This document shows positions 1 through 64,000 of a stretch of 64,000 bases of DNA, one piece after another (the first letter of the stretch is position 1; each line of letters opens with the position of its first letter). The translations under genes and the position numbers were made by a program. The DNA comes from Faecalibacterium langellae (GTDB lineage: Bacteria > Bacillota > Clostridia > Oscillospirales > Ruminococcaceae), in the NCBI RefSeq assembly GCF_002549775.1, contig NZ_NMTR01000017.1, positions 1-64,000 of the forward strand, written 5' to 3'. The notes beneath the pieces are model-generated. The model saw only the letters and a list, made by a program, of their open reading frames with translations, made no database searches and was not told the origin of the DNA.

Positions 1-425
1 TCGGCTCATGAGATTTTCAAGGTGCGTTTCCCGTAAAAGAAAAATACCGCCCATGCAGCATAGCGATGGATTTTGTCGGGTGAAACAGCGGCAAAATGAA
101 TCGGGTGTGTTGCGGGGCGGTGAATTTTTCAGGGATAATCCACGGCGAGGCAGTGTTCAAAATGAACACGACCACATCTTGTGGAAAGGTTCAAACCAAT
201 CCACAAGAGCAGTGGGATTTACAAGAAAAATACCACTGTGTGTGAAAATCGTCAAGAGGGTTTTGAAAAATTTGTTGAAGTGAAGCAAGAAAAGTATGAC
301 ACATCTTGTGGCTTTAGGAAAAAATACGCTATGTGAATCAGAACAAATCCCATTTTCTGTCTGCGGTAAATCCTTCTACTGCCAGCTGCAACAGGATGTT
401 GCTTGTGCATTCAAGACGCAGACGG
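1..425. other. Gene-free stretch with short degenerate repeats
   Basis: I see no convincing gene here; an open frame at 8-283 has no recognisable domain and atypical composition. The stretch contains three loose copies of AAGAAAAATACC-like words (around 38, 223 and 317) and two copies of CACATCTTGTGG (around 173 and 301), the first of which is part of the palindrome CCACATCTTGTGG. This looks like decayed or regulatory mobile-element DNA rather than coding sequence. Confidence 0.4.
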
Positions 426-472
426 CAATAAAAACGGCAAGATCGCCTGCTGCCAAGTGACCTTGCCGTTTT
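426..472 (-). terminator. Terminator of the 511-908 gene remnant
   Basis: An 11-bp perfect stem (AAAACGGCAAG at 431-441 and its complement at 462-472) lies just downstream of the minus-strand stop at 511. On the minus strand it is followed by a T-rich run, as expected for an intrinsic terminator. Confidence 0.6.
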
Positions 473-510
473 GTACTGTATTTTGCTAAATCAGGCAGTT
501 GCCCGCGACT

Positions 511-908
511 TTACAACGCTACGTTGACCGGCAGAACATACACACCGTCGGCGGTGTAGTAGGTGATTTGAGTAACAGTCTTGCCGATGATGGAGGCAAG
601 ATAGGTCTCGTCCGTATTGAAGCCCAGCTCGGTGCCGCGCCAGATATTGGTCACATGATGCAGGCCATACTCGCTGCCATCGGCGGTGGTCAGCACTACG
701 CCGTAGACCTTGTTGGCGCTGGTGTCCAGACCAAAACCGGAGAGCTTCATCTCGTAATTCGCGTGGCGGCCATTGGTGGTCAGCTCCACAGTAACACCCT
801 CCACGGTAGTCTCGGTGGCGTGGACTTTGCCAAACTCCCACTTGCCGCTCAACAGGTTGTACCATGCGGTAATGTAGTAGGCAGGAGTCTCGCCGAGCTT
901 ATAGTACC
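511..908 (-). pseudogene. 3' remnant of a secreted Tp47-domain-C-like protein
   Basis: The last roughly 130 codons of a minus-strand gene remain, ending at a stop at 511 and backed by a terminator. The peptide is rich in T, Y and G and includes VYGVVLTTADGSEYG and WRGTELGFN. It resembles in pattern, though weakly, the C-terminal domain of the intact Tp47-type protein at 21989-23323. The 5' part is missing: upstream of about 908 the DNA becomes antisense to a transporter tail. There is no start codon with a ribosome site, so I call it a broken gene. The family assignment is by eye only. Confidence 0.4.
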
Positions 909-910
909 GC

Positions 911-1063
911 AAAGCCCTTGACCTTTTTGCCGGAGCCATGCTGTATGTGGTGGTGGAGGAACTGATCCCGGAAATGTCGCAGGGACAGCACTCCAACGTT
1001 GGCACGGTACTTTTCGTGGTGGGCTTCAGCGTGATGATGGTGCTGGATGTGGCACTGGGGTAA
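911..1063 (+). pseudogene. C-terminal fragment of a ZIP-family metal transporter
   Basis: Reading frame 911-1063 encodes a peptide containing FAGAMLYVVVEELIPEMSQ followed by VGFSVMMVLDVALG and a stop. This matches the conserved last two transmembrane helices of ZIP (ZupT-like) divalent metal transporters, where the E-E-L-I-P-E segment forms part of the metal path. Only about 50 codons remain and the 5' part is replaced by the opposed Tp47-like fragment, so this is the scar of a deletion or recombination. A functional protein is not expected. Confidence 0.6.
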
Positions 1064-1122
1064 CGGTTGGGGGCTCCCGAAAGCGAAATCTCTTTCGGAA
1101 TCTCCGAAAATGCCTAAACTTC

Positions 1123-1151
1123 TTGACAGAGGAGACGGCAGGGCGTATTAT
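1123..1151 (+). promoter_or_regulatory. Sigma-70-type promoter
   Basis: A consensus -35 TTGACA (1123-1128) and a -10 TATTAT (1146-1151) are separated by exactly 17 bp. It precedes the methyltransferase operon that starts at 1266, with the two operator-like palindromes lying in the transcribed leader. Confidence 0.65.
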
Positions 1152-1197
1152 TTTGGCAGAAGGACCGTTGAGAAGCGGCTTTTTATAGGGTTGGAAG

Positions 1198-1245
1198 TTA
1201 GCTAAATCTAACTTATCGGTGCACGTGGTGGTTAGATAAATCTAA
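1198..1245 (+). promoter_or_regulatory. Paired TTAG-N6-CTAA operators
   Basis: Two 14-bp palindromes, TTAGCTAAATCTAA (1198-1211) and TTAGATAAATCTAA (1232-1245), lie 34 bp apart between the promoter at 1123-1151 and the start codon at 1266. The same architecture occurs at 7987-8000 and at 23376-23431. The pattern resembles the TTAGG-type half sites of DtxR/IdeR/MntR metal-dependent repressors; that identity is inferred. Confidence 0.55.
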
Positions 1246-1265
1246 CTATAAAAGGAGAGACAGCA

Positions 1266-1880
1266 ATGCGAGCACGCAAGAATTTCTGGGACAGAAATGC
1301 AGGTCTGTATGACTGCTTTATGCGAAAAGACAGGATAGTATACGAAAAAATGTATGAGCTGATCTGTCCGGTCGTGAAAGACAAAACGGTGCTGGAGTTG
1401 GCTACCGGAACAGGGCTGATCGCCAAGCACATCGTAAAAGCAACGGCACACATCGAGGCGACGGATGCCTCTCCGGAAATGATTACAGAGGCCAAGCGGG
1501 GGAATTACTCTGCGAAACTGCATTTTTCCGTGCAGGATATGTTTTCTCTGCCATACTCGAGCAAATCATTCGATGTGGTAATCGTATCTAACGCACTGCA
1601 CATCGTGCCGCAGCCAGAAAAATCACTGCGAGAAATCAAACGGGTGTTGAAGGATGACGGTGTGCTGATCGCGCCCACCTTTACTCACGCAGAAAACTCA
1701 TTTCCCGGCAAGGTCAAAGCCTTTTTCATGAAGCTGGCAGGCTTTCCGCTTCACAGCAAGTGGACGAATGAGGAATACCTGAGTTTCCTGCATCAGAACG
1801 GCTGGGCAGTACGAAATAGTGTCGTTCTAAAGGCCTCTTTTCCGCTGACCTATACGGAATGTGTGAAATCGGAGGTGTGA
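1266..1880 (+). CDS. Class I SAM-dependent methyltransferase (first of two)
   Basis: This is a 204-residue protein of the methyltransferase-11/25 type. The SAM-binding glycine loop VLELATGTG is at residues 42-50, an acidic residue follows at D67 in ATDAS, and SFDVVIVSNALHIV is the post-II motif. The substrate cannot be read from the sequence; related enzymes methylate small molecules or quinone-like compounds. GGAGAG lies just upstream of the ATG. The stop is one base from the next start at 1882, so the two methyltransferases are translationally coupled. It is the first gene of an operon running to about 6506, under the promoter and operators at 1123-1245. Confidence 0.85.
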   Translation: MRARKNFWDRNAGLYDCFMRKDRIVYEKMYELICPVVKDKTVLELATGTGLIAKHIVKATAHIEATDASPEMITEAKRGNYSAKLHFSVQDMFSLPYSSKSFDVVIVSNALHIVPQPEKSLREIKRVLKDDGVLIAPTFTHAENSFPGKVKAFFMKLAGFPLHSKWTNEEYLSFLHQNGWAVRNSVVLKASFPLTYTECVKSEV

Positions 1881-1881
1881 T

Positions 1882-2490
1882 ATGTCCTTTTTTGAAAACA
1901 CCCGAAAGCCCGTAGGCTTTGGCGGGAAGATCATGGTTGCTATGATGAACTTTGGACACAGCGCAATGGCAGAATGGGGGCTGCGCTTTTTAAAGCCTGC
2001 CCCGGATGCCATGGTGCTAGACTGCGGCTGCGGCGGTGGAGCGAACATTAAGACACTGCTGAAACTGTGCCCCAACGGCAAGGTGCAGGGCATCGACTAC
2101 TCAGCTGTCAGCGTGGAAAAAACGCGAAAGGTCAATGCCAGAGCCATTGCGGCAGGACGGTGTACCGTGCAACAGGCAAGTGTGGCAGAACTGCCGTTTG
2201 AAGCGGAGCAGTTTGATGTGGTGACCGCCTTTGAAACGGTCTATTTCTGGCCGGAACTTGCGCAGAATTTCAGAGAGGTTTATCGAGTGCTGAAGCCCGG
2301 CGGGGTCTTTTTCATCTGCAATGAAGCAAACGGCGAAACAACAAAAGACGACAAATGGACGCAGATCATCGATGGCATGACCATCTATACGGACACTGCA
2401 CTGAAAGAGTATCTGGAGCAAGCAGGATTTTGTAAGATCCAGAACCACAAAAATAAAAAGGGCTGGCTGTGCATCACAGCACAGAAATGA
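1882..2490 (+). CDS. Class I SAM-dependent methyltransferase (second)
   Basis: This is a 202-residue methyltransferase with motif I VLDCGCGGG at residues 45-53, GIDYS as the motif II acidic residue, and FDVVTAFETVYFWPEL as the motif IV region. The N-terminal segment (KPVGFGGKIMVAMMNFGH) is typical of a widespread class of Firmicute methyltransferases next to metabolic operons. The substrate is unknown. It starts one base after the previous stop and is followed 9 bases later by the hydrolase at 2500, so co-translation is likely. It is only distantly similar to the first methyltransferase, so it is not a recent duplicate. Confidence 0.85.
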   Translation: MSFFENTRKPVGFGGKIMVAMMNFGHSAMAEWGLRFLKPAPDAMVLDCGCGGGANIKTLLKLCPNGKVQGIDYSAVSVEKTRKVNARAIAAGRCTVQQASVAELPFEAEQFDVVTAFETVYFWPELAQNFREVYRVLKPGGVFFICNEANGETTKDDKWTQIIDGMTIYTDTALKEYLEQAGFCKIQNHKNKKGWLCITAQK

Positions 2491-2499
2491 GGTGCGATC

Positions 2500-3363
2500 A
2501 TGTCGAAAAAAGCAACGGAATTTCAAAGAAAAGCAATGAGCTGGATGTACCGGGGCAAGGAAATCTTCAAGCCTTTGAACACCGGCTGGATCGACGAGAA
2601 TGTTGCCTGCGTGCGCGAATGGGTGGCGAACATCTTCTTCTACCGCAAAGGCGATACGACCATTATGGTCGATGCGGGATATAACTACGACCGCCTTGCC
2701 GAAAAAATGGGCTGGCTTGGGATTGATCCGAAGTCGATGCACCATATCCTTATCACCCATCAGGACACCGACCATGTGGGTGCGGTGGAAGCAGACAGTC
2801 CGGGGCTGTTCCGGAATGCGAAGCTGTACATCGGCGAGATCGAGAACCGGTATCTCACCGGCGAGGTGCGGCGAAAAGTCATCTATCATCTCTATAAATT
2901 GCCGCAGGTCACGATCAACAACGAAAAGGTACTGCTGCACGATGGACAGGTACTTGACATTGACGGCGTCAGGATCGAGTGTTTTCTGGTTCCCGGTCAT
3001 ACATGGGGACATATGGTCTACCTCATTGACGATAAGTACATTTTTATCGGCGACACGCTGTGGTTTGGCGCGGACGGCGGCTACAGTTTTATTTCTGCGC
3101 TGGCAGAGGATAACAAGCTGGCAGTGAAGTCTCTGACACTGCTGGAGAAAAAGCTGAAAAAACGCGGACTGCATCCGCTGTTCATTACCGGTCACACCGG
3201 CTGGACGGACAACATGGAGTTTGCCTTTGCGCACAAAAATGAGCTGTGCTCGCCCTTCAAGAAAAAAGTCCACGACCCATCGGCACCCTATGATGCCTAC
3301 GACGAATCGGACGACACCGAAGAAAATGCAAAGAGTGGTTTTCTGAAAGGCGTGGGAAGATGA
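2500..3363 (+). CDS. Metallo-beta-lactamase-fold hydrolase
   Basis: This 287-residue MBL-fold protein carries the metal-binding signature THQDTDHVG at residues 86-94, followed by PGHTWGH (around 164) and FITGHTGW (around 229), which supply later metal-ligand histidines. The usual H-x-H-x-D-H appears as H-x-D-x-D-H, a variant seen in several MBL subfamilies. Hydrolysis of an ester, thioester or lactone is plausible; no specific substrate can be assigned. It overlaps the next gene by 4 bases (ATGA at 3360-3363), which indicates tight coupling to an ATC-hydrolase-family protein. Confidence 0.85.
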   Translation: MSKKATEFQRKAMSWMYRGKEIFKPLNTGWIDENVACVREWVANIFFYRKGDTTIMVDAGYNYDRLAEKMGWLGIDPKSMHHILITHQDTDHVGAVEADSPGLFRNAKLYIGEIENRYLTGEVRRKVIYHLYKLPQVTINNEKVLLHDGQVLDIDGVRIECFLVPGHTWGHMVYLIDDKYIFIGDTLWFGADGGYSFISALAEDNKLAVKSLTLLEKKLKKRGLHPLFITGHTGWTDNMEFAFAHKNELCSPFKKKVHDPSAPYDAYDESDDTEENAKSGFLKGVGR

Positions 3364-4061
3364 AGGACAGTGAATTACAAATTGACCGTAGCTGCCATGT
3401 GCTATATTCCAAACCCTGCAAAAAGGAAATTCTGGCGAAAATCACTCTGCACTATCCGGAGGTGGAGCGCGAGGCGGTCTGGGAGCAGGTGCAGCTGAGA
3501 TACGCAGAGCTTCTTTCCAAGTGGCGCACCGACCTCGGCGGTAAAAAGAATTTTCACAACGGCGTAGGCGGCACCTACGACTGCATCGCCATCATGTGCT
3601 TTTACGATGTGTGCCGGGATGTGGTCACATTCCGCGAAATGGAAGAGATAGAAGAAAATCTGATCCTGCCGTCCTTCTGGAAGCTGCGATTCGTTGACAT
3701 CAACAAGCCATTCTGGAAAAAGCTGATGTATCGGGCATTCAGCACCGCCCAAAAGCACTGTGACACATGGCATGATTACGAGATGGATGTTGCGCCTTAC
3801 GAAAACAGCAAGCCCATCTATTATGAATTTACGGCGTGTCCGGCGGCGGAATTTGCCAAGCGGTTCGGATTTGCGGACATTATGCCCGCCCTGTGCAATG
3901 TGGACTATGCGTCCATGGAACTGCTCCATGCCAAGCTCGTGCGGACGACCACCTGCGTGGACGGCTGCCGATGCGACTATACCATCTGCGGCGATAAGGA
4001 TCCATACGTAAAGGAACATCCCGAATACCGGGATGAAAACGGATATAGGAGGAATAAGTAA
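3360..4061 (+). CDS. ATC hydrolase-family protein 1
   Basis: This 233-residue protein resembles the L-2-amino-thiazoline-4-carboxylic acid hydrolase family, whose founding member opens a thiazoline ring on the way to cysteine. Family-like features are YDCIAIMCFYDVC in the middle, EFTACPAAEFAKRFG, ALCNVDYASMELL, and the cysteine-rich C-terminal stretch TTCVDGCRCDYTIC. It is the first of three relatives in this operon (with 5248-5910 and 5907-6506). The paralogues differ enough that they are not recent copies. The actual substrate here is unknown; many family members are annotated only by homology. Confidence 0.7.
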   Translation: MKDSELQIDRSCHVLYSKPCKKEILAKITLHYPEVEREAVWEQVQLRYAELLSKWRTDLGGKKNFHNGVGGTYDCIAIMCFYDVCRDVVTFREMEEIEENLILPSFWKLRFVDINKPFWKKLMYRAFSTAQKHCDTWHDYEMDVAPYENSKPIYYEFTACPAAEFAKRFGFADIMPALCNVDYASMELLHAKLVRTTTCVDGCRCDYTICGDKDPYVKEHPEYRDENGYRRNK

Positions 4062-4324
4062 TGCTTTTACAGGTGATTCTGGAAGGTCTTGGGCTGGGGG
4101 CACTGCTGGTTCTGGTCTGCGCTGCGGGCATCCGCAAAGGGGCTGTTGGGATGGTGCATCTTTACCCCATGGGACAACCGTTTGCGAGTATCCAGTCGGG
4201 GCTATATGTTAGGTTACAGCGACCTGAAAGACCCTTCCGTCAGCGGTTTTTTCCGGTTTCTCGCCAAGGTCGGTGACAACGGAATGAAAATGCAGATCGT
4301 GAAGATCGGATTTGGAGGCAAGCT
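4061..4324 (+). pseudogene. Broken small membrane protein gene
   Basis: An ATG at 4061, overlapping the previous stop, opens a peptide with one clear transmembrane segment (LEGLGLGALLVLVCAAGIRK) that then runs into non-membrane sequence and stops at 4276. A second frame, ending at about 4328, encodes GYSDLKDPSVSGFFRFLAKV and MKMQIVKIGFGGKL, which looks like the tail of some other protein. The arrangement suggests an internal deletion joining the start of a polytopic membrane protein to the end of a neighbour. Neither half is recognised with certainty. Confidence 0.4.
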
Positions 4325-5251
4325 ATGAAAATTCTGGTATATGGTGCAGGCGTTCTGGGGTGCAATCTGGCAAGAAATCTGCTGCGCGCCGGAAAGGATG
4401 TCACTCTGCTTGCGCGGGGAAACTGGGCTGCGGAGATCAAGCAGAACGGCCTGCGGATCAAGGACAAATTTTCGCTCCGCACCTCGGTCAGCCGCATTCC
4501 GGTGGTGACTGAACTTGCACCGGATGCAATGTACGATGTGATCTTTGTGGTCCTGCGCTATACACAGCTGGATTCCGTTCTGGACACGCTGCGGGCGAAC
4601 CGGACGAAGAACATCGTTTTTGTGGGCAACAACGTACAGACAAAAGCATTGGCGGCGGCACTTCCGGAAAAGAACGTCCTGTTTGCCTTTGCGCTTTCTG
4701 CGGGGCATCGGGAGGTTGACCGGGTTGTCTCCATCGACCTGAAAAAGATCACCATCGGACAGCTGCCGGGTGCAATCTCCAATAAACAGCTGATCGGGCG
4801 CATCTTCCACGGCACAAAATATAAGGTCGTTTACGAGCCGAACATGGAGGACTATCTGCTCTGCCATGCCGCGTTTGTGACGCCTGCGGCCTTCGCCTGC
4901 TATAAGACAGACGGCGACCTGAAAAAGCTCAGGGGCGATACCGCGTACCTGAACCGTGTGCTGGATGCCAACATCGAGGGATACCGCGCCATCCGAGATG
5001 CCGGGCACACCATTCTGCCCAAGGAGGATGCAGACTTTGAAGGGGAGAAATACCGCAAGACCTGCCTGCGCTTTTTCAAGCTGATGTGCGCCACCTCGCT
5101 GGGAAAACTCTGCGCCTCCGACCATGCCATGAACGCCATCGACGAAATGAGTGCGCTGAACCGGGATCTTAAGAAATTTTTCGATGAACATGGCGCAGCC
5201 TACCCGGTATGGCAGGCACTGGAAACGGAAGCCGGGAGGTGTCTGCAATGA
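4325..5251 (+). CDS. Ketopantoate reductase-like NAD(P)-binding protein
   Basis: This is a 308-residue member of the ApbA/PanE superfamily. The N-terminal Rossmann motif MKILVYGAGVLGCNLA (GxGxxG at residues 7-12) is followed by the conserved NNVQT segment at about residue 100 and a C-terminal helical domain. Classical PanE reduces 2-dehydropantoate, but this copy sits in an operon with methyltransferases and ATC-hydrolase-like proteins rather than pantothenate genes, so a different alpha-keto or imine substrate is likely. The stop overlaps the next start (ATGA at 5248-5251). Confidence 0.75.
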   Translation: MKILVYGAGVLGCNLARNLLRAGKDVTLLARGNWAAEIKQNGLRIKDKFSLRTSVSRIPVVTELAPDAMYDVIFVVLRYTQLDSVLDTLRANRTKNIVFVGNNVQTKALAAALPEKNVLFAFALSAGHREVDRVVSIDLKKITIGQLPGAISNKQLIGRIFHGTKYKVVYEPNMEDYLLCHAAFVTPAAFACYKTDGDLKKLRGDTAYLNRVLDANIEGYRAIRDAGHTILPKEDADFEGEKYRKTCLRFFKLMCATSLGKLCASDHAMNAIDEMSALNRDLKKFFDEHGAAYPVWQALETEAGRCLQ

Positions 5252-5910
5252 AATACGCCGGGATGCCTATGGGAATGTGGGTGCTGTTTTCAGGCTCCTT
5301 TCAAAAGCAGCTGACCGCTGTGCTGGGCTATGATGCAGCCACCGCAAGAGCCATCACGAAAAAGGCAAAGCCGCAATACCGGCAGATCATCCGCAGGCTA
5401 CCGGAGTTTGAAAAAGCGGACCGCTTCAAGATGAACATCGTCAACTGCGCAATGCTCGGCGCGTTCATCCTCTCCATGCCGCAACGTCCGGAGGTGGACA
5501 GGCTGACGGATTACTACGCAAAGTCCATGATGACAAAGCCCATGCAGTGGTTCTGCCGCAAGAGCGGAAAAAGCAAGTTTACCCCAAAGGATATTGCCGC
5601 CATGAAGGCCACCGCTGCTCTGAAAGCCGCCGACCGCAACCCCTACTCGTGGAACATGGAATTTTACGAATACCCTGACGGCAGCGGCTATGAAGGACGC
5701 TTTACCAAGTGCGGCATCTGTGTGCTGATGAAGGAACTGGGTCTGTACGATCTGACCCCTGCCCTGTGCCATCTGGACTACACCATGAGCGAAGCGGGCG
5801 CTGCGACGAACTTTGTGCGGCAGTACACTCTCGCCTCCGGCGGCCCATACTGCGACTGCGGGTATAAAAAGAAGGGCTTCGTGAAAGCTGGAACGGAGGC
5901 AGGACGATGA
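5248..5910 (+). CDS. ATC hydrolase-family protein 2
   Basis: This 220-residue protein is the second member of the L-2-amino-thiazoline-4-carboxylate hydrolase-like family in the operon. Shared features with the other two are the central FYEYPDGSGYEGRFTKCGIC segment, ALCHLDYTMSEAG near the C terminus, and a terminal cysteine pair (PYCDCGYKKKG). The chosen start is the ATG inside the 4-base overlap with the preceding reductase; an upstream in-frame ATG lies within that gene and has no ribosome site. Its end overlaps the third paralogue by 4 bases. Confidence 0.7.
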   Translation: MKYAGMPMGMWVLFSGSFQKQLTAVLGYDAATARAITKKAKPQYRQIIRRLPEFEKADRFKMNIVNCAMLGAFILSMPQRPEVDRLTDYYAKSMMTKPMQWFCRKSGKSKFTPKDIAAMKATAALKAADRNPYSWNMEFYEYPDGSGYEGRFTKCGICVLMKELGLYDLTPALCHLDYTMSEAGAATNFVRQYTLASGGPYCDCGYKKKGFVKAGTEAGR

Positions 5911-6506
5911 AGGAAACCTATCTCTCCCGTGATTTCCGGGAGACTGTGGCACTGCGCTTTCCCGCGCGGGCAAAGGAACTGAACACCGCTTTCGATATAC
6001 GCCTGAGTGCGTTGCTGGCTGAAAATGCGGGTGCAAGCAAGGAAAAGCAATATCACCTCAAGCGGCAGATATTGCCGGGCATTTCGGCCTACGAGACCTT
6101 GCAGCGGGTCATGCCGAAAGAGGAGGCACTGCAAACCGTTCACGGCTATGTGGAGCACTTGGCGAGAACGAGCCACAAACAGCTTGCCGCCCTGCTGCAC
6201 ATACCGGGGCTTTACCGCCTTGTTCCCGGCGTTTTCGTCAAATCCACCCGGAGCGTTTTCGGCCCGGCGGCGGGCTTTGCCCCAAAAGAACTGCAGACCG
6301 GTAACGGCGTCTGGCGTGTGGATATGATGAAGTGTCCCTATCACGACACCTGCGCAGAATACGGCTGCCCGGAGCTGTGCCGCTGCTTTTGTGACAGTGA
6401 TGACATCAGCTATACCGGGCTGCATCCGAAGCTGATCTGGGAGAGAAGCATGACGCTAGGGCGCGGAAATGACCACTGCGATTTTTGCATGAAAACCATA
6501 AAATAG
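5907..6506 (+). CDS. ATC hydrolase-family protein 3
   Basis: This 199-residue protein is the third member of the same hydrolase-like family. It has the most family-like C terminus: MKCPYHDTCAEYGCPELC, FCDSDDISY, and a closing RSMTLGRGNDHCDFCMK with many cysteines. The cysteines could be catalytic or metal ligands, but the sequence alone does not decide. The start is the ATG in the 4-base overlap with protein 2. It is the last intact gene of the operon; downstream only remnants follow before the AraC regulator. Confidence 0.75.
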   Translation: MKETYLSRDFRETVALRFPARAKELNTAFDIRLSALLAENAGASKEKQYHLKRQILPGISAYETLQRVMPKEEALQTVHGYVEHLARTSHKQLAALLHIPGLYRLVPGVFVKSTRSVFGPAAGFAPKELQTGNGVWRVDMMKCPYHDTCAEYGCPELCRCFCDSDDISYTGLHPKLIWERSMTLGRGNDHCDFCMKTIK

Positions 6507-6680
6507 ATGCACAGGAAGCGAAGAAAATGAAGAAAGAAGAAACAAAGCGTTTTATCTGCTGGTGCATCGCGGCTGCGGTGTATGAGAAAAAGCACTCTGC
6601 GCACCTCGCAGGCTGACAGCGATTGCTGAATTGTCTGTGTTTTTTGCAGAAAGTGCATCCATAGCTTCCGGTGTGTATAT

Positions 6681-6920
6681 ATGCTGAAGGATTACCCGCC
6701 TTTCCAAGCAAATGATTTTGAATATCTGCGGGGGAGGATACTGATCCTCCTCCCGGAAAATGACATTTTCAAAAAGGAAGATCAGAAACGGTTCGCAGAT
6801 CTGTTCCGGAAACTGGATGCGGAGATCCGCACAGTTCCGGGCGGTCATGTGGGCTTTATCGTTCAGGCGGAACGGTATCTTGATTTGATGGAAACATTTT
6901 TGCAGAGAAATGGAATTTGA
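6681..6920 (+). pseudogene. C-terminal remnant of an alpha/beta hydrolase
   Basis: This 79-residue frame encodes GRILILLPENDIFKKEDQ followed by VPGGHVGFIVQAERYLD. The first part matches the strand carrying the acid residue, and GGHVGF the catalytic-histidine loop, of alpha/beta-hydrolase enzymes. The first two thirds, including the nucleophile elbow, are absent and 6507-6680 holds no in-frame continuation. It is probably a truncated last member of the upstream operon. Confidence 0.55.
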
Positions 6921-6971
6921 CAGTTCACGTCTGCGAATCAGTAAGAAAAAGCGAATCTTCAGGAAAAGAGA

Positions 6972-7928
6972 ATGGCTATGCATAAATCACTTTTTGATCT
7001 TTCCATAGAAGAAACGACCTCGACTGAAATGCCTCACACCGTGAAATTTTCCAATGAGACAGGAACTGGGAGTATGATTATCTGTCCACTGTTTTTGGGT
7101 GCAGAGCTGTATTATAACGATATGCACCTTGCATTCTTTGAGGAAGCCACGGCACCAATGCGGAATGTCATTGAGATCAACCACTGCCGCGTGGGGCGTT
7201 ACGAGTGCAGTTTTGGGGCAAATAGCTGCTGCTATCTGGCAGCAGGGGATTTTGCGGTGTGTGCAGCGGCGCGCAAAAAGTCGTCCTCCTGCTTTCCGCT
7301 GCGGCACTACCACGGCATCACCATCCTACTGGATCTGGATGCGATTTCGCCGGAAATGCGGAAACAAATGGAATGGTACGGCGTAGACCTTGATGTCATA
7401 CGGCGGTACATCTGCACGGAAAACCGCTGCTGTATCCTGCGGTCAGAACCGACCATTGCCCATATTTTTTCAGAGCTTTATACAGCGCATTCTGTGCCGG
7501 ACACTGGCTATCTTCGGCTGAAAGTGCTGGAGTTGCTGCATATTCTGACCCGGCTGAAAAACAGGGAAGATGTGCAGCAGACAGAGTATTTCAATCAGCA
7601 TCAGGTGGAGTGTGTGAAGCAGGCTGCGGCTCTTCTCACGCAGGAACTGACAGTTCGCCGTACAATCGAACAGCTTGCACAGGAGGTCGGCCTTTCGCCT
7701 ACGGCATTAAAAAGCTGTTTCAAAGGCATTTACGGAAGCTCGGTCTATGCGTATCAGAAAGAGTACCGGCTGCAGCTGGCACAGAAGCTACTACTCGAAA
7801 CCGATTGCACGGTTGCTGAAATCGCCCATCGGGTCGGGTACGAAAATCCGAATAAGTTTTCTTCTGCATTTCGGGAAGCAGCCGGCATGACGCCTACGGA
7901 GTATCGGAAGATGCGTCCGATTGGATAG
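6972..7928 (+). CDS. AraC-family transcriptional regulator
   Basis: This 318-residue regulator has a C-terminal double helix-turn-helix. The first helix pair is in TIEQLAQEVGLSPTALKSCF and the second in CTVAEIAHRVGYENPNKFS, followed by the AraC signature around FREAAGMTPTEYRK. The N-terminal 200 residues form the effector-binding part and are not recognisable. It precedes a lipoprotein and a two-gene ABC system on the same strand. This resembles YbtA-type regulators that sit next to siderophore ABC transporters; the functional link is inferred. Confidence 0.85.
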   Translation: MAMHKSLFDLSIEETTSTEMPHTVKFSNETGTGSMIICPLFLGAELYYNDMHLAFFEEATAPMRNVIEINHCRVGRYECSFGANSCCYLAAGDFAVCAAARKKSSSCFPLRHYHGITILLDLDAISPEMRKQMEWYGVDLDVIRRYICTENRCCILRSEPTIAHIFSELYTAHSVPDTGYLRLKVLELLHILTRLKNREDVQQTEYFNQHQVECVKQAAALLTQELTVRRTIEQLAQEVGLSPTALKSCFKGIYGSSVYAYQKEYRLQLAQKLLLETDCTVAEIAHRVGYENPNKFSSAFREAAGMTPTEYRKMRPIG

Positions 7929-7946
7929 ATTCTGTCGATTTGGTTC

Positions 7947-7975
7947 TTGCGCAGAAAGTCCGGTTCCAGTAAAAT
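7947..7975 (+). promoter_or_regulatory. Promoter of the lipoprotein/ABC operon
   Basis: A -35-like TTGCGC (7947-7952) and a -10 TAAAAT (7970-7975) are separated by 17 bp. The operator palindrome at 7987-8000 lies immediately downstream of the expected start site, a position suited to repression. Confidence 0.5.
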
Positions 7976-7986
7976 CAGTATCGCGA

Positions 7987-8000
7987 TTAGTTGAAACTAA
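7987..8000 (+). promoter_or_regulatory. TTAG-N6-CTAA operator
   Basis: The perfect palindrome TTAGTTGAAACTAA has 6-bp arms around a GA centre. It matches the pattern at 1198-1245 and 23376-23431. It sits about 12 bp after the -10 box, where a bound repressor would block initiation or clearance. Confidence 0.6.
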
Positions 8001-8034
8001 CGCCGATATTCTGATTTTGTGGAGGAAATTGATA

Positions 8035-8811
8035 ATGCGTTTGATGAAAAGAATTCTGAGTGCAGCTGCTGTGCTAGCTCTGTCTGCTTCTCTTCTGGTT
8101 GGCTGCAGCAGCGGCACGGCGAGCTCTGTTCCCGTTTCTGCAAGTTCTGCCGCAGAAAGCACTGTTTCTTCCGTAGAAGAGACCGCCTCTTCTGCTGTGG
8201 ATGAAAACGAAGCTGCCGCTGCACAGTTGCTGAACGACCTAACGGGCAGCTATCAGGAACTGTGGCCGGTGATTCTGGCGGACGAATATAAGCAGACATG
8301 GCTGGATGATTGTACCGCTCTCGTGGGCGAGGACAATGCCGAAGCTGCTTTTGAGAAGCTGTCCTCTATGGTGACAGGTGATGTTTACGGCGAAGATGCA
8401 GTCAAAGCGTATGCCAACGGCGGCGGAGCCTATTTCTGCGGCTTTACCAATAGCCTTGCGATCTTGACCTTCGATGGTGAAACTTCTACCATTTCCGGCA
8501 CCGATAAGGACGGCAATGTGCTGTTCTCCCATACCTATCACTATATTGGCATGGAGCCTGTGCGTGGGCTGTATGAGTTTCAAAGCGATGATGCCGATTC
8601 CGGCGAGTTCACCTACTTCTTCCTTGCGCCGGACACCAGTGCGGAAACTTACCATATTGAGTTTCGCTATGGTTCGGATGCAGAAGCTCTGAGCCAGTAC
8701 GATACAGGCGAATATGCTTACTGGCTGGCCTCCGGCATTTCCACCGACTGTGACCAGACGATGATCGACAACTGCATTGAGCTGTTCTGCACCGAAAATC
8801 TGGCGGGTTAA
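8035..8811 (+). CDS. Secreted lipoprotein of unknown function
   Basis: This 258-residue protein has a lipoprotein signal (charged RLMKR, hydrophobic core, lipobox LLVGCSSG with Cys near residue 22) followed by a Ser/Ala/Glu-rich linker. The mature part (SYQELWPVILADEY, then GGGAYFCGFTNSLAILTFDG) looks like a compact beta-rich ligand-binding domain; I do not recognise the family. The start at 8035 is chosen because GGAGG lies 8-12 bases upstream and the signal peptide begins there. It is separated from the ABC genes by a terminator, so expression of those genes may be partly uncoupled. Confidence 0.75.
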   Translation: MRLMKRILSAAAVLALSASLLVGCSSGTASSVPVSASSAAESTVSSVEETASSAVDENEAAAAQLLNDLTGSYQELWPVILADEYKQTWLDDCTALVGEDNAEAAFEKLSSMVTGDVYGEDAVKAYANGGGAYFCGFTNSLAILTFDGETSTISGTDKDGNVLFSHTYHYIGMEPVRGLYEFQSDDADSGEFTYFFLAPDTSAETYHIEFRYGSDAEALSQYDTGEYAYWLASGISTDCDQTMIDNCIELFCTENLAG

Positions 8812-8820
8812 AACGCAGAA

Positions 8821-8855
8821 TGTGCTGTGGAGTTGAAATACCACAGCACATTTTT
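8821..8855 (+). terminator. Intrinsic terminator after the lipoprotein gene
   Basis: A perfect 10-bp stem, TGTGCTGTGG (8821-8830) with its complement (8841-8850), is followed by TTTTT. It lies between the lipoprotein stop and the ABC start at 8886 and could act as a partial terminator that lowers ABC expression. Confidence 0.8.
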
Positions 8856-8885
8856 GCCGCAATCTGATTTGAAGGAGGTCTTTCC

Positions 8886-10655
8886 GTGAAAAAACAGTCC
8901 GATCTTTCCCGGCTGATGGGCTACGCCGGGAACTACCGATATTTCACCTACGCTTCGTGGGTGCTGTCTGCGGTCAGTGCGCTGGTGGCGCTGGTGCCTT
9001 TTGTGTACATCTGGAAGATCCTGCGGGATGTGTTGAACGCCGCGCCGGACTATGCGCAGGCGGTGAACATCCCCCATTACGGCTGGATGGCAGTGCTGTT
9101 TGCGGTGCTGGCTTACCTCATTTACATTGCGGCACTGATGTGCTCCCATCTGTCGGCGTTCCGGGTGGCGACCAATCTGCGGCTGGAGGTTTCCGAACAC
9201 CTTGCCACACTGCCGCTGGGCTTTACGGAGACGTTTGGCAGCGGTAAGCTGCGCAAGATCATCCACGAGAGTACTGGCGCAGCGGAGACATTTCTCGCCC
9301 ATCAGCTGCCGGACAAATATAATGCAATGGCAACACCCATAGGTCTGTTGGTTCTTTTGCTTGTGTTCGACTGGCGGCTGGGTCTGCTGAGTCTCGTTCC
9401 GGTGGCACTGGGCTTCGTCATCATGTCCGCCATGACAGGAAGGCGGATGGCAGACAAAATGCGGCAATACGGTAATGCGTTGGAATCAATGTCTAACGAG
9501 GCCGTGGAGTATGTCCGCGGCATCCCGGTAGTCAAGACCTTCGGGCAATCCGTCTTTTCGTTCAAAAAATTCAAAGCGACCATTGATGAGTACGAAAAGT
9601 GGGTCATTGCCTACACCAAAGAGCTGCGGATGCCGATGATGCTCTATACTGCCGCAATCAACGGTGTGTTTGCTTTCTTGATTGTAGGTGGGCTTCTGTT
9701 CACCCGGAACGGTGTGACTTCGGAATTTCTGCTGAACCTGCTGTTCTACATCATCATTACCCCGGTAATCTCCCTGACCCTGACCCGCATCATGTACATG
9801 AGCGAAAATGAACTCGTTGTGGCAGATGCGTTGGCTCGTGTGGATTCGGTTCTGGATGCGGAACCTGTGCCAGAAAACGATCATCCGCGGCATCCGAAAG
9901 ATGCCTCTGTGTCCCTGAAGGATGTGCATTTCAGCTATGATGGCAAAACGGATGTTATCAAGGGCGTTTCGCTGAAAATTCAGCCGGGTCAGATGGTGGC
10001 TTTCGTTGGCCCCTCCGGCGGCGGCAAATCCACACTGGCAAACCTGATTTGCCGGTTCTTTGATGTGCAGAGCGGCAGCGTCCGGGTGGGCGGAGCGGAT
10101 GTGCGGGACATCCCCAAGGAAGAGTTGATGGACACCATCTCCTTTGTGTTCCAGAACAGCCGCCTGCTCAAGGGCAGCATTCTGGACAACGTCCGGCTGG
10201 GCAGAGCGCAGGCCACCGAAGCCGAGGTGCTGGCGGCGCTGAAAGCTGCACAGTGCATGGATATCGTGGAAAAGTTCCCGGAGGGCATCCATACCGTCAT
10301 TGGCACAAAAGGCGTGTATCTGTCCGGCGGCGAGCAGCAGCGCATTGCCATTGCCCGCGCCATGCTGAAAAATGCGCCCATCCTGCTGCTTGACGAGGCC
10401 ACCGCTTTTGCCGACCCGGACAATGAAGCAAAGGTGCAGGCAGCCTTTGCTCAGCTTGCCAAGGGCAAAACCGTGCTGATGATCGCACACCGTCTGTCCA
10501 CCGTAGCCAACGCCGACTGCATCTATGTGGTGCAGGATGGGCAGATTGTGGAATCCGGCACAAAGGACGAACTGTGCGCGCAGAACGGCCTGTTTGCCCG
10601 GATGTGGCAGGACTATCAGGCCTCGGTGCAGTGGAAGGTCGCAAAGGAGGGGTAA
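8886..10655 (+). CDS. ABC transporter, permease fused to ATPase (subunit A)
   Basis: This 589-residue half-transporter has about six transmembrane helices in residues 15-310 and an ATPase domain from about 340: Walker A GPSGGGKST near 375-383, signature LSGGEQQR, and Walker B ILLLDEATAFADP. Translation starts at a GTG with GGAGG 8 bases upstream. It is followed after 3 bases by a second half-transporter, so the two probably form a heterodimer. The exporter-like fold, the AraC neighbour and the metal-type operator resemble YbtPQ/IrtAB siderophore importers; drug or peptide export is the alternative. Confidence 0.85.
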   Translation: MKKQSDLSRLMGYAGNYRYFTYASWVLSAVSALVALVPFVYIWKILRDVLNAAPDYAQAVNIPHYGWMAVLFAVLAYLIYIAALMCSHLSAFRVATNLRLEVSEHLATLPLGFTETFGSGKLRKIIHESTGAAETFLAHQLPDKYNAMATPIGLLVLLLVFDWRLGLLSLVPVALGFVIMSAMTGRRMADKMRQYGNALESMSNEAVEYVRGIPVVKTFGQSVFSFKKFKATIDEYEKWVIAYTKELRMPMMLYTAAINGVFAFLIVGGLLFTRNGVTSEFLLNLLFYIIITPVISLTLTRIMYMSENELVVADALARVDSVLDAEPVPENDHPRHPKDASVSLKDVHFSYDGKTDVIKGVSLKIQPGQMVAFVGPSGGGKSTLANLICRFFDVQSGSVRVGGADVRDIPKEELMDTISFVFQNSRLLKGSILDNVRLGRAQATEAEVLAALKAAQCMDIVEKFPEGIHTVIGTKGVYLSGGEQQRIAIARAMLKNAPILLLDEATAFADPDNEAKVQAAFAQLAKGKTVLMIAHRLSTVANADCIYVVQDGQIVESGTKDELCAQNGLFARMWQDYQASVQWKVAKEG

Positions 10656-10658
10656 GGA

Positions 10659-12386
10659 ATGATCGAAAAAATTCAACACGCCACAGCCAGCTCCCCGGAG
10701 GGCGCAAAGGGGCTTGTAAAGGGCGTTCTGGCCTGTGCGTTCCAGAACATGGCGTTCATGCTGCCCACCGGGCTGCTGTATCTTCTGGTAAAAGACCTGC
10801 TGGCAGGCTCTACGAGTGAGAGAAGTACCTTTTATCTGCTGGGATGCGTTGCCTGCTTTGCACTGATTTTACTGACCACATGGTTCCAGTACAACGGCAC
10901 CTATTTTACCACCTATAAAGAGAGCGGCACCCGCCGCCTGACCCTTGCAGAGCGGCTGCGGAAGCTGCCTCTGTCATTTTTCGGCAAGCGAGACCTTGCC
11001 GACCTGACAAGCACCATCATGGCGGACTGCGAGGTACTGGAAAAGGACTGCTCCCACTTCATCCCCGGTCTGTTCGGCTCCCTCATTTCCACGGTGCTCA
11101 TTGCCCTGAGCCTGTTCGCCTTTGAGTGGCGGATGGCACTGGCGGCTCTGTGGGTCATTCCGGTATCCGCTGCCATCGTGGTGGGCAGCTATCGGGTACA
11201 GGATAAGGTGCAGGCCAGGACCATGGCGGCGAAAATGGCCTGTGCGGACGGTATTCAGGAGTACATCGAGACTCTCCGGGACCTGAAAGCCAGCAATGCG
11301 GAGCAGCAGTATCTGTCCGGCCTTTCCGGCAAAATTCGGGCAGTGGAAAAGCAGTCTATTGTGGCAGAGCTGGAAACAGCGCTGTTTGTGTCCTCCGCCG
11401 GCATGGTGCTCAAGCTGGGCATTGCATCGGTGGCGCTCACCGGTTCGGTGCTGCTGGTGCAGGGCAGCATCGACGTACTGACCCTGTTTCTGTTCCTGAT
11501 GGCGGCATCCCGGATGTACGACCCCATGCAGGGGGCTTTGCAGAATCTGGCGGCGGTCATCGCCATGCGTACCAATGTGGGGCGGATGAATGAGATTCTG
11601 GACGCTCCCCTGCAGACCGGCAGCGAGCAGCTGACCAATCAGGGCTGCGATATCGTGTTCGACCATGTGGGCTTTGCCTATGACTCCGGTGAAGCGGTGC
11701 TGCGGGATGTCTCCTTTACCGCAAAGCAGGGGGAGGTTACGGCGCTGGTGGGCCCCTCCGGCAGCGGCAAGACCACTGTTTCCCGGCTGGCAGCACGGTT
11801 CTGGGATTACCAGAAGGGCAGTATCACCGTGGGCGGCATGGATGTCTCCCGAATCGACCCGGAAAAACTCATGAGCCTGTATTCCATCGTCTTTCAGGAT
11901 GTGACCCTGTTTGACAACACAATCCTCGAAAACATCCGTCTGGGGCGCAAAGGTGCCACCGACGAGGAGGTCCTTACGGCGGCAAAGCTGGCAAACTGCG
12001 AGGAATTTGCCGAGAAGCTGCCGGACAAGTGGAACACCAATATCGGCGAGAATGGCTGCGCTCTTTCCGGCGGTGAGCGTCAGCGCATTTCCATCGCCCG
12101 TGCTTTTCTGAAGGATGCGCCCATCATTCTGCTGGACGAGGCCACCGCAAGTCTGGATGTTGAGAACGAAACGGCGATTCAGGAGGCTCTGTCCCGCCTC
12201 ATCAAAAACAAGACCGTTCTCATCATCGCTCACCGGATGCGTACCGTGGCAGGTGCAGACAAGGTTGTTGTGCTGAAGGATGGCATCGTAGCGGAGCAAG
12301 GCAGACCGGATGAGCTTTATGCTCGGAACGGATTGTATGCGCACATGGTTGATTTGCAATCAGCAAGTCAGAATTGGACGATTTAA
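10659..12386 (+). CDS. ABC transporter, permease fused to ATPase (subunit B)
   Basis: This 575-residue half-transporter is paired with the preceding gene. The N-terminal membrane domain spans roughly residues 20-300; the ATPase domain has Walker A GPSGSGKTT near 365, signature LSGGERQR, Walker B IILLDEATASLD and the H-loop IIAHRM. Its Walker B is more canonical than that of subunit A (SLD against FADP), an asymmetry common in heterodimeric ABC proteins. A strong GGAGG site lies before the ATG. A terminator closes the operon at 12412-12448. Confidence 0.85.
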   Translation: MIEKIQHATASSPEGAKGLVKGVLACAFQNMAFMLPTGLLYLLVKDLLAGSTSERSTFYLLGCVACFALILLTTWFQYNGTYFTTYKESGTRRLTLAERLRKLPLSFFGKRDLADLTSTIMADCEVLEKDCSHFIPGLFGSLISTVLIALSLFAFEWRMALAALWVIPVSAAIVVGSYRVQDKVQARTMAAKMACADGIQEYIETLRDLKASNAEQQYLSGLSGKIRAVEKQSIVAELETALFVSSAGMVLKLGIASVALTGSVLLVQGSIDVLTLFLFLMAASRMYDPMQGALQNLAAVIAMRTNVGRMNEILDAPLQTGSEQLTNQGCDIVFDHVGFAYDSGEAVLRDVSFTAKQGEVTALVGPSGSGKTTVSRLAARFWDYQKGSITVGGMDVSRIDPEKLMSLYSIVFQDVTLFDNTILENIRLGRKGATDEEVLTAAKLANCEEFAEKLPDKWNTNIGENGCALSGGERQRISIARAFLKDAPIILLDEATASLDVENETAIQEALSRLIKNKTVLIIAHRMRTVAGADKVVVLKDGIVAEQGRPDELYARNGLYAHMVDLQSASQNWTI

Positions 12387-12411
12387 AGCTATAATAAGAG
12401 AAAGCTGTTTC

Positions 12412-12448
12412 AAAAGGATGCTCTGTCATGGGATAGAACATCCTTTTT
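12412..12448 (+). terminator. Terminator of the ABC operon
   Basis: AAAAGGATG (12412-12420) pairs with CATCCTTTT (12439-12447), and the U-rich side lies at the end. It is positioned 26 bp after the second ABC stop. Confidence 0.65.
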
Positions 12449-12487
12449 GAATACCGTTCAGCCGAAATTTGTACAGGAGTCCATCAT

Positions 12488-12537
12488 AAAAATGACATTC
12501 AGGAAAAATGACATTCTATAAACCTATTGCAATAGGA
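12488..12537 (+). promoter_or_regulatory. Direct repeats and palindrome upstream of the serine recombinase
   Basis: Two exact copies of AAAAATGACATTC (12488-12500 and 12504-12516) have a 16-bp period, and the palindrome CCTATTGCAATAGG follows at 12524-12537. They lie about 90-140 bp before the recombinase start, a place where large serine integrases often have their attachment site or operators. Confidence 0.4.
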
Positions 12538-12625
12538 TGAAAAGTATGGTATATACATTATACGAAACATTGCTTTGAAATGAACACTCTACCGTCCATT
12601 GATGCATAAAAGAGAGGTGCTTGCC

Positions 12626-14521
12626 ATGACCGCCGTGATCTATGCCCGCTATTCATCGGATAACCAGCGCGAAGAATCCATTGAAGGCCAGATTCGTGAA
12701 TGCACTGCCTATGCGGAAAAGAATGGCATCACCATCGTCAAGCACTACATTGACCGTGCCATCTCTGCCAAAACGGACAACCGCCCGGAGTTTCAGCAGA
12801 TGATAAAAGACAGCGACAAAAAGCTGTTTGACATTGTGCTGGTCTGGAAGCTTGACCGTTTTGCCCGGAACCGCTACGACAGTGCCCGGTACAAGACCCA
12901 GCTGAAGAAGAATGGTGTCAAGCTCATGTCTGCCACCGAGATCATCTCCGAGGGGCCGGAGGGCATCATTCTGGAATCGGTGCTGGAAGGTTATGCCGAG
13001 TATTATTCCGCTGACCTTGCCGAGAAGGTCGTGCGTGGACAGACCGAGAACATCCTGAAAGGACGCTGCAACGGTGGTCGTGGAACCTTTGGTTACACGC
13101 TGGATTCGGAACGGAAGTTCCATATTGACCCTCTCACCTCGCCTTTTGTGCTGGAATCGTTCAAGAAGTACAATGAAGGCTCCACCATGAAGGAGATCCG
13201 GGACTGGCTGAACGAAAACGGCATCAAGAACCCGGTGGGCGGTGCGTTTACCTATAACAGCGTCGAACATATGCTCAAAAACCGGCGGTACATCGGAGAA
13301 CTGAAATTCCGGGATGTGGTCGTACCGGATGCTATCCCGCCCATCATTCCGCTGGAACTGTTTGAGGATGTGCAGGAGAAAATCGCCAAAAACAAGAAAG
13401 CCCCTGCCCGTAGAAAGGCAGAGGATGACTACCTGCTCACCACCAAGCTGTTCTGCGGCTACTGTGGGGCGTTGATGTTTGGCGAAAGCGGCACGAGCCG
13501 GACGGGTGAAGTCCACCGCTACTATAAATGTGCCACTGCCAAAAAGCACAAGGGCTGCAAGAAAAAGACCGTCCGTAAACAGTGGCTGGAAGATCTGGTG
13601 GTCAACCAGACGATGCAGCTTGTCAAAGACGATGCCGCCATGGAATCTATCATCGCCAAGGTGATGGAACTGCAAAACAAGGAGAACACCAACATTCCCC
13701 TCTATGAGAAACAGCTTCGGGATGCTGAATCTGGTATCCAGAATATGCTCAATGCGATTCAGGCCGGTATCCTGACCAGCTCCACCAAGGAGCGGCTGGA
13801 GCAGCTGGAAGAAACCAAGCGTGAGCTTGAAGCCCGCATTGCAGAAGAGAAGCTGGCAAAGCCCAAGGTCACGGAGGAGTTCATCCGGTTCTGGCTGCTG
13901 CGGTTCCGTAAACTGGACATGAGCCTGAAAGACCAGCGGCAGGCGCTGGTGGATACCTTCATCAATGCGATTTATCTGTACGATGATAAGGTTTTGATAA
14001 CCTTCAACTATAAAGAAGGAACACAGACCGTGACTTTTGGAGAAGCGGCAGAAGCCGCATCAAAGGGAAATGGTTCGGATTTGGATTGCTTTACTGCACC
14101 AAGAAAAACCAGTACACGTTGTGTACTGGTTTTTCTTTTTGTCTGCACGATGGAAGGGGCTCGAACAGGGCGGCGGCGTGCAGCGCCGCAAGCAATCAGC
14201 CCAGTGGGCTGTTGCTTAGCCCGCGGGTCCCATCCCATAGGAATGTCTAACGTGGAAGCTGTGCGTGAATGCCGTGAAATCGAAAGATTTCATGGCTTTT
14301 TTGCTTTTTCGGCATGGCACGCCGGATCGTTTGCGCCACGCCCCAAAACCGCGCCGTTTCCTGAAAAATTGCACAACCCCCGGGAGCATTTCCGCACCAA
14401 AACGGCGAAGAAACGCTCCCGGGGGTTGCTTTTATTCTGCGCTTTTACGCCTTCACATCCCGCTTTTGCAGCAGGAGGTACGCCAGCGCAAACATCGCAG
14501 CCAGCCAGAGCACACAGCTGA
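12626..14521 (+). CDS. Large serine recombinase (site-specific integrase)
   Basis: The N-terminal resolvase domain has the catalytic serine in IYARYSSD (residue 10) and the DIVLVWKLDRFARNR segment. A recombinase domain follows around residues 150-260, then a zinc ribbon (CGYCG with a downstream KKHKGC), then a C-terminal coiled coil. This is the enzyme type that moves large gut mobile elements. The start at MTAVIYARYS is chosen for its AGAGGTG site. Homology should end near 14095; the frame then reads through a perfect hairpin (14104-14134) and runs to 14521, overlapping the opposed permease gene. The last 140 or so codons are probably not original. Confidence 0.85.
   Translation: MTAVIYARYSSDNQREESIEGQIRECTAYAEKNGITIVKHYIDRAISAKTDNRPEFQQMIKDSDKKLFDIVLVWKLDRFARNRYDSARYKTQLKKNGVKLMSATEIISEGPEGIILESVLEGYAEYYSADLAEKVVRGQTENILKGRCNGGRGTFGYTLDSERKFHIDPLTSPFVLESFKKYNEGSTMKEIRDWLNENGIKNPVGGAFTYNSVEHMLKNRRYIGELKFRDVVVPDAIPPIIPLELFEDVQEKIAKNKKAPARRKAEDDYLLTTKLFCGYCGALMFGESGTSRTGEVHRYYKCATAKKHKGCKKKTVRKQWLEDLVVNQTMQLVKDDAAMESIIAKVMELQNKENTNIPLYEKQLRDAESGIQNMLNAIQAGILTSSTKERLEQLEETKRELEARIAEEKLAKPKVTEEFIRFWLLRFRKLDMSLKDQRQALVDTFINAIYLYDDKVLITFNYKEGTQTVTFGEAAEAASKGNGSDLDCFTAPRKTSTRCVLVFLFVCTMEGARTGRRRAAPQAISPVGCCLARGSHPIGMSNVEAVRECREIERFHGFFAFSAWHAGSFAPRPKTAPFPEKLHNPREHFRTKTAKKRSRGLLLFCAFTPSHPAFAAGGTPAQTSQPARAHS
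14104..14140 (+). terminator. Terminator inside the extended recombinase frame
   Basis: A perfect 14-bp stem (14104-14117 and 14121-14134) with a 3-base loop is followed by a T-rich run. It most likely ends the recombinase transcript even though the reading frame stays open through it. Confidence 0.8.
14150..14302 (+). repeat. Relative of the 164-bp tRNA-linked unit, plus a hairpin
   Basis: The sequence holds AATCAGCCCAGTGGGCTGTT (around 14195-14214), sharing the CAGCCCAGTGGGCTG palindrome with the 164-bp units at 47786-47963 and 62862-63290. GGGCTCGAACA (around 14157) and CGGGTCCCATCCC (around 14224) flank it, like degraded tRNA T-arm sequence. A further stem, GCCGTGAAATC with its complement (14271-14296), is followed by T residues. 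No gene is seen between 14134 and 14444. Confidence 0.45.
14374..14428 (-). terminator. Terminator of the lantibiotic-immunity ABC operon
   Basis: A 14-bp perfect stem (CAACCCCCGGGAGC at 14374-14387 with its complement at 14415-14428) lies 17 bp beyond the minus-strand stop at 14445, with T residues following on that strand. Confidence 0.7.
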
Positions 14522-15179
14522 AAAAGAACAGCGCGTACTGGCCCGCCAGCATGTCGGTGCTACGGTTGGCGTTCATGCCGGCCTGCATCAGGGCGTAGGG
14601 CCACAGCAGGCCGAAGCCCTTGGCAGCGGCAAAAATGCCGGTGATGCCGCCAAGCAATCCCAGAAAGATGGGCACCGCAAAGCTGCGGATGACCATGGCC
14701 AGCACCAGCTGCGCCGCAATGACCGCCAGTGCGCCCAGCGCCCCGCGCAGCAGAAACAGCGCCAGCACCAGGGGCGGGGTGCCGGGCAGGCGGGCGAACA
14801 CCTTGCCGCAGAAGGCGTACAGCACGAACACGAAGGCGTGGGTCAGCAATGCCAGCTTGCCCACCACCACGAACTTTGCCGCGAACAGCGCCAGCGGGTG
14901 CACGGGCGCGGCCATGATGAAGTTCCAGTTGTGGCCCAGATGCTCCAGCCGCCACAGGTAGGCGGCGTAGGCGGCCACCATGGCCGGGAAGAAGAACATG
15001 GAGTAAAACAGGGTGTGCTGAGTCCACAGGCTGTACCAGCCGTCCGTTAAAATCTCCAGATTCTGCAGGTAGTTGAAGGTGCCGTACCCCGCCGAGATGA
15101 CCGGCAGCAGAAAGAACATGATCCAGATGGGCGAAGCGTGGAGCTTGCGGTTCTCCGCACGGATGCAGTTTTGCAGCAT
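14445..15179 (-). CDS. Lantibiotic-immunity ABC permease (MutG/SpaG type)
   Basis: This 244-residue membrane protein has about six hydrophobic helices. Its N-terminal pattern (RAENRKLHASPIWIMFFLLP, GTFNYLQNL) is typical of MutG/SpaG/CprC-like permeases that remove lantibiotics from the membrane. It is the last of three genes (ATPase, permease, permease) transcribed toward the recombinase. There are no lantibiotic biosynthesis genes nearby, so resistance or sensing of foreign bacteriocins is more likely than self-immunity. The recombinase frame overlaps its 3' end. Confidence 0.8.
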   Translation of the reverse strand: MLQNCIRAENRKLHASPIWIMFFLLPVISAGYGTFNYLQNLEILTDGWYSLWTQHTLFYSMFFFPAMVAAYAAYLWRLEHLGHNWNFIMAAPVHPLALFAAKFVVVGKLALLTHAFVFVLYAFCGKVFARLPGTPPLVLALFLLRGALGALAVIAAQLVLAMVIRSFAVPIFLGLLGGITGIFAAAKGFGLLWPYALMQAGMNANRSTDMLAGQYALFFFSCVLWLAAMFALAYLLLQKRDVKA

Positions 15180-15182
15180 GGG

Positions 15183-15932
15183 TTATACCTCCTCCGTCTG
15201 CACCTTGCGCCAGGCGGCGGCAAACAGCCCGATGCCCAGCAGGATGGTAAAGGCCAGCAGTCCCCAGTTGTGGGCCCGGGTGCCGTAGGTGACCAGATGG
15301 CTGGCCTGGTCCCAGTTTGCCACTTCATAAGCGCTCAGCGGGATGTAGTAGCCGAAGGGCACAAAATAGCTGACCAGCGGCGGCAGAAAGGCCGAGAACA
15401 GGCCCACCAGCGCCCCCACGATGCCCACGCACAGCGCCGGGAGCGGATTGCCGCACCAGAGCATGAGCAGCAGCTCGCCGAAAAATAGCATCAGGTCCAC
15501 CGCCAGCGTGCAGACGAACAGGTACACGAACTGCCCTTTCGGGAAGGCTTCGGTGTAGTCGTGCACCCGGCCCAGCACCGGCACGCAGGCAAGCTCCAGC
15601 ACAGCGGTCAGCAGCACTTCCAGCGTGCCGAACACCGCCTTGCCCGCGAACAGGCTGCGGCGGGTCTGCAGGGTGTAGAGCAGCTTTGCGGTATTGCCCT
15701 TCACCTCCATATCCCACAGGCGGGAGGCCAGCACCGCCATCATCACCGGCAGCAGAATGGCCTCGATGACCGGGATGCTGTAGAGCAGGGCGCTGTAGCC
15801 GTTGGCCAGCTCCTCGGGGCTGGACGGGGAAAGTCCGCCCACCCACAGCACCACGATGCCCGGCAGCAGCAGGCACAAAAGCAGGTCGTGCCGACGGCGG
15901 GCTTTTTGCAGTTCTGCGCGGAAGGCTGCCAT
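15183..15932 (-). CDS. Lantibiotic-immunity ABC permease (MutE/SpaE type)
   Basis: This 249-residue membrane protein with about six helices starts MAAFRAELQKARRRHDLLLC, the usual N terminus of MutE/SpaE permeases. A long segment (YDTEAF-like loop, VYLFVCTLAVDLMLFFGELL) separates the helix pairs. It lies 3 bases upstream of the second permease and one base after the ATPase gene, so the three are co-translated. The two permeases presumably form a heterodimer with two copies of the ATPase. Confidence 0.8.
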   Translation of the reverse strand: MAAFRAELQKARRRHDLLLCLLLPGIVVLWVGGLSPSSPEELANGYSALLYSIPVIEAILLPVMMAVLASRLWDMEVKGNTAKLLYTLQTRRSLFAGKAVFGTLEVLLTAVLELACVPVLGRVHDYTEAFPKGQFVYLFVCTLAVDLMLFFGELLLMLWCGNPLPALCVGIVGALVGLFSAFLPPLVSYFVPFGYYIPLSAYEVANWDQASHLVTYGTRAHNWGLLAFTILLGIGLFAAAWRKVQTEEV

Positions 15933-15933
15933 C

Positions 15934-16860
15934 TCACGCCACCTCCCCGTCGCCTTTGGTCAGGCTGAGGAAGATCTCCTCCAGATTCTTCGTCTGGCTG
16001 GTCAGGCCCACCACCCCGGCCCCGCTCCCGGCAAGGGCACCGACGAGGGCTGCCAGCGCTTCGTCCGGCATCGGCGGCAGTTCCAGCGTGTCCGGCTGGA
16101 CGGGCCGGGTCACGGCCCGGATGCCCTGCGCCTGCAGCACGGCGGCGGCCCGCTGTGCGTCCAGCACCCGCAGCAGCACGCCGCCCCGGGCGTGGCGCTG
16201 CAGCGCGGCAAGCGGGCCTTCGAACAGCAATTTGCCGTGGTTCAGGATGCCCACCTGCGACACCATCTGCTCCATCTCGCCCAGCAGGTGGCTGGAGATG
16301 AGCACGGTGGCACCGGTGCTCTCCGGCATGGCGGCGATGAGACTGCGCATCTCCTGAATGCCCGCCGGGTCCAGCCCGTTGGTGGGCTCGTCCAGAATGA
16401 GCAGCTTCGGGCTGCCCAGCAATGCCGTGGCGATGCCCAGCCGCTGCTTCATGCCGAGGGAGTACTGCCCCACTTTCCGGTTCGCGGCGCTGGTCAGGTG
16501 CACCACGTCCAGCACCCGATCGATGTCCCTGCGCTCCACGCCTTTCAGGTCGGCGGCAATGGCAAGATTCTCCCGGGCGGTCAGGTGCAGGTAGCCCGAG
16601 GGCGACTCGATCAGGCTGCCGGTCTGCCGCAGCAGGCCGATGCGGTTTTCTTCGTTCAGGGTGTGGCCCAGCAGCTCCACGCTGCCGCCGGTGGGGTGCA
16701 CAAGGCCCAGCAGCATCTTCATGGTGGTGGATTTGCCTGCGCCGTTGGGGCCGAGAAAGCCGTAGACGCAGCCCTGCGGCACGGTCAGGTCCAGATGGTC
16801 CACGACGGTGCGCCCGCCGTAGCTCTTGCACAGGCCATGGGTCTCGATGACAGGTTTCAT
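15934..16860 (-). CDS. ABC transporter ATPase (MutF/BcrA type)
   Basis: This is a 308-residue ATPase with Walker A GPNGAGKST (about 37-45), the Q-loop region RQTGSLIESPSGYLH, signature YSLGMKQRLGIA, and Walker B LLILDEPTNGLDP. The LIESPSGY segment and the C-terminal extension are typical of bacitracin/lantibiotic-resistance ATPases. It heads a minus-strand operon with the two permeases and is divergent from a two-component system at 17089, the classic layout for peptide-antibiotic sensing and detoxification (such as CprABC-CprK in Clostridioides). Confidence 0.88.
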   Translation of the reverse strand: MKPVIETHGLCKSYGGRTVVDHLDLTVPQGCVYGFLGPNGAGKSTTMKMLLGLVHPTGGSVELLGHTLNEENRIGLLRQTGSLIESPSGYLHLTARENLAIAADLKGVERRDIDRVLDVVHLTSAANRKVGQYSLGMKQRLGIATALLGSPKLLILDEPTNGLDPAGIQEMRSLIAAMPESTGATVLISSHLLGEMEQMVSQVGILNHGKLLFEGPLAALQRHARGGVLLRVLDAQRAAAVLQAQGIRAVTRPVQPDTLELPPMPDEALAALVGALAGSGAGVVGLTSQTKNLEEIFLSLTKGDGEVA

Positions 16861-17021
16861 AGCAGTTCGCTCCTTTTCGTTTGTGGTCTACGCTGTCATC
16901 TTACACCCGCCGCCTTAATTGGACCGGAAGCCCAGCTTAATCTGCGCTTAAATTTGCGGGCATTCGCCCTTGCGGGGGACAAAGTGTGTTATAGTAAGAG
17001 CGAAAGAAAGGGCGCGGCCCG

Positions 17022-17080
17022 GCAGGCTGCCTGCCAAAGGCTCTCCCCTCGGGAGAGCTGGCGCGAAGCGCCTGAGAGGG
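17022..17080 (+). repeat. Partial copy of the dispersed intergenic palindrome
   Basis: The sequence contains CTGCCTGCCAAAGGCTCTCC, then a CTCTCCCCTCGGGAGAG hairpin and CGCCTGAGAGGG at its end, matching the right end of the larger dispersed repeats at 26664-26836 and elsewhere. It forms the leader of the response-regulator gene. Confidence 0.6.
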
Positions 17081-17088
17081 TTTACACT

Positions 17089-17808
17089 ATGACCACCATC
17101 TATGACGCCAGACTTCTCCTCGTGGACGACAACGCCGACCTTTTGCGGCTGCTGTGCGAGCAATTGCAGGACGCCGGGTACCGCCATATCCGCACGGCGC
17201 AAAGCTGCTCGGCGGCAAGAGCCTGCTTTGCCGCCGAGCAGCCGGAGCTGATGATTTTGGACATCAACCTGCCGGACGGGGACGGCTTTTCGCTGTTCCG
17301 GGCCCTGCGGGCCAAAGCGGATGTGCCCGCGCTGTTCCTCTCGGCCCGGGACGCCGACGCCGACCGGCTGTTCGGGCTGGGCCTTGGCGCGGACGACTAC
17401 CTGACAAAGCCCTTCCTGATGCAGGAGCTTTTGCTGCGGGTGCAGCACATTTTGCAGCGGGCCTACCGGGCCGAGCTGTCCCGCACAAAGCGCGATGCTT
17501 TGCGGCTGGGCGGGCGCAGCGTCGATCTGAACGACGCCCTCGTCACCCTGCCGGACGGCAGCACCCTTGCCCTCACGGCCACCGAGCTGGCTTTGCTGCG
17601 CAAGCTGGCCGAGAACCGGGGCCACATCGTCACCTACGACGCGCTGTGCACCGCCGTGTGGGGCGCGGATTACTACGGTTACGAAAACAGCCTGAACGTC
17701 CACATCCGCCACCTGCGGGAAAAGCTGGAAGAACAGCCCAGCCGCCCGCAGCACCTGCTCACGGTGCGCAGCATCGGCTACAAGCTGGCAAAGGAGGAAA
17801 CGGCATGA
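17089..17808 (+). CDS. OmpR-family response regulator
   Basis: This is a 239-residue regulator. The receiver domain has the acidic pair D13-D14, phospho-acceptor D58 (MILDINLPDGDG), S85 and K107 (LTKPF). A winged-helix DNA-binding domain follows at about 145-235 (LTATELALLRKLAENRGHIV, SLNVHIRHLREKL). The start at 17089 is inferred from the receiver-domain alignment; the repeat-derived leader leaves no strong ribosome site. The stop overlaps the kinase ATG. It probably controls the divergent lantibiotic ABC operon. Confidence 0.88.
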   Translation: MTTIYDARLLLVDDNADLLRLLCEQLQDAGYRHIRTAQSCSAARACFAAEQPELMILDINLPDGDGFSLFRALRAKADVPALFLSARDADADRLFGLGLGADDYLTKPFLMQELLLRVQHILQRAYRAELSRTKRDALRLGGRSVDLNDALVTLPDGSTLALTATELALLRKLAENRGHIVTYDALCTAVWGADYYGYENSLNVHIRHLREKLEEQPSRPQHLLTVRSIGYKLAKEETA

Positions 17809-19178
17809 AGACCTTCGGGCGGCTCATCCGGCGGTATGTGCTGGCAGCAGTGGGCATGGTGTTGGTGCTGGCGGTGCTGTGTGTCGGGTTCATCGTCTGG
17901 CTGGGCTGGCGGGAGAGCACCCACACTCCGCAAGCAGAATATTCCTCCGGCGTCATCGCGGACGCCATGGTGCAGACGGCGCAGGGCCTTGCCTTCGGGC
18001 CGGAGCACACCCCGGAAGAATGGATGGACGGCTACGCCTGGGCCATGGTGCTGGACGATGACGGCGATGTGGTGTGGAGCTATGCCCTGCCGGAGCATCT
18101 CGCCCGCCGCTACACCCCCGCCGACGTGGCCCGCTTTGCCCGGTGGTACCTCGATGACTACCCGGTGTTCTGCTGGACCGAGGACTACGGCCTGTTCGTC
18201 ATCGCAATGCCGCAGGGCAGCATCTGGAAGTATAACCTCTACAATTCGCCCCAGCTGCTCACCGACGTGGTGAACAGCATCCTGCCGGCGGCGCTGTGCC
18301 TGCTGGCGCTGGGGCTGGCGGTCTGTCTGCTGGTGAGCGGGCGCGGCGCAAAGCAGCTGCGGACGGTGGCCGCCGGGCTGGATGCGCTGGCCGAGGGCCA
18401 GCCCGTGCAGCTGCCCACCGACGGCTTTGCCGGGGAGGTGGCCGAAAAGCTCAACCAGACCAGCGCCCACCTGCAAAAGCAGGGCGAGATGCTCGCCCGG
18501 CGGGACACCGCCCGCACCCAGTGGATCGCGGGGGTCAGCCACGATGTGCGCACCCCGTTGGCCCTCATTCTGGGCTGGGCCGAACAGCTGGAACGGGACC
18601 CTTCCCTGCCCGACAGTGCTCGGCAGAAGGCAGGCGGCATCCGCACTCAGAGCGAAAAGCTGCGGTCGCTCATTGATGACCTGAACCTCACCAGCAAGCT
18701 GCAGTACGGCGCACAGCCCTTGCGGCGGCAGACTCTTGCCGCCGGGCCGCTGGTGCGGCAGCTGGCGGCGCAGTTCTGCGAGAGCCCGCTGGCCGACCGG
18801 TGCGAGCTTTCCCTCACCCAGACCGAAGCCGCCGAGCGCGCCCTGCTGGACGCCGACCCGGCGCTGCTGGGCCGTTTGTTGGAAAACCTGCTGAACAATT
18901 CGGTGCGGCACAACGCCGGGCCGGTGAAAGTGAGCCTTTGCACCGAGGTGGTGAGCGGGCGGCTCTGCCTGACCGTCACCGATGACGGCACGGGTTACCC
19001 GTCGCAGGTGTTGGCGGCCCTGCACGAGCCGGAACCCGGCGAGAATGCCCCGCACATTTTGGGCCTGCATGTGGTGGAGCAGATCGCCGCCGCCCACGGT
19101 GGGCAGGCGGTGTTTGGGCAGGCCGTGCCCCACGGGGCCAAGACCACGGTGTGGCTGCCGCTGCACCCAGAAAAATAA
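17805..19178 (+). CDS. Sensor histidine kinase
   Basis: This 457-residue kinase has a first membrane helix at about 11-34, an extracellular domain of about 125 residues (HTPEEWMDGYAWAMVLDDDG), a second helix near 158-178, HAMP-like sequence, then the H-box GVSHDVRTPL with phospho-acceptor H246. The N-box LLENLLNNSVRHN and G-box VTDDGTGYP complete the ATPase domain. The extracellular domain length suggests ligand sensing rather than the short-loop BceS type. It overlaps the regulator stop by ATGA. Confidence 0.88.
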   Translation: MKTFGRLIRRYVLAAVGMVLVLAVLCVGFIVWLGWRESTHTPQAEYSSGVIADAMVQTAQGLAFGPEHTPEEWMDGYAWAMVLDDDGDVVWSYALPEHLARRYTPADVARFARWYLDDYPVFCWTEDYGLFVIAMPQGSIWKYNLYNSPQLLTDVVNSILPAALCLLALGLAVCLLVSGRGAKQLRTVAAGLDALAEGQPVQLPTDGFAGEVAEKLNQTSAHLQKQGEMLARRDTARTQWIAGVSHDVRTPLALILGWAEQLERDPSLPDSARQKAGGIRTQSEKLRSLIDDLNLTSKLQYGAQPLRRQTLAAGPLVRQLAAQFCESPLADRCELSLTQTEAAERALLDADPALLGRLLENLLNNSVRHNAGPVKVSLCTEVVSGRLCLTVTDDGTGYPSQVLAALHEPEPGENAPHILGLHVVEQIAAAHGGQAVFGQAVPHGAKTTVWLPLHPEK

Positions 19179-19200
19179 GAATAAGAAAAAGATAAAACGA

Positions 19201-19243
19201 AAGCAGCCGCTTCCCCTTTTTGCGAGGAAGCGGCTGCTTGTGC
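19201..19243. terminator. Bidirectional terminator
   Basis: A 14-bp perfect stem (AAGCAGCCGCTTCC at 19201-19214 and its complement at 19226-19239) sits between the convergent kinase (plus) and Fe-S protein (minus) genes, with T-rich flanks on both sides. Confidence 0.8.
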
Positions 19244-19262
19244 TTTTATAATAAGGAATCTC

Positions 19263-20162
19263 TCAGAAGAAGCGGCAGAAGCCAAGGCACACGCCCATAA
19301 TGAAGAACAGCACGGCCTTTGCCAGCATGGGCAGCCAGAAGTTCTTGCCAAGGGCAAGGTCCCAGCGGCTGATGTTGCCCTTGGGGCAGGTGCCCACACA
19401 GGCTTCGCAGGCGATGCACTCGCCGCTGCGCAGGCTCTGCTCGTCCAGCTTCAGGTCCACCGGGCAGCGGTGGGCGCAGGCCGAACAGCCCGGGATGCAG
19501 TTCTCGCCGTCCCGGTGCAGCTGTGCAAAGGGCAGCACCGGCAGCAGGGCGAACACCGCGCCCATCGGGCACAAAAACTGGCAGAAGAACCGGGGCTGCA
19601 CCGCCATGCCGATCAAAATGAGCACGAACAGCGCGATGCCAAGGCCAAAACCGGCCGGAGGGGTGCGCAGGGCGGTCAGGCGGGAGAACACTTCCCACGG
19701 GCTCCAGCCGGTGAGACGGCTGTACACCCCGGCAGTGCACAGGCCCACGATGACGGCCAGCACCACGAACTTGACCTTCTGGCCCCGGCGCACAGCCTTT
19801 TCCGGCAGCTGGAACTGCTTTTTGCGGTGGAGCAGCTTCTTCTGCACAAGGCCCGACAGCCACCACACACCGTCGCCCAGGCTGCCGAAGGCGCACACAT
19901 AGCCGCAGAAGAAGCGGCCAAACAGGATAGTGAACCCGCACAGGCCGAGAAGCGAGAGGGTGAAGCTGTCCAGCTGCAGCACCTCGCCATGGCCGATGCG
20001 CAGAAACAGCTGCTTCACCCCGTTAAAGCCCGCCACAAAGGCACCGGGCATCGCGATAAAGAACATCAGCTGCACCGCAGCCCGCAGCCAGGCCCGGTGC
20101 TTCAGGGTGCGCTGTTTTTTCTGGGCCGCCGTCAGCGGCTTTTTTTCTGTCGTCTGCATCAT
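19263..20162 (-). CDS. NosR/NapH-like membrane 4Fe-4S protein
   Basis: This 299-residue protein has about five membrane helices, two copies of the CP-type motif of this family (CGYVCAFGSLGD, CQFLCPMGAVFAL), and a cytoplasmic ferredoxin pair (CSACAHRCPVDL and CIACEACVGTCPKGN). Such proteins pass electrons across the membrane to FMN-binding partners. The two genes upstream on the same strand are FMN-binding proteins, overlapping by ATGA-type junctions, so the three probably form one electron-transfer unit. The terminal acceptor is not known. Confidence 0.85.
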   Translation of the reverse strand: MMQTTEKKPLTAAQKKQRTLKHRAWLRAAVQLMFFIAMPGAFVAGFNGVKQLFLRIGHGEVLQLDSFTLSLLGLCGFTILFGRFFCGYVCAFGSLGDGVWWLSGLVQKKLLHRKKQFQLPEKAVRRGQKVKFVVLAVIVGLCTAGVYSRLTGWSPWEVFSRLTALRTPPAGFGLGIALFVLILIGMAVQPRFFCQFLCPMGAVFALLPVLPFAQLHRDGENCIPGCSACAHRCPVDLKLDEQSLRSGECIACEACVGTCPKGNISRWDLALGKNFWLPMLAKAVLFFIMGVCLGFCRFF

Positions 20163-20626
20163 GCCGCCGCCTTTCCCAGTGCGTCCTGCACTGCATCCCG
20201 CAGGCCCTCACAGGTGAGGGTCGCGCCCGAAACGAGGTCCACATCGCCGGTCTGGGCGGTGAGCATCTTGTCCAGCATGGTCAGCGCCTGCGTGTAATAG
20301 GGCTTGTCTTCGCCGTCGTGCTTCAGCACCGTGATGTCGGTCATCTGCCCGCCGGAGATGGTGATCTGCACCGTGATGTCGTCGCCGAAGCCGAGGGCGG
20401 TGCCCTCATAGGTGCCGTCCTTCAGACCAGACTCGGCTTCGGCTTCCTCGGCCGCCTGCTGGGCCTGCAGCACCGAGGTGTTCCATGCGTTCGCCTCGTC
20501 GATCTCCTTCTGCCGCGCGGTGACGGCGTCGGCCCGCACCAGTGCCACCTGCTGGTATTGCCACAGTACGGCCAGGATCAGCAGCAGGTTCACCGCCCGG
20601 ACGATAAAGTTCCAATGCTTTTTCAT
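20159..20626 (-). CDS. FMN-binding domain protein (single domain)
   Basis: This 155-residue protein has an N-terminal membrane anchor (FIVRAVNLLLILAVLWQY), a short coiled region and one FMN_bind domain. The domain ends DLVSGATLTCEGLRDAVQ; the SGAT motif is where FMN is covalently attached to Thr in NqrC/RnfG-type domains. It is probably exported and anchored at the outer face. It overlaps the genes on both sides by 4 bases, so stoichiometric expression is expected. Confidence 0.85.
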   Translation of the reverse strand: MKKHWNFIVRAVNLLLILAVLWQYQQVALVRADAVTARQKEIDEANAWNTSVLQAQQAAEEAEAESGLKDGTYEGTALGFGDDITVQITISGGQMTDITVLKHDGEDKPYYTQALTMLDKMLTAQTGDVDLVSGATLTCEGLRDAVQDALGKAAA

Positions 20627-21903
20627 GCGTTCTCCTCCCCTGTCGGCTGGTCCTGTTCCGGCGGCTCTGCTGCCGGGCTGCTTTCTGCAGCGGGCTCAGC
20701 AGCCGGTTCGCTTTCAGCCGGTGCTTCCGGTTCCGGAGCCGCAGGCACTTCGGGCGTGGTCAGGGCCTTCTGCAGGGCATCCTGCACGGCGGCATCCAGC
20801 TCGTCGGCGGTGTACACCCGGCCGGAGGAAGCGCTCTGCTCTTTGCCGGAGAAGAAGGCCTCCAGCGCGGCCCGCACCTTCTCGGTAAAGGTGGGTTCTT
20901 CGGTCTCGGTGGGCAGCACCTGCACATCGGTGACGCTGCCGTCCTTCACGGTAATGACCACGTTCACCGGGCCGTCGGCGGTGGAACCGGTGCCGGAGTA
21001 GGTGCCGTCGGCGTACTGCGGTGCGGCGGGCTCGGCAGGCGTTTCGTCAGCCGGAGCGGTGTCCGGCGTCTCGGCGGGAACCGCGTCGTTGGCGGCCTTG
21101 GCCAGTGCCTGCTTCACGGCGTTCAGGATGCCGGTGGAGGAATAGGTCGCGCCGGAAACGGCGTCCACGCCCTCGGGTGTGCCGGTCTCCAGAATGGTGG
21201 CGATGACCTGACGGCCCTTGTAGAAGTAAGAGGTCGTCTCGCCGTCATGGCTCACCACCGTGATGTCGGCAAGGACACCGTCGGCAATGGTCACCTGCAG
21301 GGTGATGGGGCCGCCAAAGCCCTCGGCCGAGGCGGTGTACACGCCGTCGCGGTAGGCGGAAGGCGTGGTGAATTCTTCTTCCACCGGCGGTGCGGCGGGC
21401 GTCGTCTGCGGCGGCAGCGGGTTATTGACCACCTCGCCGGTCAGCGCGTTTTTGATGGCACCCAGAATGCCCCGGGAAGTATAAGTGGCTTCCGACACCG
21501 CGTCCACCTCCCAGGTCTGGGCGTCCAGCACGGTGTTCAGCAGCCGCTTTGCTCGGCGCAGGAAGGCGCTGGTCTCGTGGGCGGCGCTCAGCACCTGCAC
21601 ATCGGTGATGTGCCCGCCCTCCATGGTCACCTGCACCTGCACGGTGCCGCCGAAGCCCCGGGAGGAGCCGGTGTAGACGCCGTCGGCATAGGGCAGCACG
21701 GCGGTCAGGCCCTCGGCTTCTTCTTCCGAGGATGCGGCGGGCTCTGCGGCAGGCGCGGACGCGGCTTCGGCCAGACGTTCCGGCACGGCGGCCAGCACCG
21801 GCGCGGTGCGCGGCACGGTGACCAGCACAAGGCCTGCCACGGCCACGGCGGGGAGCAGCTGCACCAGCGGCAGCAGCCGTTTCCCGGATTTTGTTTCCCT
21901 CAT
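20623..21903 (-). CDS. FMN-binding protein with three FMN_bind domains
   Basis: This 426-residue protein starts with a signal/anchor (LLPLVQLLPAVAVAGLVLVT) and then has three FMN_bind repeats separated by Pro/Ala/Glu linkers. Repeat 1 has VDAVSEATYTSRG, repeat 2 the full VDAVSGATYSSTG, and repeat 3 ends SSGRVYTADELDAAVQ without an SGAT. Repeat 2, and less surely repeat 1 (S-E-A-T), can carry covalent flavin; repeat 3 has probably lost it. The C terminus is a Pro/Ala/Glu-rich tail. The multi-flavin layout suggests an extracellular electron wire. Confidence 0.82.
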   Translation of the reverse strand: MRETKSGKRLLPLVQLLPAVAVAGLVLVTVPRTAPVLAAVPERLAEAASAPAAEPAASSEEEAEGLTAVLPYADGVYTGSSRGFGGTVQVQVTMEGGHITDVQVLSAAHETSAFLRRAKRLLNTVLDAQTWEVDAVSEATYTSRGILGAIKNALTGEVVNNPLPPQTTPAAPPVEEEFTTPSAYRDGVYTASAEGFGGPITLQVTIADGVLADITVVSHDGETTSYFYKGRQVIATILETGTPEGVDAVSGATYSSTGILNAVKQALAKAANDAVPAETPDTAPADETPAEPAAPQYADGTYSGTGSTADGPVNVVITVKDGSVTDVQVLPTETEEPTFTEKVRAALEAFFSGKEQSASSGRVYTADELDAAVQDALQKALTTPEVPAAPEPEAPAESEPAAEPAAESSPAAEPPEQDQPTGEENA

Positions 21904-21924
21904 GAAATACCCCTCTCAGACACG

Positions 21925-21964
21925 GAAACAAGGCCCCTCCCGTTTCCGGGAGCGACCTTGTTTC
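21925..21964. terminator. Hairpin between the Tp47-type gene and the FMN operon
   Basis: GAAACAAGG (21925-21933) pairs with CCTTGTTTC (21956-21964), with an inner CTCCCG/CGGGAG stem. It lies in the 85-bp gap between the minus-strand stop at 21989 and the FMN-binding start at 21903, so it may attenuate read-through from the regulated promoter at 23443-23471. Confidence 0.55.
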
Positions 21965-21988
21965 GATGATTTTTAGTTCAGGAAAGCC

Positions 21989-23323
21989 TTACTTTGCCTG
22001 CAGGCCCTGAATAGCCTGCGTCAGGTGCGGGACCTGCTCCTGCGCATCTGCCTTGTACAGGGTGCTCTTTGCCAGCAGCTCAACGCTCTCGTCCAGCTCG
22101 GTCTCGAGGTTTGCCCAGCTTGCGGCGGTGTAGTTGGTCTTGTTCAAAGCCTTGGCCTGGTCCACCACAGCCTGCAGCGCGGCGCGGTCAGCGTCGTCAG
22201 CCAGCTCGTGCTTTGCCAGGTTGTCAGCAGTGGTCTGGATCTTGATGACGGTGTCAGCATAGCCCAGAGCATGGAGAGTGAGGGTCCAGTAACCGGTGCC
22301 GTCGGTGCCTTCGGGCAGCTGGAAGCGTGCAGACTGGGTCAGGCCCAGCTGGATACCCATGACCTTGTGCATCCAGTTGTCGGCTGCGAACTTGGTGCCG
22401 TAAGTAGCCTTGGCTTTGGTGTAGGTGCTGTCATTGCCGTAGTAGGTCCAGGTGACGGACTGCAGACGGGAGCCCAGCTCGCCGTAGTTGCCGGTCAGGT
22501 CCACACGAATGAACTCGCCGTAGCTGCCCACATCGTCGCCGCTCTTGACGGTGACGATCAGGCCGTCAGCGGTCTTCTGACCTTCTTCAGCCACGCCGGA
22601 ACCGGTGCCCTTGTGGGCAGCGGAGAAGGTGTAGCCGTCGCCGGACTTGGTGGCGTACTTCAGGCCGTTGGTCTTGTAATCCACAGCAGCGGTCAGAGCG
22701 TAGGTAGGCAGCTTGTTCTCAGCATAGCCGCCCACCAGCTGGCCGCCGTTGCGTACGGTAGCGTACTTGGAGCAGAAGTCGGCGAGGTCAGCGTTTGCCA
22801 CGCGGACAGGCACATACTTGACGCCGGAGACTTCATAGTGGTCCATCTTGACGGTGGAGCCATCGGGCTTGGTGACGGTGCCGCGGTTCCAGCCGTAGGC
22901 GGTGCCGTCCGGAGTGTAGAAGGTCTTGCCGTCATCGGACCAGTGAGACACGGTGTAGGTGCTGCCGTCCTGTGCATAGATGGTAGCTACCTGCTGGAAG
23001 CTGCCGCGGTGCAGGCCGTGGTTAGCGGTAGCACGGGACACGGCATCAAAAGCGCCCAGATCGTGTTCGCCATGGCTGTCCTCCTGTGCGGAAGAAGCAG
23101 TGCTGCCAGCGGCATATACGTTCTCGTTTGCCCAGTACTCGTTCCAGTCCAGAGCGGCGTACAGATAGGTGTAGTTGGAGCTGGTCATCTTGTCGAAGAA
23201 CTCCTGCACTGCAGCAATGCAGTTCTCGGAATCATCGGGGGCAGCTGCCAGTGCAGCGGGGGCCATGACGCTCAGAGCCATGGCTGCGGAAAGCGCCAGA
23301 GCGGCGATCTTTTTCAGTCTCAT
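21989..23323 (-). CDS. Secreted Tp47-domain-C-type protein
   Basis: This 444-residue protein has a signal peptide (RLKKIAALALSAAMALSVMA, cleavage near PAALAAA). It is rich in Y, T and G and carries the segments LQSVTWTYYGNDSTYTKAKA and LTLHALGYADTVIKIQTTAD, which I associate with the penicillin-binding Tp47 domain C family of gut Firmicutes; a helical Ala/Leu region closes the C terminus. Function is unknown. The start ATG at 23321-23323 is preferred over an upstream TTG because it begins the signal peptide. A strong promoter with two operators controls it, and the FMN/Fe-S operon follows. Confidence 0.65.
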   Translation of the reverse strand: MRLKKIAALALSAAMALSVMAPAALAAAPDDSENCIAAVQEFFDKMTSSNYTYLYAALDWNEYWANENVYAAGSTASSAQEDSHGEHDLGAFDAVSRATANHGLHRGSFQQVATIYAQDGSTYTVSHWSDDGKTFYTPDGTAYGWNRGTVTKPDGSTVKMDHYEVSGVKYVPVRVANADLADFCSKYATVRNGGQLVGGYAENKLPTYALTAAVDYKTNGLKYATKSGDGYTFSAAHKGTGSGVAEEGQKTADGLIVTVKSGDDVGSYGEFIRVDLTGNYGELGSRLQSVTWTYYGNDSTYTKAKATYGTKFAADNWMHKVMGIQLGLTQSARFQLPEGTDGTGYWTLTLHALGYADTVIKIQTTADNLAKHELADDADRAALQAVVDQAKALNKTNYTAASWANLETELDESVELLAKSTLYKADAQEQVPHLTQAIQGLQAK

Positions 23324-23375
23324 CGGAAAAGACACTCCTTTCAAATTTCAACCGTCCCTTTGCAAAAACAGCTTG

Positions 23376-23431
23376 TTAGCATATACTAACTTCCGGTGCA
23401 AAAGAAAATCGGTTGTATTAGTACGAACTAA
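23376..23431 (-). promoter_or_regulatory. Paired TTAG-N6-CTAA operators
   Basis: TTAGCATATACTAA (23376-23389) and TTAGTACGAACTAA (23418-23431) lie 42 bp apart in the leader of the Tp47-type gene, both downstream of its -10 box. They match the sites at 1198-1245 and 7987-8000. Confidence 0.6.
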
Positions 23432-23442
23432 CCGACAGTGTT

Positions 23443-23471
23443 ATTATAAAAACCCGCCCTTTGCTTGTCAA
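23443..23471 (-). promoter_or_regulatory. Consensus promoter of the Tp47-type gene
   Basis: On the minus strand TTGACA (23471-23466) and TATAAT (23448-23443) are separated by 17 bp, a fully consensus sigma-70 promoter. Such a strong promoter overlaid by operators suggests repression by default and high expression on demand. Confidence 0.8.
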
Positions 23472-23626
23472 GAGGAAATGTGAATTTTTTGTGCACAGCG
23501 CGATTCACGCCGGTTTCGGGGTCGTTCGCGCCGGGTCGCTTCCCATTTGCGGCAAAGTGTGCGACAATAAGCTTGCAGATAAAATTTGCACAAACATCCT
23601 TCTTCTTTTTGTCCTATTCCGCAAGC

Positions 23627-23663
23627 GCAGCAGGGCCGCACCCTTCCGGTGCGGCCCTGCTGC
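23627..23663 (-). terminator. Hairpin downstream of the HAD hydrolase gene
   Basis: A 16-bp perfect stem (23627-23642 with 23648-23663, loop CTTCC) lies 14 bp beyond the minus-strand stop at 23677. The T-rich tail is stronger on the plus strand, so its direction is uncertain. Confidence 0.6.
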
Positions 23664-23676
23664 ATTTCCTCTTTCT

Positions 23677-24330
23677 TTAAAGTCTGCCGGTTTCCAGCAT
23701 CTGCTTCACTTCGTGCAGGTCTTTGCACTCGGCGGTGTACAGGCGGCGCATCTCGTCGTCGGCGGGCGAAAGGTCCGGCACCATCACAGTGACAAAACCG
23801 CCCCGGGCCCCGGCCCGCACGCCGTTGTAGCTGTCCTCCAGTACAAGGGTGCGGCCGGGCTGGGTACCCAGTGCTTCCGCTGCCCGCTTAAAGATCTCCG
23901 GGTTGGGCTTGGAAGCCGAGAACTGCTCGCCGGAGACGATCACCTTGAAGTAGTGGGTCAAGCCCCAGCCGTCCAAATGATGCCGGATAGACGCCATCCG
24001 GCTGGAGGATGCCACTGCCATGGGAATGTGCTGCGCTTCCAGCCAGGCGATCAGTTCATCCAGGCCCGGCTTTTTGGGCGGCGGGGCCTGGAACGCGATC
24101 TCGGCCTGTGCGTGCAGCGCTTCCATGATGGCGTCGGTGTCGCACCCCGGCCCGTAGAACTGCCGCAGCACCGCCCGCATGGAGTCGCCCGCCGTGCCGC
24201 GGGCGGCAACGTCCAGCCCTTCCTTATAAGAAAGCCCAAGGGTGGCAAGTGCAGGCTCCCACAGGGTAGCCCACACCCGCTCGGTGTCAAACATCAGGCC
24301 GTCCATATCAAAAATAACGCTGTCGGTCAT
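23677..24330 (-). CDS. HAD-superfamily hydrolase (beta-phosphoglucomutase-like)
   Basis: This 217-residue protein has the HAD nucleophile motif IFDMDGLMFDTE (residues 6-17, nucleophile D8 with D10), motif II VASSS at about 110, a lysine region (SGEQFSASKPNPEIFKRA) and the acidic motif LVLEDSYNGVRAG. The cap after motif I is of the helical beta-PGM/phosphatase type. It probably dephosphorylates or isomerises a sugar phosphate. It is a single gene divergent from ilvE. Confidence 0.85.
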   Translation of the reverse strand: MTDSVIFDMDGLMFDTERVWATLWEPALATLGLSYKEGLDVAARGTAGDSMRAVLRQFYGPGCDTDAIMEALHAQAEIAFQAPPPKKPGLDELIAWLEAQHIPMAVASSSRMASIRHHLDGWGLTHYFKVIVSGEQFSASKPNPEIFKRAAEALGTQPGRTLVLEDSYNGVRAGARGGFVTVMVPDLSPADDEMRRLYTAECKDLHEVKQMLETGRL

Positions 24331-24481
24331 GGCAGTATGCTCCTTCCATAGAAAAGCGGGGCTGTGCCCCGCAAAGTGCTCTGTGCCCCCTATTGTACCA
24401 TAGATTTGGCAGTTTGCACACCATTGTGCTCACAATCTGGTGCAACTTTACCGGTGGAAAGATGAAACATTTTGCGATTCC

Positions 24482-24509
24482 TTGCAAAACCGCTCCGGAA
24501 TATTATAAT
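24482..24509 (+). promoter_or_regulatory. Promoter of ilvE
   Basis: TTGCAA (24482-24487) and TATAAT (24504-24509) are spaced by 16 bp, about 75 bp before the ATG at 24583. No T-box-like structure was seen in the short leader. Confidence 0.65.
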
Positions 24510-24582
24510 AGAAACCAACATTTGTGTCATAAAGCGCCGGAAATCGTGCGCACGCGCATAAAAGGAAAGAGGGAAACTCACT

Positions 24583-25662
24583 ATGTTGGATATCAAGATC
24601 ACCCGCACGGCTACGCCCAAGGCAAAGCCCACCGATGAGACGAAGCTCGGCTTCGGCAAGAAGTTCACCGACCATATGTTCGTCATGGACTACACCGAGG
24701 GCGAAGGCTGGCACGACGCCCGCATCGTCCCCTACGGCCCCTTTGAGCTGGACCCGGCTACCGTCGTGTTCCACTACGCTCAGGAGATCTTTGAGGGCAT
24801 GAAGGCTTACCGCACTGCTGACGACACCGTGCAGCTGTTCCGCCCGGACTGCAACGCAAAGCGCTTCCAGGATTCTGCCGACCGTCTGTGCATCCCCAAG
24901 ATCCCCGTGGAGGACTACATCCAGGCTGTTGAGACCCTGGTGGACGTGGACCGTGACTGGGTGCCCCACACCGACGGCGCTTCCCTGTACATCCGTCCCT
25001 TCGTGTTTGCAAACGACGTGGGCCTGGGTGTCCACGCTTCCAAGCACTACATCTTCTGCATCATCTGCGCTCCCTCGGGTGCTTACTATGCTGAGGGCAT
25101 CAACCCCGTCCGTATTTATGTTGAAGACGAGTACATCCGTGCCGCTCCCGGCCTGACCGGCTTCACCAAGTGCGGCGGCAACTACGCTGCTTCCATCAAG
25201 GCCGGTGAGCTGGCCGAGGAGCAGGGCTACGCACAGGTGCTGTGGCTGGACGGCGTTGAGAAGAAGTACGTCGAGGAAGTCGGCAGCATGAACATCATGT
25301 TCAAGATCGACGGCAAGGTCTACACCGCTGCAACCGTCGGCACCGTTCTGCCCGGCGTCACCCGCCGCAGCTGCATCGAGCTGCTGAAGGACTGGGGCTA
25401 TGAGGTCATCGAGGGCAAGCTGGCCATCGCCGATATCATGGCCGCTGCCCGCGAAGGCAAGCTGGAAGAAGTCTTCGGCACCGGTACCGCCGCTGTCGTC
25501 TCCCCCGTCAAGGAGCTGGTTTGGAAGGGCGAGCATGCTTACATCGGCGACGGCAAGATCGGCCCTGTCACCCAGAAGCTGTACGATACCATGACCGGTA
25601 TGCAGTGGGGCAAGATCCCCGATACCAAGGGCTGGATCGTCCCGGTGGAGAAGAAGAACTAA
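24583..25662 (+). CDS. ilvE: Branched-chain amino acid aminotransferase
   Basis: This 359-residue class IV PLP aminotransferase catalyses the last step of Val, Leu and Ile synthesis and the first step of their breakdown. It shows FHYAQEIFEGMKAYR near the N terminus, the family's PLP lysine in TGFTKCGGNYAAS (K196), EEVGSMNIMF, and GVTRRSCIELL in the phosphate-binding region. Its length matches the BCAT2-type family. An AAAGAGGG site precedes the ATG. It is monocistronic, with its own promoter (24482) and terminator (25667). Confidence 0.92.
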   Translation: MLDIKITRTATPKAKPTDETKLGFGKKFTDHMFVMDYTEGEGWHDARIVPYGPFELDPATVVFHYAQEIFEGMKAYRTADDTVQLFRPDCNAKRFQDSADRLCIPKIPVEDYIQAVETLVDVDRDWVPHTDGASLYIRPFVFANDVGLGVHASKHYIFCIICAPSGAYYAEGINPVRIYVEDEYIRAAPGLTGFTKCGGNYAASIKAGELAEEQGYAQVLWLDGVEKKYVEEVGSMNIMFKIDGKVYTAATVGTVLPGVTRRSCIELLKDWGYEVIEGKLAIADIMAAAREGKLEEVFGTGTAAVVSPVKELVWKGEHAYIGDGKIGPVTQKLYDTMTGMQWGKIPDTKGWIVPVEKKN

Positions 25663-25666
25663 CCAC

Positions 25667-25690
25667 AAAGTTCCCGGAGAGAACTTTTTT
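25667..25690 (+). terminator. Terminator of ilvE
   Basis: AAAGTTC (25667-25673) pairs with GAACTTT (25681-25687) and runs into T residues, starting 5 bp after the ilvE stop. Confidence 0.7.
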
Positions 25691-25705
25691 ATTCAGAATT
25701 CGGAG

Positions 25706-25740
25706 AAACGCCGCCGGAGCCCGACTGCTCGGCGGCGTTT
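25706..25740. terminator. Second hairpin after ilvE
   Basis: AAACGCCGCCG (25706-25716) pairs with CGGCGGCGTTT (25730-25740). The rest of 25741-25881 holds a fragment of the dispersed intergenic repeat (CTTCCCCCGAGGGGGAAG) and no gene. Confidence 0.55.
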
Positions 25741-25881
25741 GCCGTATCTGGGAAAAGCCTTCCCCCGAGGGGGAAGCCTATAAAACATTGCTTTCTTTCT
25801 CCTGCAGTGCTAAACTGGATTCAGAACTGCGGCCTGCATTGCGGCAGGCCCTGAGCAGGAAAGATTGAGAGGGATGAACCC

Positions 25882-26652
25882 ATGGTCAAAAAATGGAGCG
25901 TGAGCTACCCTGCCGTCAATGGCACCGAGCAGCGCAGAGTGTATGTTTATCTGCCCACCATGTATGAATCGGAGCCGGACCGCCGGTATCCGGTGCTGTA
26001 CATGTTCGACGGCCAGAACGTCTTTTTTGATGAGGACGCTACTTACGGCAAGAGCTGGGGCGTGGCCGATTATCTGGACTACACCGACACCCCGCTGATC
26101 GTGGCGGCGGTGGAATGCAACGCCGGAGCCAACAATGAGCGGCTGGTGGAGTATTCGCCCTACCGGTTCGATGACCCGCAGTTCGGCCACTTTGACGGCA
26201 AGGGGCAGGCCACCATGAGCTGGTACATCCACCGGTTCAAGCCCTTCATCGACCGCAACTTCCGCACCCTGCCGGACCGGGAGCACACCTTTATCGGCGG
26301 CAGCAGCATGGGCGGCCTGATGAGTCTGTATGCCCTGCTGCAGTACAACGACACCTTCAGCCGTGCAGCGGCCCTGTCGCCGTCCATCTGGGTGTCGCCG
26401 GAAAAGCTCTCCGGCCTTGTGGGCCGCGCCAAACTGGAGCCCGGCACCGTGCTCTACATGGACTACGGCTCCCGCGAGATGGGCAACCACGAGGGCATCC
26501 GCAAGGACTTTGCGCAGCTGACCGAAAAGCTCATGGTCCGGGGCATCCACCTGACCGCCCGCCTTGTGCCCGGCGGCACCCACAGCGAAGCCAGCTGGGA
26601 AAAGCAGCTGCCCTTCGTGTTCCATACGCTGATGTATGAGGTGGAAGAATAA
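25882..26652 (+). CDS. Esterase-family alpha/beta hydrolase
   Basis: This 256-residue protein is of the esterase D/Fes-like type: YLPTMYESEPDRRYPVLYM near the N terminus, then FIGGSSMGGLMSLYAL with the nucleophile serine at about 142. The acid is probably near YMDYGSREMG, and the histidine is in PGGTHSEASWEKQ. No signal peptide is seen, so it is intracellular. It is the first of three same-strand genes separated by dispersed repeats (esterase, esterase, ATP-grasp). The natural ester is unknown; siderophore or carbohydrate esters are known substrates of relatives. Confidence 0.85.
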   Translation: MVKKWSVSYPAVNGTEQRRVYVYLPTMYESEPDRRYPVLYMFDGQNVFFDEDATYGKSWGVADYLDYTDTPLIVAAVECNAGANNERLVEYSPYRFDDPQFGHFDGKGQATMSWYIHRFKPFIDRNFRTLPDREHTFIGGSSMGGLMSLYALLQYNDTFSRAAALSPSIWVSPEKLSGLVGRAKLEPGTVLYMDYGSREMGNHEGIRKDFAQLTEKLMVRGIHLTARLVPGGTHSEASWEKQLPFVFHTLMYEVEE

Positions 26653-26663
26653 CGGGTAGCGGC

Positions 26664-26836
26664 CTCGCCCTCTCAGTCACCTTCGGTGACAGCTGTTCCC
26701 CTTCTGGCACTTCGTGCCACCTCCCCCGGCCGGGGGAGTCTTTCCCAAAGGGGGAGCCAAGAACTTGACCGTTACGCTCTTGCCTCTCCCTTTGGGAGAG
26801 GTGGCAAGACGCAAAGCGGCTTGACGGAGAGGGCGA
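26664..26836 (+). repeat. Dispersed intergenic palindromic repeat, full copy
   Basis: This element of about 173 bp starts CTCGCCCTCTCAGTCACC and ends GACGGAGAGGGCGAG, so its ends are inverted repeats. Inside are the hairpins CACCTTCGGTG, GGCACTTCGTGCC, CCCCCGGCCGGGGG and CTCTCCCTTTGGGAGAG. Related copies are at 27636, 35741, 40459 and 42992, with fragments at 17022, 25753 and 29934. Confidence 0.8.
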
Positions 26837-26877
26837 GCACGCTAAAAATGATCAGTACAACCAAAGGAGGAATCACC

Positions 26878-27630
26878 ATGGAAATGCAGTATTTCAAGGA
26901 TTACAGCCCGGCGCTGGGCCGCGACATGGAGTGCAAAATTTACGGCCACGCAGGCCGCCCGATGCTCTACATCCCCTGCCAGGACGGCCGCTTCTTCGAT
27001 TTTGAGGACTTCCATATGGCCGACACCCTCGCCCCGTGGATCGACGCGGGCAAGATCATGGTGATCTCCATCGACACCATGGACAAGGAGACTTGGTCGG
27101 ATACCCAGGGCGACCCCTACTGGCGCATCCGCCGCTATGAGCAGTGGCTGCGCTACATCGTGGACGAGGCTGTGCCCAAAATTCAGTATATGGCCAAAGA
27201 GCGCAACGGCTGGGACGGCCTGCCCGGCGTCATCGCCTTCGGCTGCAGTCTGGGTGCCACCCACGCCGTCAACCTGTATCTGCGCCGCCCGGACGTGTTC
27301 TGCGGCTGCTTGGCCCTCAGCGGCATTTATACCGCCCACTACGGTTTCGGCGATTACATGGACGAGCTGGTGTACATGAACTCCCCGGTGGACTACATGA
27401 AGAACTTCCCGGAAGATCACCCCTACATGCAGCTGTTCCGCAGCCAGAAAGCGGTCATCTGCTGCGGCCAGGGCGACTGGGAGCAGCCGGACACCACCTG
27501 GTTCTTGAAGCGCATCTTCGAGGCCAAGAACATCCCCGTCTGGGTGGACCTGTGGGGCCACGACGTGAACCACGACTGGAACTGGTGGTATAAGCAGACT
27601 GCATATTACATGCCGTATATTCTGGGGTGA
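26878..27630 (+). CDS. Esterase-family alpha/beta hydrolase, second paralogue
   Basis: This 250-residue protein has the nucleophile elbow AFGCSLGATHAV (serine at about 124), IPCQDGRFFDFEDF near the N terminus, and a WGHDVNHDWNWW end carrying the likely catalytic histidine. It is distinct from the preceding esterase and resembles a family common beside ATP-grasp genes in Clostridia. The start is fixed by AAAGGAGG 9 bases before the ATG; an upstream frame through the repeat is discarded. The high spacing and strong ribosome site suggest independent translation. Confidence 0.82.
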   Translation: MEMQYFKDYSPALGRDMECKIYGHAGRPMLYIPCQDGRFFDFEDFHMADTLAPWIDAGKIMVISIDTMDKETWSDTQGDPYWRIRRYEQWLRYIVDEAVPKIQYMAKERNGWDGLPGVIAFGCSLGATHAVNLYLRRPDVFCGCLALSGIYTAHYGFGDYMDELVYMNSPVDYMKNFPEDHPYMQLFRSQKAVICCGQGDWEQPDTTWFLKRIFEAKNIPVWVDLWGHDVNHDWNWWYKQTAYYMPYILG

Positions 27631-27635
27631 ACAGG

Positions 27636-27775
27636 CTCGCCCTCTCAGCCGCCTTCGGCGTCAGCTCCCCCAAAGGGGGAGCCTTTGGCAAAACCGTGAA
27701 CTTTGCGGGGACTGCCAAGGCCTCTCCCTTTGGGAGAGGTGGCAAGACGCGGAGCGGCTTGACGGAGAGGGCGAG
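27636..27775 (+). repeat. Dispersed intergenic palindromic repeat, shorter copy
   Basis: The copy starts CTCGCCCTCTCAGCCGCC and ends GACGGAGAGGGCGAG. It lacks the middle hairpins of the 26664 copy but keeps CTCTCCCTTTGGGAGAG and the inverted ends. Confidence 0.8.
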
Positions 27776-27806
27776 GACGCTATAGAGGAAAGAGGAATCA
27801 AAAACC

Positions 27807-29168
27807 ATGCAGAATTTCATTTTCATTTCGCCCAACTTCCCCACCAACTACTGGCAGTTCTGCCGTGAGCTGAAGAACAACGGCATGAACGTGCTGGGCA
27901 TCGGCGACCAGCCCTACGACGAGCTGAAGCCGGAGCTGAAGGACAGCCTGAACGAGTACTACAAGGTGGGCAGTCTGGAAAACTACGACGAAGTCTACCG
28001 CGCCGTGGCCTTCTTTGCCTTCAAGTATGGCCGCATCGACTGGCTGGAGTCCAACAACGAATACTGGCTGGAACGCGACGCCGCCCTGCGCACCGACTTC
28101 CACATTACCAGCGGTTTCCAGACTTCCGATATGCCCCGCATCAAGTACAAGAGCAAGATGAAGGAGTATTACCAGAAGGCCGGCATCGCCACCGCCCGCT
28201 ACCACATGGTGGACGACTACGCAGGCTGCAAGGCCTTTGTGGATGAGGTGGGCTACCCGGTGGTGGTCAAGCCCGACAACGGCGTGGGAGCCTCGGACAC
28301 CCATCGCCTTTCCAGCGATGCCCAGCTGAAGGAGTTTCTGGTCTACAAGACCGCCCATCACCCGGATGTGGAGTACATCATGGAGGAGTTCGTCCGCGCC
28401 GAGGTGAACAGCTACGACGCCATCATCGACGCCAACGGCAACCCCATCTTTGAGGCCGGCAATGTCAGCCCCATGTCCATCATGGATATCGTCAATGACA
28501 ACGATAACTCCATCTACTACATCATCAAGGACCTGCCCGAGGATACCCGCGCCGCAGGCCGCGCCGCCGTCAAGAGCTTTGGCGTCAAGAGCCGCTTCAT
28601 CCACTTCGAGTTCTTCCGCATGACCGAAGATCAGGCCAGCATGGGCAAGAAGGGCCAGATCGTGGCGCTGGAAGTCAACATGCGCCCCTGCGGCGGCTTC
28701 ACCCCGGATATGATCAACTTTGCCCGCTCCACCAATGTGTATAAAATCTGGGCCGACATGATCGCCTTCGGCGGCACCGATATGCCGGTGGGCGAGCACT
28801 TCTACTGCCCGTTCGCAGGCCGCCGCGACGGCAAGCACTTCGTCTACAGCCACGAGCAGATCATGCAGAAGTATCAGCAGAACATGCGCATGGTGGACCG
28901 CATCCCGGACGCCCTGAGCGGCGCCATGGGCAACCAGATGTACGTTGCCACCTTCTCCACCCGCGAGGAGATGGAGCAGTTCTATTCCGACGTGCTGGCG
29001 ACCACCGATGCCGCCAACGCCGAGGCACAGAAGGAGCTGAGCAGCATTCTGGCCCTGGGTGAGCCGGAGACCGCCCCGGCTCCGGTGGAAAAAACCGCCG
29101 CCCCGGCGGCAAAGCCTGCGGCCCAGCCGAAGCCCCGCAAGACCACCCGCACCGCAAAGAAAAAGTAA
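27807..29168 (+). CDS. ATP-grasp domain ligase
   Basis: This 453-residue protein has ATP-grasp features: GYPVVVKPDNGVGASDT (lysine and glycine-rich loop), EYIMEEFVRAEVNSYDAI, and the metal-binding segment VALEVNMRPCGGFTPDM. It should form an amide or ester bond by activating a carboxylate as acyl phosphate. The C-terminal 45 residues are an Ala/Pro/Lys tail (KPAAQPKPRKTTRTAKKK) not needed for the fold. The pairing with two esterases suggests making and breaking one conjugate. The product is not predictable from the sequence. Confidence 0.82.
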   Translation: MQNFIFISPNFPTNYWQFCRELKNNGMNVLGIGDQPYDELKPELKDSLNEYYKVGSLENYDEVYRAVAFFAFKYGRIDWLESNNEYWLERDAALRTDFHITSGFQTSDMPRIKYKSKMKEYYQKAGIATARYHMVDDYAGCKAFVDEVGYPVVVKPDNGVGASDTHRLSSDAQLKEFLVYKTAHHPDVEYIMEEFVRAEVNSYDAIIDANGNPIFEAGNVSPMSIMDIVNDNDNSIYYIIKDLPEDTRAAGRAAVKSFGVKSRFIHFEFFRMTEDQASMGKKGQIVALEVNMRPCGGFTPDMINFARSTNVYKIWADMIAFGGTDMPVGEHFYCPFAGRRDGKHFVYSHEQIMQKYQQNMRMVDRIPDALSGAMGNQMYVATFSTREEMEQFYSDVLATTDAANAEAQKELSSILALGEPETAPAPVEKTAAPAAKPAAQPKPRKTTRTAKKK

Positions 29169-29194
29169 AAACCTCGAAAACGGAGGAACGAACC

Positions 29195-29902
29195 ATGAAA
29201 TGTCTGAAACAGGCTGCAAAACGCATCGTGACGGCAGGGCTGACGCTGTGCCTGCTGCTGCCCTGCAGTGTCCCGGCGTCGGCTGCGCTGCAGACCCCGG
29301 CCTGGATGCAGGCGTGGGCCAACACCCGCACGGCCGGTGTCATCGCGCAGCTGGAAAAGGACCAGTTCACCGCAAAGATCAAGGTGGACGGCGTGGAAGG
29401 CATTCTGGACATGGTGCGCAGCAGCGGGAACATGTACCTGAAGGCCGAGGAGCAGGACGGCACCGAGAAGCTCACCCTTCTGGTGCTGGACGGCAAGGCG
29501 TATCAGCTGGACTCCGCCCGCAAGCTGGCCATCTGCCTGGGGGATGAAGCCGCCGCCTACAAGGCCATGGGCCTGAGCGAGACGGTGGTGGCAAAGTCTC
29601 TTTCCACCGGCAGCGCCACCGGCTTTGCCGAGGCGAAGAAGACCGTCCACGGCAAGACCTACGACGCGGAAGTGTTTAACATGACGCTGGACGGCAAGCC
29701 CGTGGAGATGACCTACTGCTACGACGGCGGCGCGCTGCGCTACCTCATCACCCGGGTGGGCGGCAAGCAGGCATCGCTGGAATACCTCTCGGTGTCGGAT
29801 AAGGTGGACGAAAGCCTGCTGAAGCTGCCGGAGGGCTACACCGTCTGCACCAAGGGCACCGACGGCAAACTCTACGACGCTTCCGGCAAGGCCGTGGACT
29901 GA
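29195..29902 (+). CDS. Secreted protein of unknown function
   Basis: This 235-residue protein has a signal peptide (KRIVTAGLTLCLLLPCSVPA, cleavage near ASAAL). The mature part alternates short beta strands (FTAKIKVDGVEGILDMV, LTLLVLDGKAYQLD, EVFNMTLDGKPVEMTYCYD), a pattern like LolA/outer-membrane-type or DUF lipid-binding half barrels, but no family is certain. AGGAACGAACC precedes the ATG. It is 26 bp after the ATP-grasp stop, so it may be cotranscribed. Confidence 0.6.
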   Translation: MKCLKQAAKRIVTAGLTLCLLLPCSVPASAALQTPAWMQAWANTRTAGVIAQLEKDQFTAKIKVDGVEGILDMVRSSGNMYLKAEEQDGTEKLTLLVLDGKAYQLDSARKLAICLGDEAAAYKAMGLSETVVAKSLSTGSATGFAEAKKTVHGKTYDAEVFNMTLDGKPVEMTYCYDGGALRYLITRVGGKQASLEYLSVSDKVDESLLKLPEGYTVCTKGTDGKLYDASGKAVD

Positions 29903-29933
29903 AAAACAGAAGATAAGGACCGTTGTGCAACAG

Positions 29934-29970
29934 CGGCGGTCAGGCCCTTGGCGCTCCCTCTGGGGGACTG
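29934..29970 (+). repeat. Fragment of the dispersed intergenic repeat
   Basis: GCGCTCCCTCTGGGGGACTG followed by AGAGGGCG matches the right end of the dispersed repeats. The rest of 29971-30071 is the promoter of the next gene. Confidence 0.5.
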
Positions 29971-30006
29971 AGAGGGCGGGGGCTGCCAGATGGCGGCCCC
30001 TTTTCG

Positions 30007-30035
30007 TTGTCCCCTTCTTCAAAATGTGGTATACT
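30007..30035 (+). promoter_or_regulatory. Promoter of the MYG1-family gene
   Basis: TTGTCC (30007-30012) and TATACT (30030-30035) have 17-bp spacing, 36 bp before the ATG at 30072. Confidence 0.6.
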
Positions 30036-30071
30036 GGGGCCAGAGAATCTATTGAGAACGAGGTATCATCC

Positions 30072-30899
30072 ATGAAAATTCCCGCAAACGGCTTCACCCA
30101 CGCCGGCAAGTTCCACGCCGACGATGTGTTTGCCACGGCGCTGCTGCAGATCTTGCGCCCGGATATCGAGATCACCCGCGGCTTCACCGTGCCGGACGAC
30201 TTTGACGGCATCGTGTATGACGTGGGCTTCGGCATGTTCGACCACCATCAGGAGCCCCGCGAGACCCGCCCCAACGGCGTGCCCTACGCGGCCTTCGGCC
30301 TGCTGTGGCGGGTGCTGGGGCCGGGCCTTGTGGGCGAGCGGCAGGCCCGGCTCATCGACGAAAACTTCATCCAGCCACTGGATTTGAACGACAACACCGG
30401 TGAGCAGAACAGCCTGTGCGACGCCATCGGCTTCTTTAATCCAGTGTGGGACTCGAAGGAAGATCAGGACGCCTGCTTTTTCAAGGCGGTGGCCGTGGCA
30501 AAGCAGATCTTGGAAAACCAGATCGCCAGCGCCAACGCCGTGAACCGCGCCGACGAGAAGGTGCAGCAGGCCTATAAGAACTCCCGGGACGGCATCGTGG
30601 TGCTGCCCTGCTACCTGCCGTGGAAAAACGGCCTGTACAAGACGGACGCGCTGTTCGTGGTCTACCCCAGCCAGCGCGGCGGCTGGAGTGCCCAGTGCGT
30701 CACCGACCACAAGACCAAGCGCCCGAAGCTGCCTTTCCCCCAGAGCTGGGCAGGCCAGCCGCAGGAGGTCATCGAGCAGAAAAGCGGCATCCCGGGCATC
30801 AGCTTCTGCCACGCCAGCCGCTTCCTCATCACGGCCAAGGACAAGGAGACGGCCCTTGCCGCCTGCCGTCAGGTGCTGAAGAACAATGGCCGCATCTGA
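30072..30899 (+). CDS. MYG1/DHH-like phosphoesterase-family protein
   Basis: This 275-residue protein has the MYG1/UPF0160 signature: GFTHAGKFHADDVFATALL near the N terminus, then VYDVGFGMFDHHQ (DHH-like metal site) and LDLNDNTGEQN. Eukaryotic MYG1 is a 3'-5' RNA exonuclease; bacterial members are presumed phosphoesterases. The start ATG at 30072 is chosen because it begins the conserved KIPANGFTHAG segment; an upstream in-frame start lies in repeat DNA. The last 14 bases overlap the next gene. Confidence 0.82.
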   Translation: MKIPANGFTHAGKFHADDVFATALLQILRPDIEITRGFTVPDDFDGIVYDVGFGMFDHHQEPRETRPNGVPYAAFGLLWRVLGPGLVGERQARLIDENFIQPLDLNDNTGEQNSLCDAIGFFNPVWDSKEDQDACFFKAVAVAKQILENQIASANAVNRADEKVQQAYKNSRDGIVVLPCYLPWKNGLYKTDALFVVYPSQRGGWSAQCVTDHKTKRPKLPFPQSWAGQPQEVIEQKSGIPGISFCHASRFLITAKDKETALAACRQVLKNNGRI

Positions 30900-31194
30900 T
30901 GCCGCACGGCCGAAGGCGGCCTTCGTGTATATGGTGCGCTGCACCGACGGCACCCTCTACACCGGCTGGTCCACCGACCCCGCCGCCCGCCTGCGGGCCC
31001 ACCAGAGCGGCAAAGGCGCCCGCTACACCCGGGCAAAGGGCGCGGCGGCCCTTGCCTATGTGGAGCGCTGCGCAGACAAGCCCGCCGCCATGCGCCGGGA
31101 GTATGCCCTCAAACAGCTGCCCAAGGCCCAGAAGGAACGCCTTTGCGCGGCGTGGGCGGCAGCGGGGAGACCCTTTGCCGGAGAAACGGAATAA
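30886..31194 (+). CDS. GIY-YIG nuclease-superfamily protein (UPF0213 type)
   Basis: This 102-residue protein has the motif FVYMVRCTDGTLYTGWSTD (YxV...LYTG in place of GIY...YIG), followed by LRAHQSGKGARYTR, the conserved Arg/His region, and a terminal REYALKQLPKAQKERL, as in the YhbQ/UPF0213 group. Members are small DNA-binding endonuclease-fold proteins of unclear role, possibly in DNA repair. The start overlaps the MYG1-like gene by 14 bases, which suggests coupling. Confidence 0.85.
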   Translation: MAASDAARPKAAFVYMVRCTDGTLYTGWSTDPAARLRAHQSGKGARYTRAKGAAALAYVERCADKPAAMRREYALKQLPKAQKERLCAAWAAAGRPFAGETE

Positions 31195-31202
31195 GAACAC
31201 CG

Positions 31203-31235
31203 GAAAGCGTCTGCCTGCAGGCAGGCGCTTTTGCT
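31203..31235 (+). terminator. Terminator of the MYG1/GIY-YIG unit
   Basis: AAGCG and TGCCTGCAGGCA form a long imperfect stem with GCGCTT (31203-31231), followed by TTTT. It lies 9 bp after the stop at 31194. Confidence 0.55.
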
Positions 31236-31410
31236 GCACAGAGCGGACGACAGCAGACCGACGCTTGTCCGAAAATGAGGGAAAATGAGGTTTTCGTGTG
31301 CAAAACAATTGATTTTTGACACGGAATATGATACTTATAGAATGGTAGATTATCCCTGCCCCGAAAGACGCGGGCAGATGTGATACAGCGAGGAAAAAGG
31401 AGGAAGGACT

Positions 31411-34400
31411 ATGAAGCGTTTCAAAGCGGCGGCACAGCGCGCAACGGCCTTTGTGCTGGCGGCAAGCATGATGTCCTCGGCGGTGCTCCCTACCGTATTC
31501 GCGGCACAGCCGTTGAATGCGGAAAACAGCGTGGATGAACTGGGCAATGTGGATGTCGCGGACGAAGACGGCACGCTGGTGTACCCGGAGTGGGACGACG
31601 ATACGGCGGCAGATTTCCAGGACGAGGGGGATACCATTGACCTGAGTGACGCAGAATTCGATTCGGATGGTGACATTGCAACGCTGGCAGCAAGAAAAGG
31701 CACACAGGATTATATAGACGAGCTCAAAAATGCATATAATGAACTGAAAAAAAAGTATGATGCAGCTGTTACGAAAGCAAAACAGGATGCACAAAATGCC
31801 ATTGACAATAATAAGGATTTTAAAGATGATCACGATCCGAAAAAATCGACTGTTTTGCAGGAACTCGAAACCCATGCTGCAACCTGCCGGTATAATGGGT
31901 ATGCAGTATATAAATGCACCCGAGTATGGAAAGATTATCCTGTAGAGGCAACTGTGAAAAACCCGATCGCAAGCGAATATAAAAAACTTAACAGGGGAGT
32001 ACAGGCTGCAATAAAGTTTGGATTGAAAAAAATAGGACTTAGCTCGATAGTGAATCAGCTGGACAAAGACCAGTTTACGCTTTCGGGTAAAATTGATCTG
32101 AAGTGCCAGCATGACGAGAATGACCCCATCGTTGTAAAGACTGACGATGCACTGGGTCATAAATTCCCAGACGAAAGTGACTCGGCAAACTGGGTCGAGA
32201 CAGACCCTGCCACCTGTGATAAGGACGGCGTAGAGACGCTCTACTGTATTCGCTGCCATGGTACAGAAGAAGGCGGCACTAAGACTCGTGCAATCCTGAG
32301 TGCAAATGTTCCGCACACACTGGGCGATTTGATTACTGAAGAACCGACCTGTGAAAAAACAGGTAGAACATATCGCGTTTGCAGTGTTTGCGGTGCAGAA
32401 GTGGAAGAAAGCACGATTCCGAAGCTTAATCATGACTTCCAGAACTATGTGAAAGACGACAACCCCGCCTGCCAGGATCAGACCGAGACCGGCACCTGTA
32501 CCCGTATCGGCTGTGGAAAAACGGATACAAGAACCATCAGCGGCCCGCTGAGCCCCCACAAGTTTACAACGTGGACGGGCACCGGCATATCGGTCAGCGG
32601 CCAGTATCTGTATTACGAGTCTACCTGCGATACCTGCCATACAGAGACAAAGAAGATCAATATTGCGGATAAGAAGCTGGATGAACTGGACGAAGCCCTG
32701 AACGGAGACCCGCTGACGGCCACGGATAAAGAGCTGGAAAATATAGAGATTCTTTATAACGGCGCAAAAGCGGCAATTGAGGTGCTGGGGTATGCCAACA
32801 AATATTTGGGCACCAGCTTTGATACCGAAAAGTACACCGAACGCCTGAACGGCATGACCGATCGGTACAATAAGTTTGAGCATGAATCGCTTCAGCGCGG
32901 TTATGAGGCTGCGGCCAGCGAAGCGATCAAGACCGCTCACGAGACCATTGACAACAAAAGCCCGTCCGAGATGACCGATGACGAAATGAAAAAGGTCATC
33001 GGTGCTTATGTGGCTGCGGATACGGCGGTGGGCAAGCTGGACGACGGCCGCGCAAAGAAAACAGAGCTGCAGGCAAAACTTGCAGAGCTGAAAAAGACCG
33101 TTGAGGAGATCGAATCCAAGTATGCCCAGAAGGTCATTGAAAGCATTTGGGACGATCTGAAGAACGGCACACTGGATAAGACCAAGCTGGAAGCGCTGAA
33201 AAAGACGCTGGACGACCTGAAGGATTATATTCCCGACAGCCTGAAAGAAAGCTACGATCAGGTCGTGGATGCCGTGCAGGCCGCCATTGATGCCATTGAC
33301 CTTGTGAATGAAGCCAGCGCCCTGATCAAGCGGCTGCAGGAGGAGATCAAAAACGGCAACGTCAGCGAGGACACCCTCAAGGAAGTGCAGGATGTGATCG
33401 ACCGGGCCGGTAAGCTGGTGGATAAGATCAAGGAAAACCCCATCCTGAAGAACGCGGTGGATACCATTATCAAGAACGCAGAGGAAGCCATCAAGGAAGC
33501 CGCCGCCACCAAGGCACTGGAAGCGCTGAAGAAGGCCATTGAAAGCGGCGACCTGAGCAAGATCGAGGAAGCGTTTGAGAAAGCACAGGAAGCCATCGAC
33601 CAGCTGGAGCCCTATGCCCCGGATGTGGCGAAAAAGCTGCGCGACGCGCTGGAGGAGATCAAGAAGACCTATGTCAACGGCCTGCGCGACGCGCTGGAAA
33701 AGGCGCTGGAAGACGGTACCTATCAGGAAAAGCTGGAGAAGCTGAAGGATGTCATCAAGAAGTACGAAGACCTTATCAAGGACATCGACGCTTCCGGTGC
33801 GCTGAAAGACCTGTGGGAGACCATCAAGAACGAACAGCTGACGAAGCTTGTGGCGGATGCGGTCAACGAGATCAACCGCATCGTCAACGATGACAGCCTG
33901 TCTGCGCTGCAAAAGATCGCCGCGCTGGACAAGCTCTACGACGACCTGCACACCAAGCTGGCCGAGATCGTGGGCCCGGATAAGGCGGCTGAGATGCTTG
34001 AGCCGTTCGATAAGCTGATCGAGCAGGCCAAGAACGATGTAGCCAAGGCGGCCGCAGCGGCGGCGGATACCCTCATCAAGGAAGCACTGAAGGCGGTCAA
34101 AGCGGCTGTGGACAGCGCCGAGAGCAAGGAAGACGCCATCAACAAGATGGAAGCCATCTACTCGCAGGCGCATGATCTGCTGACCCGCGCCGGTATGTCG
34201 GACGAGGACGCTACCGCAAAGCTTGCGCCGGTGCGCTCGGCTCTCGACAGCCTGAAAAAGGTGCTGGAGGATTCCTTCGTCTCCATGGACACCATCAAGG
34301 CGGCTGTGGACGTCATCGTGGACGCAGCAGTGGCCAGTGACAGCATTGAGGACGGCCTTTACAAGCTGGTGCGCACGCTGCTGGACGGCGACGATATGGA

Positions 34401-35628
34401 CCCGGCGGTGAAAAAGGTCATCCTTGTGGTGGCGCGCGACATTCTGGCAACGGCAGACTGGACCCAACTGACCCCCAGTCTGCTGGACGATGTGGTGGAC
34501 CTTGTGGTCAAAAAGCTGGACAAGAAGTACGGCAAGTACCCCTTCGTCAGCCAGCTGCTGAACGAGCTCAAGCCTTCGCTGAATGAGCTGGTGCACCGCG
34601 AGGTGGGCCAGGAGACCATCGACAAGGTGCGGGAAGTGTTCTTCACCACCATCGACAACGCCATTGAGGGCATTGACGCAGGCCAGGATAACCGCCAGCT
34701 GCTGGCAAAGGCCCGCGAAGACCTGATGGGGCTCAAGCCGGTGGTCTCGGCAGAGATGAAGCGCATCGGCACCAAAGCCGGTGAGATGCTCAACCGCGAG
34801 ATGAAGGACCGCATTTCGAAGGCCCTGCCCGGCGTGGTGATCCCGGAGTTCATCGGCACCCTTGTGGGCAAAGCCACCGAAGACCTTGTGAACGAAAAGC
34901 TGGGCGAATACGATGAGAAAGTCGGCGCGATCATTGAGAAGTACGTCAAGTACCTCACCTGCCCCGGCCATGAGTACGAATATGTGACCATCCGCGAAGC
35001 CACCTGCACCCAAGACGGCGTGGAAGTGAAGCAGTGCAAGAACTGTGACTGGCAGCTGACCGATGACGATAACAAGATCGTCCACGAAAAGCTGGGCCAT
35101 GTGGTGGTGGAAGACCCCGCTGTGGACCCCACCGAAACGGAAGAAGGCCTGACGGCAGGCAGCCACTGCAGCCGCTGCGGCGCGGTGCTGGAGCCCCAGC
35201 AGGTCGTCCCGGCCCTGCAGCCCCGCACCGACAAGTGGCTGGTCACCAGCGCTGTCACGACGGAGAACATCCGTGCGGCAGGCTATGAGAACCAGCAGAA
35301 GCTGGATGCGGCCATCAACGCAGTCCTGACCAAGGCGGGCTTCGATGCGGCCAGCAGCACCCGCTTCTTCGCACAGGTGAACAGCACCATCGGCATCCTG
35401 CCCAACGACCGCTACCCCGAGGAGGGCGTGGCCGGTATGGTGAAGCAGCCGGAAGCCACCCGCAACAAGAACTGCACCTTCTATGCGGTGCAGGTGCTGA
35501 CGGCGGATTCCCACGGCCACAACGCCGGTGATGTGGTGGTCACCCCGCTCACCGTCACGAAGGAAGGCATCAGCCTGACCCTCTGCACCGAAGCAGTGGT
35601 GGCGATCGCCTGGAAAGTGAACGAGTAA
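31411..35628 (+). CDS. Large secreted coiled-coil protein with Cys-pair modules
   Basis: This 1405-residue protein has a signal peptide (RATAFVLAASMMSSAVLPTV, cleavage near FAAQ). Residues 230-430 carry several CxxC modules (CDKDGVETLYCIRCHG, CEKTGRTYRVCSVCG, CDTCHTETKK) of the zinc-ribbon-like type common in clostridial surface proteins. Residues about 430-1170 are an almost continuous Lys/Glu/Ala-rich helical region. Two more modules (CTQDGVEVKQCKNCDWQ, AGSHCSRCGAVLEP) precede a small C-terminal domain. No LPXTG or membrane anchor is seen, so it is secreted or held non-covalently. The first 800 bases after the signal are AT-richer than the rest. Confidence 0.75.
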   Translation: MKRFKAAAQRATAFVLAASMMSSAVLPTVFAAQPLNAENSVDELGNVDVADEDGTLVYPEWDDDTAADFQDEGDTIDLSDAEFDSDGDIATLAARKGTQDYIDELKNAYNELKKKYDAAVTKAKQDAQNAIDNNKDFKDDHDPKKSTVLQELETHAATCRYNGYAVYKCTRVWKDYPVEATVKNPIASEYKKLNRGVQAAIKFGLKKIGLSSIVNQLDKDQFTLSGKIDLKCQHDENDPIVVKTDDALGHKFPDESDSANWVETDPATCDKDGVETLYCIRCHGTEEGGTKTRAILSANVPHTLGDLITEEPTCEKTGRTYRVCSVCGAEVEESTIPKLNHDFQNYVKDDNPACQDQTETGTCTRIGCGKTDTRTISGPLSPHKFTTWTGTGISVSGQYLYYESTCDTCHTETKKINIADKKLDELDEALNGDPLTATDKELENIEILYNGAKAAIEVLGYANKYLGTSFDTEKYTERLNGMTDRYNKFEHESLQRGYEAAASEAIKTAHETIDNKSPSEMTDDEMKKVIGAYVAADTAVGKLDDGRAKKTELQAKLAELKKTVEEIESKYAQKVIESIWDDLKNGTLDKTKLEALKKTLDDLKDYIPDSLKESYDQVVDAVQAAIDAIDLVNEASALIKRLQEEIKNGNVSEDTLKEVQDVIDRAGKLVDKIKENPILKNAVDTIIKNAEEAIKEAAATKALEALKKAIESGDLSKIEEAFEKAQEAIDQLEPYAPDVAKKLRDALEEIKKTYVNGLRDALEKALEDGTYQEKLEKLKDVIKKYEDLIKDIDASGALKDLWETIKNEQLTKLVADAVNEINRIVNDDSLSALQKIAALDKLYDDLHTKLAEIVGPDKAAEMLEPFDKLIEQAKNDVAKAAAAAADTLIKEALKAVKAAVDSAESKEDAINKMEAIYSQAHDLLTRAGMSDEDATAKLAPVRSALDSLKKVLEDSFVSMDTIKAAVDVIVDAAVASDSIEDGLYKLVRTLLDGDDMDPAVKKVILVVARDILATADWTQLTPSLLDDVVDLVVKKLDKKYGKYPFVSQLLNELKPSLNELVHREVGQETIDKVREVFFTTIDNAIEGIDAGQDNRQLLAKAREDLMGLKPVVSAEMKRIGTKAGEMLNREMKDRISKALPGVVIPEFIGTLVGKATEDLVNEKLGEYDEKVGAIIEKYVKYLTCPGHEYEYVTIREATCTQDGVEVKQCKNCDWQLTDDDNKIVHEKLGHVVVEDPAVDPTETEEGLTAGSHCSRCGAVLEPQQVVPALQPRTDKWLVTSAVTTENIRAAGYENQQKLDAAINAVLTKAGFDAASSTRFFAQVNSTIGILPNDRYPEEGVAGMVKQPEATRNKNCTFYAVQVLTADSHGHNAGDVVVTPLTVTKEGISLTLCTEAVVAIAWKVNE

Positions 35629-35640
35629 CTTCAAACCGCA

Positions 35641-35676
35641 AAAGGAGCGGCTCCCGTCCGGGGGCCGCTCCTTTTT
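35641..35676 (+). terminator. Terminator of the large secreted protein gene
   Basis: AAAGGAGCGGC (35641-35651) pairs with GCCGCTCCTTT (35664-35674), followed by T residues, 12 bp after the stop. Confidence 0.8.
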
Positions 35677-35740
35677 GCGTGTGCGCCATTGTACGCCGTG
35701 TGCCGCTGCTTCCTCCGCTTTGCGCCGCCGCGCACCCCCT

Positions 35741-35842
35741 CTTGGCTCTCCCTTTGAAAGATTCTCCCCGTGCCGGGGAGAAATGTCACCGAAGGTGACA
35801 AAAAGGGGACAAGCTGTCACCGCAGGTGACTGAGAGGGCGAA
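35741..35842 (+). repeat. Dispersed intergenic repeat, rearranged copy
   Basis: It holds CTTGGCTCTCCCTTTGAAAG, CTCCCCGTGCCGGGGAG, a GTCACCGAAGGTGAC hairpin and its relative GTCACCGCAGGTGAC, then CTGAGAGGGCG. It abuts the truncated LysR gene directly, so the repeat may have been the deletion endpoint. Confidence 0.7.
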
Positions 35843-35845
35843 TCC

Positions 35846-36421
35846 CCCGCAAACGGCAAAGCCTGCTTTGACATCCGGGTGGACCAGACCGAACGGCTGC
35901 TGGCCGGATTGAAAGCCGGGCTCTATGATATGGTGTTCTGCAGCTACCAGCCCGGCGAGAACGGCCTGCGGTTCACCCCGGTGGTGGAGCTGCCCTTCGT
36001 GGTGGCCATGCTCAAAGACGACCCGCTGGCAAAGTGCCCGAGCATCACGCCGGACCAGCTGGCCGGGCGGCCCATGGTCTTCACGGATTCGCCCGCCTAC
36101 TCCGACCTTCTGCGCCGGATGCTGGGGGAATACGGCATCCGGCCCGAGATCCGCGGCTACTCCAACGAGGACTCGGTGCTGCTGAGCATGGTGCAGGCGG
36201 GGCTGGGAGTGTTCATCAGCACCGACCACCCCCAGATGTACAGCCCGGACACGGTGCTGGTGCCCCTGCGACAGGACCGCTACCGCCGCTATGTCTACAT
36301 GGTCACCCGGCCGGGCCTTGCGGCCAGCACGGCTGCCGCCCAGCTCATCCGCTACAACCAGCAGCGCGCCGTGCCGGAGCAGGGCCGCCAGCCCCGCGCC
36401 GATGGCGGGGATAAACAATAA
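35846..36421 (+). pseudogene. LysR-family regulator lacking its DNA-binding domain
   Basis: About 190 codons encode only the C-terminal effector domain of a LysR regulator: RLLAGLKAGLYDMVFCSYQP, FVVAMLKDDPLAKCPSITP, GLGVFISTDHPQM. The usual 60-residue N-terminal winged helix and the linker are absent; the frame begins inside the dispersed repeat. A GTG at 35879 could start translation, but the product could not bind DNA in the normal way. I treat it as a 5'-truncated gene. Confidence 0.7.
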
Positions 36422-36430
36422 ATCAAAACG

Positions 36431-36472
36431 AAACGCCGCCCGGCCTGTGCAGACAGACCGGGCGGCGTTTTG
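36431..36472. terminator. Terminator after the LysR remnant
   Basis: AAACGCCGCCCGG (36431-36443) pairs with CCGGGCGGCGTTT (36458-36470) and is followed by T. It insulates the arg cluster from upstream transcription. Confidence 0.75.
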
Positions 36473-36507
36473 CAGCAAAAAAGAGCGTGAGAGACCGCTG
36501 CAAAAAT

Positions 36508-36570
36508 ACATTCTAATTGCATAAAAACTGAATATATTTAAAATAAACTGCATAAAGATGCAAATTAAAC
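36508..36570 (+). promoter_or_regulatory. Possible ArgR-binding region
   Basis: This is an unusually AT-rich stretch for this genome, with TTGCATAAAAACTGAATAT and CTGCATAAAGATGCAAATT. The TGAATA and TGCAT half-sites recall ARG boxes. It sits 50-110 bp upstream of the argG -35 box. The match to the ARG-box consensus is only partial. Confidence 0.3.
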
Positions 36571-36614
36571 CAAAAGAACGGTCAAATCCCTGTAAGGTTT
36601 GTCGGTTTTCAGCA

Positions 36615-36642
36615 TTGACGCAAAAGCCGCACGGCGTATAAT
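36615..36642 (+). promoter_or_regulatory. Promoter of argG
   Basis: TTGACG (36615-36620) and TATAAT (36637-36642) are spaced by 16 bp, leaving a leader of about 85 bases to the ATG at 36736. Confidence 0.75.
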
Positions 36643-36735
36643 AAAAGCATCAACCGCAAACGAAAGACAGAGGATGCGAAGGGAAATGCGCATCAGAGAA
36701 CAAAAGTGTATTTTTATTAAAGGAGCGCGTTTATC

Positions 36736-37968
36736 ATGAAAAAGGAAAACATCAAAAAAGTTGTGCTGGCTTACTCCGGCGGTCTGGATACCTCCATCAT
36801 CATTCCCTGGCTGAAGGAAAACTACAACAACTGCGAGGTCATCGCTGTTTCCGGTGACGTGGGTCAGGGCACCGAGTTGGACGGTCTGGAAGAAAAGGCC
36901 AAGGCTACCGGCGCATCCAAGCTGTACGTGCTGGACCTGAAGAAGGACTTCGTCGAGAACTACATCTTCCCCACCCTGAAGTTCGGCGCTAAGTACGAGG
37001 ATTACCTGCTGGGCACCAGCTTTGCCCGTCCCTGCATCGCAAAGGCTCTGGCCGATATCGCCATCAAGGAAGGCGCCGACGCCATCTGCCACGGCTGCAC
37101 CGGCAAGGGCAACGACCAGGTGCGTTTCGAGCTGACCCTGAAGGCTTTCTGCCCGGATATGGCCATCATTGCTCCGTGGCGTGAGTGGGACATCAAGAGC
37201 CGTGACGAGGAGATCGACTATGCCGAGGCTCACCACATCCCCCTGAAGATCAACCGTGAGACCAACTACTCCAAGGATAAGAACCTGTGGCACCTGAGCC
37301 ACGAGGGCCTGGATCTGGAGAGCCCCGCCAACGAGCCCCAGTACAACAAGAAGGGCTTCCTGGAGCTGGGCGTCAGCCCCGAGCAGGCTCCCGACGAGCC
37401 CACCTACATCACCATCCACTTTGAAAAGGGCATCCCCACCGCCATCGACGGCAAGGAGATGGGCGCAGTCGAGCTGGTGGAGTACCTGAACAAGGTCGGC
37501 GGCGAGAATGGCATCGGCCTGCTGGATATCGTCGAGAACCGTCTGGTTGGCATGAAGAGCCGCGGCGTGTATGAGACCCCCGGCGGTGCCATCCTGTACA
37601 AGGCCATCAATGTGCTGGAGACCATCACCCTGGACAAGGAGAGCGCACACTTCAAGGCTCAGCTGGCCCAGAAGTACGCCGACATCGTCTACAACGGCCA
37701 GTGGTTCACCCCGCTGCGTGAGGCTCTGGACGCCTTTGCTGACAGTCTGGAAAAGACCGTGACCGGCGATGTGAAGCTGAAGCTTTACAAGGGCAATATG
37801 ATCAACGCCGGCGTCACCTCTCCCTACACCCTGTACGATGAGCAGACCGCTTCCTTCGGTGAGGACGAGGACTACAATCAGGCCGATGCCGCAGGCTTCA
37901 TCAACCTGTTCGGCCTGTCCATCAAGGAGCGCGCAAAGCTGAGCAAGAACTGGCCCGAGGTCAAGTGA
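36736..37968 (+). CDS. argG: Argininosuccinate synthase
   Basis: This 410-residue enzyme joins citrulline and aspartate with ATP, the seventh step of arginine synthesis. The PP-loop ATP site is [11 protein letters not shown] (residues 10-20). Other signatures are [13 protein letters not shown], the substrate segment [13 protein letters not shown], and [16 protein letters not shown]. Length matches the family. It is the first gene of the arg cluster, has its own promoter, and is separated from argH by two hairpins. A GGAGCGCG ribosome site precedes the ATG. Confidence 0.95.
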
Positions 37969-37990
37969 GATCTAAGCTTTAACATCTTCC

Positions 37991-38083
37991 CTTTCGTGTG
38001 TTTTCACACTTTCACACGAAAGTTTCATCCAACCGGCATCGTTGCCGGCGGCACCGCCGCAGGAGCGTTTTCCCCTGCGGCGG
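37991..38083 (+). promoter_or_regulatory. Two hairpins between argG and argH
   Basis: CTTTCGTGTG (37991-38000) pairs exactly with CACACGAAAG (38013-38022), and CCGCCGCAGG (38054-38063) pairs with CCTGCGGCGG (38074-38083). The second is followed by CTTTGCCGTTTTTAT. They may act as partial terminators or mRNA-processing sites; argH starts 30 bp later. Confidence 0.5.
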
Positions 38084-38112
38084 CTTTGCCGTTTTTATAA
38101 GGAGTTTATATT

Positions 38113-39513
38113 ATGGCAGAACAACTCTGGAAGGGTCGGTTTTCCAAGGCGGTGGACAGCCGCGTCAACGACTTCAACTCCTCCATCCGCTTCGACCAGC
38201 GCATGATCGCGCAGGATATGCGCGGCAGCGGCGTCCACGCCACCATGCTGGCCAAGCAGGGCATCATCTCCGAAAAGGACTGTGAGGATATCCTCAACGG
38301 TCTGGCGTCCATCGCCGACGATTTGGCCAGCGGCAAGCTGGAGATCGACCCCAACGCCGAGGACGTGCACACCTTCGTCGAGCAGACCCTCACCGCCCGC
38401 ATCGGCGACGCGGGCAAGCGCCTGCACACCGGCCGCAGCCGCAACGATCAGGTGGCACTGGACATCCGCCTGACCCTGCGCGACTACAGCCACATGCTGC
38501 AGGGCTACATCGTGGAGCTCATCAAGGTGATCTGCAAAAAGGCCAGTGAGAACACCACCGCCGTCATGCCCGGCTACACTCACCTGCAGCGCGCCCAGCC
38601 CATCACCTTCGGCCATGCGCTGATGGCCTACGCCTCCATGCTGCTGCGCGATCTTGCCCGCTTTGAGGATGCTACCGCCCGCATGGACGCCCAGTGCCCG
38701 CTGGGCAGTGGTGCTCTGGCCGGTACCACCTACCCGCTGGACCGCGCCTTCACCGCCGAAAAGCTGGGCTTTGCCGCACCCTGCGCCAACAGCCTGGACG
38801 GCGTATCCGACCGCGATTTCTGCATCGAGCTGGCAAACGCCATCTCCATCTGCATGATGCACCTGTCCCGCCTGAGCGAGGAGATCATCCTGTGGTGCAG
38901 CTGGGAGTTCAAGTTCATTGAGCTGGACGACGCCTTCACCACCGGCTCGTCCATCATGCCGCAGAAGAAGAACCCCGATGTCACCGAGCTGATCCGCGGC
39001 AAGACCGGCCGCGTCTACGGCGATTTGAACACCCTGCTCGTGATGATGAAGGGCATTCCCCTCGCCTACAACAAGGACATGCAGGAAGATAAAGAGGCCA
39101 TCTTCGACGCCGTGGATACCCTCGAGCTGTGCCTGAAGACGGTCACCCCGATGCTGGACACCATGAAGACCATCCCGGCCAACATGCGCCGCGCCGCTGC
39201 CAAGGGCTTTATCAACGCCACCGACTGCGCCGACTACCTGACCAAGAAGGGCATGCCCTTCCGCGATGCCTACAAGCTGACCGGCTGCATGGTGTCGGAC
39301 TGCATCGCCAAGGACAAGACCCTCGAAGAACTGACCCTCGACGAGTTCAAGGGCTACAGCGCCCTGTTTGAAAACGACATTTACGAAGCCATTGATCTGG
39401 TCAAGTGCTGCGAGGGCCGCACCAGCTACGGCGGCCCCAGCGAAGCCAGCGTGCTGAACCAGATCGCTCTGGCCAACGAACAGCTGAAAGCCTGGGAGGC
39501 GAACAACGCATGA
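38113..39513 (+). CDS. argH: Argininosuccinate lyase
   Basis: This 466-residue member of the fumarase/aspartase superfamily cleaves argininosuccinate into arginine and fumarate. It shows WKGRFSKAVD at the N terminus, HTGRSRNDQVALDIRL, the HLQRAQPITFGH segment with the catalytic histidine, and the superfamily signature GSSIMPQKKNPD at about residue 278. The stop overlaps the argC ATG (ATGA at 39510-39513). Ribosome site GGAG lies upstream. Confidence 0.95.
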   Translation: MAEQLWKGRFSKAVDSRVNDFNSSIRFDQRMIAQDMRGSGVHATMLAKQGIISEKDCEDILNGLASIADDLASGKLEIDPNAEDVHTFVEQTLTARIGDAGKRLHTGRSRNDQVALDIRLTLRDYSHMLQGYIVELIKVICKKASENTTAVMPGYTHLQRAQPITFGHALMAYASMLLRDLARFEDATARMDAQCPLGSGALAGTTYPLDRAFTAEKLGFAAPCANSLDGVSDRDFCIELANAISICMMHLSRLSEEIILWCSWEFKFIELDDAFTTGSSIMPQKKNPDVTELIRGKTGRVYGDLNTLLVMMKGIPLAYNKDMQEDKEAIFDAVDTLELCLKTVTPMLDTMKTIPANMRRAAAKGFINATDCADYLTKKGMPFRDAYKLTGCMVSDCIAKDKTLEELTLDEFKGYSALFENDIYEAIDLVKCCEGRTSYGGPSEASVLNQIALANEQLKAWEANNA

Positions 39514-40451
39514 GCGTGAAAGTTTTTATTGATGGTTCCTCCGGCACCACCGGCCTGCGCATCGCCGACCGTCTGGCCCAGCGCCCGGAGATCGAACTGC
39601 TGTCCATCTCCGCCGAGGGCCGCAAGGATGTGAACGAGCGCGCCAAGGTCATCAACTCGGCGGACCTTGCCTTCCTCTGCCTGCCGGATGCCGCTTCCAA
39701 AGAGGTCATGCCCCTGCTGCGCCCGGACGTGAAGGTGCTGGACACTTCCACCGCCTTCCGCACCGACGCCGCGTGGGACTATGGCTTCCCGGAACTCGCA
39801 GGCCAGAAGGAAAAAATCAAAAACTCCTACCGTGTGGCGGTGCCCGGCTGCTATGCCAGCGGCTTTATCAGCATCGCCCGCCCGCTGGTGGAGCTGGGCC
39901 TTGCCCCGGCAAGCTACCCCTTCAGCTGCACCGGCATTTCCGGTTACTCCGGCGGCGGCAAAAAGATGATCGCTGATTACGAGAGCACTGACCGCCCGGC
40001 CCACAGCAAGCTGGACGCCCCCAAGAGCTACGGCCTTGGCCTTGCTCACAAGCATCTGCCCGAGATGCAGAAGATCAGCGGTCTGGCCCATACCCCCATG
40101 TTCGTGCCGGTGGTGTGTGATTACTACTGCGGGATGCAGGTGCTGGTGCCGCTGGATCTTACCCTTGCGGGCACTACCGCCGAGGCCGTGGCTGCCGCCC
40201 TTGCGGATTACTACAAGGACGCCGCCACCGTCAAGGTGCACGCCCTGAACGAGGCCCTGCCGGAAAACGGCCTGTACTCCAACACCATGGCCGGTACCGA
40301 CCGCATGGAACTGTACATGACTGTGAACGCAGCAGGCGACCAGATGATGCTGGTGTCCCTGTTCGACAATCTGGGCAAGGGTTCCTCCGGCGCAGCCGTC
40401 CAGTGCATGAACCTGATGCTGGGGATGGACGAGACGGCAGGATTGGAATAA
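39510..40451 (+). CDS. argC: N-acetyl-gamma-glutamyl-phosphate reductase (short type)
   Basis: This 313-residue enzyme of the shorter type-2 ArgC group (starting KVFIDGSSGTTGLRI, with a G-S-S-G-T-T-G nucleotide loop) reduces N-acetylglutamyl phosphate. The catalytic cysteine is C114 in VAVPGCYASGFI. The start is the ATG overlapping the argH stop; a longer upstream frame lies inside argH. A dispersed repeat of about 165 bp follows before argJ. Confidence 0.93.
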   Translation: MSVKVFIDGSSGTTGLRIADRLAQRPEIELLSISAEGRKDVNERAKVINSADLAFLCLPDAASKEVMPLLRPDVKVLDTSTAFRTDAAWDYGFPELAGQKEKIKNSYRVAVPGCYASGFISIARPLVELGLAPASYPFSCTGISGYSGGGKKMIADYESTDRPAHSKLDAPKSYGLGLAHKHLPEMQKISGLAHTPMFVPVVCDYYCGMQVLVPLDLTLAGTTAEAVAAALADYYKDAATVKVHALNEALPENGLYSNTMAGTDRMELYMTVNAAGDQMMLVSLFDNLGKGSSGAAVQCMNLMLGMDETAGLE

Positions 40452-40458
40452 ATAAAAA

Positions 40459-40625
40459 CCCTCGCAGTCGCCTGACGGCGACAGCTGTTCCCCTTCTGGC
40501 ACTTCGTGCCAGCTCCCCCGGCCGGGGGAGTCTTTCCCGAAGGGGGAGCCAAGAACGTGACCGTCAGGGACTTGCCTCACCCTTCGGGGGAGCTGGCAAT
40601 GCCGCAAGGCATTGACTGAGAGGGT
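40459..40625 (+). repeat. Dispersed intergenic palindromic repeat inside the arg cluster
   Basis: The copy runs from CCCTCGCAGTCGCCTGACGG to TTGACTGAGAGGG. It shares long stretches with the 26664 copy (TGTTCCCCTTCTGGCACTTC, CCCCCGGCCGGGGGAGTC). It lies wholly between argC and argJ. Confidence 0.8.
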
Positions 40626-40651
40626 TCTTCCTGTGGGAAAGGAGAATCTTT

Positions 40652-41881
40652 ATGCAGTATAAAGAAGTTGCGGGCGGCATCTGCGCGCCCAAGGGGTTTG
40701 CGGCGGCTGGCGTGCACTGCGGCATCCGCGCAAACCATAGCGAAAAATATGATCTGGCGCTCATCAAGGCGGACGTCCGCTGTGCCGCCGCCGGTGTGTA
40801 CACCACCAATAAAGTGTGCGGCGCACCCATCAAGGTGGACCGCGCCCACCTGAAGGACGGCTATGCACAGGCTATCATCGTGAACAGCGGCAACGCCAAC
40901 ACCTGCGCCGCCAACGGCGTGGCGCTGGCCGAAGAATGCTGTGAACTGGTGGGCAAGGCCCTGAACATCGACGCAAAGGACGTTCTGCCCGCGTCCACCG
41001 GTGTCATTGGTCAGCCTATGGTCATCGACCCCTTTGCCCGTGGCATCCCGGCCGCCGCCGCCAAATTGGCCGCTACCGAGCAGGGCAGCACCGATGCCGC
41101 CACCGCCATTATGACCACCGACACCCACAAAAAGGAATACGCCATCCAGTTCGAGCTGGGCGGCAAGATGTGCACTGTGGGTGCCATTGGCAAGGGCAGC
41201 GGCATGATCGCCCCCAACATGGCCACCATGCTGGCCTTCTACACCACCGACGCCGCCGTCTCGCCCGTCCTGCTGGAAAAGGCCCTCAAGACGGTCGTGC
41301 CCGGCACCTACAATCAGATGAGCGTGGATCTGGACACCTCCACCAACGATACCCTCATCATCATGGCATCCGGCGCGGCCGGCAACCCGGAGATCACCGA
41401 GGAGAACGCCGATTACGATGCCTTTGTGGCAGCGCTGACCGCCATTGCAGAGCACATGTGCGCCGAGCACGCCGGAGACGGCGAGGGCGCTACCCACCTC
41501 ATTACCTGCGAAGTGACCCATGCCCCCGACCTGAAAACCGCGCGTGCCGTCTCCCGCAGCGTGGTGTGCTCCAACCTGTTCAAGGCGGCGGTGTTCGGCC
41601 GCGACGCCAACTGGGGACGCATCCTGTGCGCCATCGGCTACACCCCCGGCGATTTCTCCATTGATAAGGTCTGCGTGTGGCTGTCCAGCAAAGCCGGTGA
41701 GGTGTATGTGTGCGAGAACGCTGCCTACCACCCCTACAGCGAGGACGAAGCCGCCAAGGTGCTGGCTGAGCACGACGTGCTGGTCAAGGTGGACATGGGC
41801 ACTGGCGAGGCCAGCGCCAAGGCATGGGGCTGTGACCTGACCTACGACTATGTGAAGATCAACGGCGATTATAGAACATGA
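40652..41881 (+). CDS. argJ: Glutamate N-acetyltransferase / amino-acid acetyltransferase
   Basis: This 409-residue ArgJ transfers the acetyl group from N-acetylornithine to glutamate. It has VNSGNANTCAANG, the oxyanion loop PASTGVIGQP (T116-G117), and the self-cleavage site MIAPNMATMLAF, where T192 becomes the N-terminal nucleophile of the beta chain. No separate argA is seen in the cluster, so ArgJ may be bifunctional and also start the pathway. The AAAGGAG site precedes the ATG. Confidence 0.94.
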   Translation: MQYKEVAGGICAPKGFAAAGVHCGIRANHSEKYDLALIKADVRCAAAGVYTTNKVCGAPIKVDRAHLKDGYAQAIIVNSGNANTCAANGVALAEECCELVGKALNIDAKDVLPASTGVIGQPMVIDPFARGIPAAAAKLAATEQGSTDAATAIMTTDTHKKEYAIQFELGGKMCTVGAIGKGSGMIAPNMATMLAFYTTDAAVSPVLLEKALKTVVPGTYNQMSVDLDTSTNDTLIIMASGAAGNPEITEENADYDAFVAALTAIAEHMCAEHAGDGEGATHLITCEVTHAPDLKTARAVSRSVVCSNLFKAAVFGRDANWGRILCAIGYTPGDFSIDKVCVWLSSKAGEVYVCENAAYHPYSEDEAAKVLAEHDVLVKVDMGTGEASAKAWGCDLTYDYVKINGDYRT

Positions 41882-42060
41882 TGTGCCCTGCGGGCATGAT
41901 GCATTCCGCAGTAGCGGAACATGATGATGTGCGCTTTGCGCACAAATGATGAAATGCTGACGGTGAAACTCCATATGCGCCGCAGCGTGCATCATTCCGG
42001 CGCAGCCGGAACATCATTGCGAAGCGCATCATTTGCCGGGAAGCGGCAAACATCATTTTG
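41882..42060 (+). repeat. Array of short hairpins between argJ and argB
   Basis: At least five small perfect hairpins (TGCCC/GGGCA, TTCCGC/GCGGAA, TGTGCGC/GCGCACA, TTCCGGC/GCCGGAA, TTGCCG/CGGCAA) are separated by CATGATG or CATCAT spacers. The last lies 20 bp before the argB ribosome site. It encodes no protein. Confidence 0.75.
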
Positions 42061-42080
42061 GTATGGCAAGAGGGACGTAT

Positions 42081-42935
42081 ATGAAAAACGAAGAAATGGC
42101 GCGCCTGTTCTCTGAGGCGACACCCTACATCCAGAAGTATCACGGAAAGACCATGGTCGTGAAATACGGCGGCAACGCCATGATCAACGAAGAACTCAAA
42201 AATGCCGTCATGAACGATCTGGTCACCCTCACGCTGCTGGGCGTGCGCGTTGTGCTGGTGCACGGCGGCGGCCCGGCCATCAACGAGATGCTCAAGAAGG
42301 TGGGCGTGGAGAGCCGCTTTGCCAACGGTCTGCGGGTGACGGACGACGCCACCATGGAGATCGTGCAGCAGGTGCTGGCCGGTAAGGTGAACAAAGACCT
42401 CGTGGCCAAGCTGCGCGGCCGCGGCGTGGGCCTGTGCGGTATGGACGGCCAGATGCTGCGCTGCACCGAGCTGGACCCCCAGCTGGGCCATGTGGGCGAG
42501 ATCGTCCACGTGGACGCCACCCTGATCTCCAGCCTGCTGGACGGCGGCTTCATCCCTGTTATCGCCACCGTGGGCATGGACGACCTGGGTCAGGCCTATA
42601 ACGTCAATGCAGACACTGCCGCCGCCCAGATCGCCATTGCGCTCAAGGCCGAAAAGCTGGTGTCCATGACCGATATCGCGGGCCTGCTGCGGGATAAGGA
42701 CGACGAGACCACCCTCATCCCCGAGGTGGAAGTCTCCGAGATCGAGGGCTACAAGTCCGCCGGTATCATCGCGGGCGGCATGATCCCGAAGATCGGCGGC
42801 ATGGCCGATGCCATCTATCAGGGCGTGCACGAAGCCGTCATCATCGACGGCCGTGTGCCGCACTCCATCCTGCTGGAGCTGTTCTCCAACCGCGGCTCCG
42901 GCACCCGCTTCTACCGTAGAAGTCACCGGGAATAA
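42081..42935 (+). CDS. argB: Acetylglutamate kinase
   Basis: This 284-residue amino-acid kinase phosphorylates N-acetylglutamate, typically the feedback-controlled step. It has MVVKYGGNAMIN (residues 25-36, catalytic lysine K28), LVHGGGPAINEML, RVTDDATMEIV, NVNADTAAAQIA and IIAGGMIPKI. The start at 42081 is chosen for AGAGGG 8 bases upstream; an ATG six codons earlier is possible. The N-terminal helix is present, as in arginine-sensitive forms. Confidence 0.94.
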   Translation: MKNEEMARLFSEATPYIQKYHGKTMVVKYGGNAMINEELKNAVMNDLVTLTLLGVRVVLVHGGGPAINEMLKKVGVESRFANGLRVTDDATMEIVQQVLAGKVNKDLVAKLRGRGVGLCGMDGQMLRCTELDPQLGHVGEIVHVDATLISSLLDGGFIPVIATVGMDDLGQAYNVNADTAAAQIAIALKAEKLVSMTDIAGLLRDKDDETTLIPEVEVSEIEGYKSAGIIAGGMIPKIGGMADAIYQGVHEAVIIDGRVPHSILLELFSNRGSGTRFYRRSHRE

Positions 42936-42938
42936 GCA

Positions 42939-42967
42939 TTGCGGAAATGGCGTCCGAACGGTATAAT
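42939..42967 (+). promoter_or_regulatory. Internal promoter for argD-argF
   Basis: TTGCGG (42939-42944) and TATAAT (42962-42967) have 17-bp spacing, beginning 4 bp after the argB stop. A dispersed repeat lies between it and argD. Confidence 0.6.
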
Positions 42968-42991
42968 AAGAAGAAATAGACGGCAGACGGG

Positions 42992-43116
42992 CTCGCCCTC
43001 TCCGTCACGGCTTGCGCCGTGCCACCTCTCCCAAGGGGAGAGGCAAGAGCGGTTCGGATGCGTCCTTGGCTCTCCCTCTGGGAGAGCTGCCGCCGTCAGG
43101 CGGCTGAGAGGGCGAG
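42992..43116 (+). repeat. Dispersed intergenic palindromic repeat between argB and argD
   Basis: It starts CTCGCCCTCTCCGTCACGG and ends GGCTGAGAGGGCGAG, with CTCTCCCAAGGGGAGAG and CTCTCCCTCTGGGAGAG hairpins inside. Confidence 0.8.
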
Positions 43117-43172
43117 GATGCTGCCGTGATGCAAGCAACTGCCTGTAATAGCATCAATAGGAGGTACCACCT

Positions 43173-44375
43173 ATGGATTCTGAAAAAGTCATCAAGCGGG
43201 ACAACGAATACGTCCTGCATACCTATGGCCGCAACCCCATCGTGCTGGAAAAGGGCCACGGCCTCCACGCTGAAGGCCCCGAGGGCCAGCAGTATCTGGA
43301 CTTCACCAGCGGCATCGGCGTCAACAGTCTGGGCTACTGTGATCTGGACTGGGCCGAGGCTGTGTCCCAGCAGGCCCACAAGCTGCAGCACACCTCCAAC
43401 CTCTACTACACTGCACCCTGCGGCAAGCTGGCCAAAAAGCTGTGCAAGCGCACCGGCATGAGCAAGGTCTTCTTCGGCAACTCCGGTGCCGAGGCCAACG
43501 AGGGCGCCATCAAGGCGGCCCGCAAGTACAGCGTGGACCACTACGGCAAGGACCGCACCACCGTCATCACGCTGGTGAACAGCTTCCACGGCCGCACCAT
43601 CGCCACCCTGACCGCCACCGGTCAGGAGGTATTCCACAACTACTTCGGACCCTTCAACGAGGGCTTCCTCTATGCGCCCGCGGGCGACATCGAAGCGCTG
43701 AAGGACCTGATCGACCGCCACACCTGCGCCGTGATGCTGGAGCTCATTCAGGGCGAGGGCGGCGTCATGGCGCTGGACCCGGATTATGTGCAGGCTGTGC
43801 GCGCCCTGTGCGACGAAAAGGACCTTGTGCTCATCGTGGACGAGGTGCAGACCGGCGTGGGCCGCACCGGCACCTTCCTGTGCTGTGAGCACTATAACCT
43901 CAAGCCCGACGTGGTCACACTGGCCAAGGGTCTGGGAGGCGGCCTGCCCATCGGTGCCGTGCTGATGAACGAAAAGGTGGCCGAGGGCATGGGCCCCGGC
44001 ACCCACGGCTCCACCTTCGGCGGCAACCCGGTGGTCTGCGCCGGCGCCAACGTGGTGGTGGACCGCATGGACCAGAGCTTCCTCGCCAACGTCAACGAGC
44101 GCGCCGTGCAGCTGCGTGCGGGCATTGCAAAGCTGCCCCACGTCAAGAGCATCTCCGGCATCGGCCTGATGGTGGGCATCGAGTTCTACGATGTCAAGGC
44201 CGCCGACGTGCTGGCTGCCTGCCGCGAAGCGGGCCTGCTGGTGCTGACGGCCAAGACCCGCCTGCGCCTGCTGCCGCCGCTGACCCTCAGCGAGCACGAT
44301 GTGGACATGGCGCTGGATATCCTGCGCGATGTGCTGACCAAGATGGAGCCGACGGCTCCGAAGGAGCAGGCATGA
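43173..44375 (+). CDS. argD: Acetylornithine aminotransferase
   Basis: This 400-residue class III PLP aminotransferase converts N-acetylglutamate semialdehyde to N-acetylornithine. It has FTSGIGVNSLGYCD, FFGNSGAEANEGAIKAARK, SFHGRTIATL, the metal/PLP-phosphate segment VDEVQTGVGRTG, and the PLP lysine in TLAKGLGGGLPIGA (about 251). GGAGGTACCACC precedes the ATG. It overlaps argF by 4 bases. Confidence 0.95.
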   Translation: MDSEKVIKRDNEYVLHTYGRNPIVLEKGHGLHAEGPEGQQYLDFTSGIGVNSLGYCDLDWAEAVSQQAHKLQHTSNLYYTAPCGKLAKKLCKRTGMSKVFFGNSGAEANEGAIKAARKYSVDHYGKDRTTVITLVNSFHGRTIATLTATGQEVFHNYFGPFNEGFLYAPAGDIEALKDLIDRHTCAVMLELIQGEGGVMALDPDYVQAVRALCDEKDLVLIVDEVQTGVGRTGTFLCCEHYNLKPDVVTLAKGLGGGLPIGAVLMNEKVAEGMGPGTHGSTFGGNPVVCAGANVVVDRMDQSFLANVNERAVQLRAGIAKLPHVKSISGIGLMVGIEFYDVKAADVLAACREAGLLVLTAKTRLRLLPPLTLSEHDVDMALDILRDVLTKMEPTAPKEQA

Positions 44376-45286
44376 AAAATCTGCTGAAAATGAGCGACCT
44401 CTCCCCTGCCGAGCTGACCCACATTCTGGATGTGGCCGATCAGCTCAAGGCACAGCAGAAGCTGGGCGGCACGGCCCCGCTGCTGGCGGGCAAAACGGTG
44501 GCTCTGATGTTCTCCAAGGCGTCCACCCGCACCCGCACCAGCTTTGAGGTGGGTGTGTACCAGCTGGGCGGTCTGGGCAACTACATGAACACCGCCGAGC
44601 TGCAGGCCGGGCGCGGCGAGCCGCTCAAGGACACCGCCCGGGTGCTGGGCCGCTATTACGACTGCGTGGTGTGGCGCACCTACCGCCAGAGCGATCTGGA
44701 AGAGTTTGCCGAGCTGGCCGGTGTGCCGGTGATCAACGGCCTCACCGACTACGCCCACCCCTGCCAGGTGCTGGCCGACCTGATGACCATCCGCGAGCGC
44801 CGGGGCACCCTTGCGGGCCGGAAGCTCTGCTTCATCGGCGACGGCAGCAGCATGGCCAACAGCCTGATCGTGGGCGGCCTGCTTGCCGGGATGCAGGTGA
44901 CCTGCGTCTGCCCGGAGAGCTACCGTCCGGCGGCAGACGTGCTGATGTTTGCCCACAAGTACGGCAGCGCGTTCCACCTGCTCAGTGACCCCGCCGAGGG
45001 CATCAAAGATGCCGACGTGGTGGCCACTTCGGTCTGGAACACCGCCAAGCCCGGCACCGCCGAGAGCGAGCAGCGCCTGCGGGATTTTGTGGGCTTCCAG
45101 CTCACGGGCAAGCTGCTGGAGGCCGCCAAGCCTGACGCGCTGGTGCTGCACTGCCTGCCCGCCCACCGCGGCGAAGAAATTTCGTCTGCCGTGTTTGAGC
45201 AGCACGCGCCGGAGATCTTCGACGAAGCCGAGAACCGCCTGCATGTGCAGAAGGCTGTGCTGGCCATCCTGCTGGCAAACAAATAA
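44372..45286 (+). CDS. argF: Ornithine carbamoyltransferase
   Basis: This 304-residue enzyme makes citrulline from ornithine and carbamoyl phosphate. The carbamoyl-phosphate loop is SKASTRTRTSFE, followed by HPCQVLADLMTI and the ornithine-binding segment VLHCLPAHRGEEI; EVGVYQLGG lies in the N-terminal domain. The arg cluster is therefore complete from acetylglutamate to arginine except for a separate N-acetylglutamate synthase. A terminator closes it. Confidence 0.95.
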   Translation: MKNLLKMSDLSPAELTHILDVADQLKAQQKLGGTAPLLAGKTVALMFSKASTRTRTSFEVGVYQLGGLGNYMNTAELQAGRGEPLKDTARVLGRYYDCVVWRTYRQSDLEEFAELAGVPVINGLTDYAHPCQVLADLMTIRERRGTLAGRKLCFIGDGSSMANSLIVGGLLAGMQVTCVCPESYRPAADVLMFAHKYGSAFHLLSDPAEGIKDADVVATSVWNTAKPGTAESEQRLRDFVGFQLTGKLLEAAKPDALVLHCLPAHRGEEISSAVFEQHAPEIFDEAENRLHVQKAVLAILLANK

Positions 45287-45297
45287 AAGCAAACAAC

Positions 45298-45335
45298 AAA
45301 GGCGTCTGCCGGACAAAACCGGCAGACGCCTTTCT
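45298..45335. terminator. Terminator between argF and the MATE gene
   Basis: A 15-bp perfect stem (45298-45312 with 45319-45333) is flanked by A and T runs, suitable for both convergent genes. Confidence 0.85.
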
Positions 45336-45347
45336 TTGTGCAGAAGT

Positions 45348-46715
45348 TCACACCCGCGCCGCACCCTTTTCCAGAATCTTATCGAACCGGGCAAAGAAGG
45401 TGATGGTGGTGATGGTGGCGGCCAGAATGTCGCTGACCGGCTCGGCCAGGAACACGCCGAACACGGCGTCCGGCAGAAGGTGCGGCAGAATGAAGATGAG
45501 CGGGATGAGCAGGATGATTTTGCGCAGGCAGGCCAGCAGCAGGCTGACTTTTGCCTGCCCCAGCGCCATAAAGCTCTGCTGGCAGCCGATCTGGAAGCCC
45601 ATGGCGAAAATGCCCGCCATGTAGATGCGCATGGCCCATGTGGTGTAGGCGATCAGCGCGGCGTCCGAGGTGAAGATGCCTGCCACCGCCCCCGGCAGCA
45701 GCATCATTGCCAGCCAGAACAGGCAGGTGTAGGCCCCGCACAACGTCAGCTGGAAGCGGAAGGCCTCTTTCACGCGCTCCTTTTTGCCCGCGCCGAAGTT
45801 GAAGCTCATCACCGGCTGGCCGCCCTGGCAGACGCCCTGAATGGGCAGGGTGCACAGCTGGGATGCACTGGTGATGACCGTCATGGCACCCACGGCAACG
45901 TCGCCGCCGTACCGCGCCAGACTGGAGCTGAAACTGATGGAAAGCAGGCTCTCGGTGGAGAGCATCACGAAGGACGAGATGCCCAGCGCCATCACCGGCA
46001 GGATGATCTGCCGTTCCGGCTTGAGAAAGTCCTTGCGCAGGTGCAGGATGGTCTTTTTGCCGGTGAGGAATTTCAGGATCCACACCGCGCCCACGGCCTG
46101 GCTGAGCACCGTGGCAATGGCCGCGCCCCGCACGCCCAGCCCGAACCCAAAGATCAGGATGGGGTCCAGAATGATGTTGATGACCGCACCAATGACCGTG
46201 GTGAGCATGCTGGTCCGGGCGAAGCCCTGGGTCGTGATGAAGGGGTTCATGCCCAGCACCACCAGCACGAACACCGAGCCCAGAATGTAGATGCGGCTGT
46301 AGGAAAGCGCATAAGGCAGGGTGGCGTCGCTGGCGCCGAACAGCCGCAGCAGCGCCGGGGCCCCCGCGTAAAAGCCGATGGTGAGCACCACCGCAAAGAA
46401 CAACAGCACGGTGAAGCTGTTGGAGATGATCTTCTCCGCCTGCTCCTTCTCGCCCTGCCCCAGCGCAATGGCGGTGCGCGGCGCGCCGCCCGCGCCCACC
46501 AGCATGGCGAAAGCGTTCAGCAGCATCAGGATGGGAGTGAACAGCCCCACGCCGGTCAGCGCCGCTGCGCCGATGCCCGCGATGTGCCCGATGTAAATGC
46601 GGTCCACGATGTTGTACAGCAGGTTCACCACCTGCGCCACCACGGCCGGGATCATCAGCTGCAGCATCAGCTTTTTCACGTTCCCGGTGCCCATATCCTG
46701 TTTTGTCTGTGCCAT
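45348..46715 (-). CDS. MATE-family multidrug efflux transporter
   Basis: This 455-residue membrane protein has about twelve helices in two homologous halves. The N-terminal region VKKLMLQLMIPAVVAQVVNL and VDRIYIGHIAGIGAAALTG is the MatE signature. It should export cationic drugs or metabolites by Na+ or H+ exchange. The start at 46715 (MAQTKQD) is chosen because AGAAGGAG lies 9 bases upstream; the first in-frame ATG at 46739 contains that ribosome site in its own codons. It is monocistronic, convergent with argF. Confidence 0.88.
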   Translation of the reverse strand: MAQTKQDMGTGNVKKLMLQLMIPAVVAQVVNLLYNIVDRIYIGHIAGIGAAALTGVGLFTPILMLLNAFAMLVGAGGAPRTAIALGQGEKEQAEKIISNSFTVLLFFAVVLTIGFYAGAPALLRLFGASDATLPYALSYSRIYILGSVFVLVVLGMNPFITTQGFARTSMLTTVIGAVINIILDPILIFGFGLGVRGAAIATVLSQAVGAVWILKFLTGKKTILHLRKDFLKPERQIILPVMALGISSFVMLSTESLLSISFSSSLARYGGDVAVGAMTVITSASQLCTLPIQGVCQGGQPVMSFNFGAGKKERVKEAFRFQLTLCGAYTCLFWLAMMLLPGAVAGIFTSDAALIAYTTWAMRIYMAGIFAMGFQIGCQQSFMALGQAKVSLLLACLRKIILLIPLIFILPHLLPDAVFGVFLAEPVSDILAATITTITFFARFDKILEKGAARV

Positions 46716-46895
46716 GGAATGTGTCTCCTTCTGCGTCATAGAATAAAAGAAAGGGCATCTGCCCTGTTTTGCCCATATACTTTATTATAAACGGACCCGG
46801 CGCAAAATGGTAGCACAAAATTGCAGTGGAAAAGGTTTTTTGCCCGCAGGGGCCAAAATTTCACAAAAAAGCTGTTCTCTGGCCGAAGAATATGG

Positions 46896-46901
46896 TATAA
46901 T
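46896..46901 (+). promoter_or_regulatory. -10 box of the DUF975 gene
   Basis: A perfect TATAAT lies 31 bp before the ATG at 46932, preceded by ATGG. The -35 region (TGTTCT at 46873) is poor, so the promoter may need an activator. Confidence 0.4.
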
Positions 46902-46931
46902 CATGAAAAATAGCCAAGGAGGGCGAATCAT

Positions 46932-47558
46932 ATGAATCGTGCGGATTTGAAACAGCGTGCAAAGGCACAGCTGGGCGGAAGTATTTTTGGGTCGGTGTGG
47001 CTGTATGCCGTGCTGGTCTTCTTCATCAATGCTCTGATCCAGTTGGTCGGCGGCCAGATCCCGCTGCTGGGCCGAGTGGTGGGCCTGCTGCTCACCGGCC
47101 CGCTGAGCTACGGCATCGCCAAGATGCTGCTCAAGCAGAGCCGGGACGGCCAGGCCATGAACGTTGCGGAGATGTTCGATGGCTTCAAGGATGACTTCGG
47201 AGGCAACTTCCTGCTGCACCTGCTGATGTCCATCTTCATCGCGCTGTGGTCTCTGCTGCTGGTAGTGCCCGGCATCATCAAGGCTCTGGGCTGGTCCATG
47301 GCCTACTACATCAAGGTCGAGCACCCGGAGTACACCTGGAAGCAGTGCCTGGATGCCAGCACTGCCCTGACCAACGGCCACAAGGGCGATCTGTTCGTGC
47401 TGCACCTGAGCTTCATCGGCTGGTACTTTGTGGGCTCGCTGTGCCTGGGCGTCGGCACCCTGTGGGTGATGCCCTATCATCAGGCGACCCTGACCCAGTG
47501 CTACCACTGGCTGAAGTCCCAGCAGTACAGCACCTACCGTCCCGGCGGCGCTGTCTGA
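46932..47558 (+). CDS. DUF975-family membrane protein
   Basis: This 208-residue protein starts MNRADLKQRAKAQLGG, the DUF975 N-terminal signature, and has about four hydrophobic helices (GSVWLYAVLVFFINALIQLV, LLMSIFIALWSLLLVVPG, FVLHLSFIGWYFVGSLCLG). The P-G-I-I-K and Y-x-x-A-T-L segments are conserved in the family, whose role is unknown but membrane-related. It has a strong GGAGGG site and ends in a terminator. Confidence 0.85.
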   Translation: MNRADLKQRAKAQLGGSIFGSVWLYAVLVFFINALIQLVGGQIPLLGRVVGLLLTGPLSYGIAKMLLKQSRDGQAMNVAEMFDGFKDDFGGNFLLHLLMSIFIALWSLLLVVPGIIKALGWSMAYYIKVEHPEYTWKQCLDASTALTNGHKGDLFVLHLSFIGWYFVGSLCLGVGTLWVMPYHQATLTQCYHWLKSQQYSTYRPGGAV

Positions 47559-47588
47559 GCGAAGACCTGAGAACAAAAAAGCAAAGTG

Positions 47589-47626
47589 AAATGCCGCTGC
47601 AGCCCACACGCCGCAGCGGCATTTTT
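47589..47626 (+). terminator. Terminator of the DUF975 gene
   Basis: AAATGCCGCTGC (47589-47600) pairs with GCAGCGGCATTT (47613-47624), followed by TT. Confidence 0.75.
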
Positions 47627-47661
47627 GCGCCCCGGCCCACCCGGCGCGCAGCAAAAAACGG

Positions 47662-47690
47662 TTGACGGGACCTGCCTTTTTTGCTATACT
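47662..47690 (+). promoter_or_regulatory. Promoter of the tRNA-Ser gene
   Basis: TTGACG (47662-47667) and TATACT (47685-47690) have 17-bp spacing, 16 bp before the mature tRNA 5' end. Confidence 0.75.
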
Positions 47691-47706
47691 GTAAAAGCTA
47701 CAATAT

Positions 47707-47797
47707 GGAGATGTATCGAAGTGGTCGTAACGAGAACGACTCGAAATCGTTTTGTCCTTAATCGGGCACGTGGGTTCGAATCCCACCATCTCCGCCA
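47707..47797 (+). tRNA. tRNA-Ser (anticodon CGA)
   Basis: The acceptor arm GGAGATG pairs with CATCTCC, followed by discriminator G and an encoded CCA (47795-47797). The anticodon stem is AACGA/TCGTT (47735-47751) around loop CTCGAAA, giving anticodon CGA at 47742-47744, which reads UCG serine codons. The variable arm is long, as in class II tRNA-Ser, and the T arm GTGGGTTCGAATCCCAC is canonical. The 3' half is copied at 62814-62873, and the tRNA end is copied again in each 164-bp repeat, marking it as an integration target. Confidence 0.93.
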
Positions 47798-47963
47798 GAG
47801 CCGTCAGCGTGAAGAAAAGCGCTGGCGGTTTTCTTTTTGCACAGTGTAGTGAAGTTGCTGGTGGGATGAGAACAGCCCGTGCCCGGCGCTTTGCGTCCCG
47901 CCGGGCAAAAACAGCCCAGTGGGCTGTTTTTAGGGCGCGGGAGAACCCACCATCTCCGCCAGA
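47738..47963 (+). repeat. Left direct repeat of the island (attL side)
   Basis: These 226 bp match 62814-63039 with a single difference (T at 47762, C at 62838). They contain the tRNA 3' half, a terminator (stem 47801-47828, then T residues), the palindrome AACAGCCCAGTGGGCTGTT, and a second copy of the tRNA end ACCATCTCCGCCAG at 47949-47962. The distance between the two repeats is 15,076 bp. Confidence 0.85.
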
Positions 47964-47997
47964 AGTCGCAGATTCAAACGAATCTGCGACTTTTTCT
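47963..47997. terminator. Terminator at the left island edge
   Basis: AAGTCGCAGATTC (47963-47975) pairs with GAATCTGCGACTT (47980-47992), followed by T residues. It is the first sequence of the island after the left repeat and insulates the tRNA from the integrase gene. Confidence 0.7.
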
Positions 47998-48069
47998 TTT
48001 GCGTCAAGCAGAGAAAGGCCGCTTTTGCCTCATCACAGTATGCTTTATACACGAACGATAAATCCATAA

Positions 48070-49317
48070 TTATTTGGGGAACTTGGATTCTCCCAAAAGG
48101 TTCGCAATGACCCCAGCAGACCCCTGTTTGCTCTTGTAATCGAGATGTGCGTAGATGTCAGCGGTGGTAGAAAAGGTGCTGTGCCCCAGCCATTCCTGAA
48201 CCTGCTTCATAGATACGCCGTTCATCACCATCAGGCTGGCGCAGCTGTGGCGCAGATCGTGGAAACGGATGTGCTTCAGCCCGTACTTGGTCAGCAACCA
48301 GTCGAAGTGCTCCGTCACGAAGTTCGGGCGGATCAGCTTGCCTTCCTGATCGGTGCAGACGAAATCCAGATACTCAGTGCTGTAGCTCTTCTTGAACAGC
48401 TTGCGGTAAAGCTGCTGCTTTTCCTTCTGCTTCAGAAGTTCTTCTTCCACAGCCGGGATCAGCGGCAGGGTGCGGCAGCTGGTCTTGTTCTTCATCACAT
48501 CGCTGACCACAGGAACGTACTTGCCGTTCACCAACTGTTCCGTCACCTTGTGATTGATGGTGATGGACTTGCGCTCAAAGTCGATAGACGACCACTTCAA
48601 CCCCAGCACCTCGCTGCGGCGCAGACCGTAGTAGGCCGTGATGAGGATGCACAGATGCAGGGGGTCATCCTGCGATACTTCAAGCAGCTGCTGGACTTCA
48701 TCCTTGGAGTAGAAGTTGGGACGGAAGCTGTTCTTCTTCGGGCGGTCAACTTTCAGCATCGGGTTGGTTTCCAGATAATCCTTGCGGACGGCATCCTTGA
48801 ACGCTTTGCCGAAGATGGCGTGGTAGTGAATGACCGTGTTGGTAGTGTAGCCCTCCAGCAAGATCTTCTCCTGAAACTCATCCAGCACCTGCGGTGTGAC
48901 CTCGCACAGCTTCAAGCCCAGCGGTTCAAAATACTGCGTGATACGCCCGGTGATCATCCGATTGTAGCTGATAAAGGTTGCAGGCTGAATGGATGCCTTA
49001 TGGACTTGCACCCACTCGTTGAGATAGTCCAGAAACAGCATCTCCGACTTGTTGACGGGTTGGAGGGGCAGCGGCAGGGGCTTGGCGGTTTTAGCATCTA
49101 CTTTTTCGTAGGCTCCGCCCCGCCCTGTGGGCAGCTCCCCAGTCTCATCATAGTGGAGCAATACTTCCCGGAGCATGGATTCCGCCTTGCGCTTGTTGCC
49201 CTGGACGGTCAGACCTGTGGAGATCCACTTGATCTTCCGCTTACCGTTGGCATCATAAAGATTGACCACGAAATAGAAACGTCCATTTTTCTCTTGGACA
49301 GACCCTGTAGTTTTCAT
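48070..49317 (-). CDS. int: Tyrosine recombinase (phage/ICE-type integrase)
   Basis: This 415-residue integrase has an N-terminal AP2-like arm-binding domain, SAM-like core binding (ATFISYNRMITGRITQYF), and a catalytic domain with YYGLRRSEVLGLKW (first Arg), HDLRHSCASL (His-x-x-Arg), LGHSTFSTTADIYAHL (second His and the nucleophile Tyr). AAAGGAGG precedes two adjacent ATGs; the second, at 49317, has better spacing. Its 3' end faces the tRNA, as usual for tRNA-targeting integrases. It follows the excisionase gene. Confidence 0.93.
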   Translation of the reverse strand: MKTTGSVQEKNGRFYFVVNLYDANGKRKIKWISTGLTVQGNKRKAESMLREVLLHYDETGELPTGRGGAYEKVDAKTAKPLPLPLQPVNKSEMLFLDYLNEWVQVHKASIQPATFISYNRMITGRITQYFEPLGLKLCEVTPQVLDEFQEKILLEGYTTNTVIHYHAIFGKAFKDAVRKDYLETNPMLKVDRPKKNSFRPNFYSKDEVQQLLEVSQDDPLHLCILITAYYGLRRSEVLGLKWSSIDFERKSITINHKVTEQLVNGKYVPVVSDVMKNKTSCRTLPLIPAVEEELLKQKEKQQLYRKLFKKSYSTEYLDFVCTDQEGKLIRPNFVTEHFDWLLTKYGLKHIRFHDLRHSCASLMVMNGVSMKQVQEWLGHSTFSTTADIYAHLDYKSKQGSAGVIANLLGESKFPK

Positions 49318-49334
49318 CATAAACCTCCTTTGGG

Positions 49335-49610
49335 TCAACAGGCGTGCTGTCCGTTGCTGCACCCACAGCATACCACATCCAGCGGCGGATTTCCAGCCGG
49401 GAAGGTGCTCTGTCCGGTGAGCAGGAACTCAATCACGCTCAGCTTCGGGATACGGTAGGTACGGCCGATTTTAAGCGCAAACAGGCGGCGGGAACGGATC
49501 AGTTCCCCGACCGTGTGGCGGTTCAGACCAAGCATCTCCGCAGCCTGCTGAAGGCTGACGGCATCGGGGTAGCCGGGAAACATCTGGGAATAGGCATTGT
49601 TAAACTTCAT
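49335..49610 (-). CDS. xis: Excisionase-like helix-turn-helix protein
   Basis: This 91-residue protein has a winged-helix MerR/excisionase domain: VSLQQAAEMLGLNRHTVGEL followed by IRSRRLFALKIGRTYRIP. Such proteins bind near the attachment site and direct the integrase toward excision. The C-terminal 20 residues are Cys-rich and may be spurious. The ATG at 49610 is preferred to the GTG at 49616, which overlaps the ribosome site. It overlaps the upstream 58-residue ORF by ATGA and is 17 bp from the integrase. Confidence 0.8.
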   Translation of the reverse strand: MKFNNAYSQMFPGYPDAVSLQQAAEMLGLNRHTVGELIRSRRLFALKIGRTYRIPKLSVIEFLLTGQSTFPAGNPPLDVVCCGCSNGQHAC

Positions 49611-49783
49611 AGGCACTCCTTCAGCATAAGTAGTCTAAGGTCAAAAAGTGTGTTACCTGCGGTTATATCCTTTGCAGCAAAGCTGCGGTCAGGTGGCAAT
49701 GTAAAGAGAGCTGGCAGTAGTTCCAACTCCCCCATCGCAGATAAGTTCAAACCCGTCTGCGTTAATAAGTTAAGGTCTCCCAT
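49607..49783 (-). CDS. Small ORF coupled to the excisionase gene
   Basis: A 58-residue frame begins at ATG 49783 with AGGA 5-9 bases upstream and reads MGDLNLLTQTGLNLSAMGEL onward. It ends TGA in a 4-base overlap with the excisionase ATG (49607-49610). The exact coupling and the good ribosome site suggest it is translated, either as a leader that controls excisionase translation or as a small directionality protein. I do not recognise a family. Confidence 0.5.
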   Translation of the reverse strand: MGDLNLLTQTGLNLSAMGELELLPALFTLPPDRSFAAKDITAGNTLFDLRLLMLKECL

Positions 49784-49815
49784 ATTGGTCCTCGACTTCC
49801 CTAGGAGTGGGGAAT

Positions 49816-49919
49816 CGTCCGGCGGCGGGCTTGCACCGCACCATTGGCATTTCAGCCACCCCGTCTTCGTTATGACCGGGCTGCGAGTTACAGAAGTACC
49901 TTTTGTGAAGTACCGGACG
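49816..49919 (-). ncRNA. Structured leader upstream of the small ORF-xis-int operon
   Basis: On the minus strand CGTCCGG (49919-49913) and CCGGACG (49822-49816) form a perfect closing stem. Inside are hairpins such as GTACTTCACAAAAGGTAC, TGGCTGAAATGCCA and GGTGCGGTGCAAGCCCGCC. Another stem, TTCCCCACTCCTAGGGAA, follows before the ATG at 49783. The arrangement of several helices closed by one stem looks like a riboswitch-type or other cis-regulatory RNA. I cannot match it to a known class. Confidence 0.4.
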
Positions 49920-49991
49920 ATTGAACTATTCTGTTTTCAAAGGACGGAGTTTTATAGAAAATCTTCGGAATTTGAGGCTTCCGAAAAATTG

Positions 49992-50489
49992 TCCCTCTAC
50001 TTACGAGCCATCGAAAACGGCCAAAAAGTAGCCCGAAAAAGAAATTTGTTGAAAAGTTTTTGGAAAATATAGTTGAAGTGGCTGCTTGATTAAAATAACA
50101 TTGATCCATGGGCGACCGATGGAGGACGGAACTTTGCAACATTGGCAGTGTCTGAAGTTGAAAGTGGTCTTGAAAAAGATGCCCTACACTTGGTAGGCGT
50201 CGAGAACGCCTGTTTCATAGCATCGAAGGGGAAATTATAATTGAATTGTAATTCTTGAAGCCGAATCTCCACTTTTGAAAAAGTCCTCTCACTTGGTAGC
50301 CGACGAAAAAGGGCAAAAGACAACCATGTTTTTGAGAATTAACAAAAAGGTCACAAACGACTGACCTTCAAAGAAGCGTTTCTACTATTAACAGAAAAAG
50401 CGGCCTAAAATGGGGGGTGTTGACGTTGATTTTTTTGCCTTCATTGAAGGTTGAGAGCGTTCCCTCACTTGGTAGGCATCGAGAAAGGC
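49992..50489 (+). repeat. Four iteron-like repeats
   Basis: Copies of a 28-30 bp unit resembling CCCTCACTTGGTAGGCATCG lie at 49993, 50182, 50285 and 50462; the last three are closest. Each is preceded by a TTGAAAAAG-like word, and the last two are followed by GACAACC and then ATTAACA. The block 49920-50557 has no gene. Irregularly spaced direct repeats fit a replication-initiator or relaxase binding region or an arm-site cluster for the integrase. Confidence 0.5.
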
Positions 50490-50557
50490 TCGTTGACAAC
50501 CTTTATTTTGAAAATTAACAGAAAGTTAACAAAACAAGATGCGCTGAACAAGAAACA

Positions 50558-50592
50558 ACCGCCGCTCACTCCGGGAAAGAGTGAGTGGCGGT
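50558..50592 (-). terminator. Terminator of the YaiI-type gene
   Basis: A 14-bp stem with one wobble pair (50558-50571 and 50579-50592) lies 29 bp after the minus-strand stop at 50621, with a T-rich run on that strand. Confidence 0.65.
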
Positions 50593-50620
50593 TGCAATAT
50601 CAAATTTTTGATTCAGAAAA

Positions 50621-51055
50621 TCAGACGCTCGCTAAAATATCTGTCAGTGTGGCGACAAATGCTTCATCCTGCTCCTTCGTCCGCTTTGGGCTCCCCTTGG
50701 GGTGCTTTCCGGCACGGAGGAGCTTTTTGTTTTCATAACGCCGCAACAGGAGAGCGTCTATATTATCAGCGGTGTATTCCAGACCATTCTGGTTCAGCAC
50801 CCGGGCGCACTTGGCAAGGCACATACTCGCCAGCCCGTAGTCCTGCGTCACAACCACATCTCCCGGTTTTACCCGGTTGACGAGAGCAAAATCCACGCTG
50901 TCCGCTCCTTTGTCGAACACCAGCGTCTGCGCACCTTCCCGCTCAATCTGGTGAGCGGTGTCGCACAGGATGATGACCGGAACGACAAACCGCTTTGCAA
51001 TCTGCAAAGTCAGATCGACGACCGGACAACCGTCTGCATCAATCAAAATGGTCAT
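50621..51055 (-). CDS. YaiI/YqxD (DUF188) family protein
   Basis: This 144-residue PIN-like-fold protein begins TILIDADGCPVVDLTLQIA and continues with PVIILCDTAH, DKGADSVDFALVNRV and DVVVTQDYGLASM, all signatures of the UPF0178/YaiI family. The acidic residues in DADGC, DSVDF and TQDYG resemble a PIN-nuclease site, but activity is unproven in the family. The start at 51055 has GGAGG upstream and overlaps the esterase stop by ATGA. Confidence 0.85.
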   Translation of the reverse strand: MTILIDADGCPVVDLTLQIAKRFVVPVIILCDTAHQIEREGAQTLVFDKGADSVDFALVNRVKPGDVVVTQDYGLASMCLAKCARVLNQNGLEYTADNIDALLLRRYENKKLLRAGKHPKGSPKRTKEQDEAFVATLTDILASV

Positions 51056-51735
51056 GTGTGTTCCTCCATCGTCCACCGAAAGGCTTTCGCGGTACGCAAA
51101 TCAGCGTCCTTAAAGTGCCCGCCGCTGTTCCATTCAAGCGTGCAGTCTGTGCCACGCTCTGCAAGTCGGCTGTGCAGGGTGCGGATATTATCCCCCACCG
51201 CAGCCATGACGGCGTTTTTCGTGTGTTCCTCCTTGTCGCCAAGGCTCAGATAAATGTGCTGTGTTTGCATCGGGTGCTGCTGTTCAAACTCCATCCAGCC
51301 CGGAAACCATACAGAGGGCGAGGCGGCGGCGACACCGTAGAACAGATCAGTCTGGGTGGATGCCCACAAAGCAAACAGTCCAGCCAGTGAGTAGCCACCC
51401 AGAATGATTTTGACGTTTTCCGGGAGAGGATACTGCTGCTTCAGTGTGAGAATGACCTGTTCCGTCAGAAAGCGCAGGGTGTCCCCAGCTTTGCCGCCAA
51501 ATCCTTACTTTCCCCATACGGCAGGGGCTTCCCACGGGGAAAGTGCATCGTTCCAGCTTTCCACGGGCACGGCCACAAACAAAAAATTCCAGCTGCTCTG
51601 CGCAATAGCAGCCACTTTATGGTCTATGCTTTGCAGTTCATGTTCGCCTGTCATTTTGAGCAGCAGGTATTCTGCATGGGGTTCGCCGTAAATGCGGCAA
51701 GATCGGTTCCCGATTAGCATTGTCTGTGCGGTCAC
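51052..51735 (-). pseudogene. Esterase-family gene broken by one in-frame stop
   Basis: The frame from a GTG at 51735 (with GGGAGG upstream) to a stop at 51052 encodes a Fes/IroE-like alpha/beta hydrolase: SSWNFLFVAVPVESWNDALS, the nucleophile elbow IILGGYSLAGLFALW, and the catalytic-histidine region NSGGHFKDADLRTAKAF. A single TAA at 51505-51507 interrupts it between AVWGK and GFGGKAGDTLRF with no frame change, so one base change would restore the gene. Both halves remain well conserved, so the inactivation is recent or the base call is wrong. Confidence 0.8.
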
Positions 51736-51820
51736 TGCGGCATCCTCCCGAAAAAACTTTGATAAGCCCAGTATAGCAACTGAAAAATCATTTTGCAATT
51801 CAAAAGGCGTTCATAGCCGT

Positions 51821-52090
51821 AGCAAGCAGGGTCTTCGTATATACAAAGACCATTTTGCGTTGCAAAATGCTTGTTGGGAAATCCCAAACCCTTTCAGATC
51901 TGCACCGTACCGATGCAGGCTGCGCGTTTTTTGCAAAACGCTTTTTTGATGCGTCGTAGGAGTGCGCAGCTATCACGGAATCGTGATGGTCGCAGGGCTT
52001 GGGATTGCATCCCAACAAGCAAATGAACACGGCAGAATTTTAATTCTGCGTGTGAATTTGGCCTTTGTGCACACAGAGGCCCTGCTTGCT
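51821..52090. repeat. Nested imperfect palindrome of about 270 bp
   Basis: The outer arms AGCAAGCAGGGTCTTCGTAT (from 51821) and its diverged complement (52060-52090) match with several differences. A second pair of arms, GCTTGTTGGG...CCCAAACCCT (51869-51892) and AGGGCTTGGG...CCCAACAAGC (51994-52020), lies inside. The centre has more hairpins (GCGTTTTTTGCAAAACGC, ATCACGGAATCGTGAT), and CAGAATTTTAATTCTG lies between the right arms. There is no gene in 51736-52472; this looks like a MITE-like element or a structured RNA. Confidence 0.55.
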
Positions 52091-52329
52091 GAGGTTATGC
52101 TGATTCTGAAATTGAAGGCCAGTAAATTATACAAAAATCCAAATCCACGATACAAAGATAAAGATGAGATATGTTTTTAAACTTAGCAGCCATTTCGATG
52201 ATATAGGTCGAATTACTGGAAACTTTTATTATTATACGTTTGTGCCACAAAACAAGTTGAGTTGGCAGTCGTTACCATAGATGCGCCCAATATTATATGT
52301 CTTAATAATCGTGTGCATCTATCATTTTC

Positions 52330-52358
52330 TTGCTTTTTCTAACCAAATATGCTATTAT
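52330..52358 (+). promoter_or_regulatory. Promoter of the defence block
   Basis: TTGCTT (52330-52335) and TATTAT (52353-52358) have 17-bp spacing. The leader of about 107 bases contains the hairpin at 52418-52441. Confidence 0.55.
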
Positions 52359-52417
52359 TATAAACAACGCTGTCGAGTGTTGGAATATGCCTTGGCAGTA
52401 TGGCTATAACAGACCGA

Positions 52418-52446
52418 ATGCTCTGCCGGAAGGCAGAGCATTTTTT
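52418..52446 (+). terminator. Terminator-like hairpin in the controller leader
   Basis: ATGCTCTGCC (52418-52427) pairs with GGCAGAGCAT (52432-52441) around a GGAA tetraloop and runs into six T residues. It lies 27 bp before the HTH gene and after its promoter, so it may act as an attenuator. Confidence 0.7.
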
Positions 52447-52472
52447 GTATATCGATAAGGAGAAGGTATTTT

Positions 52473-52682
52473 ATGGCAATCAGTTATAAAAGACTCTGGA
52501 AACTGCTCATCGACAAGGACATGAAAAAGAAGGACTTATGTGTAAGAGCTGGCATTAGCCCGGCTTCAGTTACTAAGATGGGAAGAAACGGTCACGTTAC
52601 CACGGAGATTCTTCTAAAGATTTGCATAGCACTGAATTGCCAAATCGAGGACATCATGGAAATTGTGCCAGATGAAAAATAA
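52473..52682 (+). CDS. Cro/C1-type HTH protein, probable controller
   Basis: This 69-residue protein is almost only a helix-turn-helix: YKRLWKLLIDKDMKKKDLCV, GISPASVTKMGRNGHVTTEI, and LLKICIALNCQIEDIMEIV. Proteins of this size beside methyltransferases are often C-proteins that delay nuclease expression until the DNA is methylated. It lies just before the methyltransferase on the same strand. The GGAGAAGG site is good. Confidence 0.75.
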   Translation: MAISYKRLWKLLIDKDMKKKDLCVRAGISPASVTKMGRNGHVTTEILLKICIALNCQIEDIMEIVPDEK

Positions 52683-52756
52683 ACGCATTATTGTAAATAG
52701 ATAAAATTCGAAAATAGAACAATCCTGTGTGGATTGAGGTAAGGCGAGTGGAAAAT

Positions 52757-54202
52757 ATGTTTCTGACAACAAAAGAGATTGCTCTAAAATGGGGTGTCTC
52801 TGCTACTTGGGTTACAGTGCTTTGTAAGAAAGGAAGAATTGAAGGGGTTATACGTAAAGGCAATAGATGGTATATTCCAGAAGATGCAAAGAAGCCCAAT
52901 GATAGAAGATCTTGTAAAAGTACACAGATTAAAGCCCGATTTAGATTTATCGACCTGTTTGCTGGAATTGGTGGTTTTCATCAAGCTATGAGATACCTCG
53001 GCGGCGAGTGTGTAATGGCAGCTGAGATTAACGAAGAATGTAAAAAAACATATCGACTTAATTACCATACCGAGGAGAAAGAACTACGTGGCGATGTGAC
53101 AAACATCCAACCCGAGACAATTGCGCCTTTTGATGTTTTGTGTGCGGGATTTCCTTGTCAACCTTTCAGCAAGGCTGGTGCACAAAAAGGTTTTAAAGAT
53201 AAGACTAGAGGAAACCTGTTCTATACGATTATGGATATCCTTGATGGACATCCTGAAGCAAAGTTTATTATTCTTGAAAATGTTCGTAATTTAGCTGACA
53301 AAACTGAAAACTGGGATATCATCACCTCAGAATTAATGCGGCGCAATTTTTATATCACGGAAGAACCTATTATACTCTCTCCCTCTGATTTTGGGATTCC
53401 TCAGATTCGAGAACGAGTATATATTCTTGGAATCCGAAAAGACATTAGAAATGAGAAGATTCTAAGCAATGGCTTCATTCATAAAAATGATCTTCAATTA
53501 GAAAAGCATTTCAAAAAATGTAAAATGGGGGATGCGTGGACAATTCTTGAAGATAATGTGGAGGATACGTATGTGATTCCTGAGGAACAGGAGCATATGA
53601 TTTTAGCTTGGGATGAGTTCCGAATTGAAACTGGAATAAAGGTGATTGGTTTTCCAATTTGGATTGATAGCTTTGGTGTTGGGATAGACGATGACAATGA
53701 AGTGTTTCGTGCACAAGGATATGATGATATGCCATCATGGAAGCAAAAATTTTTGAGGCATAACAGAAAGCTTTATCTTGATAATAGAGTTTTTATCGAT
53801 AAATGGATACGCAAATATGATATGCTCAACAAAATTAAACTCTACAAGAAATTTGAATGGAATTGTGGGACAGATGTTACAGATATTCGTGATTGCTTAA
53901 TCCAGATTCGGCAATCTGGTATTCGTGCAAAACGGCCAACATTTTATCCTTCGCTTGTCGCAATAGTCAACACTCCGATAATTTGGGATAAAAATAAAGG
54001 ACATTTTAGAAGGATTACTCCAAGAGAAGCTGCGAATCTGCAAAGTTTTCATGGTGGCTTTAAATTCCAAGGAACAGATGCAATCCAATATAAGCAACTT
54101 GGAAACTCTGTAAATGTACGAGTTTTAAAAATTTTGGGTGAAAGTTTATTTGCATTGGCTAATAATGGATGGGATGGTGAATTGGATGGCGAAACGCATT
54201 AA
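52757..54202 (+). CDS. DNA cytosine-5 methyltransferase with N-terminal HTH
   Basis: This 481-residue C5 methyltransferase has an N-terminal winged helix (FLTTKEIALKWGVSATWVTV), then motif I RFIDLFAGIGGFHQA (62-76), motif IV with the catalytic Cys134 in AGFPCQPFSKAG, motif VI ENVRNL (174), motif VIII IPQIRERVYILG, and motifs IX-X RRITPREAANLQSFH and QLGNSVNV. The target recognition region lies at about 260-390. A GTG at 52748 with better ribosome spacing is an alternative start. It overlaps the ATPase gene. It should protect host DNA. The region is AT-rich and foreign-looking. Confidence 0.9.
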   Translation: MFLTTKEIALKWGVSATWVTVLCKKGRIEGVIRKGNRWYIPEDAKKPNDRRSCKSTQIKARFRFIDLFAGIGGFHQAMRYLGGECVMAAEINEECKKTYRLNYHTEEKELRGDVTNIQPETIAPFDVLCAGFPCQPFSKAGAQKGFKDKTRGNLFYTIMDILDGHPEAKFIILENVRNLADKTENWDIITSELMRRNFYITEEPIILSPSDFGIPQIRERVYILGIRKDIRNEKILSNGFIHKNDLQLEKHFKKCKMGDAWTILEDNVEDTYVIPEEQEHMILAWDEFRIETGIKVIGFPIWIDSFGVGIDDDNEVFRAQGYDDMPSWKQKFLRHNRKLYLDNRVFIDKWIRKYDMLNKIKLYKKFEWNCGTDVTDIRDCLIQIRQSGIRAKRPTFYPSLVAIVNTPIIWDKNKGHFRRITPREAANLQSFHGGFKFQGTDAIQYKQLGNSVNVRVLKILGESLFALANNGWDGELDGETH

Positions 54203-55745
54203 TATTCGACCAACAACCAGTGTGTATGCTACCTACAAAAATATAAGATATGATCCATGGACTGCCATAGCGGAATTTGTAGACAATTCAACGCAAAGCT
54301 ATTATGACAATACTGAAAAACTTAATTCAACTAAATATTGGAACGGCCTTGCCGTTGACATTGAATACAAGAGAGACAAAGTAAGCGGCGATCACCTTAT
54401 CATAAAAGATAATGCGTATGGTATGGATTTTCGAGATTTTCAGCGGGCAATTATGTTGGATAGTCCGCCGAGAAAAAAATCTCGCAGTGAGTTTGGAATG
54501 GGACTAAAAACCGCCGCATGTTGGTTTGGAAAATGTTGGAGTGTTGAGTCTGTTGCACTGGGCTCTGGCGTGAAATATAAAACTACTGTAGATGTCGAAG
54601 CCTTGAGCAAATACAAAAACGAAGAAATCACCGTGGAAGAAATTCCGTGCAGCACAAAAGATCATGGCACAACTATCACTATTTGGAATTTGAATCGCAC
54701 ACTTTCTGGAACACAAATCGGAAAAACTAAAGACCAGTTGAGGGGAATGTATCGAACAGATTTGCGTTCCGGAAAAATCAAAATTCTATATAATGGTGTT
54801 GGACTGGTTTATGAGATGCCTAAAATACTCACCGAGATTTTACCCGACGGAAAAGAGAAAGTATGGGAAAAAGATATAGATATTTCTTTTGATTTTAATG
54901 GTGAAACCAAGCGTGTTTATGGGTTCATTGGTCTTTTGGATGAAGGTAGTACATCAGGTGCAGGTTTTACACTTATTCGATATGGTCGTGTTATCGTAGG
55001 TGGTTACGAAAATGGATATCGGCCTGAAGAAATATTTGAAAAGTCCAACTCCTATGTCTATCAAAGACTCTTTGGAGAACTAAATCTTGATGGATGGAGA
55101 GTGACGCAAACAAAGGATGCGTTTGATTTATATGGTGGTTTGGAAGATGTATTAATTGAAAAATTAAAAGCCGAATGTGAAGATTATAGAAAAAAGGCTA
55201 AGGAATATCGTAAACGCCCTAAGGCTTCGATTAACACAGGAATTGAAACCTTAGTAAATACTTTCTCCAATGCTGGTATTATTGATGATGTGGTGGTTAC
55301 ACCGATCCCTGAGGATGTTAATGTAGAGAGTTCGAAGACGGCTATTAGTCAGTCAAACATAAAGCCGACTACTAAAGTTGAACTTGTACCAGATCCTACA
55401 GACATTGAAGTTGAGGGCGATAGAGGAAAACGTATTGTCTTTTCCTGTAACGGTAAACAGTATATCTTTAATTTTATTTTGAAAAAAGATGATCCTGATA
55501 GTCGATGGCTCAATATTGCAATGAGTGGAGATGAGTATATTGTTGAATGGAATATTCGCCATATGTTTTTCAAGCCATATATTAACGATGAACATTTTTT
55601 AACCATCATGGAGCAATTTACATTTGCGCTTGCTTTATCTGAAATTGAGGCTATGCGTCTAAGTGTGGATGGAAAAATTGATCCTAGTAGCATCAGAATG
55701 AGGATGAATGAAACACTTAAAGCTGTAATTAAGGAGGGACACTAA
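54186..55745 (+). CDS. MORC/MutL-like GHKL ATPase
   Basis: This 519-residue protein has a Bergerat ATP-binding fold: IAEFVDNSTQSYYD (E30, D33-N34), DNAYGMDF (D75, G79), SRSEFGMGLKTAACWFG (G104, G106, K108) and HGTTITIWNL. An S5-like domain follows with RYGRVIVGGYENGY. Such ATPases beside C5 methyltransferase, Z1 and PD-(D/E)XK genes were described by Iyer, Abhiman and Aravind as restriction-type systems related to eukaryotic MORC proteins. The start at 54186 overlaps the methyltransferase end; the stop overlaps the next ATG (TAATG). Confidence 0.85.
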   Translation: MAKRINIRPTTSVYATYKNIRYDPWTAIAEFVDNSTQSYYDNTEKLNSTKYWNGLAVDIEYKRDKVSGDHLIIKDNAYGMDFRDFQRAIMLDSPPRKKSRSEFGMGLKTAACWFGKCWSVESVALGSGVKYKTTVDVEALSKYKNEEITVEEIPCSTKDHGTTITIWNLNRTLSGTQIGKTKDQLRGMYRTDLRSGKIKILYNGVGLVYEMPKILTEILPDGKEKVWEKDIDISFDFNGETKRVYGFIGLLDEGSTSGAGFTLIRYGRVIVGGYENGYRPEEIFEKSNSYVYQRLFGELNLDGWRVTQTKDAFDLYGGLEDVLIEKLKAECEDYRKKAKEYRKRPKASINTGIETLVNTFSNAGIIDDVVVTPIPEDVNVESSKTAISQSNIKPTTKVELVPDPTDIEVEGDRGKRIVFSCNGKQYIFNFILKKDDPDSRWLNIAMSGDEYIVEWNIRHMFFKPYINDEHFLTIMEQFTFALALSEIEAMRLSVDGKIDPSSIRMRMNETLKAVIKEGH

Positions 55746-57877
55746 TGAGCGATAGTATTGAAATGAATTACTATGAGCCGGAAACAACTACATGGACCGT
55801 TAATCTTGATGGACGATATATGTCTGCTGTACAGAACTATTTATTGGCGGACGGAATCCCTCTAGAAGGTGTTACGAGGATTGTTTCAAATGCAGCTCAA
55901 ACCCTTTCGTATTGTCCTTATCCGGAAGGAAACGGCACATGTCAAAAAACTGGCATTGTAATTGGAAAAGTTCAGAGTGGTAAAACTTCGAACTTCATTT
56001 CAATCACAGCACTAGCTTTTGATAATAATTATGATATTGTTATCGTCTTTGGCGGAACAAAGAAACCTCTTGTTAAGCAAAATCGAGACCGGATAAAAGA
56101 GTATTTTGAAGCAACCAAAGATGTCCTCGTTTTGGACACAACAGATTTTAAAGACCAGTTGACCGCACAAAAAATGCACCAATTCAATAAGATGAATAAG
56201 AAAGTTGTAGTGGTTGCACTCAAAAGTCCAACTCAGATTAACTACATTGCGGACAATATTTTTTCTGATCCTACTCTGGCAGAAAAACCGGTTCTAATTA
56301 TTGACGACGAAGGTGATGAAGCGTCTTTAAATACACTTGTGAAGAAAGGAAAAAAGAGTTCAACATATAAAGCAATCGAGAATTTAAAAGCTCGACTGAA
56401 TCGGCATTGCTTTTTGTCTATTACGGCAACGCCGCAAGCAAATTTGCTGATTGATACATTGGATGTCCTCTCGCCAGATTTTGGTGTACTTGTTGATCCG
56501 GGTAATGGATATTGTGGCCTCGATGTGTACCATAGTGATAATAAGTATACAAAGAAAATACCGGATAATGAAACCTCCCTGCTGGATGACGGCATTCCAC
56601 AATCGTTTATTGAAGCTATTTCGATGTTTTTTGTTGCCTGTGCAATATACAAAAATCGTGGTATGAAGCCAGGAGACAAATTATCTATGCTGGTTCATCC
56701 AAGCCAGTTGAAAGCAGATCACGAAAAAGTTTTTAATAAGGTTGAGGGTTTAATTAATGACTGGTGCCAAAAATCCGAAAATAAACGAGATATCGCTTAT
56801 GGTTCTTTGAAAAGAATACTAGTTGCGGCATACTGTGAATACGAAAAAGCGGGAGTTCAAGGTCTACCTTCTTTTGATTCGTTGGAAGATGATATTATTC
56901 AAGCGATGAATGTGTGTGGTAGGCATAAAGTAAACGGTGACAGTGTTCCCAAAGGTGCAGATGAGATATATGACTATAATATTTATGTTGGTGGTACCAT
57001 GTTGGGACGTGGCCTTACGCTCAAGGGACTCGCAATTACGTATATTATTCGAACTGCAAAAGGTGTATCCACAGTGGATACTGTTCAGCAGAGAGCCCGT
57101 TGGTTTGGATATAAGATGAAGTATCTGGACCTGTGTAGAATATTTGCTGTAGGAAAAATTATTAGAGAATTCCAAGAAATCCGAGACCATGAAGAAGATC
57201 TCTGGGAAACGGTACGAGCAGCCAAATGTCAAGGAACAAATTTTAAAAATATGGCTCGAATTTTTGCGCTCAGTGATGACTTGAAAATGACTCGTAGTTC
57301 GGTAGCCAAAACGGAAAATTATACCTTCAAGTTTTGGAATAAACAAAGAGAATTTCAAGACGTTCAAGAATATATTGATAGTAATAAGGCGATTTTGGCA
57401 ACAGTACGCGCGGAACAGAAAGACCAAATTAAAGTCGAACGATTTGGTGATGGCGCACCGTTTGTGATTGTTCCTAATATGGACTTTGACTATGTGAAAG
57501 AACGCATTTTTGATAAATTCTGCTTTGCTGCAGGAGAAAAATTCAATCAGTCTGTTATTAGCAAACTTGACATACTACTCAAACGTAAAAATTTGCAACC
57601 GAAAGTTGATATTATTTGGATGAGAGATGGAACTTTCTCAGAGCATTCTATTGACTGTGGACATATTCCTAATTATAGTGTTGGCCGCCGCCCAAAGAGT
57701 CTTGAAAAACCTCCAGTATATCTTGGTGATGATTACCAGTTTGTATCAGAAGATACTATGCAACTTCAAATTCACGAAATTCGAGATACGATTACGAATA
57801 TTGATAGTCCAACATTAGCATTTTATATTCCTAAAAGTGTAATTGAAAAATTGACAAATCTGGTAATTCAAGCATAA
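55745..57877 (+). CDS. Z1-domain helicase-like protein
   Basis: This 710-residue protein has a superfamily-2-like core: Walker A GKVQSGKTSNF (74-84), Walker B LIIDDEGDEAS (about 180-190), CFLSITATPQANLLID (motif III-like), then the Z1 domain with GGTMLGRGLTLKGLAITYI and TVQQRARWFGYK (arginine finger region). It is predicted to move along or remodel DNA. Its start overlaps the ATPase stop. Z1 proteins are a hallmark of the MORC-type restriction systems; I see no nuclease motif in this protein, so cleavage would come from the next gene. Confidence 0.85.
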   Translation: MSDSIEMNYYEPETTTWTVNLDGRYMSAVQNYLLADGIPLEGVTRIVSNAAQTLSYCPYPEGNGTCQKTGIVIGKVQSGKTSNFISITALAFDNNYDIVIVFGGTKKPLVKQNRDRIKEYFEATKDVLVLDTTDFKDQLTAQKMHQFNKMNKKVVVVALKSPTQINYIADNIFSDPTLAEKPVLIIDDEGDEASLNTLVKKGKKSSTYKAIENLKARLNRHCFLSITATPQANLLIDTLDVLSPDFGVLVDPGNGYCGLDVYHSDNKYTKKIPDNETSLLDDGIPQSFIEAISMFFVACAIYKNRGMKPGDKLSMLVHPSQLKADHEKVFNKVEGLINDWCQKSENKRDIAYGSLKRILVAAYCEYEKAGVQGLPSFDSLEDDIIQAMNVCGRHKVNGDSVPKGADEIYDYNIYVGGTMLGRGLTLKGLAITYIIRTAKGVSTVDTVQQRARWFGYKMKYLDLCRIFAVGKIIREFQEIRDHEEDLWETVRAAKCQGTNFKNMARIFALSDDLKMTRSSVAKTENYTFKFWNKQREFQDVQEYIDSNKAILATVRAEQKDQIKVERFGDGAPFVIVPNMDFDYVKERIFDKFCFAAGEKFNQSVISKLDILLKRKNLQPKVDIIWMRDGTFSEHSIDCGHIPNYSVGRRPKSLEKPPVYLGDDYQFVSEDTMQLQIHEIRDTITNIDSPTLAFYIPKSVIEKLTNLVIQA

Positions 57878-57889
57878 CGAGGTGCTAAT

Positions 57890-58855
57890 GTGGATATAGT
57901 TGAAACTTTCCAAAATCACTTTGGAAGCGGGAATGCAAGTACCCATGACTTTACACTTGTAGAGTACAGGCCGAACTTTTTTATTGGGATAGATAAGTTT
58001 GACCACGTTTGTGTTGTTGTTAAGTCTTCAGGTCTTCACAGATTTCCAATCAAATACAAAACTCAAAAAATAAGTATCGAGTGCAATATGAAAGTTTGTT
58101 ATGAACTGAATGGAAAACCGTATGATGACACGGTTCACATTATTCGGTGCTTATCTGAAGTTAAACGAGAAAAATATATATTTCTGGAACTTTCGATGGT
58201 TTTAATACAGGAGGGCGATAAATCTGAAGAAGCTATAATAGAAACGTTTAATATTTTGCGTACATTTTTCAATGATAAAAAAGAACTTTCGGATAATGAA
58301 TTGATTGGGCTATATGCCGAATTGTATACAATTTGCAGTTTTCATGAATCATTGGAAATTGAAAAATACTGGCAGTCGAGAGACCGTATGAAATTTGATT
58401 TCTCAATTTCAGAGAAAGTGAAACTTGAAGTTAAAGCAACAGTAAAGAACATACGGACACATCACTTCCGGCATGAGCAGTTAATGACAGAAGTATATGA
58501 TATATTTGTTTTGTCATATCTGTTGCGTTATGACGATGAGGGACTTTCATTGTTTGAACTACTCATGTCTTGTAAAAAAATCATGGCGAACGATTCAAGA
58601 AAATTGCTGCGTATTAACTATGTGTTGAAAAACGTAGAAGAAAGCCGCCTTAAGCACCTGCGATTCAACCGTGCTTATACAGAGGCAAATCGGCATATCT
58701 ATCGTGCAGCGGATATTCCCAAGTTCAGAGAGAACACGCCTCGTGGTGTGGCGAATGCCGAATATGATTGTGTCTTGGACAATGTGGAATTCATAGAGGA
58801 CGATTTATTTATCGATATTGCCAAATCAAATTCTGTGGGGGCTCAAAATGTTTAA
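57890..58855 (+). CDS. PD-(D/E)XK motif protein (DUF4420-like nuclease)
   Basis: This 321-residue protein starts at GTG 57890 behind GAGGTG. It shows a nuclease-like core: E144 in GLYAELYTICSF, D170 in RMKFDFSI, and E180-x-K182 in KLEVKATVKN, the spacing expected of PD-(D/E)XK restriction folds. It is the likely DNA-cutting subunit of the system. It overlaps the small following gene by 8 bases. The family usually travels with Z1 and MORC-type genes. Confidence 0.8.
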   Translation: MDIVETFQNHFGSGNASTHDFTLVEYRPNFFIGIDKFDHVCVVVKSSGLHRFPIKYKTQKISIECNMKVCYELNGKPYDDTVHIIRCLSEVKREKYIFLELSMVLIQEGDKSEEAIIETFNILRTFFNDKKELSDNELIGLYAELYTICSFHESLEIEKYWQSRDRMKFDFSISEKVKLEVKATVKNIRTHHFRHEQLMTEVYDIFVLSYLLRYDDEGLSLFELLMSCKKIMANDSRKLLRINYVLKNVEESRLKHLRFNRAYTEANRHIYRAADIPKFRENTPRGVANAEYDCVLDNVEFIEDDLFIDIAKSNSVGAQNV

Positions 58856-59150
58856 GACATATGATTTGTTTGACCATCGGAACATAAATGACCTTGTCCC
58901 AGAGATTATTTATTATTATTTGTTTCAAGGGCTTAGTCTTGCAGCTATTGAGTACAAACTATTTAGGACAAATGATTATCATGGCTGGCTAAGTAAAACC
59001 TTTCTGAATTATTACGGAATAGATACCGAAAAAGATAATAAAGGAATTTTTGCCGATAGAAGTGTCCCGGAAGTGGTAGAAGAACTTTATAAAAGTTCTA
59101 ATATTGCGCATGTGCGAGTTGCAAAATTACTGAAAGAAAAGTATTTGTAA
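58848..59150 (+). CDS. Unknown small protein at the end of the defence operon
   Basis: This 100-residue protein (KTYDLFDHRNINDLVPEIIY, LFQGLSLAAIEYKLFRTNDY) is mostly helical with a repeated Tyr/Leu pattern and ends RVAKLLKEKYL. I do not recognise it. The ATG lies inside the end of the nuclease gene (8-base overlap), so it is co-translated and probably functions with it, for example as a specificity or regulatory subunit. It shares the AT-rich composition of the block. Confidence 0.6.
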   Translation: MFKTYDLFDHRNINDLVPEIIYYYLFQGLSLAAIEYKLFRTNDYHGWLSKTFLNYYGIDTEKDNKGIFADRSVPEVVEELYKSSNIAHVRVAKLLKEKYL

Positions 59151-59216
59151 TTACGACATTAAATTCACGGTTCTACGTCACATTTTAAGGTCCAAACGAA
59201 ACGTCCAAGATATTGG

Positions 59217-59260
59217 AAAGTCCACAGGTCGGATATAAAATCCAACCTGTGGACTTTATT
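59217..59260. terminator. Bidirectional terminator between the two defence modules
   Basis: AAAGTCCACAGGT (59217-59229) pairs exactly with ACCTGTGGACTTT (59245-59257), with A and T runs on both sides. It ends the plus-strand MORC/Z1 operon and the minus-strand RloB gene. Confidence 0.85.
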
Positions 59261-59269
59261 GTTTTGTTC

Positions 59270-59893
59270 TTAAATTTTAGAGTTCAAATGCTCTACAAGT
59301 TTCCAAACCGTTGTCAACGGATTGCTCTGCCGTGAAATCGGTTCGAGAACCTGCTTCTGAACTTGGTCTGCACGAGCTTTCGCTCTCTGAATCGCAGTTG
59401 CCTGCAAAGGCTTCAAAACGTCAAAGTAATCCTTGTTTTTCTCATACTCAGGAAGTCTGCCCGGCTGTTTCAGCAATCGAATTAATGCTTGGCAATCTTC
59501 AACCTCTGTCTGCTGATTTACAAAATGTAGTAGGAACCACAGCTCAAAGGATGGATTGGAGTAGGCCAAATGATAGCCTTCCTTTTGAGCGGACTGTTTG
59601 GCGCGCAGAAGTACCTCGTTAGAATTATCGTCACGGTCAAAGACGCACCAGATGGAATCGCCTTCATCGGGATAGTAGGGATTGTTGCCCATAGTGGCTT
59701 TGGCTTTCTGCACAAGCCTGTCGGCAGATTTATACTGAGAAGAAATCGGGATGATGTCGATGTTACAGCCCCGACTTCGGAAATGCTTGAAATACCGAAT
59801 CTCGGTTTCACTGCCTTCGCAGATGAGGTATACGACAGGATTTCGCTTTCTGGTTCGGGCGGGTTTGCGGCTGAGTTCTTTTATTCTGCCCAT
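59270..59893 (-). CDS. RloB-like TOPRIM-type protein
   Basis: This 207-residue protein has a Lys/Arg-rich N terminus, then VVYLICEGSETEIRYFKHF (E26 of a TOPRIM-like site), IWCVFDRDDN (D86-x-D88) and SNPSFELWFLLHF. These are the acidic positions of RloB/OLD-type nuclease domains. The ATG overlaps the end of the ATPase gene by 13 bases, so the two make one unit. Such pairs act in phage defence, by host-damaging cleavage in some systems (AbiL- and PARIS-like); the exact type is uncertain. Confidence 0.8.
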   Translation of the reverse strand: MGRIKELSRKPARTRKRNPVVYLICEGSETEIRYFKHFRSRGCNIDIIPISSQYKSADRLVQKAKATMGNNPYYPDEGDSIWCVFDRDDNSNEVLLRAKQSAQKEGYHLAYSNPSFELWFLLHFVNQQTEVEDCQALIRLLKQPGRLPEYEKNKDYFDVLKPLQATAIQRAKARADQVQKQVLEPISRQSNPLTTVWKLVEHLNSKI

Positions 59894-61065
59894 ACTGCAT
59901 TCCCTCCAATGAATGGGATCGCCCCATACCGGCCTTGCAGATAGCCTTTGGCGATGTTCTCACCTTTCCGGGGAGAAAACTCGGTCAGGGCATAAATATC
60001 GGTCTGCATGGTCTTTTCGTTCTTCTCTGCAAACCAGATCTGATCGCGCCGCAGCAACGTCAGGTCGAGAAGTCCGGTATCGTGTGTTGTAAAGATGAGT
60101 TGTGCATGGTTTGTATTGATAGCGTCATCCTGCACCATCTCGATCAGATGCCTTGTCAGCAGCGGGTGCATACTGGATTCTATCTCGTCTACTACCAAAA
60201 CAGAGCCGGATTCCAAAGCCGCAAGCCACATACCGATGCGAGAGAAGAAACGCTGTGTCCCAACAGATTCCTGACCCAACGGGAGCCAGAACCCCTCAGA
60301 AGCGCCATCTTCGGCATCGAGAATGTGCAGTGCGGAGATGATAGGCTCTTCCTTGGAGCCTGTAATGCGGATGTCCTTGATACCGAGGTCTGCATACAGC
60401 ATTTCATGCAGGATACGGCTCTTTTCAGAGCCGCCCTGCCGGATGGCAGACAATGTAGCATCCAGCCGCATTTCGGTTCCCATAAAGCCTGTCAGTTTTT
60501 CAAAGAACCACAGATACGCCTTTTCAGTCTGGGGGCAGTTCCACTCGTTGGAGCTGGACAGGTAAAGCCGGTTTTCTGCGGTGCGTCCGGCAAGGGTAAG
60601 CTGTTCCTGAACATTCTCGCGGAACTGATAACCATTGCCTTCTCTGGAAAAAACCAGAGCCTCCCGGCCGTTGGGCCAGTGATAGAGATATTCGGTCAGG
60701 ACTTTGGACTTGTCAAACGAGAACCCATAGGCATACTTGATGCCGCCATAAAAATAGATGGCTTCAAAGCTGGTCGGCTGTGTAGGCTGGTCGGTGAAAG
60801 CAAACGGTTCTTGCGGAAGGAACTCACCTTTCAGCAACTTGGCATACCGCCCGCAGACCATCTCGCGCATGAGCAGGAGGGCATGGAGAACATTGCTCTT
60901 TCCAGCTGCATTTGCGCCGTACAGTGCAAGCACTGGCACAAGCTGTTTCTTCTCGTCCGGCGAAATCAGGCAGTCGGACAGACTTTTATCTGTGGATGCC
61001 TTCATGCTAATGACGGCGGTATCCCTGATGGAACGGTGGTTCGTGACAGAAAATTGAAGCAGCAT
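59881..61065 (-). CDS. AAA/ABC-type ATPase of a defence pair
   Basis: This 394-residue AAA_15/AAA_21-type ATPase starts LLQFSVTNHRSIRDTAVIS. Walker A is LYGANAAGKSNVLH (50-57), the ABC-like dimer region is near GQESVGTQRFFS, Walker B is SVLVVDEIESSMHP, and the following LIFTTHDTGLLD carries the switch histidine. It resembles OLD/RloA/AriA sensors that hold a TOPRIM partner until a phage signal appears. The start at 61065 has GGGAGG upstream. It heads a minus-strand unit with RloB. Confidence 0.85.
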   Translation of the reverse strand: MLLQFSVTNHRSIRDTAVISMKASTDKSLSDCLISPDEKKQLVPVLALYGANAAGKSNVLHALLLMREMVCGRYAKLLKGEFLPQEPFAFTDQPTQPTSFEAIYFYGGIKYAYGFSFDKSKVLTEYLYHWPNGREALVFSREGNGYQFRENVQEQLTLAGRTAENRLYLSSSNEWNCPQTEKAYLWFFEKLTGFMGTEMRLDATLSAIRQGGSEKSRILHEMLYADLGIKDIRITGSKEEPIISALHILDAEDGASEGFWLPLGQESVGTQRFFSRIGMWLAALESGSVLVVDEIESSMHPLLTRHLIEMVQDDAINTNHAQLIFTTHDTGLLDLTLLRRDQIWFAEKNEKTMQTDIYALTEFSPRKGENIAKGYLQGRYGAIPFIGGNAVWAE

Positions 61066-61224
61066 CGCAAAACCTCCCAAGTGTTTTCTGGGTTCAGTAT
61101 ACTCCATTCTTGGCAGAAAATCAAATTTTAATATTGATATTTGCGGAAAATATTCAAAATCAAGACATAAAATCGTGTCTAGGCGTTTTTGATGCTGAAA
61201 CAGAAACATGAAAAACAGTTGAAA

Positions 61225-61599
61225 TCACTCTGCATACACGATTTCCCTCACCACCACCTCCTCTGCCTGCGCTTTCAGCCCATTCATGTGCGCCACCCAG
61301 AGAAGCTGTGCGCGCTCTTTGTCCGGCGCGGGGTACTTGTCTAACAGAGTGGTCATTGTGCGTTCCAGCCACTTGCAGGCCGTTTTCTGGACATCCTGCA
61401 AATGCGGCCAGAGCGTACCGTTCAGCAACATCCGGTTGTACAGCACAGGACGCTGAGTTTTGAGATAGGCCAACCGCATCCGGCCATATTTGCCCAGCGG
61501 TTCGGAATCATCGGTCTGCGGCAGGGTGAGCAGGGGCAGCTGATACTCCCCAGCCTGTGCGTAATGGATCTCGGTGCGGACAGTGTTCGTGTTCTTCAT
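61225..61599 (-). CDS. TnpV-like transposon protein
   Basis: This 124-residue protein (TEIHYAQAGEYQLPLLTLPQ, LGKYGRMRLAYLKTQRPVLY, LLNGTLWPHLQDVQ) matches the TnpV group found on Tn4451-type elements, whose role is unclear. The start at 61599 has AAAGGAG upstream. It lies 55 bp after the DUF6017-type gene on the same strand and 160 bp before the ATPase gene. Confidence 0.7.
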   Translation of the reverse strand: MKNTNTVRTEIHYAQAGEYQLPLLTLPQTDDSEPLGKYGRMRLAYLKTQRPVLYNRMLLNGTLWPHLQDVQKTACKWLERTMTTLLDKYPAPDKERAQLLWVAHMNGLKAQAEEVVVREIVYAE

Positions 61600-61654
61600 G
61601 GAAATTCTCCTTTGCATTTTCAACGCGTTTTGCGGCCTTTGTGGAAAACGACGC

Positions 61655-62485
61655 TCACTTCTTCCGGCTCTGTGCGGTCAGCCAGTTGCCCTGCGCCTGA
61701 TAGTAGTGCTCCATCGTGGTGGGGGCGTTCAAGATGGTGGTGCGCAGATAGGCCATGATGTTCTTGATGGGCTGGGTGGTGTTGGACATCACATCGAAGA
61801 TGTACTCAACGTGCTGGCTGGTCAGCTTGTCCAGCCGCAGCCGGATGGCTTTAGTGGTCTGCGGCTGCTTGCCGACGTACTGGGTCTGCCGAGGACAGCA
61901 GTACATCTCCACAATGTTGTCCAACAACTCCTCCAACTTGTCGGGGTCGTACCGCTGGGCAAGAGTGTCGATCTCCAGCCGTTCCCGGAACTCCTCCCGT
62001 ACCTGTGCTTCCATCTGGTCAAAATCCGCAGATTCGTCCGTCTGCCCTGATAGATTAGTACTTTGTCTTTTAGTATTTTGTTTATTAGTATTTTGTTGTG
62101 TTGGATTCTCCAACGTTGGAAAACCCGACATTGGATTTTCCGATGATGGTGAATTTGGCACTGGAGCAGGGCGTTTTTCAATCCGTTCTTTCTGCGGCAG
62201 TTCAAAGACTTCATAGTTGTAGTCAATAATGCGGCCACGGGCATCACGGACTTTGCTCCGACACAGATACCCGCCATCTTCCAGTTCGTGAACCGCACTT
62301 CTCACACTGTCGATGCCATCCCTGCACCCGGTTGTCAGCCCTTTCAGGCTGTAATCCCAATCGTCCGGCAGGGAGAGCATATAGGACAGCAGTCCCTTGG
62401 CTTTCAGGGACAGCCTCTTATCCTGCAGGTGGTGGTTGCTCATAACGGTGTAGTTGACGTTTTTATTGACGCGGAATGTTGACAT
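61655..62485 (-). CDS. DUF6017/replication-initiator-type HTH protein
   Basis: This 276-residue protein has a RepA-like N-terminal winged helix (FRVNKNVNYTVMSNHHLQDK, LSLKAKGLLSYMLSLPDDWD, SVRSAVHELEDGGYLCRSKV), a low-complexity Asn/Thr/Gln linker, and a C-terminal DUF6017-like domain (MYCCPRQTQYVGKQPQTTKA, MSNTTQPIKNIMAYLRTTIL). Such proteins occur on mobilisable gut elements and may start replication of the excised circle. The iteron-like repeats at 49992-50489 are possible binding sites once the element closes into a circle. Confidence 0.7.
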   Translation of the reverse strand: MSTFRVNKNVNYTVMSNHHLQDKRLSLKAKGLLSYMLSLPDDWDYSLKGLTTGCRDGIDSVRSAVHELEDGGYLCRSKVRDARGRIIDYNYEVFELPQKERIEKRPAPVPNSPSSENPMSGFPTLENPTQQNTNKQNTKRQSTNLSGQTDESADFDQMEAQVREEFRERLEIDTLAQRYDPDKLEELLDNIVEMYCCPRQTQYVGKQPQTTKAIRLRLDKLTSQHVEYIFDVMSNTTQPIKNIMAYLRTTILNAPTTMEHYYQAQGNWLTAQSRKK

Positions 62486-62813
62486 GGCGGCTTCCCTTTC
62501 AGCCCAATGCGGGCAAGAGAAAACGCAGCATCTCCCGGCTTTCGGGAAACGCTGCGTTCAGACAGGGAAGCCTGCTGTGAGCTGGCACAGCAACGGCAGC
62601 ACTGCATAATTCTAACGGACATCTAACACAACTACACCTGACATGCAGCCGCTGACGCCCCGTGTGAAAAAGGATTTTTCTAACGTCATTTCGCAAAAAA
62701 CGGCTGATTTTCGCCTGCAAATTGTGGTGTGATGTGCCTTTTTGGAGGTTGCAAAAATGCCCTCAGCTGCCAATTACAGCCGCGAGGAACCAGCTTCATC
62801 CAACAATTTCAAA
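62486..62813. other. Gene-free right island edge
   Basis: The leader of the replication gene holds a hairpin (AACGCAGC at 62522-62529 with GCTGCGTT at 62551-62558) and then sequence with no gene. The island joins the right direct repeat at 62814. Confidence 0.5.
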
Positions 62814-63290
62814 GACTCGAAATCGTTTTGTCCTTAACCGGGCACGTGGGTTCGAATCCCACCATCTCCGCCAGAGCCGTCAGCGTGAAGAAAAGCGCTG
62901 GCGGTTTTCTTTTTGCACAGTGTAGTGAAGTTGCTGGTGGGATGAGAACAGCCCGTGCCCGGCGCTTTGCGTCCCGCCGGGCAAAAACAGCCCAGTGGGC
63001 TGTTTTTAGGGCGCGGGAGAACCCACCATCTCCGCCAGAGCCGTCAGCGTGAAGAAAAGCGCTGGCGGTTTTCTTTTTGCACAGTGTAGTGAAGTTGCTG
63101 GTGGGATGAGAACAGCCCGTGCCCGGCGCTTTGCGTCCCGCCGGGCAAAAACAGCCCAGTGGGCTGTTTTTAGGGCGCGGGAGAACCCACCATCTCCGCC
63201 AGAGCCGTCAGCGTGAAGAAAAGCGCTGGCGGTTTTCTTTTTGCACAGTGTAGTGAAGTTGCTGGTGGGATGAGAACAGCCCGTGCCCGT
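62814..63290 (+). repeat. Right direct repeat and tandem 164-bp array (attR side)
   Basis: The first 226 bp copy 47738-47963 except for C at 62838. The tRNA end ACCATCTCCGCCAG recurs at 62861, 63025 and 63189, exactly 164 bp apart, so two full units and one partial unit stand in tandem. Each unit has the tRNA end, a terminator hairpin (CCGTCAGCG/CGCTGGCGG), CCCGGCG/CGCCGGG and CAGCCCAGTGGGCTG palindromes. Confidence 0.85.
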
Positions 63291-63635
63291 GCGCTTTGCG
63301 CGGCGGCAAAGCATATACTGGAACAGTACGCCCACAGAGCAGGGGAGCTGCGCTGCGAAACGGGGCGGCGGCCGCGCTGGGATGCAAGTCTTTGGACAAA
63401 ATAGACATAAAAAGAAAAGAATTTTCAGCACTTAAATCAGAACGCGTGCAGAAAAAACAAAAAATACTGACAGCTGCGCCGTCAAATAAGGACTTTTGAC
63501 GCATTTTAATAGAAAAAAGAAAAAACCTCTTTCTTTTTTTGCAAAAATATGTTACTATTCTGTTACGGAACTATGGACAGCCTGCAACCAGAGGCGTCTG
63601 TAAACACAAACATTCTTTAAGGAGGAATGTGTCTT
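63291..63635 (+). other. Gene-free leader of the PTS gene
   Basis: After the decayed third repeat unit the sequence turns AT-rich (63400-63560), with A-runs and TGTTACTATTCTGTTACGG. A promoter is likely near TTACTATTCT but no clean -35/-10 pair is seen. No gene is supported. Confidence 0.4.
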
Positions 63636-64000
63636 ATGCTGAAGTATCTCCAGAAACTGGGCAAAGCTCTGATGCTTCCCGTCGCTGTGCTGCCGATCTG
63701 CGGCATCCTGATGGGCATCGGCTACGCTCTGGCTCCCGCTGTTATGGGTGCCGAGGGCGCAACTTCCGGCGCAGCATACACCGTCGGCTTCCTGCTCATC
63801 AAGGCAGGCGGCGCTCTGATCGATAACATGGCATGGCTGTTTGCCATCGGTGCCGCTGTCGGCCTTGCCGACAACGACGGTACCGCAGGTCTGGCCGGTC
63901 TGGTCAGCTTCCTGATGATGCAGCAGCTGCTGAACCCCGGTGTGGTCAGCGCTGTGCGCCACATCGAAGAAGGCACCGCTACCTACATTGCATACCAGAA
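63636..64000 (+). CDS. PTS EIIC subunit, glucose/N-acetylglucosamine type (partial)
   Basis: The frame starts at ATG 63636 with GGAGGA 8-13 bases upstream and runs off the window. The first 121 residues (MLKYLQKLGKALMLPVAVLP, ICGILMGIGYALAPAVMG, WLFAIGAAVGLADNDGTAGL) are the start of a PTS EIIC membrane domain of the glucose/GlcNAc family, which imports and phosphorylates the sugar. Its downstream EIIB/EIIA parts are not in the window. It is chromosomal flank of the island. Confidence 0.85.
   Translation, partial: MLKYLQKLGKALMLPVAVLPICGILMGIGYALAPAVMGAEGATSGAAYTVGFLLIKAGGALIDNMAWLFAIGAAVGLADNDGTAGLAGLVSFLMMQQLLNPGVVSAVRHIEEGTATYIAYQ

Follow-up and report, generated by a model that had tools for sequence, protein, structure and literature searches.

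Six tightly packed genes of Faecalibacterium langellae, at 52473-59150 on the + strand of the window (the whole stretch of 64,000 nucleotides that was analysed), probably encode a restriction-modification system of the MORC-Z1 kind that is mobile, depends on ATP and has viruses as its likely target. An original prediction from the same DNA had called the block a restriction-type system, and this description agrees with the homology of the proteins, with their intact catalytic motifs and with a chromosomal slot that holds other methyltransferase (MTase), helicase and GHKL cassettes in congeners. Newly described here are a terminator-bearing leader of conserved structure 5' of the regulator gene, a target-recognition signature (R-x-S-G-[IV]-R-x-K) read from the MTase sequences, the mosaic exchange of modules, a 100-residue protein, ORF6, as the terminal gene in four loci, and the different cassettes that fill the slot in four congeners. 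Related loci and genomes are cited below by L and G numbers.

Gene content and layout

52330..52358, + strand: promoter-like element (TTGCTT, 17 nt, TATTAT; read from the sequence)
52361..52449, + strand: conserved leader RNA of two hairpins, with an intrinsic terminator at its end; attenuator or small RNA
52473..52682, + strand: Cro/C1-type HTH regulator, 69 aa, controller-like (PF13443, HTH_26, 2.8e-20)
52727..54202, + strand: C5-cytosine DNA methyltransferase (PF00145, DNA_methylase, 6.1e-66)
54186..55745, + strand: MORC-family GHKL-S5 ATPase (PF13589, HATPase_c_3, 1.1e-17; MORC motif)
55745..57877, + strand: DEAD-like ATPase of SF2 carrying a Z1 domain, 710 aa (PF10593, 3.6e-41)
57890..58855, + strand: DUF4420 putative PD-(D/E)XK nuclease, 321 aa (PF14390, 1.2e-19)
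58848..59150, + strand: ORF6, 100 aa, helical in a weak model; no known family

All six predicted reading frames are present on the + strand in this order and are intact, and a Pfam profile check, as had been suggested for four of them, agrees with the identities given to the HTH, MTase, GHKL, Z1 and DUF4420 proteins. The block was also said to be AT-rich, with overlapping or nearly touching genes. Indeed, its GC content is 34-39% (1-kb windows, 52.0-59.5 kb) vs 43-54% immediately outside; the GHKL gene (likely start 54186) shares 17 nt with the end of the MTase gene, the GHKL and Z1 genes overlap by 1 nt, the Z1 and DUF4420 genes are spaced by 12 nt, and ORF6, starting at 58848, overlaps the DUF4420 gene by 8 nt. 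The GHKL frame opens with a GTG at 54138, and its likely start is the ATG at 54186 (MAK..., relatives alike); the true start of the MTase may be the ATG at 52757. The functional unit probably extends upstream to ~52330, taking in the promoter-like element and the leader.

Leader and regulator

The promoter-like element, which falls below the threshold of a consensus promoter scan and is unlisted there, has counterparts in L010, L011 and L042, not in L012. Downstream of it, the stem of the intrinsic terminator (52416-52443) lies ~24-30 nt 5' of the HTH start codon. The leader folds with z scores of -5.0 to -5.8 in each of four loci, to which the terminator stem contributes much, and RNAalifold gives 23 pairs, four of which show a double change confined to one sequence; in the L010 leader the 5' hairpin appears in the centroid and is absent from the MFE structure. 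The leader model (R1) finds one strong match in its own genome (E 4.5e-18), the rest lying at E > 0.01; among 18 sources it finds a weak match in L028 (68-145, E 8e-5), together with antisense terminator matches, and none in L012 at E<=1. Comparison with known Rfam RNAs yielded nothing that reaches a gathering score. Homologues of the HTH regulator occupy the same position in L010, L011 and L012, and this protein, together with the leader and terminator, would probably damp expression until host methylation has taken place.

Methyltransferase and its recognition signature

The MTase carries an N-terminal HTH_17 domain (PF12728, 8.6e-08), scores best with the PADLOC profile DruM2 (298 bits) and contains the motifs FAGIGG, GFPCQPFS, ENV and QIRER; its TRD signature reads RQSGIRAK. 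The general form of the signature is present in all 17 MTases adjoining a window-type GHKL gene and in 4 of the 39 other C5 MTases compared. This count of 56 used no strict PCQ filter (the PCQ-filtered count of 51 missed 5), and five short or partial MTases (L099, in two pieces; L080; the second ORF of L081; L037) were set aside; one piece of the split L099 enzyme bears the signature. The MTase adjoining the Z1 gene in L074 (Neisseria record) is without it. Part of the variable region, residues 241-300, differs even among signature-bearing enzymes, hence a shared target is unproven.

GHKL, Z1 and DUF4420 proteins

The ATP-binding motifs of the GHKL protein are present (E46..D49-N50, DNAxGM, EFGMGLK, K326), and a MORC motif, GFTLIRYGRVI, begins at residue 276 (numbering from 54138). 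The motif GhXhhpXXRhl was found in 19/19 window-type GHKLs and in five MZA-like ones, not in L043, L060, L061 and L063. We rejected an assignment to paraMORC2, as the window GHKL has the MORC motif and no histidine at residues ~250-345 for the ExxxH that marks the C-terminal part of S5 in paraMORC2, and we dropped the label 'paraMORC' for the MZA-like GHKLs of L014, L015, L016, L027 and L062, in which the MORC motif is matched. Hence, the motif cannot separate the two kinds, whereas profile score and gene content do: our own GHKL profile gives 532-778 for window-type proteins and 28-54 for MZA-like ones where scored. Among 50,697 phage records, the GHKL protein has no match at 1e-5.

The Z1 protein matches PF04851 (ResIII, 2e-06) and the PADLOC profile Helicase_II (187.7 bits) and contains GKVQSGKT, IIDDEGDE, SITATPQA and DTVQQRARWFG; the last fits DThhQXuRhFG, with Q at one of the two 'h' positions. 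In the DUF4420 protein, the E-D-ExK motif is present as E144, D170 and E180-x-K182; all of these but E180 are unchanged across 11 sequences. Its AlphaFold2 model has a pLDDT of 87, a Foldseek search of the PDB gave no significant match, and the putative PD-(D/E)XK fold is assigned from Pfam and the motif. Sequence searches for solved relatives returned none for GHKL (0.01), Z1 (0.1) or DUF4420 (1).

ORF6

The sixth gene, announced as a 100-residue unknown protein, is indeed 100 aa long and without a Pfam family. It starts with MFKTYDL... at 58848, a start that is identical in all three relatives, and it closes the operon in four loci, window included, all in Clostridia genomes. The copies are 81-88% identical (81-85% for the window copy vs those of L011, L012 and L042), with pN of 0.07-0.11 at saturated synonymous sites (pS). 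Searches for a known fold or family gave chance-level matches alone: in Pfam none for the window copy and a best E of 0.02 in one of four members, in PHROG a best E of 0.2 in one of four members, and in a PDB sequence search a best E of 0.24. The predicted model is weak (pLDDT 66), with no fold match. Among 398 genomes of the phylum only the window's own copy was found (G1098, which has a copy, is apparently outside this sample), and no relative was confirmed among 23 candidate stretches of IMG/VR. ORF6 is thus known from four loci, and it is near-constant across operons whose other parts are exchanged; possibly it is a small accessory or adaptor subunit serving more than one effector block.

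Mosaic exchange of modules

The suggested co-occurrence check revealed a GHKL gene followed by a Z1 gene in 18 loci (window included), with DUF4420 next in 16/18; since these loci were collected by searching for the genes themselves, the counts show cohesion and are not an unbiased rate. In L098 an AAA gene follows Z1, and in L020 the place of DUF4420 is taken by a hypothetical gene with an HNH gene behind it; hence, the nuclease is not constant. The GHKL, Z1 and DUF4420 genes otherwise move as one block, which makes a joint effector complex of their products the most likely arrangement.

Sequence comparison indicates that the operon is a mosaic, in which the MTase and the GHKL-Z1-DUF4420 block are exchanged separately. 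The window and L042 share 45/42/31% identity in GHKL/Z1/DUF4420 vs 90/81% in the catalytic/TRD parts of the MTase, and L029 and L034 share 58/45/36% vs 98/96%. Identities were given for pairs with the window, L011, L012, L042 or L019 first, or with GHKL above 45%; the Z1 of L028, split in two frames, was excluded from Z1 comparisons, and the percentages for the L010 DUF4420, cut near a contig end, come from 93 residues. AU tests, for clades named after the identities were seen and with trees that omit L033, L038, L098 and L101, rejected single clades in both directions. Windowed identity places a sharp breakpoint near GHKL codon 38 in both independent pairs, overruling the BLAST extents, which had put that of L029/L034 where the ATPase module of GHKL ends.

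Given that an MTase can be swapped against an unchanged block, compatibility would come either from a target shared by the family or from recognition supplied by the MTase; the conserved TRD signature favours the shared target.

Chromosomal slot and distribution

In four congeners the same slot holds different cassettes, each with a GHKL gene and one of them MZA-like:

G005: GHKL and three unknowns (4/4 larger insert ORFs scanned)
G1164: C5 MTase, GHKL, ResIII, N6/N4 MTase (6/6 ORFs scanned)
G1174: GHKL-Z1-DUF4420-AIPR-C5 MTase-Vsr, MZA-like (6 of ~9 ORFs scanned)
G003: GHKL, Eco57I-type MTase, helicases (5 of ~10 ORFs scanned)

Pieces of the flanks were also seen in G010 and G012, in a different layout. 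The system is rare in the genome samples searched: the window DUF4420 protein has no match in a set of 20 relatives that includes 12 congeners, and a GHKL match occurs in 3/394 genomes of the order, own genome included and one being of another type. Relatives were also seen on viral contigs and plasmids.

Proposed function and alternatives

In the restriction-modification system that we propose, the 5mC methyltransferase would mark host sites, and incoming DNA without the mark would meet a single complex of the Z1 ATPase, the DUF4420 nuclease and the MORC ATPase. ATP hydrolysis by Z1 would move or remodel the DNA, as proposed for CglI in the portion of that work available, and the MORC GHKL-S5 dimer would clamp the DNA or draw it into loops by closing on it, a proposal contained in the accessible part of Iyer et al.; the clamp or loop, together with the action of Z1, would license DUF4420 to cut. 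Such licensing of the nuclease by the ATPase and Z1, with methylation marking self, is plausible, and it is near what the available sections of Iyer et al. and of the CglI studies propose.

An orthodox sub-case of this explanation, to which we give nearly even weight, holds that the nuclease or Z1 protein has its own TRD and that L012-type and window-type MTases read the same site. The TRD core is kept in the L012 MTase and in other MTases of the family, and a common site would account for harmless MTase exchange; however, when clustering was judged by eye, neither GHKL nor Z1 nor DUF4420 showed a region whose variation follows the MTase type. Informative columns with/against tracking (GHKL 3/3, Z1 16/8, DUF4420 7/3) are spread along the proteins and add up to 26 vs 14, a slight tilt in favour of tracking; because no tracking is expected under a shared target either, the result is compatible with this sub-case.

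More tentatively, we speculate that the operons form a family of interchangeable parts, in which the GHKL-Z1-DUF4420 block would be blind to the target, the exchanged MTase or a family-fixed TRD core would set it, ORF6 would serve as an adaptor fitting various MTases and various blocks, and the leader-terminator as a switch that keeps the operon off. If so, a single mode of recognition has persisted in at least three phyla (Bacillota, Actinomycetota, Bacteroidota), although the proteins that cut have drifted apart to ~30% identity or below, and orphan MTases that phages encode with this signature, as in Caudoviricetes sp. vir323 (L100), would act as the corresponding antidotes. The natural swaps between MTase and effector block make the DNA-reading subunit and the role of the MORC ATPase testable through chimeric operons, for which the constant 100-aa partner and the shared recognition signature are concrete handles.

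It is unlikely that the operon acts by abortive infection in the manner of MZA, with the GHKL-Z1-DUF4420 block sensing infection and harming the cell or host DNA and the MTase doing no more than shield the host genome. MZA has GHKL, Z1 and PD-(D/E)XK parts too, the GHKLs of MZA-like sets share the MORC motif, and an MZA-like set with AIPR sits in the same slot of G1174. Nevertheless, the window operon lacks an AIPR domain and lies far from the NCBIfam Mza cut-offs, and a full-length C5 MTase stands 5' of the GHKL gene on the same strand in 15/18 GHKL-Z1 loci, as in ordinary restriction-modification. Even less probable is a type IV-like, modification-dependent defence, in which the effector would attack foreign-modified phage DNA and the MTase would be incidental: a GmrSD_N (DUF262) gene does lie beside a related MTase-Z1-DUF4420 set in L099, yet the constant pairing of one signature-marked MTase subfamily with window-type GHKLs (17/17) is unexpected for an incidental gene. 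A housekeeping or regulatory role without defence (chromosome organisation or gene control by MORC and methylation), suggested by eukaryotic MORC proteins, which work in silencing and DNA compaction according to the available part of the literature, is highly improbable for a rare, patchy, AT-rich cassette in a variable slot with relatives on viral contigs and plasmids.

Comparison with known systems

Among the papers listed by literature searches, none concerned an experimentally tested MORC-Z1 restriction system, and experimental work on the present system or on one closely related to it was not found; several described systems share parts of it. The operon is related to MZA (mzaABCDE; NCBIfam NF041932-NF041935), which unites GHKL, Z1 and DUF4420-type PD-(D/E)XK proteins in one operon, and it is not MZA: the window GHKL scores 18.2 bits with MzaB (cut-off 850) and Z1 135.5 with MzaC (1500), neither an MzaD match nor an AIPR domain was found among the operon proteins, and the window Z1 has 710 aa vs 892-943 in the MZA-like L014-L016, L027 and L062. 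The gene-embedding types I and II (PMC9523054), in the part of that text available, share the Z1, PD-(D/E)XK and cytosine MTase core, and a MORC protein is noted as associated with type II. They differ in a 925-aa Z1 and, in type II, in AIPR, and neither description there is of a short-Z1 operon with ORF6.

CglI and NgoAVII, as presented in the accessible portions of PMC4267653 and PMC5737866, likewise combine a 5mC MTase, a DEAD-Z1 ATPase and a nuclease with presumed ATP-dependent cutting, and cutting by the Z1/DEAD ATPase and nuclease requires nucleotide hydrolysis. They have, however, three genes, a PLD-B3 nuclease and no GHKL protein; no PLD domain was detected in the window operon at E<=0.01 (Pfam), where DUF4420 is the nuclease candidate. 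VcSduA (PMC12137116) also couples a GHKL ATPase to a PD-(D/E)XK nuclease, and its phage defence depends on both activities; in the available part of that paper it is a single fused protein with a DUF4263 nuclease, for which no Z1 or MTase partner is named.

The core of the operon, by its sequence motifs, is the 'third type' MORC operon that Iyer, Abhiman and Aravind predicted computationally in 2008 (PMC2292703), which bears out the link drawn in the original prediction. As set out in the portion of that text available, the type comprises a MORC protein of the GHKL-S5 kind that bears GhXhhpXXRhl, an SF2 helicase with a C-terminal DThhQXuRhFG domain (Z1), a novel RE-fold protein with E-D-ExK (here matched by the motif, in sequence) and, frequently, a cytosine methylase; the same portion mentions no ORF6, leader RNA, TRD signature or block exchange. 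It also contains the proposal that the eukaryotic MORC proteins involved in silencing descend from such bacterial operons.

Operon layout and leader RNA

ORF reading of the window places six unbroken genes on the + strand at 52473-59150, with a GC content of 34-39% vs 43-54% in the directly flanking DNA, as the original prediction of an AT-rich six-gene operon had it. Its claim of close packing from the C5 methyltransferase (MTase) gene onward also held: assuming 54186 as the GHKL start, MTase and GHKL overlap by 17 nt, GHKL and Z1 by 1 nt, and DUF4420 and ORF6 by 8 nt with the ORF6 start at 58848, and a 12-nt gap separates Z1 from DUF4420. A Pfam scan, the profile check proposed with that claim, matched HTH_26, DNA_methylase with an N-terminal HTH_17, HATPase_c_3, Z1 with ResIII, and DUF4420, and gave no family for ORF6. 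The catalytic motifs are present in the MTase (FAGIGG, PCQ, ENV, QIRER), in GHKL (ATP-binding motifs and the MORC motif GFTLIRYGRVI), in Z1 (GKVQSGKT, IIDDEGDE, SITATPQA, DTVQQRARWFG) and in DUF4420 (E144, D170, E180-x-K182). The predicted structure of DUF4420 is a good model (pLDDT 87), for which Foldseek returned no significant match in the PDB, so that the label "nuclease" is based on family and motif.

Upstream of the HTH gene, the window shares a promoter-like element (in the window it reads TTGCTT-17-TATTAT, and a promoter scan did not pick it up) with the related loci L010, L011 and L042, together with a leader of ~85 nt in which a 5' hairpin precedes a terminator hairpin of 11-12 bp. 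The leader folds with z of -5.0 to -5.8 in each of these four loci, and in their consensus, built on only these four sequences, 4 of the 23 base pairs are changed on both sides in a single sequence. Its covariance model gave one strong match in its own genome; across 18 sources it found the four leaders, a weak match in L028 (E 8e-5), antisense terminator matches and weaker window matches (E at least 0.04), and none in L012, a relative with another MTase type. The leader may be an attenuator or a small RNA.

Distribution of the operon and its chromosomal slot

The closest operons in a single scan of genome contigs, L010-L012, come from three assemblies of Clostridia, of which two originate from goat caecum. 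The operon looks like a mobile cassette, because the window DUF4420 protein had no match in 20 relatives, 12 of them congeners, and because, among 394 genomes of the order, three had a GHKL match (E<=1e-20): the window's own, G1098 (L042) and G957. The G957 protein is without the MORC motif, and no Z1 was recognised within the 19 kb examined there. DUF4420 exceeded its cut-off in 7 of 391 genomes of the class. Two of these, the window's and G086, belong to the window type; in G339, G136 and G199 a long Z1 adjoins an MZA-like GHKL (G136 matching MzaB, C, D and E, each under its cut-off), and G046 and G337 encode a long Z1 in the vicinity.

The conserved co-occurrence that was predicted is seen in 18 loci where Z1 comes after GHKL (the window, L010, L011, L012, L042, L019 of G086, the Hymenobacter plasmid L020, the Rathayibacter plasmid L021, L098 of G382 and nine viral contigs, out of 11, GHKL being at or cut by the contig end in the other two); as the loci were picked by searching for these very genes, the counts describe cohesion and not unbiased rates. 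DUF4420 directly follows Z1 in 16/18 (incomplete in L010, close to the contig end); its place is taken in L020 by a hypothetical gene with an HNH gene after it, and in L098 by an AAA_21/SMC-like gene (1-756). A full-length MTase lies upstream on the same strand in 15/18; L030 has it downstream on the opposite strand, the L031 contig begins at GHKL, and L037 carries just a 132-aa piece. In L019, a 45-aa C5-MTase-like N-terminal fragment (9119-9256), perhaps left over from an MTase exchange or duplication, lies directly 3' of DUF4420. The faecal phage scaffold L101 (MT835579.1, 5552-11216) carries an MTase with the signature described below, then Z1 and a further two genes to which Pfam assigns no family; no GHKL was recognised, and it represents a GHKL-less relative.

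Homologous flanks bound the cassette at ~52.09 and ~59.27 kb, and of 30 congeners searched, four have both flanks in order around different DNA: G005 (L060), G1164 (L061), G1174 (L062) and G003 (L063). The right anchor of this variable slot, conserved in several congeners, is:
59270-61209, - strand, RloB-like gene and AAA_21 ATPase gene (AbiL/RloB-AAA pair; AbiLii/AbiLi-like by PADLOC)
Pfam scanning of part of the insert ORFs found GHKL (HATPase_c_3) proteins in all four inserts and C5 or N6 MTases in three, the G1174 slot holding an MZA-like GHKL-Z1-DUF4420-AIPR-C5 MTase-Vsr set. HK-like GHKL proteins adjoining restriction-modification (R-M) genes are described in PMC8011034.

Exchange of the GHKL-Z1-DUF4420 block

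Identities between loci show the operon to be mosaic.

Protein identity (%) between pairs of loci
Pair; MTase catalytic/TRD; GHKL/Z1/DUF4420; ORF6
Window vs L042; 90/81; 45/42/31; 85
Window vs L012; 56/30; 81/74/63; 85
L012 vs L042; 54/32; 46/42/31; 88
L029 vs L034; 98/96; 58/45/36
L034 vs L036; 70/53; 84/82/63

In AU tests, on groups chosen post hoc with the identities already known, the MTase data rejected {window, L010, L011, L012} (p 0.002) and {L034, L035, L036} (p 1e-4), and the GHKL and Z1 data rejected {window, L010, L011, L042} and {L029, L034} (p 4e-10 to 6e-93). DNA identity drops abruptly from 78% to ~54% near 54300 between the window and L042, and from 84% to 40% near 8100 between L029 and L034, the fall lying in both pairs around codon 38 of GHKL, within the conserved N-box region. 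Together, the contrasting identities, the rejected groupings and the codon-38 breakpoints show that the GHKL-Z1-DUF4420 block moves as one unit, independently of the MTase and of ORF6.

ORF6 (100 aa) ends the operon in the window, L011, L012 and L042 with 81-88% identity, the L010 contig stopping ahead of its position, and it is the only homologous DNA of window and L042 at the 3' end (58847-59150). Saturation at synonymous sites with a pN of 0.07-0.11 shows that ORF6 encodes a real protein kept under strong purifying selection. A weak structural model (pLDDT 66) shows it as helical; fold and family searches gave no match, 398 genomes of the phylum held only the window's own copy, and none was found in IMG/VR.

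Target recognition

If the effector block read its own site, some region of it would be expected to track the MTase type. Columns tracking the type (window, L010, L011 and L042 alike vs L012) and opposing it (L012 and L042 alike vs the window group) numbered 3/3 in GHKL, 16/8 in Z1 and 7/3 in DUF4420, the last leaving out L010; the sum of 26 vs 14 leans mildly to tracking, the columns are scattered with no prominent region, and the MTase scored 160/0 in the same test.

Among the loci retrieved, 56 distinct C5 MTases are full-length, and 21 of these contain the core R-x-S-G-[IV]-R-x-K in their target-recognition part (TRD), including all 17 beside a window-type GHKL, that of L038 beside a GHKL fragment, and that of L101 beside Z1. 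It also occurs in an MTaX1-fused MTase without Z1 (L078; the same gene in L097, 6995-9316, with no Z1 or GHKL recognised nearby) and in an orphan phage MTase (L100, BK063679.1, Methanobacteriales virus vir323, 5995-7206) that is 43.5% identical to the window's and possibly an anti-restriction MTase. The remaining 35 lack it, including 12 at most 9 kb from MZA-, CglI- or other-type Z1, the L041 MTase beside the G957 GHKL, and the L103 enzyme, HpaII-linked by annotation. Carriers form an MTase subfamily, scoring at least 312 bits vs at most 266 for the others on a profile built from signature-bearing members; residues 241-300 are variable. The TRD core favours the alternative reading, in which all these MTases would share one target. 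The signature marks kinship and possibly specificity too; conservation of the TRD motif need not mean that the recognition sequence is shared.

Comparison with known systems

The gene combination was attributed to a computational prediction by Iyer, Abhiman and Aravind, and this operon kind is indeed predicted in PMC2292703, which proposes MORC DNA looping and a helicase role. Our literature search, covering titles and abstract openings with most subscription papers outside its scope, found no biochemistry of a MORC-Z1 operon, and as far as it shows the kind is experimentally untested; one paper found names DUF4420. An island of Z1, EcoRII-like, DUF4420 and C5 MTase genes is described in PMC5379612, and Z1/PD-(D/E)XK/C5-MTase types resembling mzaABCDE in PMC9523054; CglI is covered in PMC4267653 and PMC5737866, and VcSduA in PMC12137116. 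The operon is a real, intact example of the predicted R-M system kind, whose function, target and mechanism we infer, and its new features are ORF6, the block exchange, the TRD signature and the leader RNA. The experimental MZA paper is reportedly that of Gao et al. in 2020. On the GHKL profile, window-type proteins score 532-778 bits and MZA-like ones, where scored, 28-54 bits. The MORC motif is present in all 18 GHKLs of the GHKL-Z1 loci, in that of L033, and also in those of five MZA-like sets (L014, L015, L016, L027 and L062); thus the MORC family, if defined by this motif, extends over Z1 operons of both kinds.
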